From Bradyrhizobium ottawaense (GTDB lineage Bacteria; Pseudomonadota; Alphaproteobacteria; Rhizobiales; Xanthobacteraceae): a stretch of 64,000 nucleotides of DNA. Each line of letters starts with the position of its first letter. Position 1 is the stretch's first letter. Positions 1 through 64,000 of the stretch are shown in pieces. Below the pieces are notes generated by a model. That model worked only from the letters and a program-made list of their open reading frames with translations, was not told where the DNA came from and searched no databases. The translations under genes were made by a program, and so were the position numbers. The stretch spans positions 124,001 through 188,000 of the forward strand of contig NZ_CP029425.2 of the NCBI RefSeq assembly GCF_002278135.3. Reading direction: 5' to 3'.

Positions 1-1129
1 AGATGCCATAGTCGGTCGCGCTGATGTTTCCCCGGCTGGTGACCCCGACTGCAGCTTGCCCGACGATGTACATGCCGGAGCCGTGGCTCGCGGCGATGTT
101 GCCGACGCTGTTTACCCCGACACCCATTCCGGTCGCGGCGATGCCCGTATCGCGGCCAGTGAGGTCGCCGCGGCTGGTGATGCTGATGCTGTCCCCCGCC
201 GCTATGAACAGTGCGTTGCGTCCAGCCGAGATGTTGCCGTTATTCACGACCGTCGCGGAGGCGCTCGAGTTGTCGATGTAGATTCCGTCGAGTGTCACGG
301 CCATGTCGCCGCGTTGCGAGACAGCGATGTCGCCGAAGACGGAATATGCAGCGATCCCAACGGCACCTGTGATGTTTCCCGTGCTGCTGACGGTAACCCC
401 GAAGTCGGCGGCGGCCAGAATTCCGCTGGCAGCGGCGTTGATGTTTCCGAGTGTCGTGACACTTACCGTGGCAGCGCGTGTTTCGGCGAACACCCCGTAG
501 GTCGTCCTGGACGTGATGTCACCCGTGTGCGCGACAACGATGTTGCCGTTGCTTCCTCCAGGCCCTTGGTATCGCGCGTGAATGCCGTCGCTATACGCGT
601 CGATCGTGCCGCTACTGGTGATCCTTATGTCGGTGGTACCGAAGAAACCGCCGGTCGTGGTGACGTAGATGCCGGCGCCGCCGGCCGAGCTGATGTTGCC
701 TGCGTGATTGATCGTCACGTCGCCGTCGGTCGAGGCGGAGACTGCGTCGGTGATGCCTGTCGTCTTGATCGTCCGCTGCGAGAGGTCAGTGTTGATCGTA
801 ATGCTGCCACCGCCGCGACTGTAGGAAATGGCGGCGACGCCTGAAGCCGGCGCGATGTCGGTCGTCAGCGCATTGACGTTGAGCGTGCCGACCGCGGCCT
901 GATCGAAATCGGCGGCACCGATTCCAGCCGATTGATCGCCGCTGCAGGTGGCCGCGCCTCCGACCGTCGTGCAGCTGGCAGGCCCGGCCAACGCCGATCC
1001 CGGTTGGGCCAGCCAGGATGCACAGCTTGCCACAGTGGCGAGCAGCGCCAGGCGCAAGCCGCTGCTCGCATCGGGCCGTTCTCCCGCCGCCGCGCCACGA
1101 CGCAACGGCGCGCTTCCATTCCGTATCAC
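1..1129 (-). CDS. autotransporter-like surface protein, N-terminal part (runs off window)
   Basis: The reverse-strand frame stays open from a GTG at 1129 to the window edge and is preceded by an in-frame TGA at 1136-1138. It starts with a basic stretch, then a hydrophobic signal-like segment (LALLATVASCASWLA) ending near an ALA-type cleavage site. After that come many short, degenerate repeats built on GNI/GDI, T(S/T)-G and GVFA-like units, rich in Gly, Ser, Thr and Asn and poor in charge. This is what the passenger of a classical autotransporter or filamentous adhesin (right-handed beta-helix) looks like. The beta-barrel, if present, would lie beyond position 1. No standard ATG exists near the start, so the GTG is inferred. 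Family-level call only; substrate or adhesion target unknown. Confidence 0.7.
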   Translation of the reverse strand, partial: MIRNGSAPLRRGAAAGERPDASSGLRLALLATVASCASWLAQPGSALAGPASCTTVGGAATCSGDQSAGIGAADFDQAAVGTLNVNALTTDIAPASGVAAISYSRGGGSITINTDLSQRTIKTTGITDAVSASTDGDVTINHAGNISSAGGAGIYVTTTGGFFGTTDIRITSSGTIDAYSDGIHARYQGPGGSNGNIVVAHTGDITSRTTYGVFAETRAATVSVTTLGNINAAASGILAAADFGVTVSSTGNITGAVGIAAYSVFGDIAVSQRGDMAVTLDGIYIDNSSASATVVNNGNISAGRNALFIAAGDSISITSRGDLTGRDTGIAATGMGVGVNSVGNIAASHGSGMYIVGQAAVGVTSRGNISATDYGI

Positions 1130-1310
1130 GTCTGCTCAGTCCCATTGGTCTCGAGCGACTCTTAGCGGACCTTGACGCCGCCCGATGTGCCGTGCGTCTC
1201 AAACGGGAAGATTTTGATACCGTCTACCTTGGCTATCCAACGGTGCGCATGCCACGACGCTGCCAACGCCGTGCGATCTGGAAGGCCACACAGAGCAGGG
1301 GAAAGCGACG

Positions 1311-1772
1311 TCAGGCCGCCGTTGCCGGCGGCAGCGCCAGCACGGAATAGATCGCCTGGGCATCGCGCGAAGCGCGCAGCTTCTTGGCGATGTCCTGGTC
1401 GCGCAGCAGGCGGGCGATGCGGGCGAGCGCCTTGAGATGATCGGCGCCGGCGCCTTCGGGGGCGAGCAGCAGGAAGACGAGATCGACCGGCTGGCCGTCC
1501 ATCGCCTCGAAATCGATCGGGCGGTCGAGGCGTGCGAACAGGCCAAAAATCTTTTCGAGCTTGGGCAGCTTGCCGTGCGGAATGGCAACGCCATAGCCGA
1601 CCGCGGTGGTGCCGAGCTTCTCCCGCTGCAGCAGCACCTCGAACACGGAGCGTTCGTTCTGCCCGGTCAGCTCGGCGGCCCTGGCCGCGAGCTCCTGCAG
1701 GGCCTGCTTCTTGCTGTTGACCTTCAATGCCGGGAGAATCGCCTCGGGTGCGACCAGATCGGTAATCGGCAT
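1311..1772 (-). CDS. ptsN: PTS IIA-like nitrogen regulatory protein PtsN
   Basis: 153 residues, the usual size of EIIA-Ntr. The phosphorylatable histidine is visible as GVAIPHGKLP (His66), with the preceding GTTAVGYG context typical of the family. PtsN receives phosphate from NPr and signals nitrogen/carbon and potassium status by protein contact rather than sugar transport. It is the last gene of the reverse-strand lptC-lptA-lptB-rpoN-hpf-ptsN run, the same order seen in many proteobacteria, and lies 232 bp after hpf, so it may also have its own promoter. Start ATG gives MPITDLVAP, the conserved N-terminus. Confidence 0.95.
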   Translation of the reverse strand: MPITDLVAPEAILPALKVNSKKQALQELAARAAELTGQNERSVFEVLLQREKLGTTAVGYGVAIPHGKLPKLEKIFGLFARLDRPIDFEAMDGQPVDLVFLLLAPEGAGADHLKALARIARLLRDQDIAKKLRASRDAQAIYSVLALPPATAA

Positions 1773-2004
1773 GGAGGGTTTCCGAGGTGAATTAAACCGT
1801 CAGGTTCCGAATTGGCCGGCTTGGAGAGAAACCACGCCGGGCCGGCGTCAAGAAGGTCAAGCAGGAGGAGGACTTAGCCCAAATCCCGTTAAGTCCTGAT
1901 GTGGGGCGCTTCTACTCCAACGCAATCCCGGTGCCAACTCCCGCGTGCGGCTTTGCCCCGGTCATTGTTAAGGCCTGCGGATAATACGGGGCCGGGTTTC
2001 TTGC

Positions 2005-2631
2005 CTATCCCCCGGCCCTGCTGTTCCCCTTGCCATCCGCGCCGGCATCCGTTTTGGCTCCGGGCGGGTCGATCCAGCCCACATTGCCGTCGGCCCGGCG
2101 GTAAATGATGTTCACCCGGCCGCTGGAGCCATGCTGAAAGACCAGGCAGGGAGCCCCGCTCAGGTCGAGTTCCATGACGGCCTCACTGACCGACAGCGGC
2201 TTCAGCGAGGTGGTGGCCTCGGCGATGATGACGGGGCTGTAGCCGGTGACCTCGTCCTCGCCCTCCGGGGCCTCGAGCACGTAGCTGGTGGCATCGAGCG
2301 CAGCCATCGCTTCGGAGGCGACATGGGCCTTGCGGGCGGAGCGGTCCTTGAGCCGGTTCTTGTAGCGGCGCAGCCGCTTCTCGATCATCAGCAGCGCCTG
2401 ATCGGCGCTGGCATAGGCATCCGGCGCGTTCGAATCGGCCTCCAGCGTGATTCCGGAATCCAGGTGCAGGGCGCAATCGGTGCGGAAGCCGAAGCCGTCC
2501 TTGCTGAGCGTGATGTGGCCGGAATAATTGCCGTCGAAATATTTGCGCAGCACCTCGTCGGTGCGGTCGGAAACGCGGCCGCGCAGGGCCTCGCCGACGC
2601 TGATGCTCTTTCCCGAGATTCTGAGAGTCAT
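2005..2631 (-). CDS. hpf: long-form ribosome hibernation promoting factor (HPF/RaiA family)
   Basis: The open frame extends upstream to 2832, but the family N-terminus (MTLRISGKSISVGEALR) begins at the ATG at 2631, preceded by a GCGAGGC-like ribosome site; this gives 208 residues. The N-terminal domain carries the basic/helical ribosome-binding fold (SADQALLMIEKRLRRYKNRLKDR). The C-terminal domain (YSPVIIAEATTSLKPLSVSEA... then HGSSGRVNIIYRRADGNVGWI) is the dimerisation module of long HPF, which joins 70S ribosomes into 100S dimers in stationary phase. It sits directly downstream of rpoN, the conserved neighbourhood. The 200 bp between rpoN and this start contain a degenerate palindromic repeat. 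Confidence 0.93.
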   Translation of the reverse strand: MTLRISGKSISVGEALRGRVSDRTDEVLRKYFDGNYSGHITLSKDGFGFRTDCALHLDSGITLEADSNAPDAYASADQALLMIEKRLRRYKNRLKDRSARKAHVASEAMAALDATSYVLEAPEGEDEVTGYSPVIIAEATTSLKPLSVSEAVMELDLSGAPCLVFQHGSSGRVNIIYRRADGNVGWIDPPGAKTDAGADGKGNSRAGG

Positions 2632-2701
2632 GTGATGCCTCGCTTGGTTCACGTGCTCGCGGTGCGATGCCACGTCATCGCACCTCTGGAATATTGCCTG
2701 C

Positions 2702-2779
2702 GCATGATCTCGCCGCAAACGCCTTTGGCGCTTGTCGGGAAGCAAAACCGCTGGACACTTTTCCGGATCATGCGCGTGC
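2702..2779. repeat. degenerate copy of the GAGCATGATC...GATCATGCTC palindromic repeat
   Basis: GCATGATC near 2702 and ACTTTTCCGGATCATGC near 2757-2774 match the ends and middle of the better copies at 59942 and 61388, including the AAAACCGCT core. Located between rpoN and hpf, where it would be transcribed within the operon. An extra insertion in the left half makes it imperfect. Confidence 0.55.
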
Positions 2780-2832
2780 TTGGATCCGTCTCGACGGGAG
2801 GTCGAGAGTAGCGCGATTTCGCGCCAGCGCAA

Positions 2833-4464
2833 TCAGGCCGGTTCGGTGTTGCGGGAACGATCGGACAAGGCGGTAGAGAGGACGTTACCAAGAGCGCTCT
2901 GCTTGTCGCGGCGACGTTGCACCGAGGAAGGAATGCGCATGGCTTCGCGGTACTTCGCGACCGTGCGGCGGGCAATATCAATGCCCGAGGCGCGCAAGCG
3001 TTCCACGATGGTGTCGTCCGACAGGATCGCCGCGGGCTCCTCCGAATCGATCAGCTGCTTGATGTGGTGGCGCACGGCTTCGGCGGAGTGCGCCTCGCCG
3101 CCGTCGGCCGAGGCGATCGAGGCGGTGAAGAAATATTTCAGCTCAAATGTGCCGCGATTTGTCGCCATGTACTTGTTGGCGGTGACGCGCGACACCGTGG
3201 ATTCATGCATCTGGATGGCGTCGGCGACGGCCTTTAGATTCAGCGGCCGCAAATGCGCGACGCCATGGGTGAAGAAGCCGTCCTGCTGGCGCACGATCTC
3301 GGTTGCAACTTTCAGGATGGTGCGGGCGCGCTGGTCGAGCGCGCGCACCAGCCAGGTCGCGTTCTGGAGCGCGTCGGTGAAATAGGACTTGTCGCCGTCC
3401 TTGCCGATCTTCTTCGACAGCTCGGAATAGTAGGTCTGGTTGACCAGCACGCGCGGCAAGGTGTCGCTGTTGAGCTCGACATGCCAGCCGCCGTCGGGAC
3501 CCGGGCGGACATAGACGTCGGGCACCATGGTCTGCAGACGCGCCGAGCCGAACTTCATGCCGGGCTTGGGATTGAGGCGGCGGATCTCGCCGATCATGTC
3601 GGCGATGTCCTCGTCGTCGACGCCGCAGATCTTGCGCAGGGCCACGATGTCGCGCTTGGCCAGGAGATCGAGATGCTCGACCAGGGCCTGCATCGCGGGG
3701 TCGTAGCGGTCGAGTTCGCGGAGCTGGATCGCCAGGCATTCGCTCAAATTGCGCGCACAGACCCCGGGCGGATCGAATTTTTGCAGCACGGCAAGAACGC
3801 CCTCGACGTCGGCTTGCGTCGCGCCAAGGCGCTCGGCGGCCTGGCCGAGATCGCCCGGCAGATAGCCGGCCTCGTCGACGAGGTCGATCAAATACTGGCC
3901 GATCATGCGCTGGGCAGGTGCGGTGAAGGCCACCGAGAGCTGCTCGGCCAGATGGTCGCCGAGTGTGGTTTCCGCGGCGACGAAGGCTTCGAGATTGTAG
4001 TCCTCGTCGCCGGAGGCACCGCCGCCCCATTCCGTATAGGTGGTCGGCGCTGCATCCTGGGCGTTGCGCGCTGCGGCCTCGGCCGGCTCCTCGGAGAAGA
4101 CGTTGTCCAGGCCCGTATCCAGGGTCTGCTCGATCTCGGCGCGGGTGCCGAGATCCTTGCTCATCCATTCTTCCTGGCCGGGCTCGAAGGCCTCGCCGCT
4201 GCCGCCAAAGCCATCGTCGCCCTGACCGTCACCCTGGCCGCCGGACTCCTCGCCATCGCTGTACTGGCCGGCCTCGGCCGGGGCCTCGCCCGCGGGGGCC
4301 TCGTCATTGGCCCGTTCCAGCAGGGGGTTACGCTCGAGCTCCTCTTCCACGAAGGTCGTGAGATCGAGATTGGACAATTGCAGCAGCTTGATCGCCTGCA
4401 TCAACTGCGGCGTCATGACCAGCGACTGCGATTGCCGGAACTCTAATCTCTGCGTGAGCGCCAT
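2833..4464 (-). CDS. rpoN: RNA polymerase sigma-54 factor RpoN
   Basis: 543 residues. Region I at the N-terminus is the glutamine/leucine-rich activator-interacting segment (QSQSLVMTPQLMQAIKLLQ), followed by an acidic, low-complexity region II (about 55-160). The core-binding domain and the C-terminal DNA-binding domain follow; the RpoN box ARRTVAKYRE is at residues 498-507. RpoN recognises -24/-12 promoters and needs AAA+ activators such as NtrC or NifA. Bradyrhizobia usually carry two rpoN copies; this is the one linked to lptB and ptsN. Start ATG at 4464 gives the conserved MALTQRLEFRQSQSL. It is followed by hpf and preceded by lptB with a 90-bp gap. Confidence 0.97.
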   Translation of the reverse strand: MALTQRLEFRQSQSLVMTPQLMQAIKLLQLSNLDLTTFVEEELERNPLLERANDEAPAGEAPAEAGQYSDGEESGGQGDGQGDDGFGGSGEAFEPGQEEWMSKDLGTRAEIEQTLDTGLDNVFSEEPAEAAARNAQDAAPTTYTEWGGGASGDEDYNLEAFVAAETTLGDHLAEQLSVAFTAPAQRMIGQYLIDLVDEAGYLPGDLGQAAERLGATQADVEGVLAVLQKFDPPGVCARNLSECLAIQLRELDRYDPAMQALVEHLDLLAKRDIVALRKICGVDDEDIADMIGEIRRLNPKPGMKFGSARLQTMVPDVYVRPGPDGGWHVELNSDTLPRVLVNQTYYSELSKKIGKDGDKSYFTDALQNATWLVRALDQRARTILKVATEIVRQQDGFFTHGVAHLRPLNLKAVADAIQMHESTVSRVTANKYMATNRGTFELKYFFTASIASADGGEAHSAEAVRHHIKQLIDSEEPAAILSDDTIVERLRASGIDIARRTVAKYREAMRIPSSVQRRRDKQSALGNVLSTALSDRSRNTEPA

Positions 4465-4554
4465 GAAGCAAGAACCGTTCCCAAAAATTGGTCCGATTTT
4501 TGCTTATCCTAGTCCGGGCCCGATGTACACGTCTTGACGAAACCCAAAAACGGG

Positions 4555-5559
4555 CTAGAGGCGGAATTCCTCGCCAAGGTAAAGGCGGCGCACGTCCGGA
4601 TCGGCGACGATCTCATCCGGGCTCCCCTCGGTCAAGATTTCACCGGCATAGACGATGTAGGCGCGATCGGTGAGGCCGAGCGTCTCACGGACATTGTGGT
4701 CGGTGATGAGCACGCCGATGCCGCGATTGGTGAGATGGCGGACGAGGTCCTGGATGTCGCCGACCGCGATCGGGTCGATGCCGGCGAAGGGCTCGTCGAG
4801 CAGCATGTAGTTCGGCCGCGTCGCCAGCGCACGCGCGATCTCGACGCGGCGCCGCTCGCCGCCGGACAGCGCGATCGACGGCGATTTGCGCAGCCGCGTG
4901 ATGTTGAATTCGTCGAGCAGGGAATCGAGCTGCTGCTCGCGCTTCTTGCGCGAGGGCTCCACCACTTCGAGCACGGCGCGGATGTTCTGCTCGACGGTGA
5001 GGCCGCGGAAGATCGAGGCTTCCTGCGGCAGATAGCCGATGCCGAGCCGCGCGCGCTGATACATCGGGAGCTTGGTGACGTCGTGGCCGTCGAGCTCGAT
5101 GGCACCGCGATCGGCCTTGATCAGGCCGGTGATCATGTAGAACACGGTGGTCTTGCCTGCGCCGTTCGGACCGAGCAGGCCGACCGCTTCGCCGCGGCGC
5201 ACATAGATGCTGACACCGCGCACCACCTGGCGGCTGCCGAAGGCCTTTTCCACGCTATGCACAGCCAGGAAGCCCGGCCGCTTCAGGAGCTGCGGCCCAC
5301 CGCCGTTCGGCTTGGCGGCGGCCCTGACGGGGTGAACTGCCGGCTGGCGCGGCGCCTCGGCTTGATAGTCGCCTTGATAGTCGTCCGGGAACTGATCGGG
5401 CGCATGGATCGCCTGGTCGCGGGCCATCGGCGCGTCCCGGATCGGGCTGGTCACAAGCCCGCCGACGCCGTCACCGAGCGCGGTGATGTCCTGACGCGCA
5501 AATCCTGGCCGGCCGCGCTTGGCGGGGCGCCGACGGAACATGCTGAAGAGATCGACCAT
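4555..5559 (-). CDS. lptB: LPS export ABC transporter ATP-binding protein LptB, N-terminally extended
   Basis: ATPase of the LptB2FG complex that powers LPS extraction from the inner membrane. Walker [10 protein letters not shown] is at residues 130-138, signature LSGGE at 231-235 and Walker B MLLDEP at 252-257, followed by the LptB-typical FAGIDP. The ABC core starts only near residue 97; the roughly 95 residues before it are Pro/Asp/Gln-rich and have no counterpart in the usual 240-residue LptB. The frame is open and starts with a good ATG ([10 protein letters not shown]), so the extension seems real, although internal starts such as Met46 remain possible. Upstream neighbour is lptA, downstream neighbour rpoN. 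Confidence 0.93.
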
Positions 5560-5781
5560 CCCCGCCTTTTAGCCTTTCGCGACGATCCTGCGCGAATTCG
5601 CGCGATCTGCCGCACCGGTCGTTCGACTAGCCGGTGCAGCATGAGTGAAGGGATGTCTCATGCCCAGTGAAACACGCCCGAAAAGCGGCGGACCCCGCTT
5701 CGAAAGCCCTGCGCGCTAGATACAGTCTCGCCGGCCAAGCTTCAACCTCGGTTCGGCCGCATCCGAACCAAGCTGTTGAAT

Positions 5782-6495
5782 TCATTTCGGTTTAGTTGCG
5801 CCGGGCAATTGCAAAGGCGGCGCCCCGCCGGGCTTGCCCGAACCGCAATCATTGCCGCCGCCCTGGGGCAGCAGGGCCTGAACCCGGCCGTTGTCGGATT
5901 CCACCCGCGACACGCCCGTCGTCATGTCGACCATCAAACGGTCGCCGCGCAGCACGTTCTTGCACTGCGTCAGGACGACCTGGCCGCCGCCGCCCAGCAT
6001 GGTGATGAGATTGGTCCTGGTGTCGAACACGGCGGTCTCGCCGGTCACCACCTGGTCCTTCTGGGTGACCACGACATTGCCGCGCGCCTCCAGCCGTTTG
6101 ATCGAGGAACTGCCGCCGGGGCCCGGCTGCGCCGACTGCATCGGCGCGCCCTTGGCCGCCTTGGCCGCAGGCTGCGGCGTGGCGGGCTTGTCGCCGCCCG
6201 ACTCGTAGAACACCACCAGGGTTTTCGAGGTCATGGTGGTGTCGCCCTGGACGACCTTCACATTGCCGGCGAAGGTCGCCTCCTTCTTCTTGTCGCGCAT
6301 CTCGAGCGAGGCGGCCTCGATCTGAATCGGCTGATCACGGTTCTGCGAAAAACCCTGCATCGCGTTCGGCACGCCCTGCATCGTGCTCTGCGCAAAAGCG
6401 GTGCCGGTTGCAGCAAGCACGACAATGGCGGCGAGCGCAGCTGCACTGAAGATGGCGCTGCGCTTGTTGTCGTTGCGCGGAAAAGACCTGATCAT
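5782..6495 (-). CDS. lptA: LPS transport periplasmic protein LptA
   Basis: 237 residues from the ATG at 6495 (MIRSFPRNDNKRSAI), chosen because a basic n-region and hydrophobic core ending AQS form a signal peptide; the longer frame to 6591 would bury it. The mature part contains the OstA/LptA signature region (ATFAGNVKVVQGDTTMTS...) and the second half of the jellyroll (GEAVFDTRTN-type strand, VVLTQCKNVLRGDRLMVDMTTG). LptA bridges LptC in the inner membrane and LptD in the outer membrane. A Pro/Ala/Lys linker (about 110-130) interrupts the jellyroll, as in related alphaproteobacterial proteins. Starts 4 bp after the lptC stop; the pair is surely cotranscribed. Confidence 0.93.
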   Translation of the reverse strand: MIRSFPRNDNKRSAIFSAAALAAIVVLAATGTAFAQSTMQGVPNAMQGFSQNRDQPIQIEAASLEMRDKKKEATFAGNVKVVQGDTTMTSKTLVVFYESGGDKPATPQPAAKAAKGAPMQSAQPGPGGSSSIKRLEARGNVVVTQKDQVVTGETAVFDTRTNLITMLGGGGQVVLTQCKNVLRGDRLMVDMTTGVSRVESDNGRVQALLPQGGGNDCGSGKPGGAPPLQLPGATKPK

Positions 6496-6499
6496 GAAA

Positions 6500-7234
6500 T
6501 CACTTTGAATTGGCAGATTTGTTCTTTGACTTGGCCGGCGGCGCCGCCGGCGCGGGCTCGGCCGGCGCAGGCTGAGCGGCGGCGGGGTCATCCAGCTTGT
6601 CCAGATGCATCACCACATTGCCTTCGAAGCGGATGACGTCGCCGCCTTCCGTAATGCGTAAGCGGTCCGCGGTCAGCGTGCCGTTGGTCAGCTTGACGTC
6701 GACGCGCTCGTCCGAGGAGACCGTGCCCTTGCCCATGTCCACGAAGGCCGAGTTCAGCCGGGCCTCGTAGCCGGTTGAGGTGCGCAGGAAGATGTCCTTG
6801 TGCAAATCGAGCTGCTGCTGCTTGTTGTCGAAGCGGCCGGTGCGGGCATCGAGGAACAGGGTGGATTGATCCTCCATCAGCACTTTCGCGCGCAGGTCGG
6901 AGAGATCGACATGATCGGGATCGGTGATGTCCTGTGTCGCAGTCTTGGCCCAGAGCTCGTAGGGCCGCTGGTCCGGCGTGTAGCCCGCCAGATGCGGCGA
7001 TTCCATCGTGATCTTGGTGCCCGACACCACCAGGTTTCCGGAATCGAGCGGCAGCTTCGGCATCAGCATGCGGAACGGATTGAAGACCGAGACGCCGACG
7101 ATCGCGGCCATCGACAACAGCACTGCAGCCGGCACCGCGAGGCGCAGAATCCGCACCAGACGGCTGTGGCGCGCCGCGCTGGCAAACTTCGCCGCAAGCG
7201 CGGCGTCGTAGGTGGGATTGTGGGCCGAATTCAC
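6500..7234 (-). CDS. lptC: LPS export system protein LptC
   Basis: 244 residues from a GTG at 7234, which is preceded by AGGAG at 5-bp spacing; the frame could be read from 7303 but lacks that site. One N-terminal membrane helix (ILRLAVPAAVLLSMAAIVGVSVF) is followed by the periplasmic LptC fold (NLVVSGTKITMESPHLAGYT... LFLDARTGRFDNKQQQLDLH...). The C-terminus is a Pro/Ala/Lys tail. LptC receives LPS from LptBFG and hands it to LptA, encoded immediately downstream. Likely first gene of the lptCAB-rpoN-hpf-ptsN transcription unit. Confidence 0.93.
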   Translation of the reverse strand: MNSAHNPTYDAALAAKFASAARHSRLVRILRLAVPAAVLLSMAAIVGVSVFNPFRMLMPKLPLDSGNLVVSGTKITMESPHLAGYTPDQRPYELWAKTATQDITDPDHVDLSDLRAKVLMEDQSTLFLDARTGRFDNKQQQLDLHKDIFLRTSTGYEARLNSAFVDMGKGTVSSDERVDVKLTNGTLTADRLRITEGGDVIRFEGNVVMHLDKLDDPAAAQPAPAEPAPAAPPAKSKNKSANSK

Positions 7235-7393
7235 CTGAGCTCCTGAGGTGCCGCTCGCCAGGCCGGGTTGCAGGCCGCTCCATTGTACCCGTGACCGCCG
7301 CAATATGCAGCCTTGTACATATCAGGCTTGGACAGGCCGCACGAAAGTGTCCGAAACGGGGCGCAGCCCGAAGTCTAACCGGCGGGCGAGGGC

Positions 7394-8008
7394 TCAGGAA
7401 TGCGCGAAAATGTCCTCCTCCGCCCAGCCCTGGAGGTCGAGCAGGGCGCGGGTCGGCAGGAAGTCGAAACAGGCTTTGGCCAGCGCGGTGCGGCCCTCCC
7501 GCACCAGCATGGCGTCGAGCCGTTCGCGCAAGGCATGCAGGTGCAGCACGTCCGAGGCGGCATAGGCGAGCTGCGGCTCGGTCAGGCTGTCGGAACCCCA
7601 GTCGCTGGATTGCTGCTGCTTGGAGAGATCGACATTGAGCACCTCGCGCACGAGGTCTTTCAAGCCGTGGCGATCGGTGTAGGTGCGGGTCAGGCGCGAG
7701 GCAATCTTGGTGCAATAAATCGGGCCGGTCATGACGCCGAAGGTCTGGTACAGCACCGCGACGTCGAACCGCGCGAAGTGGAAGATCTTGGTGATGGCGG
7801 GATTGGCCAGCAGCGCCTTGAGGTTCGGCGCGTCGGTGTGTCCCTTGGGGATCTGCACCACGTCGGCGCTGCCGTCGCCGGGCGAGAGCTGCACCACGCA
7901 GAGCCGGTCGCGGTGCGGGTTCAGCCCCATGGTCTCGGTGTCGATCGCCACCGCTCCGGTGTAGCGGGACAGGTCGGGCAGGTCGCCGCGATGCAGGCGT
8001 ACGGTCAT
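7394..8008 (-). CDS. rnd: short ribonuclease D-type 3'-5' exonuclease
   Basis: 204 residues comprising only the DEDD exonuclease domain: motif I is AIDTETMGLNP, motif II lies in KIFHFARFDVAVL, and motif III is YAASDVLHL. The HRDC domains of enteric RNase D (about 370 residues) are missing, as is common for the short alphaproteobacterial form. Expected activity is 3' trimming of structured RNA such as tRNA precursors. It lies upstream of lptC on the same strand with about 160 bp between, so it may head or precede that operon. Confidence 0.88.
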   Translation of the reverse strand: MTVRLHRGDLPDLSRYTGAVAIDTETMGLNPHRDRLCVVQLSPGDGSADVVQIPKGHTDAPNLKALLANPAITKIFHFARFDVAVLYQTFGVMTGPIYCTKIASRLTRTYTDRHGLKDLVREVLNVDLSKQQQSSDWGSDSLTEPQLAYAASDVLHLHALRERLDAMLVREGRTALAKACFDFLPTRALLDLQGWAEEDIFAHS

Positions 8009-8111
8009 GGCGCTTCAAAACCTCGGGTCTAATCGGTGCGTCGGCAAATAGCGAATTCGGATTGCCCGCGATGTAGCCATTGCCGGCGGGCTGCGCAAGC
8101 ACGGGCTTCCC

Positions 8112-9446
8112 TCAGATCGCCGCCAGCATGATGCAGATCATCGCCGCGACCGCAATGCGGCTGGGGCCGTCGCGGAAGGCGTACAGAATCGGGTCATCGG
8201 GCATCTCGCGGCGATGCGCCATCATCAGGGCGCGGCCGAACCAGTACAGCAGCAGCGGATTGAGCAGCCACAGCATCCAGGGACGGCTGTACAGCGGCGT
8301 CACCGCGGACGAGGAGACGTAGAGCGAGAACACGGTCACCGCGTTCATCGCGCTCGCCGCCGCCATCGCGGCGATGATTTGCAGATCGGTGACGCGATAG
8401 TCGCGGTTGGAAGGATCGGAAAGGCCGGCGCTCTCGCGCATGCTGAGCTCGCTGAAGCGCTTGATCAGCGCCAGCGACGTGAACACGAAGAGCGAGAAGA
8501 TCAGCAGCCATTCCGATAGCACCACGCCGACGCCGACCGCGCCGGCGACGATGCGAAGCGTGTAGAGACCGGCGAGCGTGACGATGTCGACCAGCATCTT
8601 GCGCTTGAGCGCGAGCGAATAGGCGATGGTGGTGACAAGATAGGCGCCGAGCACGCCGAGAAACAGAGGCGAGATGCAGAGGCCGGCCACGACCGCGAAC
8701 AGCCACAATGCAGGGATCGCTGATAGCGCGGACGAGATCGGCAGATCGCCGGCCGCCAGCGCGCGATGGCGCTTGGTCGGATGCTGCCGGTCCGCTGCGA
8801 GATCCAGGAGATCATTCATCAGATAGGCGCCAGACGCACAGGCCGAGAACGCCAGGAACGCCAGCAGCGCGGAGCCAAAGCTGGCAAAATTCAACTGATG
8901 CGCGGTGATGACAGGCACGAACACCAGCGTGTTCTTGGCGTATTGATAGACGCGCAGCGCCTTGGCCCAGGTCCTGAGGCTGGTCTTGAGGCTGGCGTTG
9001 CGGCTGCGATTTTCGATGCGCTCGATGGCGCCGCGGTCGAACGGCAGGCTTTCGCCTGCAGCCAGATCAGCCGGCGCAACGACACCGTCAAAGCCGAGAT
9101 GCGCGGCAATGCCGGCGGCGTGGTGGGCGAAGCGGCCAGCCACCAGATAGATCTTCGCGCCCCGCGCCCGCGCAGCGAGCGCCCGGTTCAACACGTCGGA
9201 ATCATAGGGCAGATGGGCGTAGTCGATCTCGGCGCGCGCCAGGATATCCGTGAGTGCCGCCATGCCCGGTCGTCCGCCCGCGCCGAAGCGGGCGAGCATG
9301 CGGCCGGGGCTGGAGAACAGCGCCTCCATCAGCAACTCGGACCGCAGCAGGCCGCCTTCGAGATCGATGACGAGCGTCCGCGTGGCCGCCGCCGTGACCA
9401 ACGGCTCGGGCACGCCAGGATCATACTGCCGGGCAGGCTGCTCCAT
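8112..9446 (-). CDS. HAD-like domain fused to UbiA-family prenyltransferase (DPPR synthase-like)
   Basis: 444 residues. Residues about 22-150 resemble a HAD phosphatase, but its first motif reads DLEGGL (D28, E30) instead of the usual DxDGT, so catalysis may be lost. From about 160 to the end it is a polytopic UbiA enzyme with the first Asp-rich motif NDLLDLAADRQHPTKRHR and a second LKRKMLVDIVTLAGLYTLR, the pattern of decaprenyl-phosphate phosphoribosyltransferases (Rv3806c/NoeC type). That family makes the lipid donor precursor for D-arabinose. DprE1- and DprE2-like enzymes of the following steps are encoded at 30203-32272. Fusion and degenerate HAD motif are directly visible; pathway assignment is inferred. 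Confidence 0.82.
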   Translation of the reverse strand: MEQPARQYDPGVPEPLVTAAATRTLVIDLEGGLLRSELLMEALFSSPGRMLARFGAGGRPGMAALTDILARAEIDYAHLPYDSDVLNRALAARARGAKIYLVAGRFAHHAAGIAAHLGFDGVVAPADLAAGESLPFDRGAIERIENRSRNASLKTSLRTWAKALRVYQYAKNTLVFVPVITAHQLNFASFGSALLAFLAFSACASGAYLMNDLLDLAADRQHPTKRHRALAAGDLPISSALSAIPALWLFAVVAGLCISPLFLGVLGAYLVTTIAYSLALKRKMLVDIVTLAGLYTLRIVAGAVGVGVVLSEWLLIFSLFVFTSLALIKRFSELSMRESAGLSDPSNRDYRVTDLQIIAAMAAASAMNAVTVFSLYVSSSAVTPLYSRPWMLWLLNPLLLYWFGRALMMAHRREMPDDPILYAFRDGPSRIAVAAMICIMLAAI

Positions 9447-9642
9447 CCGAAAACGCTCTGACTTGCCGCAAACTGACCGGCATCCGGCCGGGGAGCAGGG
9501 AAATGGACGGTCAGGACACTAGGGGAGCATTCGCTAAGGGCGGCTTAATCGGGGCTGCCAGGAGCAGCGAGAACAGGGTGGGGCGCGGCCGCCAATCCGG
9601 CGACAAACGAAGTCTTATCAATGAGATAGTGCTCAGAAACGC

Positions 9643-10218
9643 TCACGGCGTCTTCTTCTGCGCAGGCACAGCCGGCTTCACGGGCGTCACCTGGGCTTGC
9701 GGCTGGGGGGATGCGGCTTCCGGCGTAGAGATCGCGATGGCGATCAGACGCCATTGCCCGGCCACGGTCTGAAACGTGAGATCGAACTGGATCTGCTGCG
9801 GCCGGGTCGGGATGTAACCTGCCAAGCGCAGCATTCCGCGCTGATCGAGCGCGGGCGCGTCGCTGAATTGCGGCGCCAGCAATGCCGCACCGTAGAGATC
9901 GAAGTTGCGGCGCCGCAGATCGAGAAAATTCAGCGCGAGATCGGCGGCGGTGTTGCGCGCCTGGAAATCGGGCGCAGCAAGGTCGCGCAGCACCGTGTAA
10001 TTGCCCGTGCGGTTGGCATCGTTGAGCGTGAGCAGCGTCGAGCGGATCAGATAGAGAGCCTGCTCCAGTGTGACGGGCAGCGACGGCAGCGCGGCAGCCG
10101 CAGCCTGCGCAGGCGTTTTCTGCTGCGCCATCGCCCCGTCGCTTCCGCAGCACAGCAGCAGCGCCAGTGCCGTCACGGCTCGCGCGATCAATTGCATCGA
10201 ATTGCCAAAGCCTGACAT
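9643..10218 (-). CDS. exported protein of unknown function, coupled to YadA-like gene
   Basis: About 191 residues from the ATG at 10218, which overlaps the stop of the YadA-like gene as TGATG; an internal ATG at 10197 is a second possibility. A signal peptide is clear (LIARAVTALALLLCCGSDGAMA with cleavage after AMA). The mature part has a helix-rich N-terminus and then a strand pattern (DLTFQTVAGQWRLIAIAIST) like an NTF2-like or DUF4864-type fold, followed by a Pro/Gln/Lys tail. The coupling suggests a periplasmic helper or co-exported partner of the trimeric autotransporter, but no function is recognised. Confidence 0.8.
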   Translation of the reverse strand: MSGFGNSMQLIARAVTALALLLCCGSDGAMAQQKTPAQAAAAALPSLPVTLEQALYLIRSTLLTLNDANRTGNYTVLRDLAAPDFQARNTAADLALNFLDLRRRNFDLYGAALLAPQFSDAPALDQRGMLRLAGYIPTRPQQIQFDLTFQTVAGQWRLIAIAISTPEAASPQPQAQVTPVKPAVPAQKKTP

Positions 10219-11735
10219 CACCAGCCGACGCGCATTCCGACGCGGCCGCCCAATCCGCCGCCGTTGGTGCCGTAGGTCAGGCCGCCGCTGGCCTGCACAT
10301 GCTCGCTGACGCGCAGCGCCGCACTCATGGAGAGCGCATTGGTGTTCTGAAACGTACCCCAGTTCATGCTCATCGCGATCTTCTCGGACGGCATCAGCCA
10401 GGGCGAGCCTGACATCGCAAAGGCCATCGCGACGCCGTTGATCGCCTTGCCGGTCCTGCCGTCGAGGTCGTTGAGGCGGGCATTGATGCCTGCGAGCTGG
10501 CTGTTGATGCTTGCGATATCCGCGGGGCTCGCAAACCCGAGTGCACTGAGCGAGGTGGAGGCGAGATTGCCGGCCGCGTCCGTGGTGACGAGTTGCACGG
10601 GTCCGGACTGCGCGGCCGCGCTCGCAGCCGAGGTGACGCCTGTCATCGTGTAGGTATTGCTCGCGGTGCCGTAGACCTGCTGGTTGGCGCGGGTCGCGGT
10701 GGCGCCGTTGCCGATCGCGGTGGAGTTGGCGAAGGTTGCGGAGGCGCCATTGCCGAAGGCCGAGGAATTTGCGCCGGTCGCGTTGGAGCCGTTGCCCACC
10801 GCAGTGTTCGCGACACCGTTTCCGCTCGCGTTGGCGCCGTTTCCGACCGCAATGTTGAAGCTGCCGGTGCCGCTGGCATTGGATTGCGCACCGTTGGCGA
10901 TATTCCTCGAATTGGCGCCGTTGGCATTCGCCAGATAGCCGCTCGCCGCGTTCGAGCTGTTGGCGCCATACGCGATGGCGGCGTTGCCGGTGGCGACGTT
11001 GTTGCTTCCGGACCCGCTCGCGTTGGTATTCATGCCGGTCGCGATATTGGAGCTGTTGTCGCCGGTCGCGTTGGAGTTGACGCCGGACGCGATGTTGCCG
11101 CTGCCGTTGCCGAAGGCGTTGGCGTTGCTCCCCGTCGCCGTGTTGGCGCTGGCGTCGCCGTAGGCCTTGGCGACAAACCCGTTCGCAACATTTCTGCTGT
11201 TGTTGCCGGAGGCATTGGAACTGCGCCCTGTCGCAACGTTCCTGCTGTTGTCTCCGTTGGCCAGGGCGGTCAGCCCGGACGCAAGATTGCCGCTGTTGTT
11301 GCCGCTGGCATTGGCTCCGGCGCCGGCCGCGATATTGGTGCTGTTGTCACCGCCGGCTTTCGCGTTGTTTCCGGACGCCATGTTTTTGCTGCCATCACCG
11401 CTGGCGATGGCTCCCACCCCGGTCGCGCTGTTGAAGCTGTTGTTGCCGCTGGCGTTGGCATTGTTTCCCGTCGCTCCATTGGAGCTGCTATCGCCGCTGG
11501 CGTTAGCGCCGGCCCCGATCGCGGAGTTGTTGCTGCCCGCACCCACTGCGGAGGCGGAGGGCCCACAGGCAAAATTGCCCCCTGAGCCGGCCGCCGTGGC
11601 GCCTTGCTCAGACGCGGCACCATCCACACACACGAACTGGGCCCGGGCTTCCGGCCCGCCGGCGCAGGCCGCGATCAAGGCAATGAGCGCCGTTGCAAGA
11701 AAAGCGGTGACTGGCGCCCGCAATGAAATGGTCAT
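10218..11735 (-). CDS. trimeric autotransporter adhesin, YadA-like, with 16-residue head repeats
   Basis: 505 residues from the ATG at 11735 (MTISLRAPVTAFL), which gives a signal peptide ending near EARA; the frame continues upstream to 11768 without adding signal features. The head holds about fifteen repeats of 16 residues with consensus NASGxNSxNxATGxxA, the left-handed beta-roll seen in YadA heads. Then comes a short stalk/neck (INSQLAGINARLNDLDGRTGKAI) and a C-terminal four-strand membrane anchor (VAMAFAMSGSPW... VGMRVGW) that trimerises to form a 12-strand barrel. Expected role is adhesion to surfaces or host. It lacks long coiled-coil stalks, so the fibre would be short. Followed by an exported small protein with overlapping codons. 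Confidence 0.92.
   Translation of the reverse strand: MTISLRAPVTAFLATALIALIAACAGGPEARAQFVCVDGAASEQGATAAGSGGNFACGPSASAVGAGSNNSAIGAGANASGDSSSNGATGNNANASGNNSFNSATGVGAIASGDGSKNMASGNNAKAGGDNSTNIAAGAGANASGNNSGNLASGLTALANGDNSRNVATGRSSNASGNNSRNVANGFVAKAYGDASANTATGSNANAFGNGSGNIASGVNSNATGDNSSNIATGMNTNASGSGSNNVATGNAAIAYGANSSNAASGYLANANGANSRNIANGAQSNASGTGSFNIAVGNGANASGNGVANTAVGNGSNATGANSSAFGNGASATFANSTAIGNGATATRANQQVYGTASNTYTMTGVTSAASAAAQSGPVQLVTTDAAGNLASTSLSALGFASPADIASINSQLAGINARLNDLDGRTGKAINGVAMAFAMSGSPWLMPSEKIAMSMNWGTFQNTNALSMSAALRVSEHVQASGGLTYGTNGGGLGGRVGMRVGW
10785..11504 (-). repeat. 48-bp tandem repeats inside the YadA-like gene
   Basis: About fifteen consecutive 48-bp units coding for the 16-residue NASG-x-N-S-x-N-x-(A)TG motif. 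The DNA units have diverged from each other (codons differ), so the array is maintained at protein level rather than recently expanded. Confidence 0.8.
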
Positions 11736-12148
11736 GTTCGTTCCCCACCCCGTCTTCCAAACCCGCAACAGGCAAGAAGAGGAAGAATGAAGACCGCCGT
11801 CACTTCCAGCCCCAATTCACTTCCAGCCCCAAGCCGCCGCCACGCCAACGCGATCGACGTTTGGCGACTCTCAAAGCATGCGGCCCGTGGTTTTGGGAAG
11901 AGGCGCGATGCATGAAAGCCTGCGCGGCCTATCGTCCTCCCATGTTCATGGGGGCCGCCCGGTGTCCCGGCTTCTCAATCCGCGCACTCGTTTCGCGACG
12001 GTTTGCCGAATGCCCGGCTGTTGCATGGAACCCACAACGGCGCACGAACTGCCCGTTTCGGCGGAGCCTCTGGCGCGCGCGCCGTGGAAATCGTGCGGGC
12101 CCACCCCATCTGCCAGTTTCGCTCCCCGCGACCCACGAATCGAGATCC
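11736..12148. other. divergent intergenic region without a recognisable gene
   Basis: 413 bp between the YadA-like gene (leftward) and the MFS gene (rightward); presumably holds both promoters. Frames crossing it have no ribosome site or conserved motif. I see no clear operator or repeat in it. Confidence 0.5.
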
Positions 12149-13420
12149 ATGACCGAACAGATGCTCGCCGCGCCGATCGACGATCCATCAGGACGCCAGC
12201 GCGGCTTCTCGCGCTATCAGGCGCTCCTCATTGCGCTGCTCGCGTTCACGCAGTTCACGATCATCCTCGACTTCATCATCATGTCGCCGCTCGGCGCCAT
12301 CCTGATGCCCGCGCTCGACATCACGGCCGGGCAATTCGGCGTCGCGGTGTCGGCCTACGCGTTCAGCGCGGGCATTTCGGGCGTGCTGGCCGCCGGCTTT
12401 GCCGATCGTTTCGACCGCAAGCGCCTGCTGCTGTTCTTCTATGTCGGCTTCACGCTCGGCACCATGCTCTGCGCCGCCGCGCAGAATTATCACGTGCTGC
12501 TGCTCGGCCGGATCGTGACCGGATTGTTCGGGGGCGTGATCGGCTCGGTGGTGCTCGCCATCATCACCGATCTATTCCCGCTGCACCTGCGCGGCCGCGT
12601 GATGGGCTTCGTCCAGACGGCGTTCGCCGCGAGCCAGGTTCTGGGTATTCCGGCCGGGCTGTTTCTCGCCAATCACTGGAGCTGGCACGTCTGCTTCATT
12701 GCGATCGTGATCGTGTCGATCGCGGCGATCGCCATCATCGCCTTCGCCATGGAGCCGGTCGACGCGCATCTGAAATCGAAGCAGGACAAGAACCCGTTCC
12801 ACCATCTGATCGCGACGATCGGACAGCCGCGCTATACGCTGGCCTTCGCCGTCACGACGCTGCTGGCGACCGGCGGCTATATGCTGATGCCGTTCTCCAG
12901 CGCCTTCACCGTGCACAATCTCGGCATCGACATCACGCATCTGCCGACGATCTATCTCGTCTCCGGCCTGTTCAGCATCGTCACGGGGCCACTGGTCGGC
13001 AGGGCAAGCGATGCGTTCGGCAAATATCCGACCTTCGTCTTCGGCAGCGTGGTGTCCGTCATCATGGTGCTGATCTACACCCATCTCGGCCACGTCGCGC
13101 TTACGACGGCGATCCTCGTCAACGTGCTGATGTTCGTCGGCATCTTCTCGCGCATGATCCCGTCGCAGGCCCTGATGTCCGCAATCCCGGATCCCGACCA
13201 GCGCGGCTCCTTCAGCGCGGTCAGCGCCTCGCTGCAGCAGCTCTCCGGCGGGCTCGGCTCGGTGCTCGCCGGCGCGATCATCGCGCAAGCACCCGACGGC
13301 TCGCTGATCCATTTCGACCGGATCGGCTACGTCGTCGTCGCCTCTGCGATCGTCTCGCTGGTCGCGATGTATTTTGTGCAGAAGGCGGTGGCGGAGCGGG
13401 CGGGGAAAAGGGTGGTATGA
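12149..13420 (+). CDS. MFS transporter (drug/sugar efflux type)
   Basis: 423 residues from the ATG at 12149 (MTEQMLAAPIDD); the frame is open to 11723 but the upstream part is low-complexity and lies in the promoter region. Twelve hydrophobic segments are visible. The MFS motif A appears as GFADRFDRKRLL between helices 2 and 3, and the R-GRI-TGLFGG pattern in helix 4. The N-terminal helix contains DFIIMSPLGAILMP, seen in AraJ/arabinose-efflux-like permeases. It is transcribed away from the adhesin genes. Substrate not predictable from sequence. Confidence 0.88.
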   Translation: MTEQMLAAPIDDPSGRQRGFSRYQALLIALLAFTQFTIILDFIIMSPLGAILMPALDITAGQFGVAVSAYAFSAGISGVLAAGFADRFDRKRLLLFFYVGFTLGTMLCAAAQNYHVLLLGRIVTGLFGGVIGSVVLAIITDLFPLHLRGRVMGFVQTAFAASQVLGIPAGLFLANHWSWHVCFIAIVIVSIAAIAIIAFAMEPVDAHLKSKQDKNPFHHLIATIGQPRYTLAFAVTTLLATGGYMLMPFSSAFTVHNLGIDITHLPTIYLVSGLFSIVTGPLVGRASDAFGKYPTFVFGSVVSVIMVLIYTHLGHVALTTAILVNVLMFVGIFSRMIPSQALMSAIPDPDQRGSFSAVSASLQQLSGGLGSVLAGAIIAQAPDGSLIHFDRIGYVVVASAIVSLVAMYFVQKAVAERAGKRVV

Positions 13421-13785
13421 GGGGCAGCAAAGGCGACTGAGCCGGCAGACCGTGCATCGCATGCGTGACGATCAGGACGCCGCCCACGGCGCTCTTGCGC
13501 GTTGGGACGCGATAGCCAGTGCGTGCCTTAACCGGTCCCGCCGTTATTAGTCGTCAGCGTAGCTCCTGTTCCACATTAAGGTGAACCGACACTGGGCCTT
13601 CGATGACCAAAGTTGCATGTATCACGTTTTGGTCGAAAATCTCGTTAGTCAGGTCAAGGCGCATTCAAAGGCATTGATTGGAGAGGGCGTAGCCGAAGCC
13701 GCATACCCCCCTCGTTTCCCCCTTCCCACTCGCCGTCCGGCCCTTCCGCCACACCGGCCGGTCGATGCGCGAACGGAGATCTCCA
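13421..13785. other. intergenic region, nothing recognised
   Basis: 365 bp between the MFS gene and the LprI-like gene. A ribosome site (CGGAGA) precedes the latter at its right end. I see no RNA gene, repeat or further coding evidence. Confidence 0.5.
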
Positions 13786-14271
13786 ATGAAGCTTAAACTT
13801 GCCGCCGCGATGCTCGCCGCTAGCCTCCCGCTCGCATCGATGGCTTTCGCCCAGGGCACCGCGCCAGCCGACCTTGCAGTGATCGATGCCTGCCTGAAGA
13901 CCGCGGAGAAAGCCGGCGGTTTCGGCAGCGCGTGCGTCGGGCTCGTCGCCGACCCCTGCATCAAAGCGGCAGAGGGCGCGAATGACGATGTCGCCAAATG
14001 GAAAGCCTGCGCGGCGCGCGAACTCGCCGTTTGGACGCAAAAAACCAGTGAGGCGCTCAAGAAGGTTCAGGCTGGTGGATTCGCCGACGTGATCAAGGCG
14101 GCCAACGACTCGCAGAAAACTTTCGCCGCGTCGCGTGATCGCCTCTGCGCGGCCTTCGACCAGGTCGACCCCGGCATGTACCGGGGCGGCGCGAGCTACT
14201 GCCGCCTGCGTGAGACCGCGAACCGCTCGCTGAGCCTGATCAAGCTCGGCGCCGCGGTCAACGAGCACTGA
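13786..14271 (+). CDS. exported LprI-like (DUF1311-type) protein
   Basis: 161 residues from the ATG at 13786, with GGAG about 8 bp upstream; this start exposes a standard signal peptide (KLKLAAAMLAASLPLASMAFA). The mature part contains spaced cysteines (IDACLK, GSACVG, ADPCIK, KACAAREL, RLCAAF, SYCRLRET) and the W-x-LL/E-rich helical pattern of the LprI/DUF1311 lysozyme-inhibitor-like group. Probably a small disulfide-stabilised periplasmic protein. It is the last chromosomal gene before the island. Confidence 0.82.
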   Translation: MKLKLAAAMLAASLPLASMAFAQGTAPADLAVIDACLKTAEKAGGFGSACVGLVADPCIKAAEGANDDVAKWKACAARELAVWTQKTSEALKKVQAGGFADVIKAANDSQKTFAASRDRLCAAFDQVDPGMYRGGASYCRLRETANRSLSLIKLGAAVNEH

Positions 14272-14518
14272 GACCTCTCAGGCTCTTGGGGTCATCAGCT
14301 TTGCCGACCTTTTCCCACCTAGCGACGACGGCTTCGGCCGCGAGCGCAGTGGACGTCGTTCGTAGCTCACCTGGCACCCGGGCAACGGCTGTCGGCGCGT
14401 AGCGCTTGCCTAAGCGACTGACAAAGCCAGCCGCCTCAAGCTCGCCGGCGATCTGAGTCGACCCGACGATCGATCTAGGCCATTCGGTACGCCATGAGCG
14501 CTGTGCCTCGGTTTTGTG
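14258..14518 (-). pseudogene. remnant of a large serine recombinase C-terminus (possible)
   Basis: Reverse-strand frame ending at a TGA (14258-14260) encodes about 85 residues without a start: it contains STQIAGELEAAGFVSRLGKR followed by YAPTAVARV, the recombinase-domain pattern 'I-x-x-E-L-x-x-x-G-(6)-G-x-x-(Y/W)-x-P-x-x-V-x-R'. No catalytic domain is present. It overlaps the 3' end of the LprI-like gene on the other strand and lies just outside the left island boundary. Likely debris of an earlier insertion. Confidence 0.35.
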
Positions 14519-14577
14519 TACCGGTCAGCGGCTCAAATTCCCTGCAAATGAGCGATTTCAACCACTTGGGTTGGGGG

Positions 14578-14594
14578 TGGTGCCCAGGAAAGGA
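14578..14594. repeat. attL: 17-bp island attachment repeat
   Basis: TGGTGCCCAGGAAAGGA is identical to 28939-28955, the 3' end (CCA, discriminator, acceptor strand and part of the T arm) of tRNA-Leu. It marks the left border of the island. Identity stops at both sides (G versus A before, T versus C after). Confidence 0.9.
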
Positions 14595-14655
14595 TTGCCT
14601 TGGCAAAACTGCAAGCCGCTGATCTTTATGGGTTTTTACTCACGCTGTCGAGGCG

Positions 14656-14668
14656 TTGTTACACAGTC
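14656..14668. repeat. TTGTTACACAGTC, candidate integrase arm site (left)
   Basis: Identical 13-mer to 28863-28875, 61 bp inside attL. Two perfect 13-mers at matching distances from both island ends are unlikely by chance in one window. Confidence 0.4.
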
Positions 14669-14772
14669 TTGTTCACGCGACAAACCGGGGCCGGAGTTGT
14701 TTGATCTTCTTCGCTCAATTTTCCGTATACTCATCCTCTGAGAATCAAAGGGCATGGGTGGGGGAGCAGGAC

Positions 14773-15003
14773 GTGTCGGAAGACGAAGTTGGGCCAAGTC
14801 ATTTGGCGCGCGAGCCCGAGATAGCTGAGCCTGACTGGATCGCTAGCAGGATGGTTACCGCCATTTCGGACATGCCCATCCCGGCTAAGACAGCGGCTCT
14901 TCTCCAAAACGAAATGCGGGGGCCTCTGGCAGAACGCAGACTTTCCCACGGAGGGTTGGCAGTCCTAGCAGAGCAGTTGCTGAAAAGCCTTGGGGAAGCC
15001 TGA
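14773..15003 (+). CDS. small protein coupled to the SMC-like ATPase
   Basis: 76 residues from a GTG at 14773 with GGGGAG six bases upstream; the same frame extends to 14656 but without a ribosome site. Its stop overlaps the ATPase start as TGATG, so translation is coupled. The product is helical with no recognisable motif: an acidic N-terminus, then IPAKTAALLQNEM and a C-terminal LSHGGLAVLAEQLLKSLGE helix. Such small partners often regulate or load an ATPase in two-gene defence modules; here that is inference. Confidence 0.6.
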   Translation: MSEDEVGPSHLAREPEIAEPDWIASRMVTAISDMPIPAKTAALLQNEMRGPLAERRLSHGGLAVLAEQLLKSLGEA

Positions 15004-17333
15004 TGCTCGAAGAAATTGCGCTTAGCTGGTTTCGGGGCGCGTCAGCCAAGGTTTCGCTGGAGACGCAAAAAAAGAGCATCGTAGTTCACGGACCGAACGG
15101 ATCAGGGAAGTCGTCATTCGTTGACGGCATCGAATATCTGCTTTCTCAAGGCAGGCTTCAGCATCTCGCCCACACTTACAGTGGCCGCAGGCAAGAACTG
15201 GGAGTTATCAACATCGGAGCCGCGCCGGACGCAGATCGACACGTTGAGCTACGCTTTAAAGGTGTCTCGATTAAAGGGACCATTGCTCCGAACGGCGCTT
15301 GCATTGTCTCCAACCGGGAGATCATAGCGAACTGGAATTCTCGCCGTATCATCCTACGGCAGGACGAAGTGAGCGAATTCATCAAGGCAAGCGCAGGCGA
15401 TAAGTATTCTGTCTTGCTGCCGTTGCTCGGGCTGAGCCCTTTAGAGAACGTCGCCGTCAATCTCAGGGCTCTCGGGCGCAAGGTCTCCGAGATTGCGAGC
15501 TATACTCGGCTCCAAGATCGCCTCTCGCAATTAGAGCGCGATTGGCAAGCAAAGTTCGGATCGGATGATTGGGAGATCGTAAAGGAGAAGCTAAAGGCCA
15601 TCTATCGTGCACATATGCCGAATGGGTCAGAACCGACCAGCCTAAAGGCATTGGTGAATGAACTCAGGCCGGTGCTAGACAAGGTCGTAAGTGGTCTCCA
15701 ATCCGAACAGGCAGCTCACTTGGCAATTAGGACGGCCGCCGATCAGCCGCTTAAGAACCGTCTCAGCGAAGTTCAGCGTCTGGCAGGTGAAGCGCTGAAG
15801 CTTTCCGAACCGCTTATCGAGACTCGGCTCTCCATCCTTGAGAGCACCTACATATATGCAGAACAGCTTAACGCCGATGGCTCCGTCGATTGTCCCGCAT
15901 GCGGACAGAGCGTCCTAGCTAGCGATCTAAAGGCCCACGTCGCCCGTGAGAAGTTGCGGCTGGAGGCGGCTATCGCGATCTTTGGCGAGCGAAACGCGGC
16001 TCTGACTTTGCTTGCGGATAGCATCGCTATTGTTCAAAGCTGCCTCGGCCGCCCCGAACTGGAGGGTTGGCACAGTGCAGTCGCTGCCGGGCACATTAAG
16101 GAACACGTTAGCCAGGTTCGCGCTCTGCAGATCGACGCGCTCCGAGAGGGCAAGCTAGACGCATCCTCTACGGTGTTCACTAAAACCATCCACTGCATCG
16201 CAGATGAGCTTGAGAAAGCAGCAAACCACGTCCCACCCTCCATAGAGAAGCTCGTGGCCGATCTGGGGATGCTCGAAGCTGCGAGCCACTTCCCTGAGAT
16301 ACTGAGGCTCAAATCCAGGATTGAGCAAATCGGTGTGCTCACGAACTTCATCACGAGAATGGAGAACGAAACACGCGAAGAAATTAAAGCTCAAACGAAA
16401 TCGGTTGTTAAAGACATAAGCGACGATATTCAAATCATGTGGGCCGTTCTGCATCCTGCGGAGCCAATAGACGGCGTTCATCTCTACCAGCCGGACGGCC
16501 TAGACAAAGCCCTTGATATTGCACTGCGGTTCTATGGAAGAGAGCAGCTGAGCCCCCGACTGACCCTGTCAGAAGGTCACCGAAACAGTTTGGGTCTCTG
16601 CGTTTTTCTCGCCCTCGCGAAGCGCGACGGCAAGGACGGTCCACTTGTATTGGATGACGTCGTCAGTAGCTTTGATCGAGAGCACCGAAGTTATGTGACG
16701 GACCTCCTTTCTCAAGAGTTCTCCGACAGACAGATTTTTATCTTTACGCACGACTACGATTGGTTCGTAGAGCTTCGAACCCGCCTCGCGGCCAAACTTT
16801 GGCGCTTTAAGATTCTGTTGCCTTGGAAAGAGCCAGCTGTCGGGATTCGCTGGGCGACCAACGCCGGGGGATTTGATTTGGCTAGAGAGCTCCTAGAGAG
16901 CGATCCCGCGAGTGCTGCCGCAAAGGCACGGGCAGTAATGGACACGCAGCTAGCAGCAATTGCCGAGGTGCTCGGTGTTTTAGTGCCCTTCATAAAAGGA
17001 CCGAAAAATGACCTCAGATTCGCTGGCGATTTGCTGGAACGGCTCTCAAAAGATTGCGAACGCAAAATGCGAAGGAAAAGCGGTGACGAATACACGGCTT
17101 GGGATGTGCCTACACAGAAAGCCAAAGCAGCACATGGACTGTTGCTTCCATTTGCCAACGCCGGAACTCATGGGCGCTACGTCTCGAAGGGAGAGGCTGA
17201 GCGTTTGATCGATGCTTGCGAGGCAGCCATAGCGTCACTCAACTGCGAGACCTGCGAGCATCCCGTTTGGAATGCAGCCGTCAATGATCATCATCTAAGA
17301 TGTGACTGCGATGCTATCCGGTGGAAAATGTAG
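15003..17333 (+). CDS. SMC/Rad50-like ATPase with zinc-hook motif (candidate defence protein)
   Basis: 776 residues. Walker A GPNGSGKSS lies at 30-38. A predicted helical/coiled-coil arm follows, interrupted by a zinc-hook-like CPAC at 297-300, then a second arm. The ABC signature is LSEGH (522-526), Walker B LVLDDVVSSFD (548-558) and a switch-type histidine in FTHD (583). After the ATPase comes a further 190-residue domain with FANAGTHGRYVS (717-728) and a terminal cysteine cluster (CETC at 748-751, CDCD at 767-770). This architecture resembles RloC/AAA_13 and other RecF/SMC-like phage-defence ATPases, not housekeeping RecN, SbcC or SMC. No known nuclease motif is evident to me. First cargo gene of the island. 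Confidence 0.8.
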   Translation: MLEEIALSWFRGASAKVSLETQKKSIVVHGPNGSGKSSFVDGIEYLLSQGRLQHLAHTYSGRRQELGVINIGAAPDADRHVELRFKGVSIKGTIAPNGACIVSNREIIANWNSRRIILRQDEVSEFIKASAGDKYSVLLPLLGLSPLENVAVNLRALGRKVSEIASYTRLQDRLSQLERDWQAKFGSDDWEIVKEKLKAIYRAHMPNGSEPTSLKALVNELRPVLDKVVSGLQSEQAAHLAIRTAADQPLKNRLSEVQRLAGEALKLSEPLIETRLSILESTYIYAEQLNADGSVDCPACGQSVLASDLKAHVAREKLRLEAAIAIFGERNAALTLLADSIAIVQSCLGRPELEGWHSAVAAGHIKEHVSQVRALQIDALREGKLDASSTVFTKTIHCIADELEKAANHVPPSIEKLVADLGMLEAASHFPEILRLKSRIEQIGVLTNFITRMENETREEIKAQTKSVVKDISDDIQIMWAVLHPAEPIDGVHLYQPDGLDKALDIALRFYGREQLSPRLTLSEGHRNSLGLCVFLALAKRDGKDGPLVLDDVVSSFDREHRSYVTDLLSQEFSDRQIFIFTHDYDWFVELRTRLAAKLWRFKILLPWKEPAVGIRWATNAGGFDLARELLESDPASAAAKARAVMDTQLAAIAEVLGVLVPFIKGPKNDLRFAGDLLERLSKDCERKMRRKSGDEYTAWDVPTQKAKAAHGLLLPFANAGTHGRYVSKGEAERLIDACEAAIASLNCETCEHPVWNAAVNDHHLRCDCDAIRWKM

Positions 17334-17712
17334 CTGACAAGCAGCCGGAATTGCCTGAGGGTCTCCTTCGTGGCGGCGGCTAGCTGCTTTCCCCCCGCGC
17401 CCATTCTCCGAACTCTGAAAACAAACTCAGTGCGCCGCTCAACGTTCACGTTCTGCGAATGGTGCGGCAACAGCTCGGCCACCGGCACTAAGTTTTTCAC
17501 GAATTACCACAGAGAGAACTACGGTGAAGAGCCGAGTTGCTGCCTGCCATTGGGTGTCCACCCGCAAGTAAAACCCGCGAACGCTTGATCTCGCTAGCCG
17601 GTCGGACGGCCTGAACGCCTGCTATGGGTCACGAAACGAAGTTGCCGCCAAGCGGAACCGCTTAGTTCGAGGCGGCCGCATTGCGGCGCGCTCTACGCGC
17701 GTGCCCGCTGCC
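17334..17712. other. gap without a supported gene
   Basis: 379 bp between the converging ATPase and PIN genes. A 72-codon frame at 17370-17588 (+) contains a CEWCG pair but has no convincing ribosome site or family, so I do not call it. The rest shows no repeat or RNA. Confidence 0.4.
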
Positions 17713-18180
17713 TCAACTGGTCCAGTCCTCTCGCTCGATCAAGTCAGCCACGCCGCAATGATCGATCTTCTGCGCATCGCAAACATCCGGGATACGTTCC
17801 TTCCCCGGAAACTCTTCAGTCACAACCATCATCCGAGGGGTTGTGCTGGCCGCAAGCGCTATCACGAAGGGGTCACCGCCCGATCTGCCCTTGGTTGTGT
17901 CCACTATCTTGGGATGCTCGGCCATAATCTTTGCGACGGCTTCCTGAGTGGCATCATCAATTTCAACGAACAGTGTCTCTTTGCGCTCTTTGCACCAAAC
18001 GAAGAGTTCGTCGTCTTTTTTCTGAAGCTCGTTGTAGACTTCAATTGAAGCCTTTAGTCGGCCTTCAGCTATCAACCTGTCGAATCCATCCCACACAAAG
18101 CCGAAGTTCTTCGGTCGATAGATGCGCCGCCAAGCGTGGATAAGCGAACTGCTATCGATGCTGTAGACCTGACCGGCCAT
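17713..18180 (-). CDS. DUF4411 PIN-like protein (toxin candidate)
   Basis: 155 residues. The PIN-fold acidic residues are visible: YSIDSSSLIHAW (Asp9), a central EVYNEL (Glu51) and RSGGDPFVIALA (Asp103), followed by VVTEE. These match the DUF4411 subgroup, expected to be Mg-dependent ribonucleases. It starts 3 bp after the stop of the HTH-metallopeptidase gene on the same strand, the standard order for this pair. Likely toxin, with the upstream protein as regulator or antitoxin. Confidence 0.85.
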   Translation of the reverse strand: MAGQVYSIDSSSLIHAWRRIYRPKNFGFVWDGFDRLIAEGRLKASIEVYNELQKKDDELFVWCKERKETLFVEIDDATQEAVAKIMAEHPKIVDTTKGRSGGDPFVIALAASTTPRMMVVTEEFPGKERIPDVCDAQKIDHCGVADLIEREDWTS

Positions 18181-18183
18181 GCG

Positions 18184-19383
18184 CTATCCCAATCCGGCCG
18201 CTTTTGACAGCTTCGGGATGTGCTTCACTTTCAATCCGAGGTAGCCCGAAATCGCGCTAAGCGTCATTCGGTCCTGACGGTAGTTATTCAGGAGCATACG
18301 AACGAGAGGCTTGCCGAAGTGGCTCACCGTCTCCGTCGGCATGTTGCGTTTTATCTCTTTGGCCTGCTCTCGCTGACGTAACTGCTGCGCCCGATACTCC
18401 GCAATGTATTGAGCCCGCTTGCGCTCATAAAATGCCTGGGTCGTTCGATCGAACACTAACAGCCTTCGCAACACAGCTTCACGGCTGACATTGAAGCGCC
18501 GAGCTAGCTCGCTAACCTGCGCATCACCCCATTCTTCGGAACGGGCTCCTTGCTCCGTAACGCCTGGCTGCGCAAGCAAAGCATCTTTAGGCATCAAGGC
18601 TGCCGCAGCAACGTGATTGCAGAAAACCTCGATCCGCTGATCTTCCGGGGGTCGCCTCTCGTCTGTCTCCAAATTAGAGACGCCGCTGACGCGAACCATT
18701 AGATGCGCGAATTCGTGAAGCAGGCTAAATGTGCGCCGCGTGAGCGCATCCTTGCGATTTACGGAGATGACGGGTGAGACACCGGCAAATATCGCGAAGC
18801 CTGACGCCTCTTCACTAGCTAATGCCGTTGTTTGGAAGACCAAAGTGCCCGTTGCCTCAATGCGACTGCGCCAAGCATTGAACCCAGTGCGGCCGTCGGC
18901 ATCCCGCCAGTGAATTTGTAAATCATCAGTCACACCTAACGCGTCGCGAACGCGCTGACCTACCAATTCAGGGTCTTCGCTGATGTCCGCTTGCAAGGTA
19001 AACTTTGGGAATTCTTGGTCTAGGTCGGCTGCCAGCTCCAGCGCAAGTTCGCGGCGCTCCGTTGCTGCGCGGATTTCCAGTTGTAGGGCGGGTGATAAAT
19101 GACGCAGACCTGTTCCGGGCAATCTCCGGAGGTCGCGCATCACCTCAAATCTGCTCGGAGGCTCCGGCAGGTAAAAAACAGCCAACGGGCGCTTAAATAG
19201 GGCAGCCATTTTCCGCAGTTGCGGGATCGACGGCGACTCTTCGCGGTCAGGGTCTTCCCAATCCGTCAGCTTCGCTTGGTCAATGTCTAGGCGATCAGCA
19301 GCCTCAGCCAGCGAAAAGCCAGCCGTCTCCCTTGCCCATGTAACGAGGGCTGGGGCGATCAGAGCTTTCACGCGAGTTGCCAT
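18184..19383 (-). CDS. XRE-HTH / ImmA-IrrE family metallopeptidase (antitoxin-like regulator)
   Basis: 399 residues. An N-terminal helix-turn-helix (about 12-70: TWARETAGFSLAEAADRLDI...) is followed by a central domain and then the zinc-peptidase motif HEFAH (223-227) with the third ligand in IEVFCNHVAA (Glu252), as in COG2856/ImmA. The C-terminus has another helix-turn-helix-like stretch (VSELARRFNVSREAVLRRL). ImmA proteases cleave phage-type repressors; in the DUF4411 pairing the protein acts as the cognate regulator or antitoxin. A promoter likely lies in the AT-rich stretch just upstream of 19383. Confidence 0.88.
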   Translation of the reverse strand: MATRVKALIAPALVTWARETAGFSLAEAADRLDIDQAKLTDWEDPDREESPSIPQLRKMAALFKRPLAVFYLPEPPSRFEVMRDLRRLPGTGLRHLSPALQLEIRAATERRELALELAADLDQEFPKFTLQADISEDPELVGQRVRDALGVTDDLQIHWRDADGRTGFNAWRSRIEATGTLVFQTTALASEEASGFAIFAGVSPVISVNRKDALTRRTFSLLHEFAHLMVRVSGVSNLETDERRPPEDQRIEVFCNHVAAAALMPKDALLAQPGVTEQGARSEEWGDAQVSELARRFNVSREAVLRRLLVFDRTTQAFYERKRAQYIAEYRAQQLRQREQAKEIKRNMPTETVSHFGKPLVRMLLNNYRQDRMTLSAISGYLGLKVKHIPKLSKAAGLG

Positions 19384-20100
19384 TCTCTCTGCCTTTGAGA
19401 ATTCTCTATAATATACAATCGTGAAGAAGTTTCAGCCAAATGCCCGGCTGGCCTGCATGGGGCGGCGCTGCAAGTTCGCTTTCCTACACGCGTCGGGAAA
19501 TGGCGTTCTGACAATCGCGCTAGGCAAAGTGCCATTGTCGATTTACGGCCAGATAATTACGCCTACAGACCTGGGGTTCCGGCAGCGCCAATCGCGCATC
19601 GCACAACCACTGCTCCGCTGGCATTCGGTATCTTGATTGGATGGGAAGCGAGGTGTTGCTCGTCTCGGCGGCGCTGAGCTTAGTTGCGCTTGCCGCTTTT
19701 TTCGCAGTTAGAAAGAAGAATTAAGGCAGAGGCCGCACCGCGCACCGGGCGGAATAATATAGGGTCACAAATCTAACGGGTGACCTCGTGTCAGCGGCGC
19801 GGCGATTTCCCCCGTCCCCCACCCCCAGCTTGTCTCCAGGGCATTCCCACGAGCGACGACTTGATGTCGTTGAGTTGCGCCCGCCTGATCGAGCCGGGGC
19901 ATTGGCCCTTCCTCCTAGCCAGCAAGGGTTCCGAAAACCCTGCTCTAAGCGGCCTTAGGCCAGCGCTGATTTTCCTGCGTTTTTTTCAATTCCCCCTGAG
20001 GTTCAGAAAACACTTGTTTTTAGAACAACTTCGGCAGCTCAGAAGCTGTTGATTACTACAAAACTTGCTGGTAGTAAGATTTGCAGATTTGGAGTTAGCA
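19384..20100. other. 717-bp region with no confident gene
   Basis: Lies between the divergent metallopeptidase gene and the RAMA-like gene. Short frames here have weak support: a GTG frame 19421-19636, and a 27-residue frame 19641-19724 encoding a single hydrophobic helix followed by RKKN. The right end is AT-rich and contains CAGCTCAGAAGCTG, a short inverted repeat about 60 bp before the RAMA-like gene that could be an operator. Confidence 0.4.
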
Positions 20101-20523
20101 ATGCGCAATATCCCGATAACGACCGACGTGTTCGCCGCCATTTGGCAGGCCCGTAAGGAAGGCGAGGAATCCGAAGACGCGATCCTGCGGCGGATACTCG
20201 GTCTTCCAGCCCAAACCGCTCCCGAGGTCACGGGCGGCCGCCGAGGAGGCTTCTATGACGAACGAAGCGGGGTGCACTTTCCGGAGGGAAGGGAGATTTA
20301 TCGGACCTATAAGGGGCATAAAGTTGAAGCCGTTGCTCATCTCGACAGATGGTTCGTGAGGGCCACCGGCCAGTCGTTTCATTCCCTTCACAAGCTCAGC
20401 CAAGCGATCAACAACGGGAAGCAGGAGAATGCCTGGCTGAACTGGAAGTATCGTGATCCAGACACCGGCGAGGAACACCTGATCGATCACCTCCGCAAGA
20501 CGCAGGGGGCGAGCGAATCATGA
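20101..20523 (+). CDS. RAMA-like domain protein
   Basis: 140 residues from the ATG at 20101; the frame runs up to 20065 but the upstream part is weak. The N-terminal 35 residues (TDVFAAIWQARKEGEESEDAILRRIL) resemble a short DNA-binding or RHH-like helix pair. The C-terminal half (EIYRTYKGHKVEAVAH... ATGQSFHSLHKLSQAINNG... AWLNWKY) matches the RAMA pattern, a small domain found with restriction methylases and DNA-modification systems and thought to bind DNA. Its stop overlaps the recombinase start as ATGA. First gene of a five-gene tight cassette. Confidence 0.7.
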   Translation: MRNIPITTDVFAAIWQARKEGEESEDAILRRILGLPAQTAPEVTGGRRGGFYDERSGVHFPEGREIYRTYKGHKVEAVAHLDRWFVRATGQSFHSLHKLSQAINNGKQENAWLNWKYRDPDTGEEHLIDHLRKTQGASES

Positions 20524-21131
20524 ACAAGCGTGTCGCGATTTATCTTCGTGTCTCCACCGCGGAGCAGACCACAGAAAACCAACGGCGAGAGCTTATGGCA
20601 GTAGCCGAGCGCAGCGGGTGGCAGGTCGTGCATGTCTTCGAAGACGCAGGCGTCTCGGGCTCCAAAGGGCGCGACCACAGGCCCGCTCTGGCTGCCATGA
20701 TGAAAGCGGTCAATCGACGCGAGATTGACATCGTGGCTGCATGGTCCGTTGACCGATTGGGTCGATCGCTGATCGACCTCATTGAGGTGCTGAAGGACCT
20801 GCACGCAAAGGGCGTCGACTTGTTCCTGCATCAGCAGGGCCTCGACACTTCCACTTCGTCCGGCAAGGCGATGTTTCAGATGCTGGGCGTCTTCGCAGAA
20901 TTTGAACGTGCGGTGATCCGCGAGCGCGTGATCGCAGGCCTAGCGAGAGCAAAGGCCGCCGGCACCAAGTTGGGCCGGAAGCCTATAGACGATGGAAAGG
21001 AAGCGAGCATCAGGTCGCTCCTCGCCGAAGGGCAAGGCGTTCGGCGCATCGCGCGAAGTCTCCATGTCGGGGTGGGAACGGTGCTCCGGGTTCGTGACCA
21101 CCAAGCAACAAGCGTGAGTGCAGCAGAATGA
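20520..21131 (+). CDS. small serine recombinase (resolvase/invertase family)
   Basis: 203 residues, typical of Tn3-type resolvases and Hin/Gin invertases. Catalytic Ser12 sits in YLRVSTAEQ; the other signature parts are VHVFEDAGVSGSKGRDHRPAL, AWSVDRLGRSL and the long E-helix region AEFERAVIRERVIAGLARAKA. A C-terminal helix-turn-helix (VRRIARSLHVGVGTVLRV) binds the site. It overlaps both neighbours by ATGA-type junctions (20520-20523 and 21128-21131), so it is translated with the RAMA-like gene and the unknown downstream. It could resolve or invert DNA for the island cassette; no crossover site was identified. Confidence 0.95.
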   Translation: MNKRVAIYLRVSTAEQTTENQRRELMAVAERSGWQVVHVFEDAGVSGSKGRDHRPALAAMMKAVNRREIDIVAAWSVDRLGRSLIDLIEVLKDLHAKGVDLFLHQQGLDTSTSSGKAMFQMLGVFAEFERAVIRERVIAGLARAKAAGTKLGRKPIDDGKEASIRSLLAEGQGVRRIARSLHVGVGTVLRVRDHQATSVSAAE

Positions 21132-21853
21132 ATGTGCTAGCTCGAGTAAATACCGTGGACGCGGATGCGATCCTTAAACGATGTCTGGACTATCTAGGCC
21201 AAGCCGAAGAGTTCCGGGCGGGCCGCCGCAAAGAGCTGCCCGACGCCAGTCTCCTTGCCAAGCCATTTGGCTGCATCCTTGAGGCAAGAGCTGATGGGGA
21301 AGATCTATTTAATCTCGGAACTCCATTCGTTGCCGCCAAAATCGAGGACCTTGATGCACCGGATGAGGAGCGAAGGGAGCGATACTTCGATCCATGGGAT
21401 TATGCGTTGATGCTGGTGATGTTGTTAGCTGGTGCTCGCTTCCGATTCGACCGCTCGAAATACGCTCGTTACTACTTCCTTGCGTATGTCGGTCTCGTCG
21501 GGAAGGTGGGCAATCACTCCCTTCGCCGAATCATCATGAATCCGCCGCCAGGGTCGGATGTCCGACAAACACGCAGGACCCCGGACGCCCATCTCGACTA
21601 TCGCCGCGCCGGCCTTAAAGCGATCGCCAAGCGCGTCGTCAGAAAGCTGGGACAGAAGACGCGGTCTCACTCTCGTGGGCGCGAGGATTCCATCGCATTT
21701 GCCGTTGAGCTTTTCGCGCGGCAACTAGCAACCCATGGCGCAGACAGATTGCTGGGCCTGAATGTCGCGGACTATGAGGCACTCCTGCGCCGCGCGTTAG
21801 CTGTTGCTGATGCGATGCACAGTGCACTTCATGACCTGAAGGCCGGTCAGTAA
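21128..21853 (+). CDS. unknown protein of the recombinase/polymerase cassette
   Basis: 241 residues, soluble and basic, no recognised motif. The middle contains FDPWDYALMLVMLLAGARFRFD and YYFLAYVGLVGKVGNHSLRRIIMNPP, hydrophobic but broken by charges, and the C-terminal third is helical (FAVELFARQLATHGADRLLGL). Starts inside the recombinase stop codon and ends 1 bp before the next gene, so it belongs to the same transcript. Function unknown. Confidence 0.75.
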   Translation: MNVLARVNTVDADAILKRCLDYLGQAEEFRAGRRKELPDASLLAKPFGCILEARADGEDLFNLGTPFVAAKIEDLDAPDEERRERYFDPWDYALMLVMLLAGARFRFDRSKYARYYFLAYVGLVGKVGNHSLRRIIMNPPPGSDVRQTRRTPDAHLDYRRAGLKAIAKRVVRKLGQKTRSHSRGREDSIAFAVELFARQLATHGADRLLGLNVADYEALLRRALAVADAMHSALHDLKAGQ

Positions 21854-21854
21854 G

Positions 21855-22649
21855 ATGGCCCGCTCCCCGCACGGGCGGCGTAAGCGCATCGGCAAGCTCA
21901 GGGCGCGTGTTAGCTCAGACGCCGACGATCACTTTCTCAGATGCACTATCATCGGGTGTGGGCGGTCGACAGCACGCGCCGCGAAACAGGGATTGAGCGC
22001 CACCCTTTGCCGCAAGCATTTGCTTCACCGGCAGCGGCATGGGTCTGCATGGTGTGCAACCCCGGCGGCTACTGCCCTCAGGCCCTATGTTCGAGCGGCT
22101 CGTTCGTTCATCCGCTTGAATCGTGCTGATCCTTACGTCAGCCACGCGCTTACCGCCCTTGGAGTTCTCATGGCGTCGGCTGGTCCGGCCGAGATCGGGT
22201 CGCGGCTCCGTGGCCTTCCCGCAGAGCGCCGCGCCAGAATCGCGTTAGCGAGGCTCCGTGAAGCTGGCATCCATCCCGAGCGGCTTCTTGCCATCACGAT
22301 CGCTGTGCACTCGCTTATTGAAGAGGCCCCTCAGGTCGTTCACCGGATCAGGGAATGGCGCATCGTGGCCATTGCCAAAGGCTGTCATCGACTCGCCAGT
22401 GTTTACCGGCCCTGGACGTTTATCGGAGCAGATGGCCGAGTTCGCCGCGCTGCGATTCAAGCCTATCCGCGAAGTGCCGGCCGCGTGCTGCGCTATCTCG
22501 GTGAAATGATCGAGCGCGAGAGTGAGTGGGTAATCGAGAAGCACTTAGCTGGGGTGCTTGCGCTCAAGGTTGCTAGATACGGCGCCCACCCTGCCACTAC
22601 CAACTCGCTGAAATTCGCCACTGCGGCCGGCCCTCACGCCCACCTATGA
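21855..22649 (+). CDS. zinc-finger-like protein of the recombinase/polymerase cassette
   Basis: 264 residues. A very basic N-terminus leads to C30-x4-C35...C52-x2-H55 (CTIIGC ... LCRKH) followed by RQRHG, the compact zinc finger often found at the front of phage and HNH-type proteins. The remainder is helical and Arg-rich (ERRARIALARLREAGIHPERLLA), suggesting nucleic-acid binding. Begins 1 bp after the previous stop, ends 10 bp before the polymerase-like gene. Function unknown; a DNA-binding accessory is my best guess. Confidence 0.72.
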   Translation: MARSPHGRRKRIGKLRARVSSDADDHFLRCTIIGCGRSTARAAKQGLSATLCRKHLLHRQRHGSAWCATPAATALRPYVRAARSFIRLNRADPYVSHALTALGVLMASAGPAEIGSRLRGLPAERRARIALARLREAGIHPERLLAITIAVHSLIEEAPQVVHRIREWRIVAIAKGCHRLASVYRPWTFIGADGRVRRAAIQAYPRSAGRVLRYLGEMIERESEWVIEKHLAGVLALKVARYGAHPATTNSLKFATAAGPHAHL

Positions 22650-22659
22650 AGTTTCCCCG

Positions 22660-24069
22660 ATGGCACTTTCGCGAGAGATCACCTCCGGCAGTGGCGGTGC
22701 ACACATCTTGAAGGCCTTGCCCGATCACATCACGCCGGGCCCAAAGCGGCGCCGGCTGGTCCCGATTCGCTGCGAGCCCCGCTGGCGTGCCGCCTCCCCT
22801 TCGTTGCAGCAAGAGGTCGCCCGGCTCATCGAATTGCTGACGAAGCAAGAGCCGCCAAGACAACGCCGCCGCCGACCGAGAGATGCAGCCACGTTCCACC
22901 TCGCCATTGAGTGCATAGCGTGCAATCTACTGGCGGTTTCGCTGGCTGCTCCCGAAAGACCCCTTGCGATCACGTTGGCTAACTGCGCTTCGCGGCTTAC
23001 TCCGATCTTCGGCAAGCCCGCTCGCAAAGTGATAGACCTGATGATCGGGCTGGGGCTCATTACCAAAGTAAAGGGCTACCCCTATCGCGGCCCCACGACG
23101 ATCCAAGCCACGCCGAGACTTCGTGAGCGCTTGTCGTTGGGGCGGATCAAATGGAGTGCGTTACGACTTGAAAACAATACTGAGGTGTTGGTCCTCAAGA
23201 GCGGTAGCAGAGACAAGCCGACCGAGGATCTTGATACCGATGCGATCCCAACTCGCAGCGCGAGCGCCATGGATAAAGAGCGGCTCGATTCGCTTGCTGA
23301 AGATGTGCGGAGCATCAACGCAGCAATCCTCGAAGCACCTATCGAATGCTATCGAACCGCGATGGCGCATGTCAGCGAACGTCCCGGAGCGGCGATGGCG
23401 AGTTTGATGACATTGCACCACCTGAGCCTAAGGCGGATTTTCAACGGCTCGTGGCACGAAGGCGGTAGACTATTCGGCGGTTTTTGGCAGACCATGCCAA
23501 GGCCGGACCGGTTCAAGCACCTTCGCATCGCGGGTCAGGATATCGGTCTGGTCGACTACGGCCAGGTATTTCTTCGGATTGCATATGCCGAGGCTGGTTC
23601 AACGCCAGAGCCTGGCGACCTCTACGACCTAACCGGGCAGGACACCCTTAGGCCGGGCTGGAAGCCCCTACGCGACGCCCGCAAAAAATTGGTCAACGCA
23701 CTTTTCTTTCGAAGGGCACCGCTCAAACAATGGCCGGGTGCAACGCTTGCCGAGGTGGCCCAAATACGCAGCGCCTTTCAGCGAGGAACAAAGCCTAGCG
23801 ACGCCATTCAAGCAATCAAAGACAAGCATGCGCCGATCGCTCATTTATTCGAACGGGGGCACGGCCTCCGCTTCATGCGGATTGAAGGTGATCTTATTGT
23901 GGCTGTAACGCTGGCCTTATTCAGGCGCGGCGTGTTTTCTCTTCCAATTCACGACGCCGTGGCCGTGCCTAGAAGCGACGTAGAAGTGGCGGCGACAGTA
24001 ATGCGGGCAGAGGCTAGGCGGGCTATCGGCGCCGATGTCCCGGTTGAAATTCAATTCGCCGTGAGATGA
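22660..24069 (+). CDS. family A DNA polymerase-like palm protein
   Basis: 469 residues. The C-terminal half carries the landmarks of DNA polymerase I: motif A as LVDYGQVFLRIAYAE (Asp299, Arg306; compare DYSQIELRI), a possible O-helix/motif B as R338-x3-K342 ending in Phe349-Phe350, and motif C as LPIHDAVAVPRSDVE (His431-Asp432; compare VHDELVFEV), followed by the pol I-like tail helix and PVEIQF strand. There is no 3'-5' or 5'-3' exonuclease region; the N-terminal half has a winged-helix-like stretch (ARKVIDLMIGLGLITKVKGYPYRG) and WHEGGRLFGGFWQTMP before motif A. Likely a stripped-down replicase or repair polymerase of the mobile cassette. The motif match is visible; activity is inferred. Confidence 0.68.
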   Translation: MALSREITSGSGGAHILKALPDHITPGPKRRRLVPIRCEPRWRAASPSLQQEVARLIELLTKQEPPRQRRRRPRDAATFHLAIECIACNLLAVSLAAPERPLAITLANCASRLTPIFGKPARKVIDLMIGLGLITKVKGYPYRGPTTIQATPRLRERLSLGRIKWSALRLENNTEVLVLKSGSRDKPTEDLDTDAIPTRSASAMDKERLDSLAEDVRSINAAILEAPIECYRTAMAHVSERPGAAMASLMTLHHLSLRRIFNGSWHEGGRLFGGFWQTMPRPDRFKHLRIAGQDIGLVDYGQVFLRIAYAEAGSTPEPGDLYDLTGQDTLRPGWKPLRDARKKLVNALFFRRAPLKQWPGATLAEVAQIRSAFQRGTKPSDAIQAIKDKHAPIAHLFERGHGLRFMRIEGDLIVAVTLALFRRGVFSLPIHDAVAVPRSDVEVAATVMRAEARRAIGADVPVEIQFAVR

Positions 24070-24396
24070 ATGACGCGTGTTTTGTTTTAAGTCGCGACGG
24101 TTCAGCTTACCGTTCCTCTATAGCAGCTCGAAGGGGGGAACTCAGAGGATTCAAATTCGCAGGTTCATCGCAGGAGACTCTCGGCTACCTTCAAGTGAAA
24201 GGGCGACACCACCCCTCTTCCATTGTGACCCCTAGTGCGGCCTCTAAGGACCACCCTTCACCAGCCCTGAAGGTCACCTTCAAGCTCGGGTGAGTGACCA
24301 CCACCCCTCCTACATGGCCCCCTCAAAGGACAACCCTAAGACTAACCCTTCGGTCTCCTTCATAGGGCCGAACCATGTGGGCGGACCACGCCGGTC
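24070..24396. repeat. region with degenerate CCACCCCT/AAGGACAACCCT repeats
   Basis: Two imperfect copies of about 50 bp, one near 24208-24255 (CACCACCCCTC...CTAAGGACCACCCTTC) and one near 24299-24345 (CACCACCCCTC...CAAAGGACAACCCTAAG). The strand is strongly pyrimidine-biased. A 75-codon frame starting inside the polymerase stop (24066-24293) crosses the first copy but has no motif, so I do not call it a gene. Could be an iteron-like or regulatory region behind the polymerase-like gene. Confidence 0.4.
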
Positions 24397-24528
24397 TCAA
24401 TTGATCCTCTGACGCAGCTTCCTGATGATCTCGCGGAGGTCGTCGGCATACTCCTCAATGATGCGTCGAGCCTCCTCCATGCGCGTCGGCTTGGGCGTCG
24501 GGCGTTTCTCGGGCTCAGGCTCGTTCAT
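24397..24528 (-). CDS. 43-residue charged small protein
   Basis: ATG at 24528, stop TGA at 24397-24399. The product starts with Pro/Glu/Lys-rich sequence (MNEPEPEKRPTPKPT) and ends in a single amphipathic helix with alternating acidic and basic residues (MEEARRIIEEYADDLREII). An AAGG lies very close upstream of the start. No function recognised; the ordered composition suggests it is a real gene. Confidence 0.5.
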   Translation of the reverse strand: MNEPEPEKRPTPKPTRMEEARRIIEEYADDLREIIRKLRQRIN

Positions 24529-24639
24529 GCCTTAGGCTCGGCAAGAGGACGACGGTGGTCATTGAGCTAAATCAACGGTCCTATTCGGCCGAACCTGAGG
24601 TCCGGTGCTAAAAGTGACCTGCCTGTCACCGGACGAGAT

Positions 24640-24882
24640 TCAGGCCTGAACCCGGGCCCTCTTCTGAGGGACAAGCAACCGGTCAGGGGTCGTCTTCAGG
24701 GCGCGAGCCAAGCGGGCCAGGACGATGATGGTGCAGTTACGGGTGCCCCTCTCGACCTGACTGACGTAGGTCCGATCTAGCCCCGCCTCTAGGGCCAAAT
24801 CCTCTTGGGACAACCCGAGACCCTTGCGGGCCTTCCGCACGGCCGCCGCCACCACGTCAACGATGCCTGTCTCGTCGTCCAT
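24640..24882 (-). CDS. XRE-family transcriptional regulator
   Basis: 80 residues, essentially one Cro/C1-type helix-turn-helix: VRKARKGLGLSQEDLALEAGLDRTYVSQVERGTRN followed by the fourth and fifth helices and LLVPQKR. The GLDRTYVSQVERG recognition helix is textbook. Stand-alone size suggests it controls nearby island genes, possibly its own promoter or the divergent membrane-protein gene at 25002. No operator is obvious. Confidence 0.88.
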   Translation of the reverse strand: MDDETGIVDVVAAAVRKARKGLGLSQEDLALEAGLDRTYVSQVERGTRNCTIIVLARLARALKTTPDRLLVPQKRARVQA

Positions 24883-25001
24883 CCACGGGAGCAGGCCGTC
24901 ATGATGACTTCCGGTCTACGGACTATGAGTCCCATTTTTCCGTTGAGGCGCGATGACTATCGTCTACACTTGCGACCGTCCTTTCATGAAGGAATGCAGG
25001 A

Positions 25002-25427
25002 ATGACAAGCACCGAGACCACAGTCCCGAGCGCCCGCGAGCCCGAGCCCGTCAAGGACCTTTTCGATATCCTTAGCATCGGTGCGACGCTCTGGGGCTTT
25101 GTCGCGCTATGCGTCTGGGCCGAATCCGAGGGGATGACAGCGCTGGGTCTCCCGGACACGCCTCGGATATCTCTCGCGGGTGTCAGCGCGATTGCCCTGT
25201 TCATCTACGCTGGTGAGCGCCTCAAGAAGGACCAACGAGTGCAGCGGTTCGTTGAGCAAATTCGTTATGTTGTGATCCTAGCCGCTGCGGTCTTGCTCGG
25301 GGCCTATCTTCACGCAAACCACAAAGACGATTCGTATGAGAGTGCCCTGCGTGATGGCGCTGTGCTGGCCTGCTCAAAGATGGCGGCCTGCAAAACGGCA
25401 GCAACGGAATATGCCAACACGCGTTAG
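25002..25427 (+). CDS. small inner-membrane protein of unknown function
   Basis: 141 residues with three likely membrane helices (about 25-42 ILSIGATLWGFVALCVWA, 57-70 LAGVSAIALFIYAG, 88-105 YVVILAAAVLLGAYLHA) and a short C-terminal tail with two cysteines (ACSKMAACK). Ribosome site AGGAATGCAGGA precedes the start. Divergent from the XRE regulator. No family recognised. Confidence 0.65.
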   Translation: MTSTETTVPSAREPEPVKDLFDILSIGATLWGFVALCVWAESEGMTALGLPDTPRISLAGVSAIALFIYAGERLKKDQRVQRFVEQIRYVVILAAAVLLGAYLHANHKDDSYESALRDGAVLACSKMAACKTAATEYANTR

Positions 25428-25430
25428 GAG

Positions 25431-25850
25431 CTAAATCGATATCGGCTTGGGAGACAACGCTTCGCCGCCTTTGTCTTGAGCCTCGTCAGGCTGCCGGTTC
25501 GGCCAGATCGCGTCGATAGTCCGGCTTAGCATTTCAATCGCGCACGGCTTACGCAACACGGGCCTGCCCTTGAATTGCTCCGGCACCCCACCGGAGCCAT
25601 AGCCGCTCAGAAAAAAGAACGGTAGTCCCCGAGCCGCGATTGCTTCCGCTACTGGCTCAACATTGGAGCCCTGCAAATTGATATCGAGAATGGCAAGATC
25701 GTATCGCTCGGTCTCAGCAAGCGAACGCGCCTGATCCAGATGCCCCGCTTCGACGACAACCTTATGGCCAAGCTCCTCGACCATTTCGACGAGCATCATC
25801 CGAATTAGGGCTTCATCTTCGACTAGAAATATCGACGCTGGGCGGTCCAC
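25431..25850 (-). CDS. stand-alone response regulator receiver protein (second of pair)
   Basis: 139 residues from a GTG at 25850, 8 bp after the first receiver gene; the frame continues upstream to 25979 but that part overlaps the neighbouring gene. Receiver landmarks: FLVEDEALIRMMLVE (acidic pocket), YDLAILDINLQG (phosphoacceptor Asp) and LPFFFLSGYG / RPVLRKPC (Thr/Ser and Lys switch). There is no output domain, and a Lys/Gln-rich tail ends the protein. Probably a CheY-like or RpfG-unrelated signalling adaptor. Confidence 0.85.
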   Translation of the reverse strand: MDRPASIFLVEDEALIRMMLVEMVEELGHKVVVEAGHLDQARSLAETERYDLAILDINLQGSNVEPVAEAIAARGLPFFFLSGYGSGGVPEQFKGRPVLRKPCAIEMLSRTIDAIWPNRQPDEAQDKGGEALSPKPISI

Positions 25851-25858
25851 GGCAGTTC

Positions 25859-26266
25859 TCAGTTGCCGGATGCCGGCCCCGGGCCGACATTCAAAAGCTG
25901 CGAGATGGCTGTTACGATTTGCGCGGGCGCAAAGGGCTTCCGAAGAAGGATGCTGTTCGGAACACCCAGGATGGCCCACTCGTCAGCAGCGGCGCCGGTC
26001 ATGTAAACCACAGGGAAGTTCGGATCAACTTCGCGGGCCGCGCGAGCGACCTCCCAACCATTAAACCGACCTAGCAAATTGATATCTGTGACGAGGGCGC
26101 TGTAGTTGGTCTGACGCCCCTTCAGCAGAGTAACCGCTTCCTCACCCGTTCGCGCAGTCGCTGGCTCGAAGCCGCCCTCGTTCAACACGTCCGCGACCAC
26201 ACCTTGAACTGCTTCATCGTCCTCGACGACAAGGACAGTCGGTAATTCCACGAACTCCCCCTCCAT
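25859..26266 (-). CDS. stand-alone response regulator receiver protein (first of pair)
   Basis: 135 residues. Receiver landmarks: TVLVVEDDEAVQGVVADVL, YSALVTDINLLGRFNGW (phosphoacceptor Asp), FPVVYMTGAAADEW and LLRKPFAPAQI (switch Lys). No output domain. Followed after 8 bp by a second receiver gene. No histidine kinase is encoded on the island, so a host kinase (HWE/HisKA_2 types are common in rhizobia) would have to drive it. Confidence 0.88.
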   Translation of the reverse strand: MEGEFVELPTVLVVEDDEAVQGVVADVLNEGGFEPATARTGEEAVTLLKGRQTNYSALVTDINLLGRFNGWEVARAAREVDPNFPVVYMTGAAADEWAILGVPNSILLRKPFAPAQIVTAISQLLNVGPGPASGN

Positions 26267-26330
26267 AACTCGCTCCGCCCGAACGTGACAAAGTGGACAG
26301 AAGGAAAAAGTTCCGCAAGGGAACAGAAGA

Positions 26331-26657
26331 TTACGTTGGCCCGGTCGGGGGCGGCCGTCTCTTGTTCCCTTTGGCTTTCTGCCGCAGGAAGCTTACCGAG
26401 ATCTCCTCGCCGTTGACGCGGTCGAGCTGGCAGCGACGATAGGCAAGGCCCGTGCAGGAAAGCAGCAAGAAGAACTCTGTCAGAGCCAACCCTTCGATCG
26501 ACGTTTCAACTTGAAGTGTCGCGTTGGTTTCTGACACATCCTTGATGGTGCATGAGCGCCGCCAAGTGCCGTCGATCGCCATCATATGCGCGGGGAGCGC
26601 ATGCTCGAAGGTGACGCGTCGTCCCTCCTGTTCCGTTTCTTTTGTCATTGCCGGCAC
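26331..26657 (-). CDS. PilZ-domain-like protein
   Basis: 108 residues from a GTG at 26657, or 105 from the ATG at 26648. It contains a basic GRRVTFEHALPAHMMAIDGTWRRSCTIKDVSETNATLQVE, matching the small rhizobial PilZ group (R...D-x-S-x-x-G/A pattern), and YRRCQLDRVNGEEISVSFL. PilZ domains usually bind cyclic di-GMP; the key RxxxR and DxSxxG motifs are only partly kept, so binding is uncertain. Sits upstream of the receiver pair on the same strand. Confidence 0.7.
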   Translation of the reverse strand: MPAMTKETEQEGRRVTFEHALPAHMMAIDGTWRRSCTIKDVSETNATLQVETSIEGLALTEFFLLLSCTGLAYRRCQLDRVNGEEISVSFLRQKAKGNKRRPPPTGPT

Positions 26658-26911
26658 TCAGATCGTTTTCGTAGCTCCTAATATGAAATCGACTAAGGGC
26701 TCGTAACCGAATTTGGGAAAAAGCAGCAAAGACGCGCCCCCGAACCGGAGCATCTCCACAAAGTCTTAATTGCTTTCAGCCCACCTTCGGACTGTTCTGC
26801 CGACGACTCCCTAAGACTGCTCGCGGAAATCGGTAAGCCCGCCGCGCGGAAATTTATCGCGGGAACAAGTTGCAATTGGGGGCGTTAGGGCGCGTTGTTG
26901 GGGGAATCACC

Positions 26912-27115
26912 GTGCCGACCGCTGACTACTATTTGAAGCAAGCCGAAATCGCGTCCCGGATGGCACTGTCAGAGCCCGACTCTGAAAAAGCGAGAGCCAT
27001 GCATATCCTCGCCTTGGACTATTTCGACAAGGCCTACCGTGCGCAGATGATCCGAGAAGCGTCGCCACCCGACCCCACCAACTCATCCAACATCATCCAC
27101 TTGAGACGGCCATAG
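26912..27115 (+). CDS. small orphan protein
   Basis: 67 residues from a GTG at 26912, preceded by a strong GGGGGA six bases upstream; the frame is open to 26870. The product is a helical hairpin (DYYLKQAEIASRMALSEPD, then AMHILALDYFDKAYRAQMI) with a short disordered tail. Small proteins of this type are common in Bradyrhizobium; function unknown. Confidence 0.6.
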   Translation: MPTADYYLKQAEIASRMALSEPDSEKARAMHILALDYFDKAYRAQMIREASPPDPTNSSNIIHLRRP

Positions 27116-27191
27116 TTGTCGGTTCGGATGTCACCGCCTGACCCGAAGCAGTCCTCCGGGACCGTTACGGTTTTTGTCGGTTAACGGTGCC

Positions 27192-28850
27192 TTATGCGAC
27201 CTCGATGGTGGGAAACTTGGCAATGGCGTTCGCCTTCGCCTTAATGGTCACGTCTCCGTAGCCCTCAGAGACGTTGCGCGGCGCATGTCCCTGAATGGCA
27301 TCCAGAACCCGCGTCTCAACGCCTTGCTCAATGCCGACCGTCTTGAAGCGATGGCGCCAACCGTGGCTTGGATCAACGTTCTTATCCTTCACCACCTCAC
27401 GCACGAGTTCGTTGACCTTGTTACGCGCCGTCTTCACCGCGTTGCGCACCCCTAATTCACCGGCCTTGGGATCGATGAAGAGATAGCCCCCCTTCGACTT
27501 CTCAAAGAATTCCAAGAAGCCTTCCTGAATGACCTGCCGATGGAGCACGACATCACGCGCTTCGTCCGTCTTCACCGGCCCAGCTTCGGGCGTCACATGC
27601 AGCACCCAGAGCTTCCCCTCGCGCCGAACGTCCTCCTTGCGAAGCTGGATCATCTCGCCCACGCGGGCGCCCGTGAAGGCGCATAGCCACGGCACCCACC
27701 GTTTGGCCGCTGCCAGCTTCGGGGCTTCCCGGCCGGGCACGAACTCGCGGGCATGCTTCAGAATTGCAATAGCCTCGGAATCATAGAACCCTTTTGGCCT
27801 GAGCTTGCGCGACTTGCCGACCTTGATGGTGATCCCTTCGGCCGGATTGCTGGACAGCCGGCGATTGACCACCGCCCAGCCAAACACCGTCTTCATCCCA
27901 GCGAGGTCGCTATCCTTCACGGTCTTCGGGCTCACGCCGCTCTGCACGCGATAGTCCTTGAAGCGGACGATGTCCTCGGGCGTCACCCGGCTCGCCGTGT
28001 CGTGCTTCAGGAACGTGACAAGGCGGGCAATCGAGTTGCGATAGCTCTCATAGGTGCTCTGCTTGCGGCCGGCCAGCTTGGCTTCCTTCCACCAGTCCTC
28101 GACCAGCCCGGTGAGGGAATGCTTGGAGGCTCCGCGCTTTAGCTTCTCTTTCGGCGCACCCTCAGGCGCCTGCCAGTCCGGGAAGCGGGCGGCCTTGGGG
28201 TCCGGCGCATAATCCCCTCCCGCATTGCGCTGACGGCTCATGAAGGCGTCTCGCAGCGCCATCCAAAAAGCGACAAGCAACACGGCGCGCGATTCGCTGT
28301 CCACGCGGCGAATGCCCTTGGTCAGCAAGAGGCGGTCCACGATAGGGCCAAGCGGCTTCTCCAAGTGCTTGGGGTCGCCATCCTTGCCGACCTTCTCCCA
28401 CATCGCGACAACGGCCGCCCATTGCACTTCCTGCTCGTCCTGGCTGTCGGTATCTGGCGCCCAGCCAACTCCGGGCGTGTGCACCATGGCGACACTCCGG
28501 GCGCGGCTCTCGCTGTCCGCCCAAACGCGATAGAGGTCGCCCGCCAAGGCCGTCGCCTGTCGGTGGCTCAGATGCAGGGGGGCTTCATTGCGGAGAGCTT
28601 GCCAGACGCCCTCCAGATAGGCGGCCGCAATGGCGTTAAGCGTCTTGGCCTCACTGGGATCGGCAGTGCGGAGGGAGAAACGAATGGCTTGGGTGCTCTC
28701 GCTGGGCGTCACGAAAACGAAGCTATCGCCCAGCGGGATTGCGAGTTCGACACCGATTACTTTGCGGCGGACATCAGCGGGGATGCGCTGAGCGAACCAC
28801 TTGTTTTGAGACCCGTCCCGGCGCATCGGCCGAACAACCCTGAACAGCAA
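27192..28850 (-). CDS. tyrosine site-specific integrase of the island
   Basis: 552 residues from a TTG at 28850, which keeps the family N-terminus (FRVVRPMRRDGSQNKWFAQRIPADV); an ATG at 28826 is the alternative. After an arm-binding region and a SAM-like core-binding domain (about 245-335), the catalytic set is complete: Arg396 (TGARVGEM), Lys427, His496 and Arg499 (HGWRHRF), His522 (GHAPRNVS) and the nucleophile Tyr531. It sits immediately inside the right border next to tRNA-Leu, the standard place for the recombinase that uses the tRNA 3' end as attB. Confidence 0.95.
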   Translation of the reverse strand: MLFRVVRPMRRDGSQNKWFAQRIPADVRRKVIGVELAIPLGDSFVFVTPSESTQAIRFSLRTADPSEAKTLNAIAAAYLEGVWQALRNEAPLHLSHRQATALAGDLYRVWADSESRARSVAMVHTPGVGWAPDTDSQDEQEVQWAAVVAMWEKVGKDGDPKHLEKPLGPIVDRLLLTKGIRRVDSESRAVLLVAFWMALRDAFMSRQRNAGGDYAPDPKAARFPDWQAPEGAPKEKLKRGASKHSLTGLVEDWWKEAKLAGRKQSTYESYRNSIARLVTFLKHDTASRVTPEDIVRFKDYRVQSGVSPKTVKDSDLAGMKTVFGWAVVNRRLSSNPAEGITIKVGKSRKLRPKGFYDSEAIAILKHAREFVPGREAPKLAAAKRWVPWLCAFTGARVGEMIQLRKEDVRREGKLWVLHVTPEAGPVKTDEARDVVLHRQVIQEGFLEFFEKSKGGYLFIDPKAGELGVRNAVKTARNKVNELVREVVKDKNVDPSHGWRHRFKTVGIEQGVETRVLDAIQGHAPRNVSEGYGDVTIKAKANAIAKFPTIEVA

Positions 28851-28862
28851 TGTTACACCCCA

Positions 28863-28875
28863 TTGTTACACAGTC
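28863..28875. repeat. TTGTTACACAGTC, candidate integrase arm site (right)
   Basis: The 13-bp sequence is identical to 14656-14668. Each copy lies inside the island, about 62 bp from the 17-bp core repeat. A shorter TGTTACACC is found just 13 bp away at 28851. Placement fits arm-type integrase sites; binding is inferred. Confidence 0.4.
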
Positions 28876-28938
28876 GGGGCCAACGCAACACTCTGATCGG
28901 GCTTATCTATCTGGATTTGTTTGGCATCCAGAAAAGTA

Positions 28939-29025
<87 letters not shown>

Positions 29026-29176
29026 ATGCCGTTTGGGGCACGGAGGCGGTTACTACGGTTCGGTGACGCCGTTGTCAATTCATGCGTGACCCGGGTTTGG
29101 GGATGCCGATTGCGCATCGCAAACCGGCCCGATACAAGCCTGACAAGACGCACTCTTTTCCGCAGGAACGGCTCCC

Positions 29177-30142
29177 ATGGCATCGAATCTGGACACGCTC
29201 GTCACGGTTTTCGGCGGATCGGGGTTTTTGGGCCGGAATGTCGTCCGCGCGCTGTGCAAGCGCGATTACCGGGTCCGGGTCGCGGTGCGGCGGCCGGAAC
29301 TGGCCGGATACCTCCAGCCCTCCGGCAAGGTCGGGCAGGTCCACACCGTGCAGGCCAATTTGCGCTATCCGGCCTCGGTCGAGGCGGCGCTGCGTGATTC
29401 GCACGTCGTCATCAACCTCGTGGGCGTCCTCACCGAGGGCGGCGCGCAGACCTTTGACGCCGTCCAGGCCAGGGGTGCCGAAACGGTCGCCAAGGCAGCG
29501 GCCGCGGCCGGCGCCGGCCTGGTGCATGTCTCGGCGATCGGGGCCGATGCCGAATCGCCCTCGCGCTATGCCAAGGCCAAGGCGGCCGGCGAAGCCGCGG
29601 TGTCGGCTGCGGTGCCCTCGGCCACGATCTTCCGCCCCTCCGTGATGTTCGGCCCCGAGGACCAGTTCACCAACCGGTTCGCCGCGCTGGCCCGGATGTC
29701 GCCGGTGCTGCCGCTGATCGGCGGCGAGACCAGGATGCAGCCGGTCTATGTCGGCGACGTCGCCACCGCGATCGCGGACGCCGTCGACGGCAAGGCCAAG
29801 GCGGGCGCGACCTACGAGCTCGGCGGGCCGGAAGTGCTGACCATGCGCGAGATCATCGAGGCCATCCTCGAGATCACCGCGCGCAAGCCGGCGCTGATCC
29901 CGCTGCCGTTCGGCCTCGCCCGCTTCCAGGCGAACTTCCTGCAATTCGCGCCGGGCGCCTTCAAGCTGACGCCGGACCAGGTCACGATGCTCGAGCGTGA
30001 CAATGTCGTGTCGGATGCGGCGAAGGCCGCCAGCCTGACGCTGGAAGGGCTCGGCATAACAGGCGATTCGCTGGAGGCGATCGCCCCGCAATATCTCTGG
30101 CGCTTCCGCGCCGCCGGTCAGTTCCAGCGTATGAGCGTGTGA
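29177..30142 (+). CDS. NAD(P)-binding epimerase, NDUFA9/complex I accessory-like
   Basis: 321 residues. The Rossmann motif VFGGSGFLGRNVVRALC and the atypical short-chain dehydrogenase pattern (ADLRYPASVEAAL-like loop, INLVGVL, VHVSAIGAD, SRYAKAKAAGE in place of the usual YxxxK) match the NDUFA9-like group, which in alphaproteobacteria and mitochondria associates with respiratory complex I. The C-terminal half holds the substrate region (FRPSVMFGPEDQFTNRF... YELGGPEVLTMREI). First chromosomal gene after the tRNA/island. An NADH-ubiquinone role is inferred from the family. Confidence 0.88.
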   Translation: MASNLDTLVTVFGGSGFLGRNVVRALCKRDYRVRVAVRRPELAGYLQPSGKVGQVHTVQANLRYPASVEAALRDSHVVINLVGVLTEGGAQTFDAVQARGAETVAKAAAAAGAGLVHVSAIGADAESPSRYAKAKAAGEAAVSAAVPSATIFRPSVMFGPEDQFTNRFAALARMSPVLPLIGGETRMQPVYVGDVATAIADAVDGKAKAGATYELGGPEVLTMREIIEAILEITARKPALIPLPFGLARFQANFLQFAPGAFKLTPDQVTMLERDNVVSDAAKAASLTLEGLGITGDSLEAIAPQYLWRFRAAGQFQRMSV

Positions 30143-30148
30143 GGTGGG

Positions 30149-30180
30149 TGTCACCTCTCCCGCTTGCGGGAGAGGTGACA
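30149..30180. repeat. perfect 15-bp-stem palindrome of the CTCTCCCGC repeat family
   Basis: TGTCACCTCTCCCGC, loop TT, GCGGGAGAGGTGACA. It lies 6 bp behind the epimerase gene and before the converging SDR gene, so it may also act as a bidirectional stop. The CTCTCCCGCTTGCGGG core recurs at 38515-38560, 41601-41646 and 42030-42075. Confidence 0.8.
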
Positions 30181-30202
30181 GACCGCCGCCGCGGCTACAG
30201 CC

Positions 30203-30943
30203 TCAAAACTTCAGCTTCTTGAACACCGCTTCCGGCAGCGTCTTGATGATCAGCATCACGAGGCGCCATTTGCCGCTGACATAGACGACGTCGGTCTTGT
30301 TCTCGACTGCCCGGAGAATGGCATCGCCAACCACCGGCGCTTCGACGGTGAGCGGGCCGATCAGCTTCATGCCATCAGTCATCTTGGTGCGGACGAAGCC
30401 GGGCTTGACGGTGACGACATGCACGCCGCCACGGCTGGCGCGGGCGCGCAAGCCCGACAGGAAGGCGGAGAAGCCGGCCTTGGCCGAGCCATAGACATAG
30501 TTCGAGGCCCGGCCGCGATCGCCGGCCACGGACGACACGCCGACAAGCGTGCCGCTGCCGCGGCCTAAGAATTTTTCGGCGAACAGGCCGAGGATCAGCG
30601 AGGGGCCTTCGTAGTTCGAACGCATGATCGCGGTGGCGTGGACGAGATCGCTCTCGGCATTCTGCTGCATACCGAGCAGGCCGACGATCGAGATGACGAC
30701 ATCGGGCAACGCGGGAAGAGTTCCGACAAAGCTGTCGAACGAGGCGGTGTCGAGCACATCGAATTTGTGGAGACCAACCTCGACGGTGTAACGCGCGCGC
30801 AGATCGGCCGCATCAGGCTCGAGCGTAGCGACGTCGCGGCCGGCGAGTGCGACATCGTATCCCGCCTTGGCAAAGGCGCGCGCGGCGGCGCGGCCGATGT
30901 CGGAGGAGCCGCCGAGCACCAAGACAGATTTGCGTGACGTCAC
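30203..30943 (-). CDS. SDR oxidoreductase, DprE2-like (polyprenyl-phosphoryl-2-keto-ribose reductase)
   Basis: 246 residues. Cofactor loop VLGGSSDIGRAAARAFA, catalytic Ser in VGVSSVAGDRGR and YVYGSAKAG (Tyr and Lys of the SDR active site). Length and the SVLVLGGSSDIGRA start fit DprE2, which reduces the keto intermediate to decaprenyl-phosphoryl-arabinose. The gene starts 3 bp after the stop of a DprE1-like FAD oxidase, the same pairing as in mycobacteria. Substrate in this organism is inferred. Confidence 0.85.
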   Translation of the reverse strand: MTSRKSVLVLGGSSDIGRAAARAFAKAGYDVALAGRDVATLEPDAADLRARYTVEVGLHKFDVLDTASFDSFVGTLPALPDVVISIVGLLGMQQNAESDLVHATAIMRSNYEGPSLILGLFAEKFLGRGSGTLVGVSSVAGDRGRASNYVYGSAKAGFSAFLSGLRARASRGGVHVVTVKPGFVRTKMTDGMKLIGPLTVEAPVVGDAILRAVENKTDVVYVSGKWRLVMLIIKTLPEAVFKKLKF

Positions 30944-30946
30944 GGC

Positions 30947-32272
30947 CTAGACCTCATCAAACAGACGCTGTGAAAGTTTCGATCGGATATTGCCGGCGGG
31001 ATCGAGCGATTTGCGGATCGCGTTGAAACGCTGCAAGGCAGGATAGCCCGCTGCGAAGGTCGCGCGCGACTGGCGCGCGTCTTTCGCCAGATACAGCCGG
31101 CCGCCGGCGGCGACGAGCAGGCGATCGATCTCGTCGAGGAAATTCAGGATGTCGCCCTTCACCGGGAAATCCAGCGCCAGCGTGTAGCCGGGCAACGGGA
31201 ACGACAGGATGCCGTCACCCTGGCCGAGCTTCTTGAGCACGGCGAGGAAGGAAGCGTCGCCGCGCCGCGCGACACGATCGAGGATGTCGCCGAGCACGCC
31301 GCGCGCGCCGGCTTGCGGGATCACGCATTGATGCTGCAGGAAGCCGCGCTTGCCATAGATGCGATTCCACTCACCGACGCTGTCGAGCGGAAAGAAATAC
31401 GGATAGAGCGAGACCACATGGCTGCCGCCGGCGCGCCGCGCGCCCATGCGATAGTAAAGTTCGTTGAAGGCGCGGACGCTGGTGCGGTTCAGTGCCATCG
31501 ACGGCAGGTCGACGGGCACGCTGAGGCGAGACTCCTTGCCGACCGGAAATGCATCGGCGCCTTCCGTCAGCTCGCCCCTGCCCGCGTGCTCGCCGAGATA
31601 GATCAGCGAACGGCCGAGATCGCGGCCTCGTGCCACGCAATCGATCCACGCCACCGAATAGGTCGCGGCATCGCCCGCCTCGAGCGCGCGCATCGCGGCA
31701 TCGAGATCAGACGCGGAGATCACCCGCTCGCGGATCCACCCGGTCTCGACCCGGCGCAGCCGCATCGTCGCTTCGAGGATGATGCCGGTCAGGCCCATGC
31801 CGCCGACGGTCGCGAAGAACGCATCGGAGTTCTGTTCGCGCGAGGCTTCAATGACCTCGCCCTGCCCGGTGCGCAGCAGGAGGCTGTCGACATAGCGGCC
31901 GAAGCCGCCCTCGCAATGATGGTTCTTGCCGTGAACGTCGGCGGCGATGGCGCCGCCGATCGAGACGAAGCGGGTGCCGGGCACGACGAAAGGCAGAAAG
32001 CCACGCGGGCCAAAGGTGTCGATCAGGTCCGACAGGAGAACGCCGGCTTCGAGGCGGATGCGCCCGGTTGCCGGATCGAACGACCTGACCCGGTCGAAGC
32101 CGGTCATGCCGATCGTCCTGACGGCGCCGATCGCGGCATCGCCATAGGCGCGGCCGTTGCCGCGCGCGACGGTGCCGGCCGAGATGGCTTCGCCGACTGC
32201 CGCGAACGAGCGCGGGCGCAGCACATCGCTATCGACGACCGGGAAACGCCCCCAGCCGCTGACGAGGGTCAT
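30947..32272 (-). CDS. FAD-dependent oxidase, DprE1-like (polyprenyl-phosphoryl-ribose oxidase)
   Basis: 441 residues with the FAD PCMH domain in the first 170 residues (ARGNGRAYGDAAIG, VVPGTRFVSIGGAIAADVHGKNHH) and the DprE1-like C-terminal half (QHQCVIPQAGARGVLGDIL, GYTLALDFPV, YLAKDARQS, FNAIRKSLDP). DprE1 oxidises decaprenyl-phosphoryl-ribose at C2. The drug-binding Cys387 region is not assigned here. Followed by the DprE2-like SDR after 3 bp. In rhizobia, related genes (noeO/noeP group) take part in D-arabinosylation of Nod factors; whether that applies here is open. Confidence 0.85.
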   Translation of the reverse strand: MTLVSGWGRFPVVDSDVLRPRSFAAVGEAISAGTVARGNGRAYGDAAIGAVRTIGMTGFDRVRSFDPATGRIRLEAGVLLSDLIDTFGPRGFLPFVVPGTRFVSIGGAIAADVHGKNHHCEGGFGRYVDSLLLRTGQGEVIEASREQNSDAFFATVGGMGLTGIILEATMRLRRVETGWIRERVISASDLDAAMRALEAGDAATYSVAWIDCVARGRDLGRSLIYLGEHAGRGELTEGADAFPVGKESRLSVPVDLPSMALNRTSVRAFNELYYRMGARRAGGSHVVSLYPYFFPLDSVGEWNRIYGKRGFLQHQCVIPQAGARGVLGDILDRVARRGDASFLAVLKKLGQGDGILSFPLPGYTLALDFPVKGDILNFLDEIDRLLVAAGGRLYLAKDARQSRATFAAGYPALQRFNAIRKSLDPAGNIRSKLSQRLFDEV

Positions 32273-32393
32273 GGCTCAGCTCCTGTGCCGGACGCGCGCC
32301 GCCCGGCGTTGGAAACTGACTACCCATCAAAAGCTTATTTTGGGTTGAAAACGCCTGCCAGCCGAACTGCCGCAGCCGGATGGAACCAGACAG

Positions 32394-33200
32394 TTAACGC
32401 CCCAGCGCCAGCGCGATCAGGCCGAGCGTGCCGACGATGACGCGCCACCAGGCGAACACCACGAAGCCGTGCCGGGTGACATATTCCAGGAACGTCTTGA
32501 CCACGATGATCGCGGTGATGAACGACACCACGAAGCCGATCGCGACGATGCCCATGTGGTCCATCGTCATCTCGGAGCGGTTCTTGTAGAAGTCGTAGGC
32601 GAACGCACCGATCATGGTGGGGATGGCGAGGAAGAACGAGAACTCCGCCGCCGCGCGCTTGTCGGCGCCCAGGAACATCGCGGCGACGATGCTGGCGCCG
32701 GAACGCGACACGCCCGGGATCATCGCCACGCACTGCGCGATGCCGATATAGAGATACATCAGCAGCGGAAACCTCGTGGCGTCATGCTCGCGCGGCTTGA
32801 GATCGAGCTTGTCGACCCAGAGCAGGATGGCGCCGCCGACGATCAGCGTGAAGCACACGACCCAGGGATTGAACAGCACGCTCTTGATGTATTTGCCGGC
32901 GACGAGGCCGACGATCACAGCCGGCAGGAACGCGACCAGCACGCCGAGCACGAAGCGGCGCGAATAGGTGTCGCCCGTGAAGAAGCCGATCACGACATCC
33001 CAGAGCTTCTTGAAGTACAGCCCGACGATCGCGAGGATCGCACCCAGCTGGATCAGAACCGTAAACGAATCCCAGAAGGCGCCTTCGCCGAGATGGAAGA
33101 AGCGTTCCGCGAGCAGCAAATGGCCGGTCGAGGACACGGGAAGGAACTCGGTCACACCCTCGATGATGCCGAGGATCACTGCCCGTATTGCGTCTGACAT
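32394..33200 (-). CDS. uppP: undecaprenyl-diphosphatase UppP (BacA)
   Basis: 268 residues, the standard length. Signature motifs are EGVTEFLPVSSTGHLLLAE near the N-terminus and PGVSRSGASIVAAMFLG (Arg/Ser catalytic box) in the middle; eight hydrophobic segments. It dephosphorylates undecaprenyl pyrophosphate on the periplasmic side so the lipid can carry peptidoglycan and other envelope precursors. Located next to the DprE-like pair, which also handles polyprenyl-phosphate sugars, though no operon is implied (about 120-bp gap). Confidence 0.97.
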   Translation of the reverse strand: MSDAIRAVILGIIEGVTEFLPVSSTGHLLLAERFFHLGEGAFWDSFTVLIQLGAILAIVGLYFKKLWDVVIGFFTGDTYSRRFVLGVLVAFLPAVIVGLVAGKYIKSVLFNPWVVCFTLIVGGAILLWVDKLDLKPREHDATRFPLLMYLYIGIAQCVAMIPGVSRSGASIVAAMFLGADKRAAAEFSFFLAIPTMIGAFAYDFYKNRSEMTMDHMGIVAIGFVVSFITAIIVVKTFLEYVTRHGFVVFAWWRVIVGTLGLIALALGR

Positions 33201-33369
33201 ATTTACGGTCCATTTCGGCTGGAAAAGCGGGGCCCTTCTCGCCTATTCGCCCCCATGCCGCAATCGCAAAATGCGAAATCACGCCCTTGCCTCGCGGTTT
33301 TGAAGGACTAGTGTGGCGTCGCACAAACATTGATGGAATCTTAAGCACCATCAAATAGTCAAAGGCTTC

Positions 33370-34062
33370 ATGTTTACGCTGTTTCATCATCCGTTCTGTC
33401 CGCATTCGCGTTTCATCCGCCTGATCGCGGGCGAATACGGGCTCGACCTCAAGCTGGTGGAAGAGCGCAGCTGGGAGCGGCGCGAGGCATTTTTGTTGCT
33501 CAATGCGGCCGGCACGACGCCTGTGATGGTGGACGACGAGCAGCCGCCGATCCCGGGCGCTGCGATCATCGCTGAATATGTCGACGAGGCCTATGGCGCC
33601 GGGATGGGACCCAAGCGCCTGATGCCGGAAGCCATCGGCGAGCGTGTCGAGGTTCGCCGTCTGATGGCTTGGTTCAACGAAAAATTCTTCGAGGAGGTCT
33701 CGCATCCTCTCGTCACCGAGCGCATCTACAAGCGCTTCATGAGCGAGGAGAACGGCGGCGGGCCGCCCTCGGCCGACGTGATGCGCGCCGCCAAGGCCAA
33801 TGTGCGCTATCATCTGGCCTATATCGGCTGGCTGGCGCAGACCCGTAATTTCCTTGCCGGCGACCGGCTCACTTACGCGGATCTCGCCGCCGCGGCGCAT
33901 CTCTCGGCGATCGACTATCTGGGCGACGTGCCATGGAGCGAGGACGACGCAGCAAAGGCATGGTACGCGCGGGTGAAGTCCCGCCCGTCGTTCCGTCCGC
34001 TGCTGAGCGAATGGCTGGCCGGCGTGCCGGCGTCGCGGACCTACGTGGACCTGGATTTCTGA
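33370..34062 (+). CDS. glutathione S-transferase family protein
   Basis: 230 residues. N-terminal thioredoxin-like half with [14 protein letters not shown] (catalytic-site Cys/Ser region) and the cis-Pro strand [11 protein letters not shown]-terminal helical domain with the [15 protein letters not shown] motif. Probably a general GST or a bacterial beta-class-like member. Its 3' end overlaps the start region of queG, so the two are cotranscribed. Divergent from uppP across 169 bp. Confidence 0.88.
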
Positions 34063-35186
34063 ACTCCGATCCGACTGAACTGAAGGCAGCGCTCACGCGC
34101 GAGGCGCGGGCGCTCGGCTTCGACTGCATCGGCGTCACCGCACCTGGCACGATCGAGAGTGCCGGAAAATACTTCCTCGAATTCATCGCCTCCGGCGGCC
34201 ATGGCGACATGGACTGGCTCGCGGCGCAGCCGGAGCGCCGGGTCGATCCGCGCGGGCTGTGGAGCGACGTGCGCTCGGTGATCATGCTCGGCGTCAATTA
34301 CGGCCCGGACCAGGATCCGCTCGCGATTCTCGAGCAGCGCACGCGCGCGGCGATCTCGGTCTATGCGCAGGGCGACGACTATCACGATCTCATCAAGAAG
34401 CGGCTGAAGGCGCTGGCGCGCTGGCTGGTCGCGACCGCGCCGTCGGACGTGAAGGTGTTCGTCGACACCGCAGCGGTGATGGAGAAGCCGCTGGCGCAAG
34501 CTGCGCATCTGGGCTGGCAGGGCAAGCACACTAACCTCGTCTCGCGCGAGTTCGGCTCGTGGCTTTTCCTCGGCGCGATCTACACCACGCTGGAGCTGCC
34601 GCGCGACGCTGCCGAGATCGATCATTGCGGCTCGTGCCAGGCCTGTCTCGACATCTGCCCGACGGCGGCGTTTCCCGCGCCCTACAAGCTCGATGCGAGG
34701 CGTTGCATCTCCTATCTCACCATCGAGAACAAGGGACCGATCCCGCACGAATTTCGCAAAGCCATCGGCAACCGCATCTATGGCTGCGACGATTGCCTCG
34801 CTGCGTGTCCCTGGAACAAGTTTGCGCAGGAGGGGCGCGAAGCCAAGCTCGCCGCACGCAGCGAATTGCGCGCGCCTGGTCTCGCCGAGCTGGCACGCCT
34901 CGACGACGCCGCGTTCCGCGCGCTGTTCACGAAATCGCCGGTCAAGCGCATCGGCCGCGATCGGTTTTTGCGCAACGTGCTGATTGCGATTGGCAACTCG
35001 GGTGACGTGACGTTGTCGGAAGAGGCGCGGCGGTTGCTGGAGGATGCGAGCCCGCTGGTGCGTGGCGCGGCGGTGTGGGCGCTGGGGCAACTGGTGGGGC
35101 GGGAAGAGTTTGAGGCGATGAAGACCGCTGCGTTAGACGACGAACGCGACGACAGCGTGCGTGAGGAGTGGCAGACCGTCGCCTAA
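34011..35186 (+). CDS. queG: epoxyqueuosine reductase QueG
   Basis: 391 residues from the ATG at 34011, which lies inside the GST gene; a start at the CTG at 34059 ([12 protein letters not shown]) would fit the family N-terminus better but needs a rare codon. The cobalamin-binding N-terminal part holds [15 protein letters not shown] and [14 protein letters not shown]. Two [4Fe-4S] clusters come from [12 protein letters not shown] and [12 protein letters not shown]-terminal HEAT-like region ([17 protein letters not shown]) completes it. QueG reduces epoxyqueuosine to queuosine in tRNA. Confidence 0.93.
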
Positions 35187-35193
35187 CCCACCG

Positions 35194-35297
35194 CCGTCAT
35201 TCCCCGCGAAGGCGGGGAATCCAGTACGCCGCGGCTTCTCGATTTTGTCACGGCCGTCTCGGACTACTGGATCGCCCGGTCAAGCCGGGCGAAGACA
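35194..35297. repeat. palindromic intergenic repeat (CGTCATTCCCCGCGAAGG type)
   Basis: Opens with CATTCCCCGCGAAGGCGGGGAATCC, a strong local hairpin, and ends with CGGTCAAGCCGGGCGAAGACA. This is the host-genome repeat class that also includes the CCGGAATGAC copies at 36196 and 56771. Sits just after the queG stop and could terminate transcription. Confidence 0.6.
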
Positions 35298-35387
35298 CCT
35301 GTTGTTGTGGCGAGAGCTTGCGCGCCTGACTCTCACGACGGCACCACCACCCTTGATTTCCCCGCGCGTTTCTTCAATCTCGCGCGC

Positions 35388-36185
35388 ATGACAAACCTGC
35401 CTTTCTTCACCCGCAACAGTGATACATTCCATCCGACGGAAGCCGCCAACGGTCCGTGGGATCCGAAATCGCTGCACGGACGCGTCGTCGTCGGGCTGCT
35501 CGGCTTCGCCATCGAGGAGCGCCATTCCGGTCCCGAATTGGTGCCGGCGCGGCTCACCGTCGACATGTTTCGGCTGCCGACCATCGACAAGCCGATCGAG
35601 GTGACGACGCGTCTCGTGCGCGACGGCTTGCGCATCCGCGTGGTCGAAGCGGAATTCGTCTCCGGCGGTGTCAGCATGGCGCGGGCCTCGTGCCAGCTGC
35701 TGCGCAAGACGCAAAATCCTGATGGCAAGGTCTGGTCGCCGCCGAACTGGGACGCACCGAAGCCGGCCGACATTCCAAAACCCACCGATCCCAGGCTCGG
35801 CATGAACGGCAAATGGACGACGCGCCCCATTGTCGGTCATATGGGCTCGCTCGGTCCGCGAAGACTCTGGATGAGCGAGGTGCGCGAGCTCGTCGCGGGC
35901 GTGCCGATGACACCGTTCGTCCGTGTCGCAACGGGTGCGGATTTCGCAAGCCCCTTTGCCAATGCCGGCGACAACGGGCTCGGCTACATCAACAGCGACG
36001 TCACGATCTATCTGCACCGCCTGCCGGTGACGAACTGGATCGGCTTCGAGGTGGTGAACCACCACGCCACCGACGGCGTCGCGATCGGCGAATGCTGGCT
36101 CTATGACGAACAGGGCCCGATCGGCACCGCGACGGTGGCCGCGCTGGCGCAGCGCAAGCCGATGGCCAATCCGTCGAAGCGATAG
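35388..36185 (+). CDS. acyl-CoA thioesterase-like hotdog protein
   Basis: 265 residues from the ATG at 35388 (MTNLPFFTRNSDTFHP); the frame to 35307 lies in the preceding repeat. Two hotdog-like halves: the first with HGRVVVGLLGFAIEE (the central helix) and ARLTVDMFRLPTIDKPIEVTT, the second with LGYINSDVTIYLHRLPVTNWIGFEVVNHHATDG. Resembles double-hotdog thioesterase-superfamily proteins. Substrate unknown. Confidence 0.78.
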   Translation: MTNLPFFTRNSDTFHPTEAANGPWDPKSLHGRVVVGLLGFAIEERHSGPELVPARLTVDMFRLPTIDKPIEVTTRLVRDGLRIRVVEAEFVSGGVSMARASCQLLRKTQNPDGKVWSPPNWDAPKPADIPKPTDPRLGMNGKWTTRPIVGHMGSLGPRRLWMSEVRELVAGVPMTPFVRVATGADFASPFANAGDNGLGYINSDVTIYLHRLPVTNWIGFEVVNHHATDGVAIGECWLYDEQGPIGTATVAALAQRKPMANPSKR

Positions 36186-36195
36186 ACTATTCACC

Positions 36196-36300
36196 GTCAT
36201 TCCGGGGCACGCGCAGCGTGAGCCCGGAATCCATGCCGCCTCGCGCTTTGACGCCCGATGGATTCCGGGTTCGCGCCAAGTGGCGCGCCCCGGAATGACG
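36196..36300. repeat. 105-bp inverted intergenic repeat (CATTCCGGGG...CCCCGGAATGACG)
   Basis: The outer arms GTCATTCCGGGGC / GCCCCGGAATGACG are inverted, with an inner pair AGCCCGGAATCCATG / GGATTCCGGGTTCG. Sits between the thioesterase gene and the converging NTF2-like gene. A related copy is at 56771-56870. Confidence 0.75.
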
Positions 36301-36318
36301 ATGGAGAGAGTTGCGCTT

Positions 36319-36786
36319 CTACTTCAAATGCCGCTTCATCTCCGGCCGTGCCTTCAGAACGGCGCCCTGCTTGGCGACGATCTTGGCAATCCGCTCCGGC
36401 GCAAACTTCAGGTCGACGAATGCCGGCGCGGTATTGGCGACCTCGTGATAGCTCACGATCTTGCCGCCGTTCAGCGTCATGATCGCGACACCCTCGAACA
36501 TCGCCCGCGCGCCGTTCGCCTCTGGCAAGGTCGAGCGATAGCTGAAGGTGTAGCGCGCATAGAGCGTGGTGCCGTCGGTGACGGGATCGTGCATGTCCCA
36601 GCGGAAATCGGTCGCCGTGCGATAGAACCAGTCGTCGATCATCGCAGCGATCTTCTCGCGGCCGGCGAAGGCGCCGTAGAACACGTCGTGATAGACGCCG
36701 TCCTCGGTGAACAGCTCGGCGAATGCTTTGCCGTTGCGCTGCTCGACCGCATCGCAGAAGGCGCGCAGCATGGCGGTGGTGGTCAT
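36319..36786 (-). CDS. SnoaL/NTF2-like protein
   Basis: 155 residues from the ATG at 36786 (MTTTAMLRAFCDAVEQRNGKAF). The compact alpha+beta barrel pattern of SnoaL-type proteins is visible: an N-terminal helix, AELFTEDGVYHDVFYGAFAGREKI, HDPVTDGTTLYARYTFSY and FEGVAIMTLNGGKIVSYHEV. Such proteins can be isomerases, cyclases or ligand binders; activity unknown. About 30 bp downstream of the hydrolase gene on the same strand. Confidence 0.8.
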   Translation of the reverse strand: MTTTAMLRAFCDAVEQRNGKAFAELFTEDGVYHDVFYGAFAGREKIAAMIDDWFYRTATDFRWDMHDPVTDGTTLYARYTFSYRSTLPEANGARAMFEGVAIMTLNGGKIVSYHEVANTAPAFVDLKFAPERIAKIVAKQGAVLKARPEMKRHLK

Positions 36787-36815
36787 TGGATTGCCTCCTG
36801 AAGGAAGAAGGCACT

Positions 36816-37601
36816 TCACCCGATCTCAGCCACCGCGGCAAGAATGCGCGCGATGTCCTGCGGGCGGGAGAGGCGGTGATCGCCGTCCTGGATCATGGTC
36901 AGCACGACGTCGTCGGCCGGCAGGCGATGCGTCAGCGCGAAAGCGTGCTGCCAGGGCACGTCAGGATCCTTCGCACCTTGCAGGATGCGGACCGGGCAGC
37001 CGAGATCGATGGCGCGGCCGAGCACGAGATGGTTGCGGCCCTCCTCGATCAGGTTCCGCGTGATCGGATAGGGCGAGCCGTCGCCATATTCGGACGGCCG
37101 CAGCCAGACACCCTTGGTCTCGATCTCCTGCTTCACCGCGGGCGAAAATTTCTTCCACATCAGCTCTTCGGTGAAGTCGGGCGCCGGCGCGATCAGCACG
37201 AGCCCTGCGAGCGAGGCCGCGCCAGAACGCTTCCTGATCTTGCGCGCGAGCAGCAGCGCCATCCAGCCGCCCATGGAGGAGCCGATCAGGACCTGCGGGC
37301 CATCGCAGAACCGTTCGAACACCGCCACGCACTCCTCCAACCAGCGTCCGATGGTTCCGTCGGCGAAATCGCCGCCGGATTCGCCGTGACCGGAATAGTC
37401 GAACCGGACCATGGCGCGGCCGTGGTCCCGGGCCCAGGCGTCCAGTGCCAGGGCCTTGCTGCCCTGCATGTCCGATTTGAATCCGCCGAGCCAGACCAGC
37501 CCGGGCCCCTGCCCGCGCCGGCTGCGCACCGCGATCCTGCGTGCTGAGGGGCCCTCACCCACATCGATGGAGTCGAGTACGGCATCAATTGCATGGCTCA
37601 T
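36816..37601 (-). CDS. alpha/beta hydrolase
   Basis: 261 residues. Nucleophile elbow GSSMGGWMALL, oxyanion strand GLVWLGGFKSDMQG, acid in GAKDPDVPWQ and His in QDGDHRLSRPQD, giving a complete Ser-Asp-His triad. The GFKSDM-G pattern resembles the ABHD10-like esterase group. Likely cotranscribed with the following NTF2-like gene. Confidence 0.87.
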   Translation of the reverse strand: MSHAIDAVLDSIDVGEGPSARRIAVRSRRGQGPGLVWLGGFKSDMQGSKALALDAWARDHGRAMVRFDYSGHGESGGDFADGTIGRWLEECVAVFERFCDGPQVLIGSSMGGWMALLLARKIRKRSGAASLAGLVLIAPAPDFTEELMWKKFSPAVKQEIETKGVWLRPSEYGDGSPYPITRNLIEEGRNHLVLGRAIDLGCPVRILQGAKDPDVPWQHAFALTHRLPADDVVLTMIQDGDHRLSRPQDIARILAAVAEIG

Positions 37602-37847
37602 GGAACGTTTAACCTGGCTGCGCGGTTTGAGCTGTCGGGTCGTATTCCGCAGCGCCGGAGACCGGCATTGTCCCTTTGGGACGCTTGCGGAACGGAAGCA
37701 AGGTGTCTATGTCGGTCAGCGTGCCCAGGCGTGGCCGAAATACCTCGCATTTGAGGGTTTTTCGTTTCACGCACGAGCGAATTGCTTGCCGGCAAACGCA
37801 TCTTCCTGCAAAATAGCAGCCTCTTTCACAACTTTGGAGAACCACCC

Positions 37848-38387
37848 ATTCGCCGTCCCAATAAAGCCCCGCCCGTCGCCAGCAAAGATGGGCCGCGCAT
37901 CAATGATGATATTCGCAATGCGCAGATCCAGCTGATCGATCAGGCCGGTGACAACAAAGGCACGGTCGAGACCGTCATGGCCATCCGGATGGCCCAGGAA
38001 GCCGGCATGGATCTGGTCGAGATCTCGCCGAACGTCAGCCCTCCCGTCTGCAAGATCATGGACTACGGGAAATATAAGTATTCGGCCCAGAAAAAAGCCG
38101 CCGAAGCCCGCAAGCGGCAGAAGATCGTCGAGATCAAGGAGATCAAGCTCCGCCCGATGATCGACGACCACGATTACGACGTGAAGATGCGCGCGATGCA
38201 GCGGTTCTTCGAAGAGGGCGACAAGGTCAAGATCACGCTGCGCTATCGCGGTCGCGAAATGGCGCACCAGGAGATCGGCACCAAGCTGCTCGACAAGATC
38301 AAGACCGACGTCGCCGAGCTCGCCAAGGTCGAGCAGGACGCCCGATTTGAGGGCCGTCAGGTCGTCATGGTTCTGGCGCCGCGCTGA
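37848..38387 (+). CDS. infC: translation initiation factor IF-3, AUU start
   Basis: 179 residues from an ATT at 37848, with GGAG ten bases upstream; the ATG frame at 37782 would add 22 residues not found in IF-3. AUU is the classic infC start, which allows IF-3 to repress its own translation. N-terminal domain [18 protein letters not shown]... and [22 protein letters not shown]-terminal domain [21 protein letters not shown]-3 binds the 30S subunit and checks start codon and initiator tRNA. Followed by a terminator and not directly by rpmI-rplT. Confidence 0.97.
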
Positions 38388-38414
38388 CGCCGGTTGCTTG
38401 GAACTCAAGAGTTC

Positions 38415-38452
38415 AACGGCCCGTCCGGATCTCCGGCGGGCCGTTTTGTTTT
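38415..38452 (+). terminator. Rho-independent terminator after infC
   Basis: A GC-rich hairpin (AACGGCCCGTCCGG / CCGGCGGGCCGTT with an ATCT loop) is followed directly by TTTTGTTTT. It starts 27 bp after the infC stop codon. Confidence 0.9.
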
Positions 38453-38507
38453 GGGCGAGGTGCGAGCCGCGAGCGCCGGGTGAGGGTTCTGTCCTCTTGG
38501 GGGTTCT

Positions 38508-38565
38508 CGCCAGCGGAGACACCCTCTCCCCAGCCCTTCCCCGCAAGCGGGGGAGGGAGCGCGCC
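38508..38565. repeat. CTCTCCCGC-family palindromic repeat fragment
   Basis: CACCCTCTCCCCAGCCC...CCCCGCAAGCGGGGGAGGG: same core as the inverted repeats around the DUF559 gene and as the palindrome at 30149. Located between infC and the small exported-protein gene. Confidence 0.6.
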
Positions 38566-38582
38566 ATTTTTCCCGGCGACAG

Positions 38583-38987
38583 CTACGTCCTCGTCGCCTG
38601 CCAGGTGCCGCTGCACCGATCGCCGGAAATGATGCCCTTCCACGACCCTGTGCCGTTCACGCCGGCGAGCCGGCCGCCGCCGCTGGCATGGGACGCGCCG
38701 ACCGAGACCTGGACCGCCACAGCACCGCCGCGATTGACCTTGCCGGAAACCCGGCCGCCGCCGGCGGACGACACCCGGCTGCCGGTCACGGTGAAGGGGA
38801 CGCTGTAACCGGAGCTGCAATTGCCCCGCGTGGTGGCGAAGGTGACGTTCCAGATGCCGTCATAGCCGCCGACCCGGGCATCGGCCGTCGATGGCAGCGC
38901 GGCCGTGGCGAGCACGGCCAGAAGCGCCAGATGGCACGGACGGGCGAAAACAGTCGAAGAGGGAAGCGATCGGGAAAAATGGGCCAT
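38583..38987 (-). CDS. small exported protein, Gly/Ser-rich beta-type
   Basis: 134 residues from the ATG at 38987 with CAGGA upstream; the frame is open to 39203 but this start exposes the signal peptide (FARPCHLALLAVLATAALPSTADA). The mature part begins VGGYDGIWNVTFATTRGNCSSGYSVPF and continues with Gly/Ser-rich strands ending in SGTWQATRT, a small beta-barrel pattern seen in many Bradyrhizobium exported proteins. Two cysteines (GNCSSG, GDRCSG) could form a disulfide. Its presence on the opposite strand separates infC from rpmI. Confidence 0.78.
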   Translation of the reverse strand: MAHFSRSLPSSTVFARPCHLALLAVLATAALPSTADARVGGYDGIWNVTFATTRGNCSSGYSVPFTVTGSRVSSAGGGRVSGKVNRGGAVAVQVSVGASHASGGGRLAGVNGTGSWKGIISGDRCSGTWQATRT

Positions 38988-39258
38988 TTTGGTCCTGCTC
39001 CAGGCGACAGGCTTGCACATGAGGGTCGCAATGCCGAATAGTCGCCGGGCTGGTTTCGCCGGTTCATCGTTGCCAATCGGCCTGTCCTCTGTCATAAGCC
39101 CAGCCTTCATCGCCCGGCTGATTAAGGGCTGCCGTGGCGGTGTTTCGTGCGGGTTTCGCGCTTGTTCGTAAAACCTGAGCACAATCAACGCTCTAACGAG
39201 CATTTTTGACGGCCAGCCGCCTTCGCGGGCGGAACTCTGTGGCCATTAGGAGAGCCAA

Positions 39259-39459
39259 ATGCCCAAGCTGAAGACCAAATCGGGCGCTAAAAAGCGCTTC
39301 AAGGTGACTGCCACCGGCAAAGTGATGTTCGCCCATCGCGGCAAGCGTCACGGCATGATCAAGCGGACGAAGAAGCAGATCCGTCAGCTGCGCGGCACCG
39401 CGGTGCTGTTCAAGACCGACGGCGACAACGTCAAGAAGTACTTCTTGCCGAACGCCTGA
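39259..39459 (+). CDS. rpmI: 50S ribosomal protein L35
   Basis: 66 residues, typical length. [22 protein letters not shown] and the conserved [19 protein letters not shown] core are unmistakable. AGGAGAGCC gives a strong ribosome site. Upstream, CCGCCTTCGCGGGCGG could form a leader hairpin. Followed by rplT after 80 bp. Confidence 0.98.
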
Positions 39460-39539
39460 TCGCGTCCACGATCATTGCCAACCGTGCCGCGTCTTGCGCG
39501 GCAATCCGATAACCAAAGTCATCTCTGAAGGATTTTGTC

Positions 39540-39899
39540 ATGTCTCGCGTCAAACGCGGTGTGACCGCCCACGCCAAGCACAAGAAAGTCTACAAGGCCG
39601 CCAAGGGTTTCTACGGCCGCCGCAAGAACACCATCCGCGCCGCCAAGCCGGCCGTGGAGAAGGCCCAGCAGTACGCGTTCCGTGATCGCAAGCGCAAGAA
39701 GCGGACCTTCCGCGCGCTCTGGATCCAGCGCATCAACGCTGCCGTTCGTCCGTTCGGCCTGACCTACAGCCGATTTATCGACGGCATGGCCAAGTCCGGG
39801 ATCACCGTGGACCGCAAGGTGCTGTCGGATCTCGCGATCAGCGAGCCCGCGGCGTTCCAGGCGATCGCCGAGAAGGCCAAGGCTGCGCTCGCTGCCTGA
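39540..39899 (+). CDS. rplT: 50S ribosomal protein L20
   Basis: 119 residues. Starts [21 protein letters not shown], with the long basic helix [14 protein letters not shown] and the globular part [22 protein letters not shown]20 binds 23S rRNA early in assembly and in many bacteria represses the rpmI-rplT mRNA. Cotranscribed with rpmI. Confidence 0.98.
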
Positions 39900-39910
39900 G
39901 CCCTGCGGCG

Positions 39911-40330
39911 CTAGCGGCCGGCTCTGCCGGCCTTCAGCGCACGTTGCGAGTAGCGCTGGGCGACCTCCGCCCGGCAGAAGGCCGTGGCCGAGATATACAT
40001 GGTGCCGGACTTGCTCCGGTACTTCTGGTCGCAGACCCGCAACTCGCGCTGGTAGCTGAGCTTCTGTGGCGGCTGCAGCTGGCCGATGAAATCGGCCTCG
40101 CACTTCTTCTCGACCACCTCACCGAACTGTACGTCGCCGCTGGCGCCGTATGCGCAGGCCTCGAACTGCTTCATGGCACGCTCGCAGCCCGGCGCCGCGT
40201 TCAGGGCCACGACGATGTCATCCATCGACGTGGATTTGGCCTGGCATTCTTCGGCGGCGAGAGCCGCGCCTCCCAGAAAGCCTTCCAAGAGAACCAGGGC
40301 CGGGCCGGCCACCCAGAATCGCAAACGCAT
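39911..40330 (-). CDS. exported cysteine-containing protein (unknown family)
   Basis: 139 residues from the ATG at 40330, with GGAGGGG just upstream; signal peptide RLRFWVAGPALVLLEGFLGGAALA. The mature region has six cysteines (EECQAK, PGCERAM, EACAYG, KKCEAD, RVCDQKY, AFCRAEV), suggesting three disulfides. No known domain recognised. Converges on rplT with 11 bp between stops. Confidence 0.75.
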   Translation of the reverse strand: MRLRFWVAGPALVLLEGFLGGAALAAEECQAKSTSMDDIVVALNAAPGCERAMKQFEACAYGASGDVQFGEVVEKKCEADFIGQLQPPQKLSYQRELRVCDQKYRSKSGTMYISATAFCRAEVAQRYSQRALKAGRAGR

Positions 40331-40474
40331 CGTCCCCTCCTTCGCGTTCAGGTTGGTGCCAGCCATGCCTTTACGGTTCAAATGCCCCGCATTTACGACG
40401 TCCAATCGGCTTGACGTTCCGCCCCGGCTGCGGCCACAACCCGGCAGCCTTTTGCAAGTTTGAGGGATCCGACC

Positions 40475-41557
40475 GTGTCCGACCTCGCCAGTCTCGTTCA
40501 ATCCATCCTCGCGCAGATCAGTGCTGCCGACGACGAAGCGGCCCTCGAAGCCGTCCGCGTTGCCTCGCTCGGCAAGAAGGGCTCGATCTCAGCCTTGCTG
40601 GCAACGCTCGGCAAGATGTCGCCGGACGAGCGCAAGACACAGGGCGCCGCGATCAACCAGGCGAAGGACGAGGTCACCCAGGCGCTCGCCGCCCGTCGCG
40701 ACGTGCTGAAATCGGCGGCGCTCGATGCGCGGCTCGCGTCCGAGACCGTCGATGTCACGCTGCCGCTGCGCGATGCGCCGACGGAAGCCGGCCGTATCCA
40801 TCCGCTGAGCCAGGTCTGGGACGAGCTGACCACGATCTTCGCCGACATGGGATTCTCGGTCGCCGAAGGCCCCGACATCGAGACCGACGATTACAACTTC
40901 ACCAAGCTGAATTTTCCGGAAGGCCATCCGGCGCGCGAGATGCACGACACCTTCTTCTTCCATCCGAAGGAGGACGGCTCGCGCATGCTGCTTCGAACCC
41001 ACACCTCGCCGGTGCAGGTGCGCACCATGCTGAGCCAGAAGCCGCCGATCCGCGTGATCTGCCCGGGCCGCACCTACCGCATCGATTCGGACGCGACCCA
41101 CACGCCGCAATTCCACCAGGTCGAAGGCCTCGTCATCGACAAGACTTCGCATCTCGGCCACCTCAAATGGATCCTGCACGAGTTCTGCAAGGCGTTCTTC
41201 GAGGTCGACCACATCAACATGCGCTTCCGCCCGTCGTTCTTCCCGTTCACCGAGCCGTCGCTGGAAGTCGACATCCAGTGCCGCCGCGACAAGGGCGAGA
41301 TCCGCTTCGGCGAGGGCGAGGACTGGCTCGAGATTCTCGGCTGCGGCATGGTGCACCCGAACGTGCTGCGCGCCTGCGGCATCGATCCCGATGAGTATCA
41401 GGGCTTCGCCTGGGGCATGGGCATCGACCGCATCGCCATGCTGAAATACGGCATCGCCGACCTCCGCCAGCTGTTCGACAGCGACGTTCGCTGGCTGTCC
41501 CATTACGGCTTCAAGCCGCTGGAGGTGCCGACGCTGGCTGGGGGGTTGAGCTCGTGA
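40475..41557 (+). CDS. pheS: phenylalanyl-tRNA synthetase alpha subunit
   Basis: 360 residues from a GTG at 40475, with GAGGG eight bases upstream; the TTG at 40460 is less likely. N-terminal coiled-coil/tRNA-binding helices, then class II motifs: motif 2 in [17 protein letters not shown] and motif 3 in [18 protein letters not shown]. The Phe-specific [15 protein letters not shown] is present. Forms the alpha2beta2 enzyme with PheT. The usually adjacent pheT begins only 547 bp later because of the inserted DUF559 unit. Confidence 0.97.
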
Positions 41558-41600
41558 TGATCTGCTGGGACACGATCGCCCCAGCGGCGAGGACAGTCGG

Positions 41601-41646
41601 ACTCCCTCTCCCGCTTGCGGGGGAGGGTTGGGGTGGGGGTCTCTCC
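41601..41646. repeat. left 46-bp inverted repeat of the DUF559 unit
   Basis: Begins ACTCCCTCTCCCGCTTGCGG and ends GGGGTCTCTCC. Its reverse complement matches 42030-42075 with one indel and a terminal mismatch. Part of the CTCTCCCGC family. Confidence 0.85.
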
Positions 41647-41649
41647 TCG

Positions 41650-42108
41650 ATGGGGTTGCCAATGGTCGATCCTGAACATCCGGACTGGAAGAAAGCGGCC
41701 AAGCTGCGAGCCAATGCTCGCGCGCTCAGGCGCGATTCAACCGATGCAGAGCGAATCCTCTGGTCGGAGCTACGTGGCAACCGGTTGAATGGCGTGAGCT
41801 TCCGCCGCCAAGTGCCGATCGAGCACTATGTCGCCGATTTTGTCTGCCACGCAGCCAAGCTCGTCATCGAGCTCGATGGCGGCCAACACTTTTCGAATGA
41901 AGGCGAGCGCGCCGATGCGCGTCGCTCTGCCGTGATCGAAGCAAAAGGCTTCAAGGTACTCCGCTTCAGCAATCTCGATGTCATGACAAATCGTGGCGGC
42001 GTTCTCGAAACCATCGCGACCACCGTCGCGGAGAGAGCCCCCACCCCAACCCTCCCCCGCAAGCGGGAGAGGGAGCAGACCGTCTCCGTGGAGAAAAAAC
42101 AGCCATGA
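41650..42108 (+). CDS. DUF559 endonuclease-like protein in an inverted-repeat cassette
   Basis: 152 residues from the ATG at 41650 (41662 also possible); an ATG at 41554 overlapping the pheS stop would add a meaningless repeat-encoded leader. The DUF559/PDDEXK fold of Vsr type is visible: [52 protein letters not shown] (acidic DFxC...ELDG catalytic region), then [26 protein letters not shown]. The last 25 residues are encoded by the right inverted repeat. Its stop overlaps the pheT start (ATGA). Expected to be a DNA nuclease; the role is unknown. Confidence 0.85.
42030..42075. repeat. right 46-bp inverted repeat of the DUF559 unit
   Basis: Begins GGAGAGAGCCCCCACCCCAA and ends AAGCGGGAGAGGGAG; inverted partner of 41601-41646. 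Encodes the C-terminal tail of the DUF559 protein. Confidence 0.85.
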
Positions 42109-44513
42109 AATTCACCCTCTCCTGGCTGAAGGATCATCTCGAGACCGACGAGCCGCTCGACAAGCTCGCCGAGAAGCTCACCATGATCGGGCTCGAGGTC
42201 GAGAACATCGAGGACAAGGCGAAGGCGCTGAAGCCCTTCACCATCGCGAAGGTGATCTCGGCCGAGCAGCATCCGAATGCGGATCGCCTGCGCGTCTGCA
42301 TGGTCGATACCGGTGACGGCGGTGCGCCGGTGCAGGTCGTGTGCGGCGCGCCGAATGCGCGTGCGGGTCTCGTCAGCGTGTTCTCGCCGCCCGGCACCTA
42401 CATTCCCGGCAAGGACATCACGCTGGGCGTCGGCACCATCCGCGGCGTCGAGAGCCGCGGCATGCTGTGCTCGGCGGCCGAGCTGCAGATCTCCAACGAC
42501 CATGACGGCATCATGGAATTACCGCCGGACGCACCCGTTGGCGCCGGCTATGCCGAATGGGCTGCGCTTGGCGATCCCATGATCGAGATCAACCTGACGC
42601 CCAACCGGCAGGACTGCACCGGCGTGCACGGCATCGCGCGCGACCTTGCCGCCGCCGACATGGGCAAGTTCAGGGATCCCGCCATCAAGCCGATCAAGGG
42701 CGAGTTCGCGTGCCCCGTGAAGGTCACGGTCGAGGATTCCACGCTGTGTCCAGGCTTCGCGCTCCGCCTCGTGCGTGGCGTCAAGAACGGTCCGTCGCCG
42801 GAATGGCTGCAGAAGCGGCTGACCGCGATCGGGCTGCGCCCGATCAACGCGCTGGTCGACATCACCAACTTCATGACCTACGACCGCGCACGGCCGCTGC
42901 ACGTGTTCGACGCCAGGAAGGTGAAGGGCAATCTCGTCGTGCGCCGCGCGCGCGAGGGCGAGACGCTGCTCGCGCTCGACGGCCGCACCTACAATCTCGA
43001 TCCCGCCATCTGCGTGATCGCGGACGAGCACGGCGTCGAATCGCTCGCCGGCATCATGGGCGGCGAAGCCTCCGGCTGCGATGATGATACCACCGACGTG
43101 CTGATCGAATCGGCACTGTGGAACGAGATCAACATCGCCCAGACCGGCCGCAAGCTCGGCATCAATTCGGACGCGCGCTACCGCTTCGAGCGCGGCGTCG
43201 ATCCGGCCTTCATGGTGCCGGGGCTGGAACTGGCGACCAGGCTGGTGATGGAGATGTGCGGCGGCACGCCGTCCGAGACCGTCGTGGTCGGCAAGGCCTT
43301 TGGCGATGACCGGGTGATCGATTTCCCGGTGACCGAGGTCAAGCGCCTCTCCGGCATCGAGGTGCCGCAGCCGGAGATGAAGCGCATCCTGACCCATCTC
43401 GGTTTCATGATGGCGGGCCCGGGGCCGGTGGTGAAGGTCGCGGTGCCGTCGTGGCGCACGGATGTGCACGGCAAGGCCGACATCGTCGAGGAGATCGTCC
43501 GCATCTACGGCGTCGACAAGGTGCCGATGACGCCGTTCGAGCGCGGCGAGGACGCGCGCAAATCGGTGCTGACACCGCTCCAGCTGCGCACCCGCCGCGC
43601 CCGGCGCGCGCTCGCAAGCCGCGGCATCATCGAAGCGGTGACCTGGTCGTTCATCACGAAGTCCGCGGCAAAATTGTTCGGCGGCGGCCAGCGCGAGCTC
43701 GAAGTCGCCAACCCGATCGCGTCTGATCTCTCTGACATGCGCCCGACGCTGCTCGCGGGCCTGATCGCGGCCGCACAGGCGAACGCCAATCGCGGCGTGA
43801 GCGATGTCGCGCTGTTCGAGGTTGGACAAATTTTCAAGGGCGATCGCCCGCAGGATCAGTTCATGGCGGCGAGCGGCGTACGCCGCGGCTTTGCCTCCTC
43901 GGAAGGACTGGGACGGCACTGGTCGGGCTCGACCCAGGCTGATGTGTTCGACGCCAAGGCGGATGCGCTGGCCGTGCTGGCAGCCGCCGGCGCGCCGATG
44001 CAGGCGCTGCAGATCGTCGCCGGCGGTCCGGCATGGCTGCATCCGGGCCGCTCCGGCACGATCCAGATCGGACCGCAGAACGTGCTCGGGCATTTCGGCG
44101 AGGTGCATCCCAGAGCGCTCGAGGCGCTCGGCGCCGACGGCCCACTGATGGTGTTCGAGGTGATCCTCGACCGCATCCCCGAGGCGAAGAAGAAGCCGAC
44201 CCGCGCCAAGCCCGTGATCGAGCTGTCGGCATTCCAGCCCGTCACGCGCGACTTCGCCTTCATCGTCGATCGCACCGTGAAGGGTGGCGACATCGTGCGG
44301 GCCGCGCAGGGCGTTGACAAGAAGCTGATCACCGGCGTGAACGTGTTCGACGTCTACGAGGGCAAGGGCATCGACGACGACAAGAAGTCGATCGCGATCG
44401 CGGTGACGATCCAGCCGCGCGAGAAGACGTTGACCGATCAGGAGATCGAAGCTGTCGCGGCGAAGATCGTGGCCGAGGTCACGAAGAAGACGGGCGGCAC
44501 TCTTCGCGGATGA
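42105..44513 (+). CDS. pheT: phenylalanyl-tRNA synthetase beta subunit
   Basis: 802 residues. N-terminal EMAP-like tRNA-binding domain ([21 protein letters not shown]), B3/B4 editing domain (about 200-400), B5 domain ([19 protein letters not shown]), catalytic-like core ([11 protein letters not shown]... [19 protein letters not shown]) and C-terminal FDX-ACB anticodon-binding domain ([23 protein letters not shown]). All expected parts are present. Starts with GGAG ten bases upstream, overlapping the DUF559 stop. The TauE-like gene downstream overlaps by ATGA. Confidence 0.97.
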
Positions 44514-45280
44514 CCCTGGCAGATTTTCTCCCGAAGGACGTCAGCCTCACCATTGCGATGGCGCTCTGCGCCGTCGCCTTCGTTTCCGGCACTGCACGCG
44601 GCTTCTCCGGCTTCGGCTCGGCGCTGATCTTCATGCCGCTGGCAAGCAGCGTTGCTGCGCCACGGCTCGTCGCCGCCTTGCTTCTGGTGATCGATTTCGT
44701 CGCGGCGGCGCCGTTGCTGCCGGACGCATGGCGGAAGGCGGACCGCAAGGCAACCGCGGTGATCGTGCTGGGCGCGCTGGTCGGCGTGCCCGTCGGCACC
44801 TATTTCCTCAGCGTGCTCGAGCCCGTCACCACGCGCTGGATCATCTCCTGCTTCGTCGCCGCGCTGTTGCTCCTCCTGCTGTCGGGTTGGCGCTATCGCG
44901 GCAAGGACCACACCTGGCTCTCGGTCGGCATTGGCGGCCTGTCGGGCTTCTGTAGTGGCCTCGCGCAGACCGGCGGCCCGCCGATCGTCGGCTACTGGCT
45001 CGGCCGCCCGATCGCGCCGATCGTCGCGCGCGCCAATATCGTGCTGTTCTTCGGCGCGTCTGATTTCTTCTCGACGGTCAGCTACGCAACCACGGGGCTG
45101 ATCAGCCGCGAATCGCTCGCGCTCTCGCTGATCGTCGGCCCGGTCTATGCGATCGGCGTCGCATTCGGCGCCTCGCTGTTCGGCCGCGCCAGCGAGAAAG
45201 TATTTCGGGCGATTTGCTATGGTCTAATCGCGATGGCGGTGATCGCGGGACTGCCGGTGCTGGACGGGGTGTTGCGCTGA
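44510..45280 (+). CDS. sulfite exporter TauE/SafE family permease
   Basis: 256 residues with about eight membrane helices in two repeats. Family features: [20 protein letters not shown] in the first half and [27 protein letters not shown] in the second. Members export sulfoacetate, sulfite or other organosulfur anions; substrate unknown. Overlaps pheT by ATGA, so probably cotranscribed, but functionally unrelated. Confidence 0.9.
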
Positions 45281-45287
45281 TCCATCC

Positions 45288-45426
45288 GTCGTCCCGGCGA
45301 ACGCCGGGACCCAGACCGCGTGATCTCGCGAGTGAGATCGGTTGCAGTACCAGGCGCAAAGTCTTCGCCAAACTTCTCCCTGGGCGTATGGGTCCCGGAT
45401 CTGCGCTTCGCTTGTCCGGGACGACA
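45288..45426. repeat. 139-bp dispersed inverted repeat (GTCGTCCCGG...CCGGGACGAC)
   Basis: The ends form inverted arms, the left arm itself folds (TCCCGGCGAACGCCGGGA), and the middle has CCGCGTGATCT and AGTCTTCGCCAA. The same elements in the same order make up the IS-interrupted copy at 48020-49645. Lies between converging TauE-like and amine-oxidase genes. Confidence 0.8.
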
Positions 45427-45443
45427 GTGGAGTTTGTTGCGGC

Positions 45444-46844
45444 TTAGTTGCCCTGCTGCCGCGGCGCCCTGCGGCGCTTGGTCGATTGCGTCGGCACGTC
45501 GGCGGGCTCGTCCTTGAGCGTACCGATCTTGCGCAAGGCTGCGTCCGCGGCGCGCTCGCCGCTTTCCCAGGCGCCGTCGACGGTGCCCCACAGCGTCTCG
45601 TGCGTGGCTTCGCCGGCAAGGAACACGTTGCCGATCGGCTCGCTCAGGATTTTTCGCGACAGCTGGCCGCCAGGGGAAGCCGCCGACATCGCACCCAGGA
45701 CGTAGGGCGAGGCGGTCCAGCGCGTAGCGCTGGTCTTCCCGACGGCAGCCGCGGCCTCGCTGCCGAACAGTTTCGTGATCCATTCCCTGGCGAAGGCGAC
45801 CATCGCCTTCTCACCCTGCTCGGAGAGATCGCGGCCGAACGCGCCGCCGACGTCGATCGAGCACAGCGAGGAGCCGCCGATATTGGCGTACATCAGCGCC
45901 GTGCGCGCCGAATTGCTCTGCTCGATAAGGATATCGTCGCGCGACAGGCCGAGCGGATTGCCCGGCAATTGCAGCACGATGCGATCATAGCTGCCGAGGC
46001 CGAGCTTCGACGCCGCGTCCAACGTGCGTTTGGGAAGGTCGGGCGTGAACTTGATCGCGCCCGATGCCAGCACGTTGGTCGAGACCGTGACGATGACGGC
46101 GCGCGCGGCGATCTTGCCGGCTTGCGTCTCCACGCTGACGTCGCGGTTGCTCCAGCTGATGCGGCTCGCCGGCGTCGACAGCGCCACCGGCGCCTGCTCG
46201 CCGAGCTTGGTGATCAGCGTGCCCAGGCCCTGACGGCAGGCGATCGCCGCGTTGCGATCCTGCGCGCGTCCCTTGTCGATCGCGGACAGCTCCTTCAGGT
46301 CCTTGCCGGCAAAGCCCGCGCCCAGCATGAACTCGGCCGCGCCCGTCCAGTCGCCGAGATCCTTCGGCAGCACGGAGGCGCAAGAGGTATCCAGCTTGGC
46401 CCGCGAGGCATCGTCGATGGCACGATTGGCGCGCACCAGCGCCGCCAGGAATTGCTCGGTCTCGCCCGCGCGCGCGTTGCGGCGGCCGATGCGCATCTTC
46501 TGGCCCGATGGCGCCGGCATCACGTCCAGCCCGACACTGCGCGCCAGCCGGATCATCGGATTGGTGTCGGGATTGTGCATCCAGCGCGCACCACGGTCGA
46601 ACGGCACCTCGAAGGTGGTGCTGTCGGTGATACAGCGGCCGCCGATCTGCGATGCCGCTTCCATCACGACGACCTTGCGGCCCGTCGCCATGATGCGCCG
46701 CGCCGCGGCGATTCCGGCGGCCCCCGCACCGATCACGACGATGTCGGCCTCGCGCGGCAGGGGCGCGGCGGTTGCGCGCAGGACCGGCATTGCGGCGGCA
46801 AGACCCGCCGACGCCGAAAGGAAACCGCGGCGCGTGATTGTCAT
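45444..46844 (-). CDS. Tat-exported flavin amine oxidase
   Basis: 466 residues from the ATG at 46844, which gives a twin-arginine signal (TRRGFLSASAGLAAAMPVL); the frame continues to 46934 without that benefit. FAD Rossmann motif DIVVIGAGAAGIAAARRI, the GG-doublet SQIGGRCITD, DRGARWMH and the C-terminal FAD/substrate motif NVFLAGEATHETLWGTVDGAWESGERAA define the monoamine-oxidase family. Ends in a basic tail. Expected to oxidise amines in the periplasm; substrate unknown. Confidence 0.9.
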   Translation of the reverse strand: MTITRRGFLSASAGLAAAMPVLRATAAPLPREADIVVIGAGAAGIAAARRIMATGRKVVVMEAASQIGGRCITDSTTFEVPFDRGARWMHNPDTNPMIRLARSVGLDVMPAPSGQKMRIGRRNARAGETEQFLAALVRANRAIDDASRAKLDTSCASVLPKDLGDWTGAAEFMLGAGFAGKDLKELSAIDKGRAQDRNAAIACRQGLGTLITKLGEQAPVALSTPASRISWSNRDVSVETQAGKIAARAVIVTVSTNVLASGAIKFTPDLPKRTLDAASKLGLGSYDRIVLQLPGNPLGLSRDDILIEQSNSARTALMYANIGGSSLCSIDVGGAFGRDLSEQGEKAMVAFAREWITKLFGSEAAAAVGKTSATRWTASPYVLGAMSAASPGGQLSRKILSEPIGNVFLAGEATHETLWGTVDGAWESGERAADAALRKIGTLKDEPADVPTQSTKRRRAPRQQGN

Positions 46845-47036
46845 GTCATGGTTTCCGAGGACTTGCGGCGAACGGGAACAGTCAGCGAACCTTGCCGCAT
46901 CTGATGTTGCACGGCAACCATCATGGTGAATCAATCGTGCCTGAAGTCACGGAGTGATGAACCGAATTGCAAGACGTTTCGACCATGATAGAGAAGGGAA
47001 AAAGACGGCCGCAAAAGGTCGTGGGGGGAGTTGGAG

Positions 47037-48014
47037 ATGGGGACGGTCCTAGATTCAGTCGGCAAGCTGATTGCCGCGTACCTCTCCAAGGAGGTGCCGG
47101 GCTACGAGCCGTTCACGCCGAGCGACCCGGAGCACCTGCGCGGCGTGATCGAGCCCGGCGACGTGCTGCTGGTCGAGGGCAACAACCGCATCTCCGGCAT
47201 CATCAAATATCTGACGCAGTCGACCTGGTCGCATGCCGCGCTCTATGTCGGCCCGGTCGAGGGCGCCGCGGAGGCCGACGGCGAACCGCATGTGCTGATC
47301 GAGGCCAATATCGGCGAAGGCGTCACGTCTGCGCCGCTGTCGAAATATTTCCCGTATCACACCCGGGTCTGCCGCCCGGTCGGGCTGTCCTACGAGGACC
47401 GCACCACGGTCTGCCGCTATGCGATCAACCGCATCGGCTTCGGCTACGACACCAAGAACATCGTCGACCTCATGCGCTTCTTGTTCCCGTTGCCGGTGCC
47501 GCAGCGCTGGCGGCGACGCATGATCGCGATCGGCTCGGGCGATCCGACCAAGATCATCTGCTCGGCGCTGATCGCGCAGGCGTTCGATGCGGTGCGCTAT
47601 CCGATCCTGCCCAAGATCACCAAGGCCGGCAGCCGCGCCGCCCGCCGCGAGATCCTGCACATCCGCGATTCCTCGCTCTACATGCCCCGCGACTTCGACA
47701 TCTCGCCCTATTTCGAAGTCGTCAAACCCACCATCGTTCACGGGTTCGACTACACCGCCCTGCACTGGGCCGACAAGCAGAAGCCGCTCGAGGAGGTAGC
47801 GGGCACATTCAGTGTGTTTCCAGAAACGATCAGTGCGCCGCCGCTCGTTCCTGAGGCGGTTGACCAAGAGGCGCCGGCTGAAATTCCGGCTGCGCAAGTG
47901 AGTGCACAGCCTGCGGTGACGGCTGAAAGCGTTCCCGGGCCTGTCCCGCTGCTGAAGAAGCTGGCGATGTACCGCCCGAGGCGCCGTGGCCGGGTGAGAG
48001 AAATTGCGGCGTAA
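47037..48014 (+). CDS. YiiX/YebB-like permuted papain-fold peptidase
   Basis: 325 residues from the ATG at 47037, preceded by GGGGGGAG; a TTG six bases earlier is possible. The fold is NlpC/P60-like and circularly permuted: His in STWSHAALYVG, acidic residue in VLIEANIGEG and catalytic Cys in KIICSALIAQAF, with FGYDTKNIVDLMRFL between. Such enzymes cleave cell-wall peptides or lipid amides. The C-terminal 75 residues are Pro/Ala/Val-rich. Divergent from the amine oxidase. Confidence 0.83.
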   Translation: MGTVLDSVGKLIAAYLSKEVPGYEPFTPSDPEHLRGVIEPGDVLLVEGNNRISGIIKYLTQSTWSHAALYVGPVEGAAEADGEPHVLIEANIGEGVTSAPLSKYFPYHTRVCRPVGLSYEDRTTVCRYAINRIGFGYDTKNIVDLMRFLFPLPVPQRWRRRMIAIGSGDPTKIICSALIAQAFDAVRYPILPKITKAGSRAARREILHIRDSSLYMPRDFDISPYFEVVKPTIVHGFDYTALHWADKQKPLEEVAGTFSVFPETISAPPLVPEAVDQEAPAEIPAAQVSAQPAVTAESVPGPVPLLKKLAMYRPRRRGRVREIAA

Positions 48015-48019
48015 CCGCT

Positions 48020-48036
48020 GTCGTCCCTGCGAAAGC
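48020..48036. repeat. left fragment of the IS-interrupted dispersed repeat, ending in the 8-bp target duplication
   Basis: GTCGTCCCTGCGAAAGC belongs with 49527-49645; joining them restores the palindromic element related to 45288-45426. The last eight bases GCGAAAGC (48029-48036) recur at 49527-49534. Confidence 0.85.
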
Positions 48037-49526
48037 ACTAGGGCATGCACATATCTGGTGCGGCGGATTGACTCGGGTTCGCCCTGGGGGTTCCAGAATC
48101 GGAGATCTATGTGATTCCTATTGCGGCACTCCATGGTTTGGACGGGGGTGCTGCGATGTTGTCACGGATTGACTGGACGCTGGGCCGGTTCGGGGATCGT
48201 CGTCTCGATAAAGGGGGGCGGCGCTCGCTGAACGCATGGTTGCGGGCAAAACTGTCTGCCTTCGGCAGCTCTCCAGGGGGAACCGCGCGCTGGAAGTGCG
48301 GTTCAACCGCTTTCTTGGCCATGACAAGGTGACGGTGGATCGGATCATCGAAAGCTGGAGCAATAGCACGGGCCCTGCCGTGGAAGGCCGCCACGTGCTG
48401 GCCATCCAGGACACCAGCGAGATCCACTTCAACACCACGCCGCAACGCCGGCGCGGGCTCGGAGAAATCGGCAAAGGCAATAACCACGGCGTGCTGCTGC
48501 ACCCGCTGCTGGCTGTGGACGCCGACGACGGCAGCTGTCTTGGGCTTTTGAGCGGGCAGATATGGACGCGCGCAGGTCGCCGCACGACCTCGCATGATGA
48601 TCGGGAATTATCGGACAAGGAATCGCAACGCTGGATATCGACTGCCGTGGCGGCAAGGCCGCTGCTCACCAAGGCCGCGGCGGTGACGGTGCTGGGTGAC
48701 CGCGAGAGCGATATTTTTGCCCTTTATGCCAGCTCGGCCAAGCAACATTTCCACGTCATCGCGCGCAGCATGCATGATCGCAAGCTTGCCGACCGCAGCA
48801 GCCTGTATGAGGCCAGCGATGCCATGGCCGCGGTGGACCAGCGTATGATCCAACTGCCTGCGCGCGCCGCGCGGCCGGCTCGCCTGGCCCACCTCGAACT
48901 TCGCTTTGGCGCAATCGAGCTCGCCCGCCCGCAGAATAAGTTCTTGCACCATCTGCCGAAAAGCTTGCCGCTGGCGGTGGTCGATGTGCGCGAGATTAAC
49001 GCCGAAACCGGCATAGAGCCGCTGCACTGGCGGCTTCTCACCTCTCACGAGGTCACCAGCATCGAGGACGCCTGGCGCATCGTCCAATGGTACAAGCAGC
49101 GCTGGATCATCGAGCAGTTCTTCCGCATCCTGAAGACACAAGGCCTCAAGCTCGAAGACAGTCAGATCGGATCCGCCGATCGGCTTCTCAAGCTGGTTGC
49201 GATCGCCGCCAAGGCGGCCGTCATCACCATCCAGCTTCTGCAGGCCCGCAATGGTGGTCGCCAGCCCATTCTCGCGGCCTTCGACAACGGCCAAATTGGC
49301 GCGCTCACAGCCCTCAACCGGCAACTCGAAGCCGCGAGCAAGCGACTAAAGAACCCACATCCGCCCGATAGTCTCGCTTGGGCCGCCTGGATCATCGGCC
49401 GTCTCGGCGGGTGGGATGGCTACCCATCGTCCAAGCCGCCGGGCCCGATCACCTTCAAAAACGGCCTCGAATACTTCAACGCCGTCGCAGCAGGATGGAG
49501 CCTCAGAGATATGTGCATGCCCTAGT
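48037..49526 (+). mobile_element. complete IS4-family insertion sequence, 1490 bp
   Basis: Perfect 20-bp terminal inverted repeats ACTAGGGCATGCACATATCT at 48037-48056 and its complement at 49507-49526. Flanked by an 8-bp direct repeat GCGAAAGC (48029-48036 and 49527-49534). Carries one transposase gene split by a frameshift. Only one copy lies in the window. Confidence 0.95.
48154..49525 (+). pseudogene. IS4-type transposase, frameshifted
   Basis: The first part (ATG at 48154: MLSRIDWTLGRFGDRRLDKGG) and the long second part (open from before 48236 to the TAG at 49523-49525) read as one Tn5/IS4-type transposase if one G is restored at the G6 run near 48212. The DDE pattern is present in the second part: IQDTSEIHF, VTVLGDRESDIFALY, and the YREK-like YKQRWIIEQFFRILKTQGLKLED. 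With this sequence no full-length enzyme is made by plain decoding. Either a real inactivating deletion, a sequencing error in a homopolymer, or slippage. Confidence 0.88.
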
Positions 49527-49534
49527 GCGAAAGC

Positions 49535-49645
49535 AGGGACCCATACCGCGTGATCTATCGAGTGGTCGCGGTAGACATACCGAACAACGAGTCTTCGCCA
49601 ACATCTCCCTGGGGTTATGGATCCCTGCGTTCGCAGGGACGACAC
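49535..49645. repeat. right part of the IS-interrupted dispersed repeat
   Basis: AGGGACCCATACCGCGTGATC...AGTCTTCGCCAACATC...TGCGTTCGCAGGGACGACAC; same layout as 45288-45426. Confidence 0.8.
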
Positions 49646-49705
49646 CGGAGTTATGGCGCGATCTCGCTCAACAACAATCATCACGAGCGCAGCGACGGTG
49701 AAAAC

Positions 49706-49981
49706 CTACCGCTCCGCCCGTCCGATCACCGCCATCAGCTCCGCGATCTTCTCGCGTTGGTCGGCCTTGTCGCCGCTCGCGATCGCGTGCTCGACGCAAT
49801 GGGCGACGTGGTCCTTGAGGACCTCTTCCTCGACCCGGCGCAGTGCGGCACGCACCGCAGAGATCTGCGTCACGATGTCGATGCAGTAGCGGTCCTCCTC
49901 TACCATTTTCGAGAGGCCGCGAACCTGGCCCTCGATCCGGCCGAGGCGTTTTCCGACAGATGCCTTGATGTCCTTGCGCAT
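49706..49981 (-). CDS. csoR: CsoR/RcnR-type metal-sensing repressor, copper set
   Basis: 91 residues, all-helical DUF156 family. The copper-binding triad Cys33, His58, Cys62 ([14 protein letters not shown]) has the same 25 and 4 residue spacing as CsoR (C-H-C), unlike the H-C-H-H set of nickel/cobalt RcnR. It should repress the divergent copA until Cu(I) binds. Start ATG lies 63 bp from the copA start, with a palindrome between. Confidence 0.92.
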
Positions 49982-49990
49982 GGGGTCTAT

Positions 49991-50007
49991 ATACCCCTAC
50001 CGGGTAT
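49991..50007. promoter_or_regulatory. probable CsoR operator
   Basis: ATACCCCTACCGGGTAT, an inverted repeat (ATACCC/GGGTAT) of the GC-cored type bound by CsoR-family repressors, placed exactly between csoR and copA. Binding is inferred. Confidence 0.75.
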
Positions 50008-50043
50008 GGGTTGCAAGACCTGGGTAAGGCCGGAGCGAGGGCA

Positions 50044-52494
50044 ATGAACGAACACAGGCATCATCAGGGCGCGGACGGACATTCCGGATGCGGTTGTTCC
50101 GCCAAAACGGAAGCGACCAAGCCGGCGGCGTCCTCCTGCTGCGGCGGGCACGGCAATCATGCCGGCCACGGCCATCATCACGCGCATGACCATGGCGATG
50201 CGGCCAGCAAGGTGCACGACCCCGTCTGCGGCATGACGGTCGATCCCACGACCTCGAAGCACCGTTTCGACCATCACGGCGAGACCTTCCATTTCTGCTC
50301 GGCCGGCTGCCGCACCAAGTTCGCCGCCGATCCCGCAAAATATCTCGCCAAGGACAAGGCGCCCGAGCCGGAGATGCCCGCGGGCACGATCTACACCTGC
50401 CCGATGCATCCGGAGATCCGCCAGGTCGGACCCGGCAGCTGTCCGATCTGCGGCATGGCGCTGGAGCCGGAAGTGGCAAGCCTGGAGACCGGCCCCAACC
50501 CCGAGCTCGCCGACATGACGCGGCGGTTCTGGATCGGCGGCGCGCTGGCGCTGCCGGCCGTGGTGCTGGAGATGGGCGGCCATCTCGCGGGCCCGCACAA
50601 TTGGATCGATCAGACGCTGTCGAACTGGATCCAGCTCGCCTTCGCCACCCCCGTGGTGCTATGGGCCGGCTGGCCGTTCTTCGTTCGCGGCTGGCAGTCG
50701 CTGCTGACGCGCAACCTCAACATGTTCACGCTGATCGCGATGGGCACCGGGGTTGCCTATGTCTACAGCATCATCGGCACCGTCGTGCCGCAGATCTTCC
50801 CCGCCACGTTCCGCGGCCATGAAGGTGCTGTTGCCGTCTATTTCGAAGCGGCTGCCGTCATCACCGTGCTGGTGCTGCTTGGCCAGGTGCTGGAGCTGCG
50901 CGCCCGTGACGCAACCTCCGGCGCGATCAAGGCGCTGCTTCAGCTTGCGCCGAAGACCGCGCGCCGCGTCGATGACGACGGCGGCGAGCACGAGGTCGAG
51001 ATTGACGCGCTGCATGCCGGCGAACGCCTGCGTGTCCGTCCCGGCGAAAAAGTGCCTGTCGACGGCGTGATCCTCGAGGGCCGCTCCTCGCTCGACGAAT
51101 CGCTCGTCACCGGCGAGTCCATGCCGGTGACGAAGGAGAGCGGCGCGAAGGTGATCGCCGGCACGCTGAACCAGTCGGGCAGCTTCATCATGCGCGCCGA
51201 CAAGGTCGGACGCGAGACGCTGCTGTCGCAGATCGTGCAAATGGTCGCGGACGCGCAGCGCTCGCGCGCGCCGATCCAGCGGCTGGCCGATCAGGTCGCG
51301 GGCTGGTTCGTGCCCACCGTCATCGTCGTCGCGATCGCCGCCTTTGCCGCCTGGGCCTGGTTCGGACCTGAGCCGCGGCTGGCCTTCGGCCTGGTCGCTG
51401 CCGTCAGCGTGCTGATCATCGCCTGCCCCTGTGCGCTGGGCCTCGCAACCCCGATGTCGATCATGGTCGGCGTCGGCCGCGGGGCGCAAGGCGGCGTGCT
51501 GATCAAGAACGCCGAGGCGCTGGAGCGGATGGAGAAGATCGACACGCTGGTCGTCGACAAGACGGGCACGCTGACCGAGGGCAAGCCCAAGGTGGTCGCG
51601 ATCGTGCCGGCGTCGGGTTTTGCGGAGGATGACATCCTCAAGCTTGCCGCCAGCGTCGAGCGCGCCAGCGAGCATCCTTTGGCCGACGCGATCATGCGCG
51701 CCGCCAAGGAGAAGCAGCTGGCCCTCGGCCAGGTCGAGCAATTCGACTCGCCGACCGGCAAGGGCGCCACCGGCAAGGTCGACGGCAAGACCATCGTGCT
51801 CGGCAATGCCAGATATCTGACGTCGATCGGCATCGATACCAAGACGCTCGACACTGAAGCCGAACGGCTGCGCGGCGATGGCGCAACCGTGATCAACATG
51901 GCCGTCGATGGCCGGCTTGCCGGCCTGTTCGCGATCGCCGATCCGGTCAAGGCCTCGACCCCGGAGGCGCTGAAGGCGTTAGCTGCCGAAGGCATCAAGG
52001 TGATCATGTTGACCGGCGACAACCGCACGACGGCCGAGGCCGTGGCGCGCCGGCTCGGCATTGCCGAGGTCGAGGCCGAGGTGCTTCCGGACCAAAAGAG
52101 CGCGGTGGTCACCAGGCTGCAAAAGGCCGGCCGCAGCGTCGCGATGGCCGGTGACGGCGTCAACGACGCGCCGGCGCTGGCCGCCGCGGAAGTCGGCATC
52201 GCCATGGGCACCGGCACGGATGTGGCGATGGAGAGCGCGGGCGTGACCCTGCTCAAGGGCGACCTCGTCGGCATCGTCCGGGCGCGAAAGCTGTCGCAGG
52301 CGACGATGAGCAACATCCGGCAAAACCTGTTCTTCGCCTTCATCTACAACGCCGCCGGCATTCCGATCGCGGCCGGCATCCTCTATCCCGCCTTCGGCGT
52401 GTTGCTCTCGCCGATCATCGCCGCGGCGGCGATGGCGCTGTCCTCGGTGAGCGTGGTCGGAAATGCGCTGCGGCTGCGGGCGACGCGGCTGTGA
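50044..52494 (+). CDS. copA: copper-translocating P1B-type ATPase CopA-like
   Basis: 816 residues from the ATG at 50044. N-terminus: His/Cys-rich ([24 protein letters not shown]), then a YHS/TRASH metal-binding domain ([10 protein letters not shown]... [12 protein letters not shown]) and a heavy-metal-binding YTCPMHPEI...[11 protein letters not shown] motif rather than a classical CxxC ferredoxin-like domain. The pump core has CPC at 461-463, phosphorylated Asp505 in [13 protein letters not shown] and [10 protein letters not shown]. It exports Cu(I), possibly Ag(I). Controlled by the divergent csoR. Confidence 0.95.
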
Positions 52495-52551
52495 GGGGGA
52501 CGAATTCGTGTAAGACAGGTCCATTCAGCGGGTACGCGCGGAGAGGACCTG

Positions 52552-52998
52552 ATGCAGCGAATTACCATCACGATCGAGGACGATCTGTTGGCCGAGATCG
52601 ACGCGGCGGCGGAAGCCCGCGGCTACCAGAACCGCTCCGAGATCATCCGCGATCTCGCCCGCGCCGGCCTGCAGCAGAGCACCGAGGACACCGCGCAGAC
52701 CGGCCAATGCGTGGCCGGTCTCGTCTATGTGTACGACCACGCCTCCCGCGATCTGTCAAAACGCCTGGTGCAGGAATTCCACGGCCATCACGACCTCGCG
52801 CTGGCGACGCTGCACGTCCATCTCGACGACAACAATTGCATGGAGATGACGGCGCTGCGCGGCGATGCCGCCGAAGTCAGGCATTTCGCCGACCACATCA
52901 TCGCCGAACGCGGCGTGCGCTACGGCCGCGTGGTGATGATCCCGACGGGCGAAGGCAAGCAGGGGAAGGCGCGGAAGCACGGGCACCGGCATGGGTAG
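52552..52998 (+). CDS. nikR: nickel-responsive regulator NikR
   Basis: 148 residues. N-terminal ribbon-helix-helix (QRITITIEDDLLAEIDAAAEARGYQNRSEIIRDL), C-terminal ACT-like nickel-binding domain. Ligands His77, His88, His90 and Cys96 (LHVHLDDNNC) match E. coli NikR His76/87/89/Cys95 by a one-residue shift. A His-rich C-terminal tail (RKHGHRHG) is added. NikR usually represses nickel uptake; no nickel transporter lies in the window. About 57 bp behind copA, same strand. Confidence 0.95.
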   Translation: MQRITITIEDDLLAEIDAAAEARGYQNRSEIIRDLARAGLQQSTEDTAQTGQCVAGLVYVYDHASRDLSKRLVQEFHGHHDLALATLHVHLDDNNCMEMTALRGDAAEVRHFADHIIAERGVRYGRVVMIPTGEGKQGKARKHGHRHG

Positions 52999-53010
52999 GA
53001 GCGAGCTTGC

Positions 53011-53134
53011 GTGCCCCGGACGCGGCGCAGCGCTTCTTCAGCGGTGCGCCGCTGAGCCGGGGCCCATCTCGCCGCAAGCTCCTGGGTCCCGGCTCAGCAG
53101 CGCGCCATTGCATGCCGCACTGCGTCCGGGACAC
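53011..53134. repeat. 124-bp inverted intergenic repeat (GTGCCCCGGACGC...GCGTCCGGGACAC)
   Basis: Outer arms are inverted and inner arms AGCCGGGGCCCA / TGGGTCCCGGCT as well. Lies after nikR and before the EI24 gene. A different repeat family from the others in this window. Confidence 0.75.
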
Positions 53135-53220
53135 GGTCGTGCCTTGGGCAACCGCCCTCCCTTGCCGAAGCCGCATTGGGTGTCTACCTCTCGCAGGGTG
53201 TTTACCTCAGAGGGTCCCCC

Positions 53221-53961
53221 ATGCTGGATGCCGCCATCAAGGCGCTGTCGCAAATGATCTCGCCGCCGATGCGCTCGATCCTGTGGCGATCAGTCGGGCT
53301 TGCGCTCGTGCTGATCACCGTGCTGGCGATCGGGCTGCAGCGGCTGCTGAGCTGGTTTGCGACCTCCGGTGAGGTCTGGCTGGAAGGCCTGCTCGGGCCG
53401 GGCTGGCACACCTCGCTCGAGGTCTTGTCCTGGATCGTCTCGATCGCGGCGGGCCTTGGCGTCGTGTTCGGCGGCGTCTTCCTGATGCCCGCGATCACCT
53501 CGCTGGTGGCGAGCCTGTTCGTCGACGACGTCGCCGACATCGTCGAGCGCGAGCATTATCCCGCCGAGCAGCCGGGCCTCGCGCTGCCGTTCAGCCAGGC
53601 GATCTTCGAGGGCATCAAGACCGCGCTCCTGACCATCCTGGTCTATCTGATCGCGTTGCCGCTGGTGCTTTTCGCCGGCGCAGGCTTCCTGATCTTCTTC
53701 CTCGCCGCCGCCTGGCTGCTCGGCCGCGAATATTTCGAGCTCGCCGCGATGCGCTTCCGCTCGCCGGAAGAGGCCAAGGCGATGCGGCGCGACAATGCCG
53801 CCACCATCTTCACCGCCGGCCTCTTCATCGCCGCCTTCGTCTCGATCCCGATCGTGAACCTGGCGACGCCGATCTTCGGCATGGCCTTCATGGTCCACAT
53901 GCACAAGCGGCTGTCGGGCCCGCGGCCCGAGCTGATCGAGCCGGCGCGGCAGATGCGGTAA
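53221..53961 (+). CDS. EI24/CysZ-like membrane protein
   Basis: 246 residues from the ATG at 53221 (MLDAAIKALSQMISPPMRSIL); the frame to 53176 lies in intergenic sequence. Five or so membrane helices and the family-typical conserved central and C-terminal regions (LFVDDVADIVEREHYP, WLLGREYFELAAMRF). EI24 members in bacteria include the sulfate transporter CysZ; this protein lacks specific evidence for sulfate. Confidence 0.87.
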   Translation: MLDAAIKALSQMISPPMRSILWRSVGLALVLITVLAIGLQRLLSWFATSGEVWLEGLLGPGWHTSLEVLSWIVSIAAGLGVVFGGVFLMPAITSLVASLFVDDVADIVEREHYPAEQPGLALPFSQAIFEGIKTALLTILVYLIALPLVLFAGAGFLIFFLAAAWLLGREYFELAAMRFRSPEEAKAMRRDNAATIFTAGLFIAAFVSIPIVNLATPIFGMAFMVHMHKRLSGPRPELIEPARQMR

Positions 53962-53967
53962 CGCGCT

Positions 53968-55596
53968 CTACGTCACCTGCACGCCGCACTTGCGCAGCAC
54001 CGTCTTGGCGAAGCCGAATGGCGCCGGCGTGAACGGGCCGGCCGGCGCACGGGTGATCAGTGCGAGGACACCGAGCGCGGCTATCGCGAGCCAGAAGCAC
54101 AGCCAGAAGCCGTCGATATAGGCGAGCACGTTGGCCTCGCGCTGCACGATGCCCGCCAGCGTGCCGATCGCACGCGGCTGTGCCAGTCCGGCGCCGTGGG
54201 CAGCGAAGTGATCGGCAAGCTGCTTCAGCATCCGCACCACGTCCACGTCGCCGACGCCGAGGTTCTGGCCGAGATAGAAGGAGTGGACCTGCTCGCGCAC
54301 GCGCAGCCATGTCCCCATCAGCGCCACGCCGATCTCGGCGCCGCCGAGCCGCATGATCTGGATATAGGCGGCGAACGACGTCGCGCGGCTCGGGTCGGAG
54401 TTCGACAGCAGCGTGATGATCAGCGGCAGCAAGGTCAGCGACTGCCCGATCGCCTGGAGCAGCACGATGCCGACAAAGTCCTCGCGCGCCCAGTCATGGG
54501 TGAGCTGCGTGCCCCAGAGATTGGCGGCGGCGAAGCAGGCGAAACCCACGACAATCACGGTGCGCGTATCGAAATGCCGCAGCAGCCAGATCGAGAGCGG
54601 CACCAGCACGAACATCGGGAGCGCGCCATAGGTGAGCAGCAGCACGCCGCTCTGCTCGGGCCTGAGCAGGGCGATGGCAGCGAGGAAATTCGGCACCAGC
54701 GAGGCGTTGGACAGGCTGGTCAGCGTGTAGAGCAGGATCAGCACCAGCCCCAATCCGATATTCCGCGAGAACAAGACGTTCACATGCGCCCAGGGCTGCC
54801 GCACCAGCGACTCGTTGACGAGGAAGCCTGCGAACAGCACCGCGCCACCGACAAGCAGCGCCATCACCGTTCCCGAACCCAGCCAGTCCAGCCGGTTGCC
54901 CTGATCGAGCCCGGCGTAGATCATCGCGACACCTGCGCCGAGCAGCAGCATGCCGCCCCAATCGGCCTCGCGCAGCAGCGCGCGGTTCACGGGCTCGTTC
55001 GGTGTGCCGAGATAGACCATCAGCCCCATCAACGGCGCGATCACGACGCTCTGCCAGTACAGCCATTGCCAGCCGAGATGGTCGACATAGAAGCCGACCA
55101 GCGAACTCGAGCTATCGAGCGCAAAGCCGACGCGGATCGAATAGATCGAGATCGCCGGCAGCCACCACCGGATCGGCAGATTGCGGAACACGATCATCAG
55201 CGTCGCCGGCACGAAGGTGCCGAGCAGGAGGCCATGCACAACGCTGAGCGCGAGCAGCGTTGGATAATCGTGCACGAAGGGAACGATCAGCGAGATGACG
55301 GCATAGATCAGGCTCGGAACGCCAAGCACGCGCCGCAGCCCGAACACGGTCGCGAGCCATGCCACTGCCGGCGCGATGAAGATCTGCGAGCCGATGCCGG
55401 CGGTGGAAAGCCAGGCACCCTCGTCGAAGCTGAGCGAGAACGCGCCGCGCAGGTCGGGCAGGCCGACCGTGGTCAGGCGGCTGTCGAAATTGGCGAGGAA
55501 GGAGCCGAGCAGCACCGCCGCCACGGCGAACAGCGGCCGCGGCGCGACGCCGCCGCGCGAGAGCGGTCCGCGATCGGCGTCGTCATTTTCCGCCAT
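53968..55596 (-). CDS. MFS drug exporter, DHA2 (EmrB-like)
   Basis: 542 residues with about fourteen membrane helices. DHA2 features: NFDSRLTTVGLPDLRGAFSLS, SQIFIAPAVAWLATVFGLRRV (motif A-like), and LVHGLLLGTFVPATLMIVFR. It is the inner-membrane pump of a tripartite efflux system; the adaptor is encoded just upstream with a 14-bp overlap. No outer-membrane channel gene is nearby, so a shared TolC-like protein is expected. Substrate unknown. Confidence 0.92.
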   Translation of the reverse strand: MAENDDADRGPLSRGGVAPRPLFAVAAVLLGSFLANFDSRLTTVGLPDLRGAFSLSFDEGAWLSTAGIGSQIFIAPAVAWLATVFGLRRVLGVPSLIYAVISLIVPFVHDYPTLLALSVVHGLLLGTFVPATLMIVFRNLPIRWWLPAISIYSIRVGFALDSSSSLVGFYVDHLGWQWLYWQSVVIAPLMGLMVYLGTPNEPVNRALLREADWGGMLLLGAGVAMIYAGLDQGNRLDWLGSGTVMALLVGGAVLFAGFLVNESLVRQPWAHVNVLFSRNIGLGLVLILLYTLTSLSNASLVPNFLAAIALLRPEQSGVLLLTYGALPMFVLVPLSIWLLRHFDTRTVIVVGFACFAAANLWGTQLTHDWAREDFVGIVLLQAIGQSLTLLPLIITLLSNSDPSRATSFAAYIQIMRLGGAEIGVALMGTWLRVREQVHSFYLGQNLGVGDVDVVRMLKQLADHFAAHGAGLAQPRAIGTLAGIVQREANVLAYIDGFWLCFWLAIAALGVLALITRAPAGPFTPAPFGFAKTVLRKCGVQVT

Positions 55597-56722
55597 TCGC
55601 AGCCTTGGTGTCGATGCGGGTGACGACCGACATGCCCGGCACCAGCCGCGCCAGCAGCGGCTGGCCTTCGTCGAGCTGGATCCGCACCGGAATGCGTTGC
55701 ACGACCTTGGTGAAATTGCCGGTGGCGTTATCGGGCGGCAGCAGCGCCACTTGCGCCCCCGTCGCCGGCGCGATGCGCTCGACCGTGCCGCGCAGCGTCT
55801 CGCGCGGAAAACTGTCGACGGTGATCTCGACCGGCTGCCCCGGCGCGACGTGCGTCAGCTGGGTCTCCTTGTAGTTCGCGATCACATAGACCTTCGGCAG
55901 CGGCACCACGTTGATGAGGTTGGTGCCGATATTGACGTAGTCGCCGGGCTGCACCTGGCGCTCGCCGACGACGCCGTCGAACGGCGCCGATATCCTAGTG
56001 TAGCCGAGCTTGAGCTTCGCACCCGCCAGCGTTGCCTTGGCCGCGGCGACATCGGCGGCGCGCTGCTTCCGGGTGCCTTGCAGGACTTCGAGCTGATGCT
56101 GCTGGGCTGCGATCACGGCGCGGCTCGCACGCACGTCGGCCTGCGCCTTGGCGTAAGCAGCCACCGCCTGCTCGAGCCGCTGCCGCGTGCCGGCTTCGGT
56201 CTGCGACAGCGATTGCTGACGTTCCTGCTCCTGCCGTGCCTCGACCTCCATGGCTTCCGCGGAGAGCCGCGCCGCCTGCGCCTGCGCGATCGTCGCATAT
56301 TGCAGCTCGACCTGATTGGCCAGATTGTCGAGCGTGGCCTGCGCGGCGGCGACCGAAGCTTCGGACTGCGCGACCTGGGCCTCATAGTCGGCGGGATCGA
56401 TCTGGATCAGGAGATCACCGGCCTTGACGCGCTGGAAGTCGGTCACGGCGACGGTCAGCACTTCGCCCGAGACACGGCTGGAAAGCCGCGTCAACTCGGC
56501 GCGCACATAGGCATCATTGGTGGTCTGGATCGCCGCATTGCCGACCCATTCGTCGAAACGCAACGTCGCCAGCGCGACGAAGCCGAGCGCGACGATCACG
56601 GCGAACAGCGGGATCGCGAACCGGCTCCAGAGTGAGGTCGCCGGAGGCTGTGTCGGCTTGGGCGGTGAGGCTGGTGCTGCGGCGACCGATGGCGGCGACG
56701 AGACCTGTTCCTGTTGACTCAC
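55583..56722 (-). CDS. HlyD-family efflux adaptor (EmrA-like)
   Basis: 379 residues. One N-terminal membrane helix (FAIPLFAVIVALGFVALATL), a barrel-sandwich/lipoyl region (NDAYVRAELTRLSSRVSGEVLTVAV), a long coiled-coil hairpin (about 130-230) and a beta-barrel tail with GYTRISAPFDGVVGERQVQPGDYV. It links the EmrB-like pump to an outer-membrane channel. A Pro-rich cytoplasmic N-terminus precedes the helix. First gene of the pair. Confidence 0.93.
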   Translation of the reverse strand: MSQQEQVSSPPSVAAAPASPPKPTQPPATSLWSRFAIPLFAVIVALGFVALATLRFDEWVGNAAIQTTNDAYVRAELTRLSSRVSGEVLTVAVTDFQRVKAGDLLIQIDPADYEAQVAQSEASVAAAQATLDNLANQVELQYATIAQAQAARLSAEAMEVEARQEQERQQSLSQTEAGTRQRLEQAVAAYAKAQADVRASRAVIAAQQHQLEVLQGTRKQRAADVAAAKATLAGAKLKLGYTRISAPFDGVVGERQVQPGDYVNIGTNLINVVPLPKVYVIANYKETQLTHVAPGQPVEITVDSFPRETLRGTVERIAPATGAQVALLPPDNATGNFTKVVQRIPVRIQLDEGQPLLARLVPGMSVVTRIDTKAANGGK

Positions 56723-56770
56723 GACATGCCCCCCAAAATCGGCTGCGCTTGGACTCGAATCTCACCGCCA

Positions 56771-56870
56771 TCATTCCGGGATGGTCCGAAGGACCAGACC
56801 CGGAATCTCGAGATTCTCAGGTGCGCAATGGCGCACCATAGTTCGATGCTGCGCATCGCCCCGGAATGAC
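56771..56870. repeat. 100-bp inverted intergenic repeat (TCATTCCGGG...CCCCGGAATGAC)
   Basis: Outer arms inverted, inner arms TGGTCCGAAGGACCA and TGCGCAATGGCGCA fold on their own. Same family as 36196-36300. Lies upstream of emrA-like and behind nth. Confidence 0.75.
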
Positions 56871-56879
56871 ATCGGTTGC

Positions 56880-57632
56880 TCAGATCGTCTTCTCCGGCCA
56901 CCGGCACAGATCGTTGATCAGGCAGACCTCGCAGCGCGGCTTGCGTGCGAGGCAAGTATAGCGGCCGTGCAGGATCAGCCAATGATGGGCATGCAGCATG
57001 AACTCGGCCGGGATCACCTTTTCGAGACCAAGCTCGACTTCGAGCGGCGTCTTGCCGGGCGCAAGTCCCGTGCGGTTGCCGACGCGGAAGACATGCGTGT
57101 CGACCGCCATGGTGTGCTCGCCGAAGGCCATGTTGAGCACGACGTTGGCGGTCTTGCGTCCGGCGCCGGGCAACGACTCGATCTCGGCGCGCGTGCGCGG
57201 CACCTCGCCGCCGAACTCGCTGAGCACCTTGGCGGACAGCGCGATCACGTTCCTTGCCTTGGTGCGGTAGAGGCCGATGGTCTTGATGTACTCGCGCAAG
57301 CGCTCCTCGCCGAGATCGAGCATCCTCTGCGGGGTGTCAGCGATTTCGAACAAGGCGCGCGTCGCCTTGTTGACGCCGGCGTCGGTTGCCTGCGCCGACA
57401 GCACCACGGCGACCAGCAGCGTGAACGGATTGACGTGCTCGAGCTCACCTTTCGGTTCCGGGTTGGCTTTGCGGAAACGGCTGAAGACCTCGTGGACCTC
57501 GGCGGGCGTCCAGCGCTTTATCGCCTTGAGCGTCTTTTTGGCGGGCGCGTTCGGCTTCGCGACGATCGCCTTTGCCTTCTTCTTCGGCACCGGCGCTTTG
57601 CGCGGAGCCGGCTTGCGGGTGATTTTCGCCAT
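56880..57632 (-). CDS. nth: endonuclease III
   Basis: 250 residues from the ATG at 57632 (MAKITRKPAPRKAPV); the frame continues far upstream on the strand opposite the DUF2244 gene. A 40-residue Lys/Pro/Ala-rich N-terminus precedes the core. Helix-hairpin-helix LPGAGRKTANVVL contains the catalytic Lys and AVDTHVFRVGNR the catalytic Asp. The [4Fe-4S] loop is C-x6-C-x2-C-x5-C (CLARKPRCEVC...C). Removes oxidised pyrimidines in base-excision repair. Confidence 0.96.
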   Translation of the reverse strand: MAKITRKPAPRKAPVPKKKAKAIVAKPNAPAKKTLKAIKRWTPAEVHEVFSRFRKANPEPKGELEHVNPFTLLVAVVLSAQATDAGVNKATRALFEIADTPQRMLDLGEERLREYIKTIGLYRTKARNVIALSAKVLSEFGGEVPRTRAEIESLPGAGRKTANVVLNMAFGEHTMAVDTHVFRVGNRTGLAPGKTPLEVELGLEKVIPAEFMLHAHHWLILHGRYTCLARKPRCEVCLINDLCRWPEKTI

Positions 57633-57654
57633 GATCGGGATATACTGAGGGACG

Positions 57655-58185
57655 ATGAGCACAGGCAACGAAATTGAGGGCAGCGATCCTGATCCGCGCG
57701 ACGTGCAGATCTTCTCCGCGCTGCTGACGCCGCACCGCTCGCTGAACCGCACCGGCTTCCTCGCCGTGATGCTGTTCCTGAGCGTGGTCAGCTTCGTCAC
57801 GGGCCTCGCCTTTCTGATGATGGGTGCCTGGCCGGTGTTCGGTTTCTTCGGCCTCGACGTGCTCGTGATCTGGTGGGCCTTCAAGGCCAATTTCCGCGCG
57901 GCGCGGGCCAGCGAAGAGATCGTGGTCACGCCGTCGGAGCTGCGGGTGCGCCGCGTCAACCATCGTGGCCAAGTCTCGGAATGGACGTTCAATCCGCTCT
58001 GGGTCCGGCTCGACCAGGAGGTCGACGAGGAATACGGCATCGAGCACCTCTATCTGATTTCCCGCGGCCGTCGGCTGCTCATTGCCGGTTTTCTCGGACC
58101 TGAGGAAAAAGCAAGCTTTTACAATGCCTTGGTCGGCGCCCTAAGTGCCGCCCGGCGCGGCCCGACCTACAATCCGGTGACCTGA
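57655..58185 (+). CDS. DUF2244 integral membrane protein
   Basis: 176 residues, two adjacent membrane helices (FLAVMLFLSVVSFVTGLAFLM and VFGFFGLDVLVIWWAF) followed by a cytoplasmic beta-rich domain (EIVVTPSELRVRRV... WVRLDQEVDEEYGIEHLYLISRGRRLLIAGFLGP). DUF2244 proteins are common next to nth in alphaproteobacteria, as here (divergent, 22 bp between starts). Function unknown. Confidence 0.9.
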   Translation: MSTGNEIEGSDPDPRDVQIFSALLTPHRSLNRTGFLAVMLFLSVVSFVTGLAFLMMGAWPVFGFFGLDVLVIWWAFKANFRAARASEEIVVTPSELRVRRVNHRGQVSEWTFNPLWVRLDQEVDEEYGIEHLYLISRGRRLLIAGFLGPEEKASFYNALVGALSAARRGPTYNPVT

Positions 58186-58239
58186 GCGCAGTCAGAAATC
58201 GGGTGGTTTCCCATCCGTCCCTCTCCTACATTTCCAGTC

Positions 58240-59136
58240 ATGATGACACTCGCCATACATGACCAGCGCCTGGCCGGGCCGGGCACCCAGAACGCCGCGC
58301 TGCGCGACTATGATTCGGTGCGCCGGGCGATCGCCTTCATCTCGGAGAACTGGCGCGCGCAGCCGACCATCGAGGCGATGGCGGATGCGGCCGGGGTCAC
58401 GCCGGATGAGCTGCACCATCTGTTCCGCCGCTGGGCCTCGATCACACCGAAGGCTTTCATGCAGGCGCTGACGCTCGATCACGCCAAGGGTCTGCTGCGG
58501 GACTCCGCGAGCATCCTCGACGCCGCGCTCGACTCCGGGCTGTCAGGCCCGGGACGGCTGCACGATCTCTTCGTGACCCATGAAGCGATGTCGCCGGGCG
58601 AATGGAAGAACGGCGGCGCCGGCCTGACCTTGCGTTACGGCTTTCACCCCTCGCCGTTCGGCACCGCGATCGTGATCGCGACCGACCGCGGCCTGTCAGG
58701 ACTTGCCTTCGCCGATCACGGCGAGGAGGAGGTTGCGCTCGCTGACATGACCCGGCGCTGGCCGAACGCGACCTATTTCGAAGATCACGAAGGCACCGCG
58801 CCGCTGGCGCAGCGCATCTTCGATCCAAAACTGTGGCGGCCGGACCAGCCGCTGCGCGTGGTGATGATCGGCACCGATTTCGAGGTGCGGGTGTGGGAGA
58901 CGCTGCTGAAAATCCCGATGGGCCGCGCGGTGTCCTATTCCGACATCGCCTGTAACATCAACAGCCCGAAGGCCTCGCGCGCCGTCGGCGCGGCGGTCGG
59001 CAAGAACCCGGTCTCGTTCGTCGTGCCCTGCCACCGCGCGCTCGGCAAGAGCGGCACACTGACGGGCTATCACTGGGGCATCACCCGCAAGCAGGCGATG
59101 CTGGGCTGGGAAGCCGGGCAGCTGGGGGTGCAGTAG
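58240..59136 (+). CDS. AraC-type HTH fused to methylated-DNA-protein cysteine methyltransferase
   Basis: 298 residues. N-terminal AraC-like helix-turn-helix pair (VRRAIAFISENWRAQPTIEAMADAAGVTPDELHHLFRRW), then an Ogt/AGT domain with acceptor Cys264 in VVPCHRAL and the NPVSF context. It looks like Ada without the N-terminal Cys4 zinc domain that repairs phosphotriesters, so the methyl-phosphate sensing step is missing. Repairs O6-methylguanine and may act as a regulator. Convergent with gpmA across a repeat. Confidence 0.93.
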   Translation: MMTLAIHDQRLAGPGTQNAALRDYDSVRRAIAFISENWRAQPTIEAMADAAGVTPDELHHLFRRWASITPKAFMQALTLDHAKGLLRDSASILDAALDSGLSGPGRLHDLFVTHEAMSPGEWKNGGAGLTLRYGFHPSPFGTAIVIATDRGLSGLAFADHGEEEVALADMTRRWPNATYFEDHEGTAPLAQRIFDPKLWRPDQPLRVVMIGTDFEVRVWETLLKIPMGRAVSYSDIACNINSPKASRAVGAAVGKNPVSFVVPCHRALGKSGTLTGYHWGITRKQAMLGWEAGQLGVQ

Positions 59137-59153
59137 GCGCAACAAGCACACTG

Positions 59154-59280
59154 CCGTAGGGTGGGCAAAGGCGCAACGCGCCGTGCCCACGATCTCTCTG
59201 AAACGGCCGACAGAACGTGGGCACGCTTCCGCCTTCGCTCTTCGAGCTACGGCGGACAAGTCGCTTTGCCCACCCTACGA
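59154..59280. repeat. 127-bp inverted repeat (CGTAGGGTGGGCAAAG...CTTTGCCCACCCTACG)
   Basis: The 16-bp outer arms are perfect inverted repeats; inner segments CGTGCCCACG / CGTGGGCACG also pair. Lies between the ogt-type gene and gpmA, which end toward each other, so it can serve as a bidirectional stop. Confidence 0.85.
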
Positions 59281-59288
59281 GACCGTCG

Positions 59289-59912
59289 CTAACCCGCCAG
59301 ATCGAGCTTCGAGGCCACCGTCGAATCCGCATTGAGCCGGTAGATGATCGGCACACCCGTCGCCAGCTCGCGCTTCAAGATGCCTTCGGGCGAGAGCTTT
59401 TCCAGCACCATGATCAGCGCGCGCAGCGAATTGCCATGGGCGGCGACCAGCGTGCGCTTGCCGTTGAGCACGCCGGGCAGGATCTCCTGCACGTAGTACG
59501 GCAATGCACGTGCGAGGGTGTCCTTCAGGCTTTCGCCGCCGGGCGGCGGCACGTCGTAGGAGCGGCGCCAGATCAGCACCTGGTCCTCACCCCATTTCTT
59601 GCGCGCGTCGTCCTTGTTGAGGCCGGAGAGATCGCCGTAATCGCGCTCGTTCAGCGCGAGGTTCTTCGTCGTCGGCAGGCCCTCCTGGCCGAGCTCGCCG
59701 AGAATGAGGTCGAGCGTGTGCTGCGCGCGGGTGAGCACCGAAGTGTAGGCGACGTCGAACACGAGGCCCTGCGCCTTCAACTTGCGGCCGGCTTCCGTGG
59801 CTTCCTTGACGCCGAGTTCGGTGAGGTCAGGGTCCTTCCAACCCGTGAACAGGTTCTTCAGATTCCATTCGCTCTGGCCGTGGCGCACGAGCACGAGAAG
59901 ACGTTCGCTCAT
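59289..59912 (-). CDS. gpmA: 2,3-bisphosphoglycerate-dependent phosphoglycerate mutase
   Basis: 207 residues from the ATG at 59912 ([17 protein letters not shown]); upstream frame lies in a repeat. Catalytic [19 protein letters not shown] and the second His in [13 protein letters not shown] are present. Shorter than the 250-residue enteric enzyme, as usual for alphaproteobacteria. Interconverts 3- and 2-phosphoglycerate in glycolysis/gluconeogenesis. Downstream of dapB on the same strand. Confidence 0.95.
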
Positions 59913-59941
59913 TGACTGCTTTCCGTTCGGGTTATTTGTTT

Positions 59942-59990
59942 GAGCATGATCTTGTCGGAAAACCGCTCCACACTTTTCCGGATCATGCTC
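59942..59990. repeat. 49-bp palindromic repeat (GAGCATGATC...GATCATGCTC)
   Basis: Ends are inverted, with TCGGAAAACCGCT and ACACTTTTCCGGA in the middle that also pair. A near-identical copy is at 61388-61436. Lies between dapB and gpmA. Confidence 0.85.
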
Positions 59991-59995
59991 GTCGA

Positions 59996-60811
59996 TCAGA
60001 TATCGGCGAGGCCGAGCACGTCGGCCATGGAGTAGTGGCCCGGCTTCTTGCCATGCGCCCACAGCGCCGCCTTCAGCGCGCCATGGGCGAACAGCATGCG
60101 ATCCTCGGCCTGGTGCGACAGCGTCAGGCGCTCGAACGGGCCGAGGAAGGTGACGCTGTGATCGCCGGCGACGGTGCCGCCGCGCAACGAGGCGAAACCG
60201 ATATTGCCCGGCCTGCGCGCGCCGGTGATGCCGTCACGGCCACGCTCGGAATGGTCATCGAGGGTGACGCCGCGGCCGCTGGCTGCGGCCTGCCCCAGCA
60301 TCAGCGCGGTGCCGGATGGCGCATCGACCTTCATCCGGTGATGGGTCTCGACGATCTCGATATCAAAACTCTGGTCGAGCGCCTTGGCGACGCGCTTGAC
60401 CACGGCGGCCAGCAGATTGACGCCGAGGCTCATATTGCCTGATTGCACCACGACGGCGCGGTTGGTGACGCTCTTGATCACGGCATTGTCGGAGCCCGAC
60501 AATCCGGTCGTGCCGACGACATGCACGATCCCGCGCTGTGCCGCGATCGCGACATTTGCGATGGTCGCCGCCGGAACGGTGAAGTCGAGGATGCCGTCGG
60601 CCTCCTTCGACATCGCCCAGAGGTCAGCGGAGAGCTTGATGTCGTTGGCCGGCAGTCCTGCGAGCACACCGGCATCCTTGCCGAGCAGCTCCGAGCCGGG
60701 GGCCTCGAGCGCGCCGGCCAGCACCGCGCCTTTGCTCTCGGCAATCGCCCGCACCAGCGCGCGGCCCATCCGGCCACCGGCTCCAGCAACAATCAGGCGC
60801 ATGTCGGACAT
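59996..60811 (-). CDS. dapB: 4-hydroxy-tetrahydrodipicolinate reductase
   Basis: 271 residues. NAD(P) motif [16 protein letters not shown], the catalytic [20 protein letters not shown] with conserved His and Lys, and GTTGLSG. Second enzyme of the diaminopimelate/lysine branch. Start either 60811 ([10 protein letters not shown]) or the second ATG at 60802. Separated from gpmA by 83 bp containing a repeat. Confidence 0.96.
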
Positions 60812-60895
60812 GGTGTGATCCTCTCATGGCCGTTGTAGCGGGGGGACGCAGTTCCGGCAACCGAGGGGGGAGCAGACGGGCGACCCTCTCTAAAG

Positions 60896-60980
60896 CGTCA
60901 TGGCCGGGCTTGTCCCGGCCATCCGCGCCTTGCCACGCGCAGGAAGAACGTGGATGCCCGGGACAAGCCCGGGCATGACG
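60896..60980. repeat. 85-bp inverted repeat (CGTCATGGCCGGGCTTGTC...GCCCGGGCATGACG)
   Basis: Outer arms inverted: GTCATGGCCGGGCTTGTCCC against GGGACAAGCCCGGGCATGAC. Located upstream of dapB, behind the DUF1330 gene. Confidence 0.8.
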
Positions 60981-61042
60981 ACCCCTCGTGAACGTTCAAA
61001 TGCGACGGCCCCTCCCGCGCAGGGGAAGACCAGCAGCACGCC

Positions 61043-61354
61043 TCAGCCGTCAGACGGCTGCGGGCCGTCATAGCCCTCGATGATGATGAGGTCGGCGACC
61101 GAGTGCGGCTGGCGCACCTTGATGTTGGCCTGGTATTCCGGCGAATTGTAGCAGGCGATCGCGGTCTCGTAGTCCGGGAATTCGATCACGACGTTGCGGG
61201 TGCGGCTGGCGCCTTCGACGGTGGTGAACTTTCCGGCGCGGACGACGAAGCGACCACCCCACTTCTTGAAGATCGGGCCGTTGGCGACGGCGTAGGGCTT
61301 GTAGCCCTCGTCACTGCTCACATCGACGCGCCCGATCCAGTAGCCTTTTGCCAT
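61043..61354 (-). CDS. DUF1330 protein
   Basis: 103 residues. AKGYWIGRVDVSSDEGYKPYAVANGPIFKKWGGRFVVRAGKF and RNVVIEFPDYETAIACYNSPEYQ are the dimeric alpha/beta-barrel pattern of DUF1330. Likely a small cytoplasmic enzyme or ligand binder of unknown role. Confidence 0.93.
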   Translation of the reverse strand: MAKGYWIGRVDVSSDEGYKPYAVANGPIFKKWGGRFVVRAGKFTTVEGASRTRNVVIEFPDYETAIACYNSPEYQANIKVRQPHSVADLIIIEGYDGPQPSDG

Positions 61355-61387
61355 TGTTCTTCTCCCTGTTGTTGCTGATCTTCATTT

Positions 61388-61436
61388 GAGCATGATCTGA
61401 TCGGAAAACCGCTTCTCACTTTTCCGGATCGTGCTC
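61388..61436. repeat. 49-bp palindromic repeat (GAGCATGATC...GATCGTGCTC)
   Basis: Second good copy of the family at 59942-59990. It ends at the pyrF stop codon (61435). Confidence 0.85.
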
Positions 61437-62142
61437 AGAGCGCCTGCGCGATCTCGGCCTGGATGGCTTCCGCGATCGCCTTCGGATCGGCGGCTTCGAC
61501 GACCGGCCGTCCGACGACGAGATAATCGGCGCCGGCGGCGATCGCGCGGCCCGGCGTCATGATGCGCTTCTGGTCGCCGGTCGCCGAACCGACCGGCCGG
61601 ATGCCGGGGGTGACGAGATGCATCTGGTGGCCGACGATCTTGCGCAAGGCCCCGACTTCCTCCGGCGACGACACCAGTCCGTCGATGCCAAGCACCTGCG
61701 CCTGCTGCGCGCGGGCCTCGACCAGCTCGGAGACGCCGAGCCGATAGCCGGCCGCGTGCAGATCGTCCTCGTTGTAGGATGTCAGCACCGTGACGGCGAG
61801 GATCTTCAGGCTGGAATTGCCGCGGCCTTCGACTGCGCCCTTCATGGTCTGCGGATAGGCGTGCACGGTGAGGAAGGTGGCGCCGAGCCTGGTGATGCTT
61901 TCGACGCCTTGCATCACGGTGTTGCCGATGTCGTGCAGCTTGAGATCGAGAAAGACCTTCTTGCCCCTGTCGGCGAGCTTGCCGACCAGCGGCAATCCGC
62001 CGGCATAAGCGAGCCGATAACCGATCTTGTAGAAGCTGACGCTGTCGCCGAGACGATTGATCGTCGCCTCCGCGGCATCGACGCTGGGCAGATCGAGCGC
62101 GACGATCAGGCGGTCCTTGGGGGCGATCTCGGCTGGCGTCAT
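61435..62142 (-). CDS. pyrF: orotidine 5'-phosphate decarboxylase
   Basis: 235 residues. [17 protein letters not shown], the catalytic [13 protein letters not shown] (Asp-Lys-x-x-Asp) and the phosphate loop [17 protein letters not shown], plus [11 protein letters not shown]. Last step of UMP synthesis. The FMN-reductase gene ends 6 bp upstream on the same strand, so the two are likely cotranscribed. Confidence 0.97.
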
Positions 62143-62148
62143 GTCACC

Positions 62149-62727
62149 TCACATCATGCGTTGGGAAAAGTCGATCAACTGCGCCACCAACTCCTTCAAC
62201 GCGGCGATATCGCCCTCGTTCTTGAGCTTGTCCATATCGTCATAGGCCTGGTCGGCAAAGGCGAGCGTGAGCTGGCTGGCAATCACATTGGCGTGGCAGG
62301 AGGTCAGGATCAGCCGCAGCGCCTGCAGGGCACGGGCCGCACCGAGCCGGCTCTGCGAGGCGCCGGCGAGCGCGAAGGCGCGGTTGCGGAACACATCGCC
62401 GCGCGCCTCGTGCAGATCGTGCACGCGGCTGACCCAGTCGATTGCGTTCTTGAGCAGCGGCGGCACCGAGGCATTGTATTCGGGCGAGACGATCAGCACG
62501 CCATGATGCGCGCCGATCATACGCTTGAGGTTGATCGCGTGCTTCGGCAGGCCGGACTTGGCCTGGAGATCGCCATCATAGATCGGCAGCGGAAAATCGG
62601 CGAGCGAGATGCGGGTGACGTCCACGCCGGCCCGGGCAAACTCATAGGCGGCGACCGCCGCCAGCTTCGCATTGTGCGAGCCGGTGCGCAGCGAGCCGGG
62701 AATGATCAGGATCTTGGGAGCTGACAT
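62149..62727 (-). CDS. NADPH-dependent FMN reductase-like flavoprotein
   Basis: 192 residues from the ATG at 62727 (MSAPKILIIPGSLRTGSHN); the frame runs on to 62766. FMN phosphate loop GSLRTGSHNAKLA and the SPEYNASVPPLLKNAIDWVSR segment mark the family (ChrR/YieF/ArsH-like). Probably a quinone or flavin reductase. Forms a unit with pyrF. Confidence 0.9.
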   Translation of the reverse strand: MSAPKILIIPGSLRTGSHNAKLAAVAAYEFARAGVDVTRISLADFPLPIYDGDLQAKSGLPKHAINLKRMIGAHHGVLIVSPEYNASVPPLLKNAIDWVSRVHDLHEARGDVFRNRAFALAGASQSRLGAARALQALRLILTSCHANVIASQLTLAFADQAYDDMDKLKNEGDIAALKELVAQLIDFSQRMM

Positions 62728-62784
62728 CCAATCCAATGCGTTCGGCGAAACGAGCCCGCCGCGCAAAGAACCGAGCCGGCGGAA

Positions 62785-63384
62785 TTAGTGCTTGCGATAC
62801 ACCCAGACGCGGGCGGGCGGAAGGTTCATCCAGATCCGTTCCGAAGCCTCTGTGGACACGCCGGGCAGCGATTTCGGGATCGGCGGCACCACCGCATAGG
62901 TGAACTGGACGAAGGGCGCGCCGGGCGCGAGCGCCGTGAAGGCGTCGCGGATCAGCCGCAGCCGCGTCAGCATCGGTTTTGTCACCAGCGGCAGGCCGGA
63001 GACGACCGCGGAGGCCGGCGCGCTCAGGACGTTCCAGAGCGTGTCACGCAGGCGATAGGCATCGCCCTGCACCACCTTGGCCTGCGGATAGCGGTCGCGC
63101 AGCAGGGCGCAGAAGCCGGGATTGTATTCGACGAGGACGAGACGCTTCTGGTCGACGCCGCGCTCGATCAGGGCCGAGGTGATGGCGCCGGTGCCGGGTC
63201 CGAGTTCGACCACAGGCGCGTCCGAATCGACATCGACGTAATGGGCCATGGTCCGGGCCAAGAGCTTGCCCGACGGCATCACCGCGCCCATGTGGAGGGG
63301 CTTTTCGATCCATGATCTGAGGAAGCGCACCTCGTCGTCGAGACGAGGCTTCTTCAACGCACGCGCGGACGATGGCAATGGCAT
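62785..63384 (-). CDS. SAM-dependent methyltransferase, PmtA-like (phospholipid N-methylation)
   Basis: 199 residues, the size of rhizobial PmtA. SAM motif I VVELGPGTGAITSALI, acidic loop LVLVEYNPGFCALLRDRYP, and VVQGDAYRL; the N-terminal FLRSWIEKPLHMGAVMPSGKLLARTMA is typical of the phosphatidylethanolamine methyltransferase/rRNA-methylase-like group. Position next to dnaJ fits the Bradyrhizobium pmtA locus, but I rely on recall for that. Would make phosphatidylcholine. Confidence 0.8.
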   Translation of the reverse strand: MPLPSSARALKKPRLDDEVRFLRSWIEKPLHMGAVMPSGKLLARTMAHYVDVDSDAPVVELGPGTGAITSALIERGVDQKRLVLVEYNPGFCALLRDRYPQAKVVQGDAYRLRDTLWNVLSAPASAVVSGLPLVTKPMLTRLRLIRDAFTALAPGAPFVQFTYAVVPPIPKSLPGVSTEASERIWMNLPPARVWVYRKH

Positions 63385-63472
63385 GTCAGGACCGGACGGG
63401 ACCGCGGGACCGCGGCGTGTCAGAAAATGGTCATAAAGACGTATAGGCCGAAGGCGGTATGGTCAAGCCGGG

Positions 63473-64000
63473 TCAACTCGCCCGATTACCGAAGAAATCC
63501 TTGACCTTGGCGAAGAAGCCCTCGGATTCCGGCTGGGTGTTGCCGGAGGACAGCTTTTCGAACTCGGCCAGCAATTCCTGCTGCTTCTTGGTGAGGTTCT
63601 GCGGGGTCTCGACCACGACCTGAACATACATGTCGCCCATCTGGCGCGACCGCAGCACCGGCATGCCTTTTGATGCAATGCGGAACCGGCGGTTCGACTG
63701 GGTCCCGGCCGGCACCTTCACCTTGGCCTTGCCCTTCTCGATGGTCGGCACCTCGAATTCGCCGCCGAGCGCGGCCGTCACCATCGAGATCGGCACACGG
63801 CAATGCAGATCGGCGCCGTCGCGCTGGAAGAACTGGTGCTGGGCCAGCGACAGGAAGATGTAGAGGTCGCCGGGCGGACCGCCGCGAACCCCTGCCTCGC
63901 CCTCGCCGGCGAGCCTGATCCTTGTGCCGTCCTCGACGCCCGGGGGAATGTTGACCGAAAGATTCCGCTCGCGGGTGACGCGGCCCTGGCCCGAGCACGA
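63473..64000 (-). CDS. dnaJ: chaperone DnaJ, C-terminal part (runs off window)
   Basis: The frame is open to the window edge. It begins with the last zinc repeat ([13 protein letters not shown]), continues through C-terminal domain II ([30 protein letters not shown]... [28 protein letters not shown]) and the dimerisation tail ([16 protein letters not shown]... [10 protein letters not shown]). Co-chaperone of DnaK; dnaK would lie beyond the right edge. Confidence 0.96.

Follow-up and report, generated by a model that had tools for sequence, protein, structure and literature searches.

A putative TV-Pol/divPolA2-type family A polymerase on a tRNA-Leu island of Bradyrhizobium ottawaense

An integrative island at tRNA-Leu(CAG)

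We found the gene of a putative family A polymerase of the TV-Pol/divPolA2 type on an integrative island in the window, that is, in the whole 64,000-nucleotide stretch of Bradyrhizobium ottawaense DNA analysed here. The gene (22660..24069, forward strand) is an open frame with an ATG start and encodes 469 residues, the length also given in an earlier sequence-only reading of the locus. The island (14578..28955, about 14.4 kb) ends at a tRNA-Leu (cag) gene (28939..29025, reverse strand), its integration target, and a tyrosine integrase gene (27192..28850, reverse strand; PF00589, E 2.1e-9) adjoins the 3' end of this tRNA. The 17 bp at the tRNA 3' end (28939..28955, forward strand) recur identically as a far attachment repeat, TGGTGCCCAGGAAAGGA, at 14578..14594 (forward strand), and the 8.59-Mb genome, a single contig, contains no further exact copy. 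The tRNA region was matched in 60 genomes of the same genus, seven of which were taken by hand for a comparison of the site, and the island was absent from six of these seven. In the six empty sites, window sequence runs to about 13.42 kb, is followed by 82-688 bp and continues from about 28.9 kb onward, with a single copy of the attachment repeat. The repeats and the empty sites thus mark 14578-28955 as an integrated island, which bears out the earlier proposal of an island-borne enzyme of a mobile element.

The seventh genome (G242) carries a related integrase at the same tRNA-Leu and a polymerase gene of its own, 36% identical to that of the window; the 17-bp repeat, exact in sequence, brackets this gene with a spacing of about 21.6 kb. 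Its loci (L198, L199) show modular exchange, with 87% DNA identity in the integrase region and the window stretch from 24.6 to 25.4 kb kept at 76%. Just outside the far attachment site of the window, a 48-nt piece (14285-14332) is 83% like part of the integrase gene (28368-28415); because of this integrase-like piece, the stretch from 13.43 to 14.58 kb may derive from an island that occupied this tRNA earlier.

The polymerase gene is the last in a same-strand run of nearly abutting or overlapping genes. This run starts with a 152-aa ORF (20065..20523, forward strand), which weakly resembles RAMA (19.6 bits, below the cut-off of 35.2), has no relative among the neighbour genes surveyed and overlaps by 4 nt the start of a small serine recombinase of the resolvase type (20520..21131, forward strand; PF00239, E 8.7e-47). 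It continues with a 241-aa protein (21128..21853, forward strand) that has no significant Pfam match, clear homologues at loci L147 and L149 and weak ones at L167 and L140, and with a 264-aa protein (21855..22649, forward strand) that has no Pfam match and whose N-terminus we read, by eye from the alignment, as Cys/His zinc-finger-like. A consensus scan revealed no strong promoter directly upstream of the run (20065-24069).

Several further genes of the island resemble defence genes. The best PADLOC match of a 776-aa SMC/RecF-like ATPase (15003-17333, forward strand) is LmuB of Lamassu (E 6.5e-27), and a 115-aa ORF (14656-15003, forward strand) touches its start, so that the two possibly form a Lamassu-like defence pair. 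At 17713-19383 (reverse strand), a DUF4411 protein adjoins a regulator of the XRE/ImmA-IrrE peptidase type (capP/RmrA-like in PADLOC), and this pair looks toxin-antitoxin- or defence-like. Two overlapping response-regulator ORFs (25431-26266, reverse strand) lie near the integrase within the island, and no histidine kinase family was matched in Pfam among the scanned island ORFs. A prophage remnant was rejected as an explanation of the island, as the 16 of its ORFs that were scanned gave no match to a phage structural family and as phage and viral relatives of the polymerase branch apart.

Homology to DNA polymerase I

The polymerase-like protein (P0001) has 54 homologues at E <= 0.001, with identities of 26-94%, and its motifs are thus more than a chance resemblance. 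The nearest named homologue is a Bradyrhizobium frederickii protein (90% identical), copies from other sources are 90% and 94% identical, and the UniRef name of one relative (P0163) begins 'DNA-directed DNA polymerase family A'. We aligned the protein with 39 of the 54 homologues and with 60 ORFs drawn from loci in genomes, plasmids, phages and viral contigs, which gave 100 rows that may include the same protein entered twice from two sources, two duplicate ORFs having been removed beforehand. Arg270, Arg284, Asp299 and Tyr322 are invariant in all rows, and Lys342 and Asp432 (99 rows each), Arg338 and His431 (98 each), Gly269 (97) and Asp320 (94) are nearly so.

Along the protein, an N-terminal domain (about 37-205) is followed by a hairpin with Arg270, read as such from its alignment with TGRL of PolA, by motif A at Asp299, the first residue of DYGQVFLRIA, by Asp320/Tyr322, by Arg338-x3-Lys342 with Phe349-Phe350 downstream, and by motif C at His431-Asp432, contained in LPIHDAVAV. 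The family A motifs A, B and C named in the sequence-only reading (Asp299, Arg338-x3-Lys342, His431-Asp432) are thus kept in 98-100 of the 100 rows. Its description of the protein as reduced to palm/fingers was right only in part, since some 170 further residues (37-205) are conserved and aligned in most rows of the family. That reading also saw no exonuclease domain, in agreement with our finding of no exonuclease or nuclease family in Pfam, which misses the polymerase domain too.

Searches with the single sequence gave no match in Pfam, NCBIfam or PDB, and none in PADLOC at E 0.01; no Pfam family was matched by more than one of 40 family members. That no library recognises the protein as a polymerase by sequence alone would be expected of a catalytically dead or decaying gene. 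Such a relic is hardly credible given the intact frame, the presence of all conserved catalytic positions, the 90% and 94% identical copies elsewhere and the strict conservation across deep divergence.

Kinship to DNA polymerases emerged from the comparison of profiles, a check that the earlier reading had proposed. With hhalign, a palm/fingers profile of the 100 rows aligned to 59 family A DNA polymerases (T7 gp5 and 58 enzymes of bacterial genomes) with its motifs in register, namely GGRL with TGRL, VDYGQVFLR with ADYSQIELR, Arg338-x3-Lys342 with RRAAK of the O-helix, and IHDAV with VHDEL of PolA. The local score was 42.4 (P 3.6e-5, probability 71%) and the global score 37.5 (P 5e-7, probability 87%). 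Column-shuffled profiles (100 shuffles) reached a local mean of 15.7 and maxima of 22.7 local and 11.3 global, and the reversed profile scored 11.0 and 8.3, respectively; a chance match of the motifs is ruled out by the shuffle control. Against a pooled set of 65 DNA polymerases, T7-type enzymes included, the global P was 1.3e-7, and 21 T7-type DNA polymerases alone gave no match with the wide profile (local P 0.067). The widening to 100 rows and the palm cut were chosen after a weak result with 40 rows, and the shuffle control refers to the final setting only: The narrower 40-row profile reached P 0.028 and a probability of 1.8% against PolA, with motif A in register as its top segment, and found no polymerase in PDB.

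By these alignments, the protein is homologous to PolA, with its predicted catalytic set intact. It shares with DNA polymerase I (PF00476) the motifs A, B and C in register and the TGRL/GGRL hairpin, and differs from it in the lack of a Pfam match by single sequence and of a detected exonuclease family, in Phe304 at the equivalent of Glu710, and in HDA instead of HDE. The host genome carries a separate full PolA elsewhere, and the island protein is therefore an addition; a replacement of the host PolA is ruled out.

The departures from Pol I bear on the nature of the product. In E. coli Pol I, the steric-gate Glu710, Glu883 and the O-helix Tyr have known roles, and the motif C of T7 RNA polymerase, IHDS, has no second carboxylate. 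We take Phe304, five residues after Asp299, to stand in the place of the steric-gate Glu, and Phe350 in that of the O-helix Tyr. The first of these positions holds Phe in 47 and His in 17 of the 86 bacterial rows, and His in 12 of the 14 phage or viral rows; the second holds Phe in 51 and Asn in 22 of the bacterial rows, and Asn in 13 of the phage or viral ones. The residue after the HD of motif C is Ala (as in P0001), Ser or Gly in nearly all rows and Glu in 2 of the 100. From the residues at these places, the choice of sugar is thus not readable from the sequence.

It is unlikely, in our view, that the protein is a single-subunit RNA polymerase or an RNA-making primase of T7-like chemistry (PF00940), which would transcribe island genes or lay RNA primers. 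HDA, or HDS in many relatives, resembles the IHDS of T7 RNA polymerase in lacking the second carboxylate, Phe or His replaces the steric-gate Glu, and the segment that scores best in local profile comparison with RNA polymerases coincides exactly with motif C. The available part of Yutin et al. (PMC11348598) also leaves an RNA polymerase role open for the related phage protein divPolA2. Yet the whole palm/fingers aligns with the PolA-containing sets (global P 1.3e-7 and 5e-7), whereas the match to 22 T7-type RNA polymerases covers motif C only (27 columns, P 0.015), with nothing aligned outside it by the profile built here. This contrast is a weak one, since T7-type DNA polymerases alone fail equally (P 0.067) and since, as a control, the RNA polymerase profile built here also failed to find DNA polymerases.

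Relatives in tRNA islands and tailed phages

Of 296 genomes sampled from the family, 25 carry a homologue, as do 24 of 398 sampled from the phylum, 23 of these 24 belonging to the same class (the genome of the window is counted in both samples). Our survey of their neighbours comprised 43 distinct loci with seven genes on either side of the polymerase. From the 27 matches of the family sample, the window itself, G185, G237, G091 and G064 were left out, and from those of the phylum sample G704, G445, G471, G064, two further contigs of G465 and three genomes already covered; L151, which duplicates L034, was removed. A tyrosine integrase of one cluster lies within seven genes of the polymerase at 26 of the 43 loci, and at 20 loci the integrase is at most 300 bp from a tRNA. 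Homologues of the serine resolvase were present at 19 loci. The zinc-finger protein has homologues at 17 loci, directly upstream of the polymerase and on the same strand at 14, and was not found within seven genes at the other 26.

Exact repeats of tRNA 3' tails (16-72 nt) bracket the polymerase gene at 16 or more of the 43 loci, with spans of 7.7-14.1 kb and with tRNA-Leu, Phe, Thr, Val, Cys, Ala or Gln as targets. This count of at least 16 is a lower bound, because the search for ends covered stretches of at most 19 kb and accepted tRNA tails only as exact 16-nt matches. Among the 16 bounded islands, 15 contain the integrase, seven the resolvase and four the zinc-finger protein; with these counts, and with the zinc-finger protein missing at 26 loci, neither of the latter two is a universal partner of the polymerase.

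In the bounded islands, the 85 other ORFs include type I restriction-modification, OLD/AAA, CAP12-TIR, ResIII and transport genes, and no relaxase, portal or terminase is among the matches listed (25 of 41 families). In the wider set of neighbours at the related loci, 139 ORFs were picked and 135 scanned, three very long and one short having been left out; the 25 families listed of 72 include at least one Phage_portal and at least two Sf6-type small terminases, and some loci thus adjoin prophage genes. A further table of such matches lists 25 of 239 families, and all these tallies thus cover the first 25 families and leave rare genes out of view.

Such cargo, together with the Lamassu-like ATPase and the XRE/ImmA-DUF4411 pair of the window island, could point to a polymerase that is part of the anti-phage genes or controls them, as a defence or counter-defence enzyme outside the mobility core. 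We regard this as quite improbable: no PADLOC model is matched by the protein at E 0.01, the cargo varies among islands that share the polymerase (although the loci were selected by the polymerase), and relatives of the protein are present in large tailed-phage genomes.

The sequence-only reading had considered the protein not previously assigned, which the literature contradicts. The TV-Pol group was defined in 2008 by Iyer, Abhiman and Aravind through a hairpin Arg, two Asp, a fingers Asp with RxxxK and a thumb of two antiparallel helices, with no fused nuclease domain (PMC2579912). Their alignment includes many alphaproteobacteria, e.g., Rhodopseudomonas and Methylobacterium, and they describe a subset with a helical N-terminal domain (TV-PolN) whose genes lie beside a gamma-delta resolvase, a lambda-type integrase or a transposase (PMC2579912). 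The P0001 family has the absolutely conserved hairpin Arg, the two palm Asp, and the fingers Asp with RxxxK, and shares with this subset a length of 400-600 aa and, in the window island, an adjoining serine resolvase and tyrosine integrase; its extra N-terminal domain may correspond to TV-PolN. Linkage to a D5-like helicase marks another, viral subset of TV-Pol and is no requirement for the resolvase subset (PMC2579912). Near our polymerase genes, D5_N was absent within 20 kb and present in 9 of 38 genomes, positions being compared by hand. Iyer et al. proposed replicative transposons, with one example flanked by direct repeats of about 200 nt (PMC2579912), whereas short tRNA repeats beside a tyrosine integrase are found here; the likeness is one of described features only. 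We found no match to the family in the initial 50 kb of Microcystis phage Ma-LMM01 (162 kb), which these authors named.

A phage branch was named divPolA2 in 2024, and for it Yutin et al. modelled AUR84708 and described an active palm domain (PMC11348598, available part). The island protein matches phrog_4756 of PHROGs, annotated as of unknown function, at E 1.9e-15, and AUR84708 (in MG592441) matches both phrog_4756 (E 1.8e-91) and the profile of the P0001 family (E 3.4e-17). In AUR84708, the aspartates of motifs A and C and the RxxxK align with Asp299, Asp432 and Arg338/Lys342, and Phe replaces His431. To the fold check proposed in the sequence-only reading, this relative with a modelled palm gives an indirect answer. 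The profile of the bacterial rows and that of the phage rows can be aligned along the greater part of both (P 3.6e-47). For the N-terminal part, profile comparison gave P 9.2e-7 and a probability of 91% over 121 columns; singly, 8 of the 14 phage or viral rows pass the inclusion threshold, AUR84708 remaining below it (E 0.17), and the N-terminal parts of P0001 and divPolA2 are probably related.

While divPolA2 belongs to the same profile family, with its catalytic set aligned, it is encoded in tailed phages instead of a chromosomal tRNA island, and most phage rows show His in the steric-gate place and Asn at the position of Phe350 in P0001. In a midpoint-rooted tree, the 14 phage or viral rows fall outside a 70-row clade containing P0001, and the node uniting them has a support of 0.65 and includes one bacterial row. 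The available part of PMC11348598 draws no connection between divPolA2 and chromosomal islands, and in the portions of the literature that we searched there was no published link of these island proteins to divPolA2; the link is a result of the present sequence analysis. Given the TV-Pol residues and the homology to divPolA2, the protein is not of an unassigned kind. It appears to belong to the TV-Pol/divPolA2 group and thus to be a good new example of a known, almost untested kind of polymerase, not a new kind.

A possible role on the excised island

The closest functional guide is CCPol, which Iyer et al. placed in TV-Pol (PMC2579912). With dNTPs it elongates primers of DNA as well as RNA, in complex with its partner MP it primes DNA, and it was, to its authors' knowledge, the sole TV-Pol-placed enzyme assayed by 2020 (PMC7581432, available part). 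Like the gene studied here, the CCPol gene of SCCmec encodes a family A polymerase within a recombinase-driven cassette and adjoins a small partner gene; the partner there is SSB-like with an OB fold, and the pair is joined by a helicase (PMC7581432, PMC10061031, available parts), whereas the window has a zinc-finger-like neighbour and no nearby D5 helicase, the two systems being likened by description only. Because of this analogy with CCPol, we consider P0001 most likely to be a primase-polymerase or a primer-extending replicase for the excised island.

Our preferred explanation, to which we assign a probability of roughly 55%, is thus a family A polymerase of the TV-Pol/divPolA2 group that resides on a 14.4-kb island at tRNA-Leu(CAG) and primes and/or extends DNA synthesis on the excised circle. 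The island would integrate at this tRNA by means of its own tyrosine integrase. After excision, the enzyme would make DNA, with its N-terminal domain binding the template, and would prime and/or extend synthesis on the circular island, either in its replication or in the conversion of incoming single strands. The zinc-finger protein could perhaps act as a partner where it is present, the host would provide the helicase, the resolvase would separate multimers and the integrase would reinsert the island. The homology, the motifs and the island are observed, and what we infer is the activity, DNA as its product, a part in island replication and the pairing with the zinc-finger protein. In its favour stand the conserved motifs, the profile matches to PolA and divPolA2, the separate PolA of the host, the close run of same-strand genes, the attachment repeats with their empty sites, and the fact that the gene recurs in compact islands at tRNAs, where 15 of the 16 with known bounds have a related integrase. 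Against it stands the helicase that accompanies CCPol in the available part of its description (PMC7581432), D5_N being absent within 20 kb of the polymerase here (38 genomes). Phe304 in the steric-gate place, the missing second carboxylate of motif C and the patchy occurrence of the zinc-finger protein and the resolvase also count against it.

The absence of an adjoining D5 helicase would equally suit a polymerase that fills gaps or repairs DNA during excision and integration, or at sites of damage, and is neither primase nor replicase. Recombinases are often near (integrase at 26 and resolvase at 19 of the 43 loci), and the available part of Yutin et al. (PMC11348598) states that the phages concerned have a regular polymerase in addition to divPolA2. 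We nevertheless deem a repair enzyme improbable, as the host already has a full PolA and as the additional N-terminal domain, conserved in the family, points to a specialised role at the template.

More tentatively, and with considerable doubt, the compact tRNA islands (about 8-14 kb) might form a class of their own, whose members replicate, carry defence genes and are possibly akin to satellites. Their sole replication enzyme would be the polymerase, which would serve as a primase-polymerase and lack a dedicated replicative helicase, the zinc-finger protein would take the role of MP in some of them, and the tailed phages would hold the other branch of the enzyme. The island proteins, joined here with phage divPolA2 and tied to precisely bounded tRNA islands, offer a clean test object for minimal family A polymerases and their capacity to prime, to copy DNA or to make RNA. 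They likewise allow a test of autonomous replication in small islands that carry defence genes.

Among phages, the protein of Vibrio phage K354 has relatives in 240 of 50,697 phage records. ICP1 is one of these, and the match there covers two annotated hypothetical ORFs (99 and 100).
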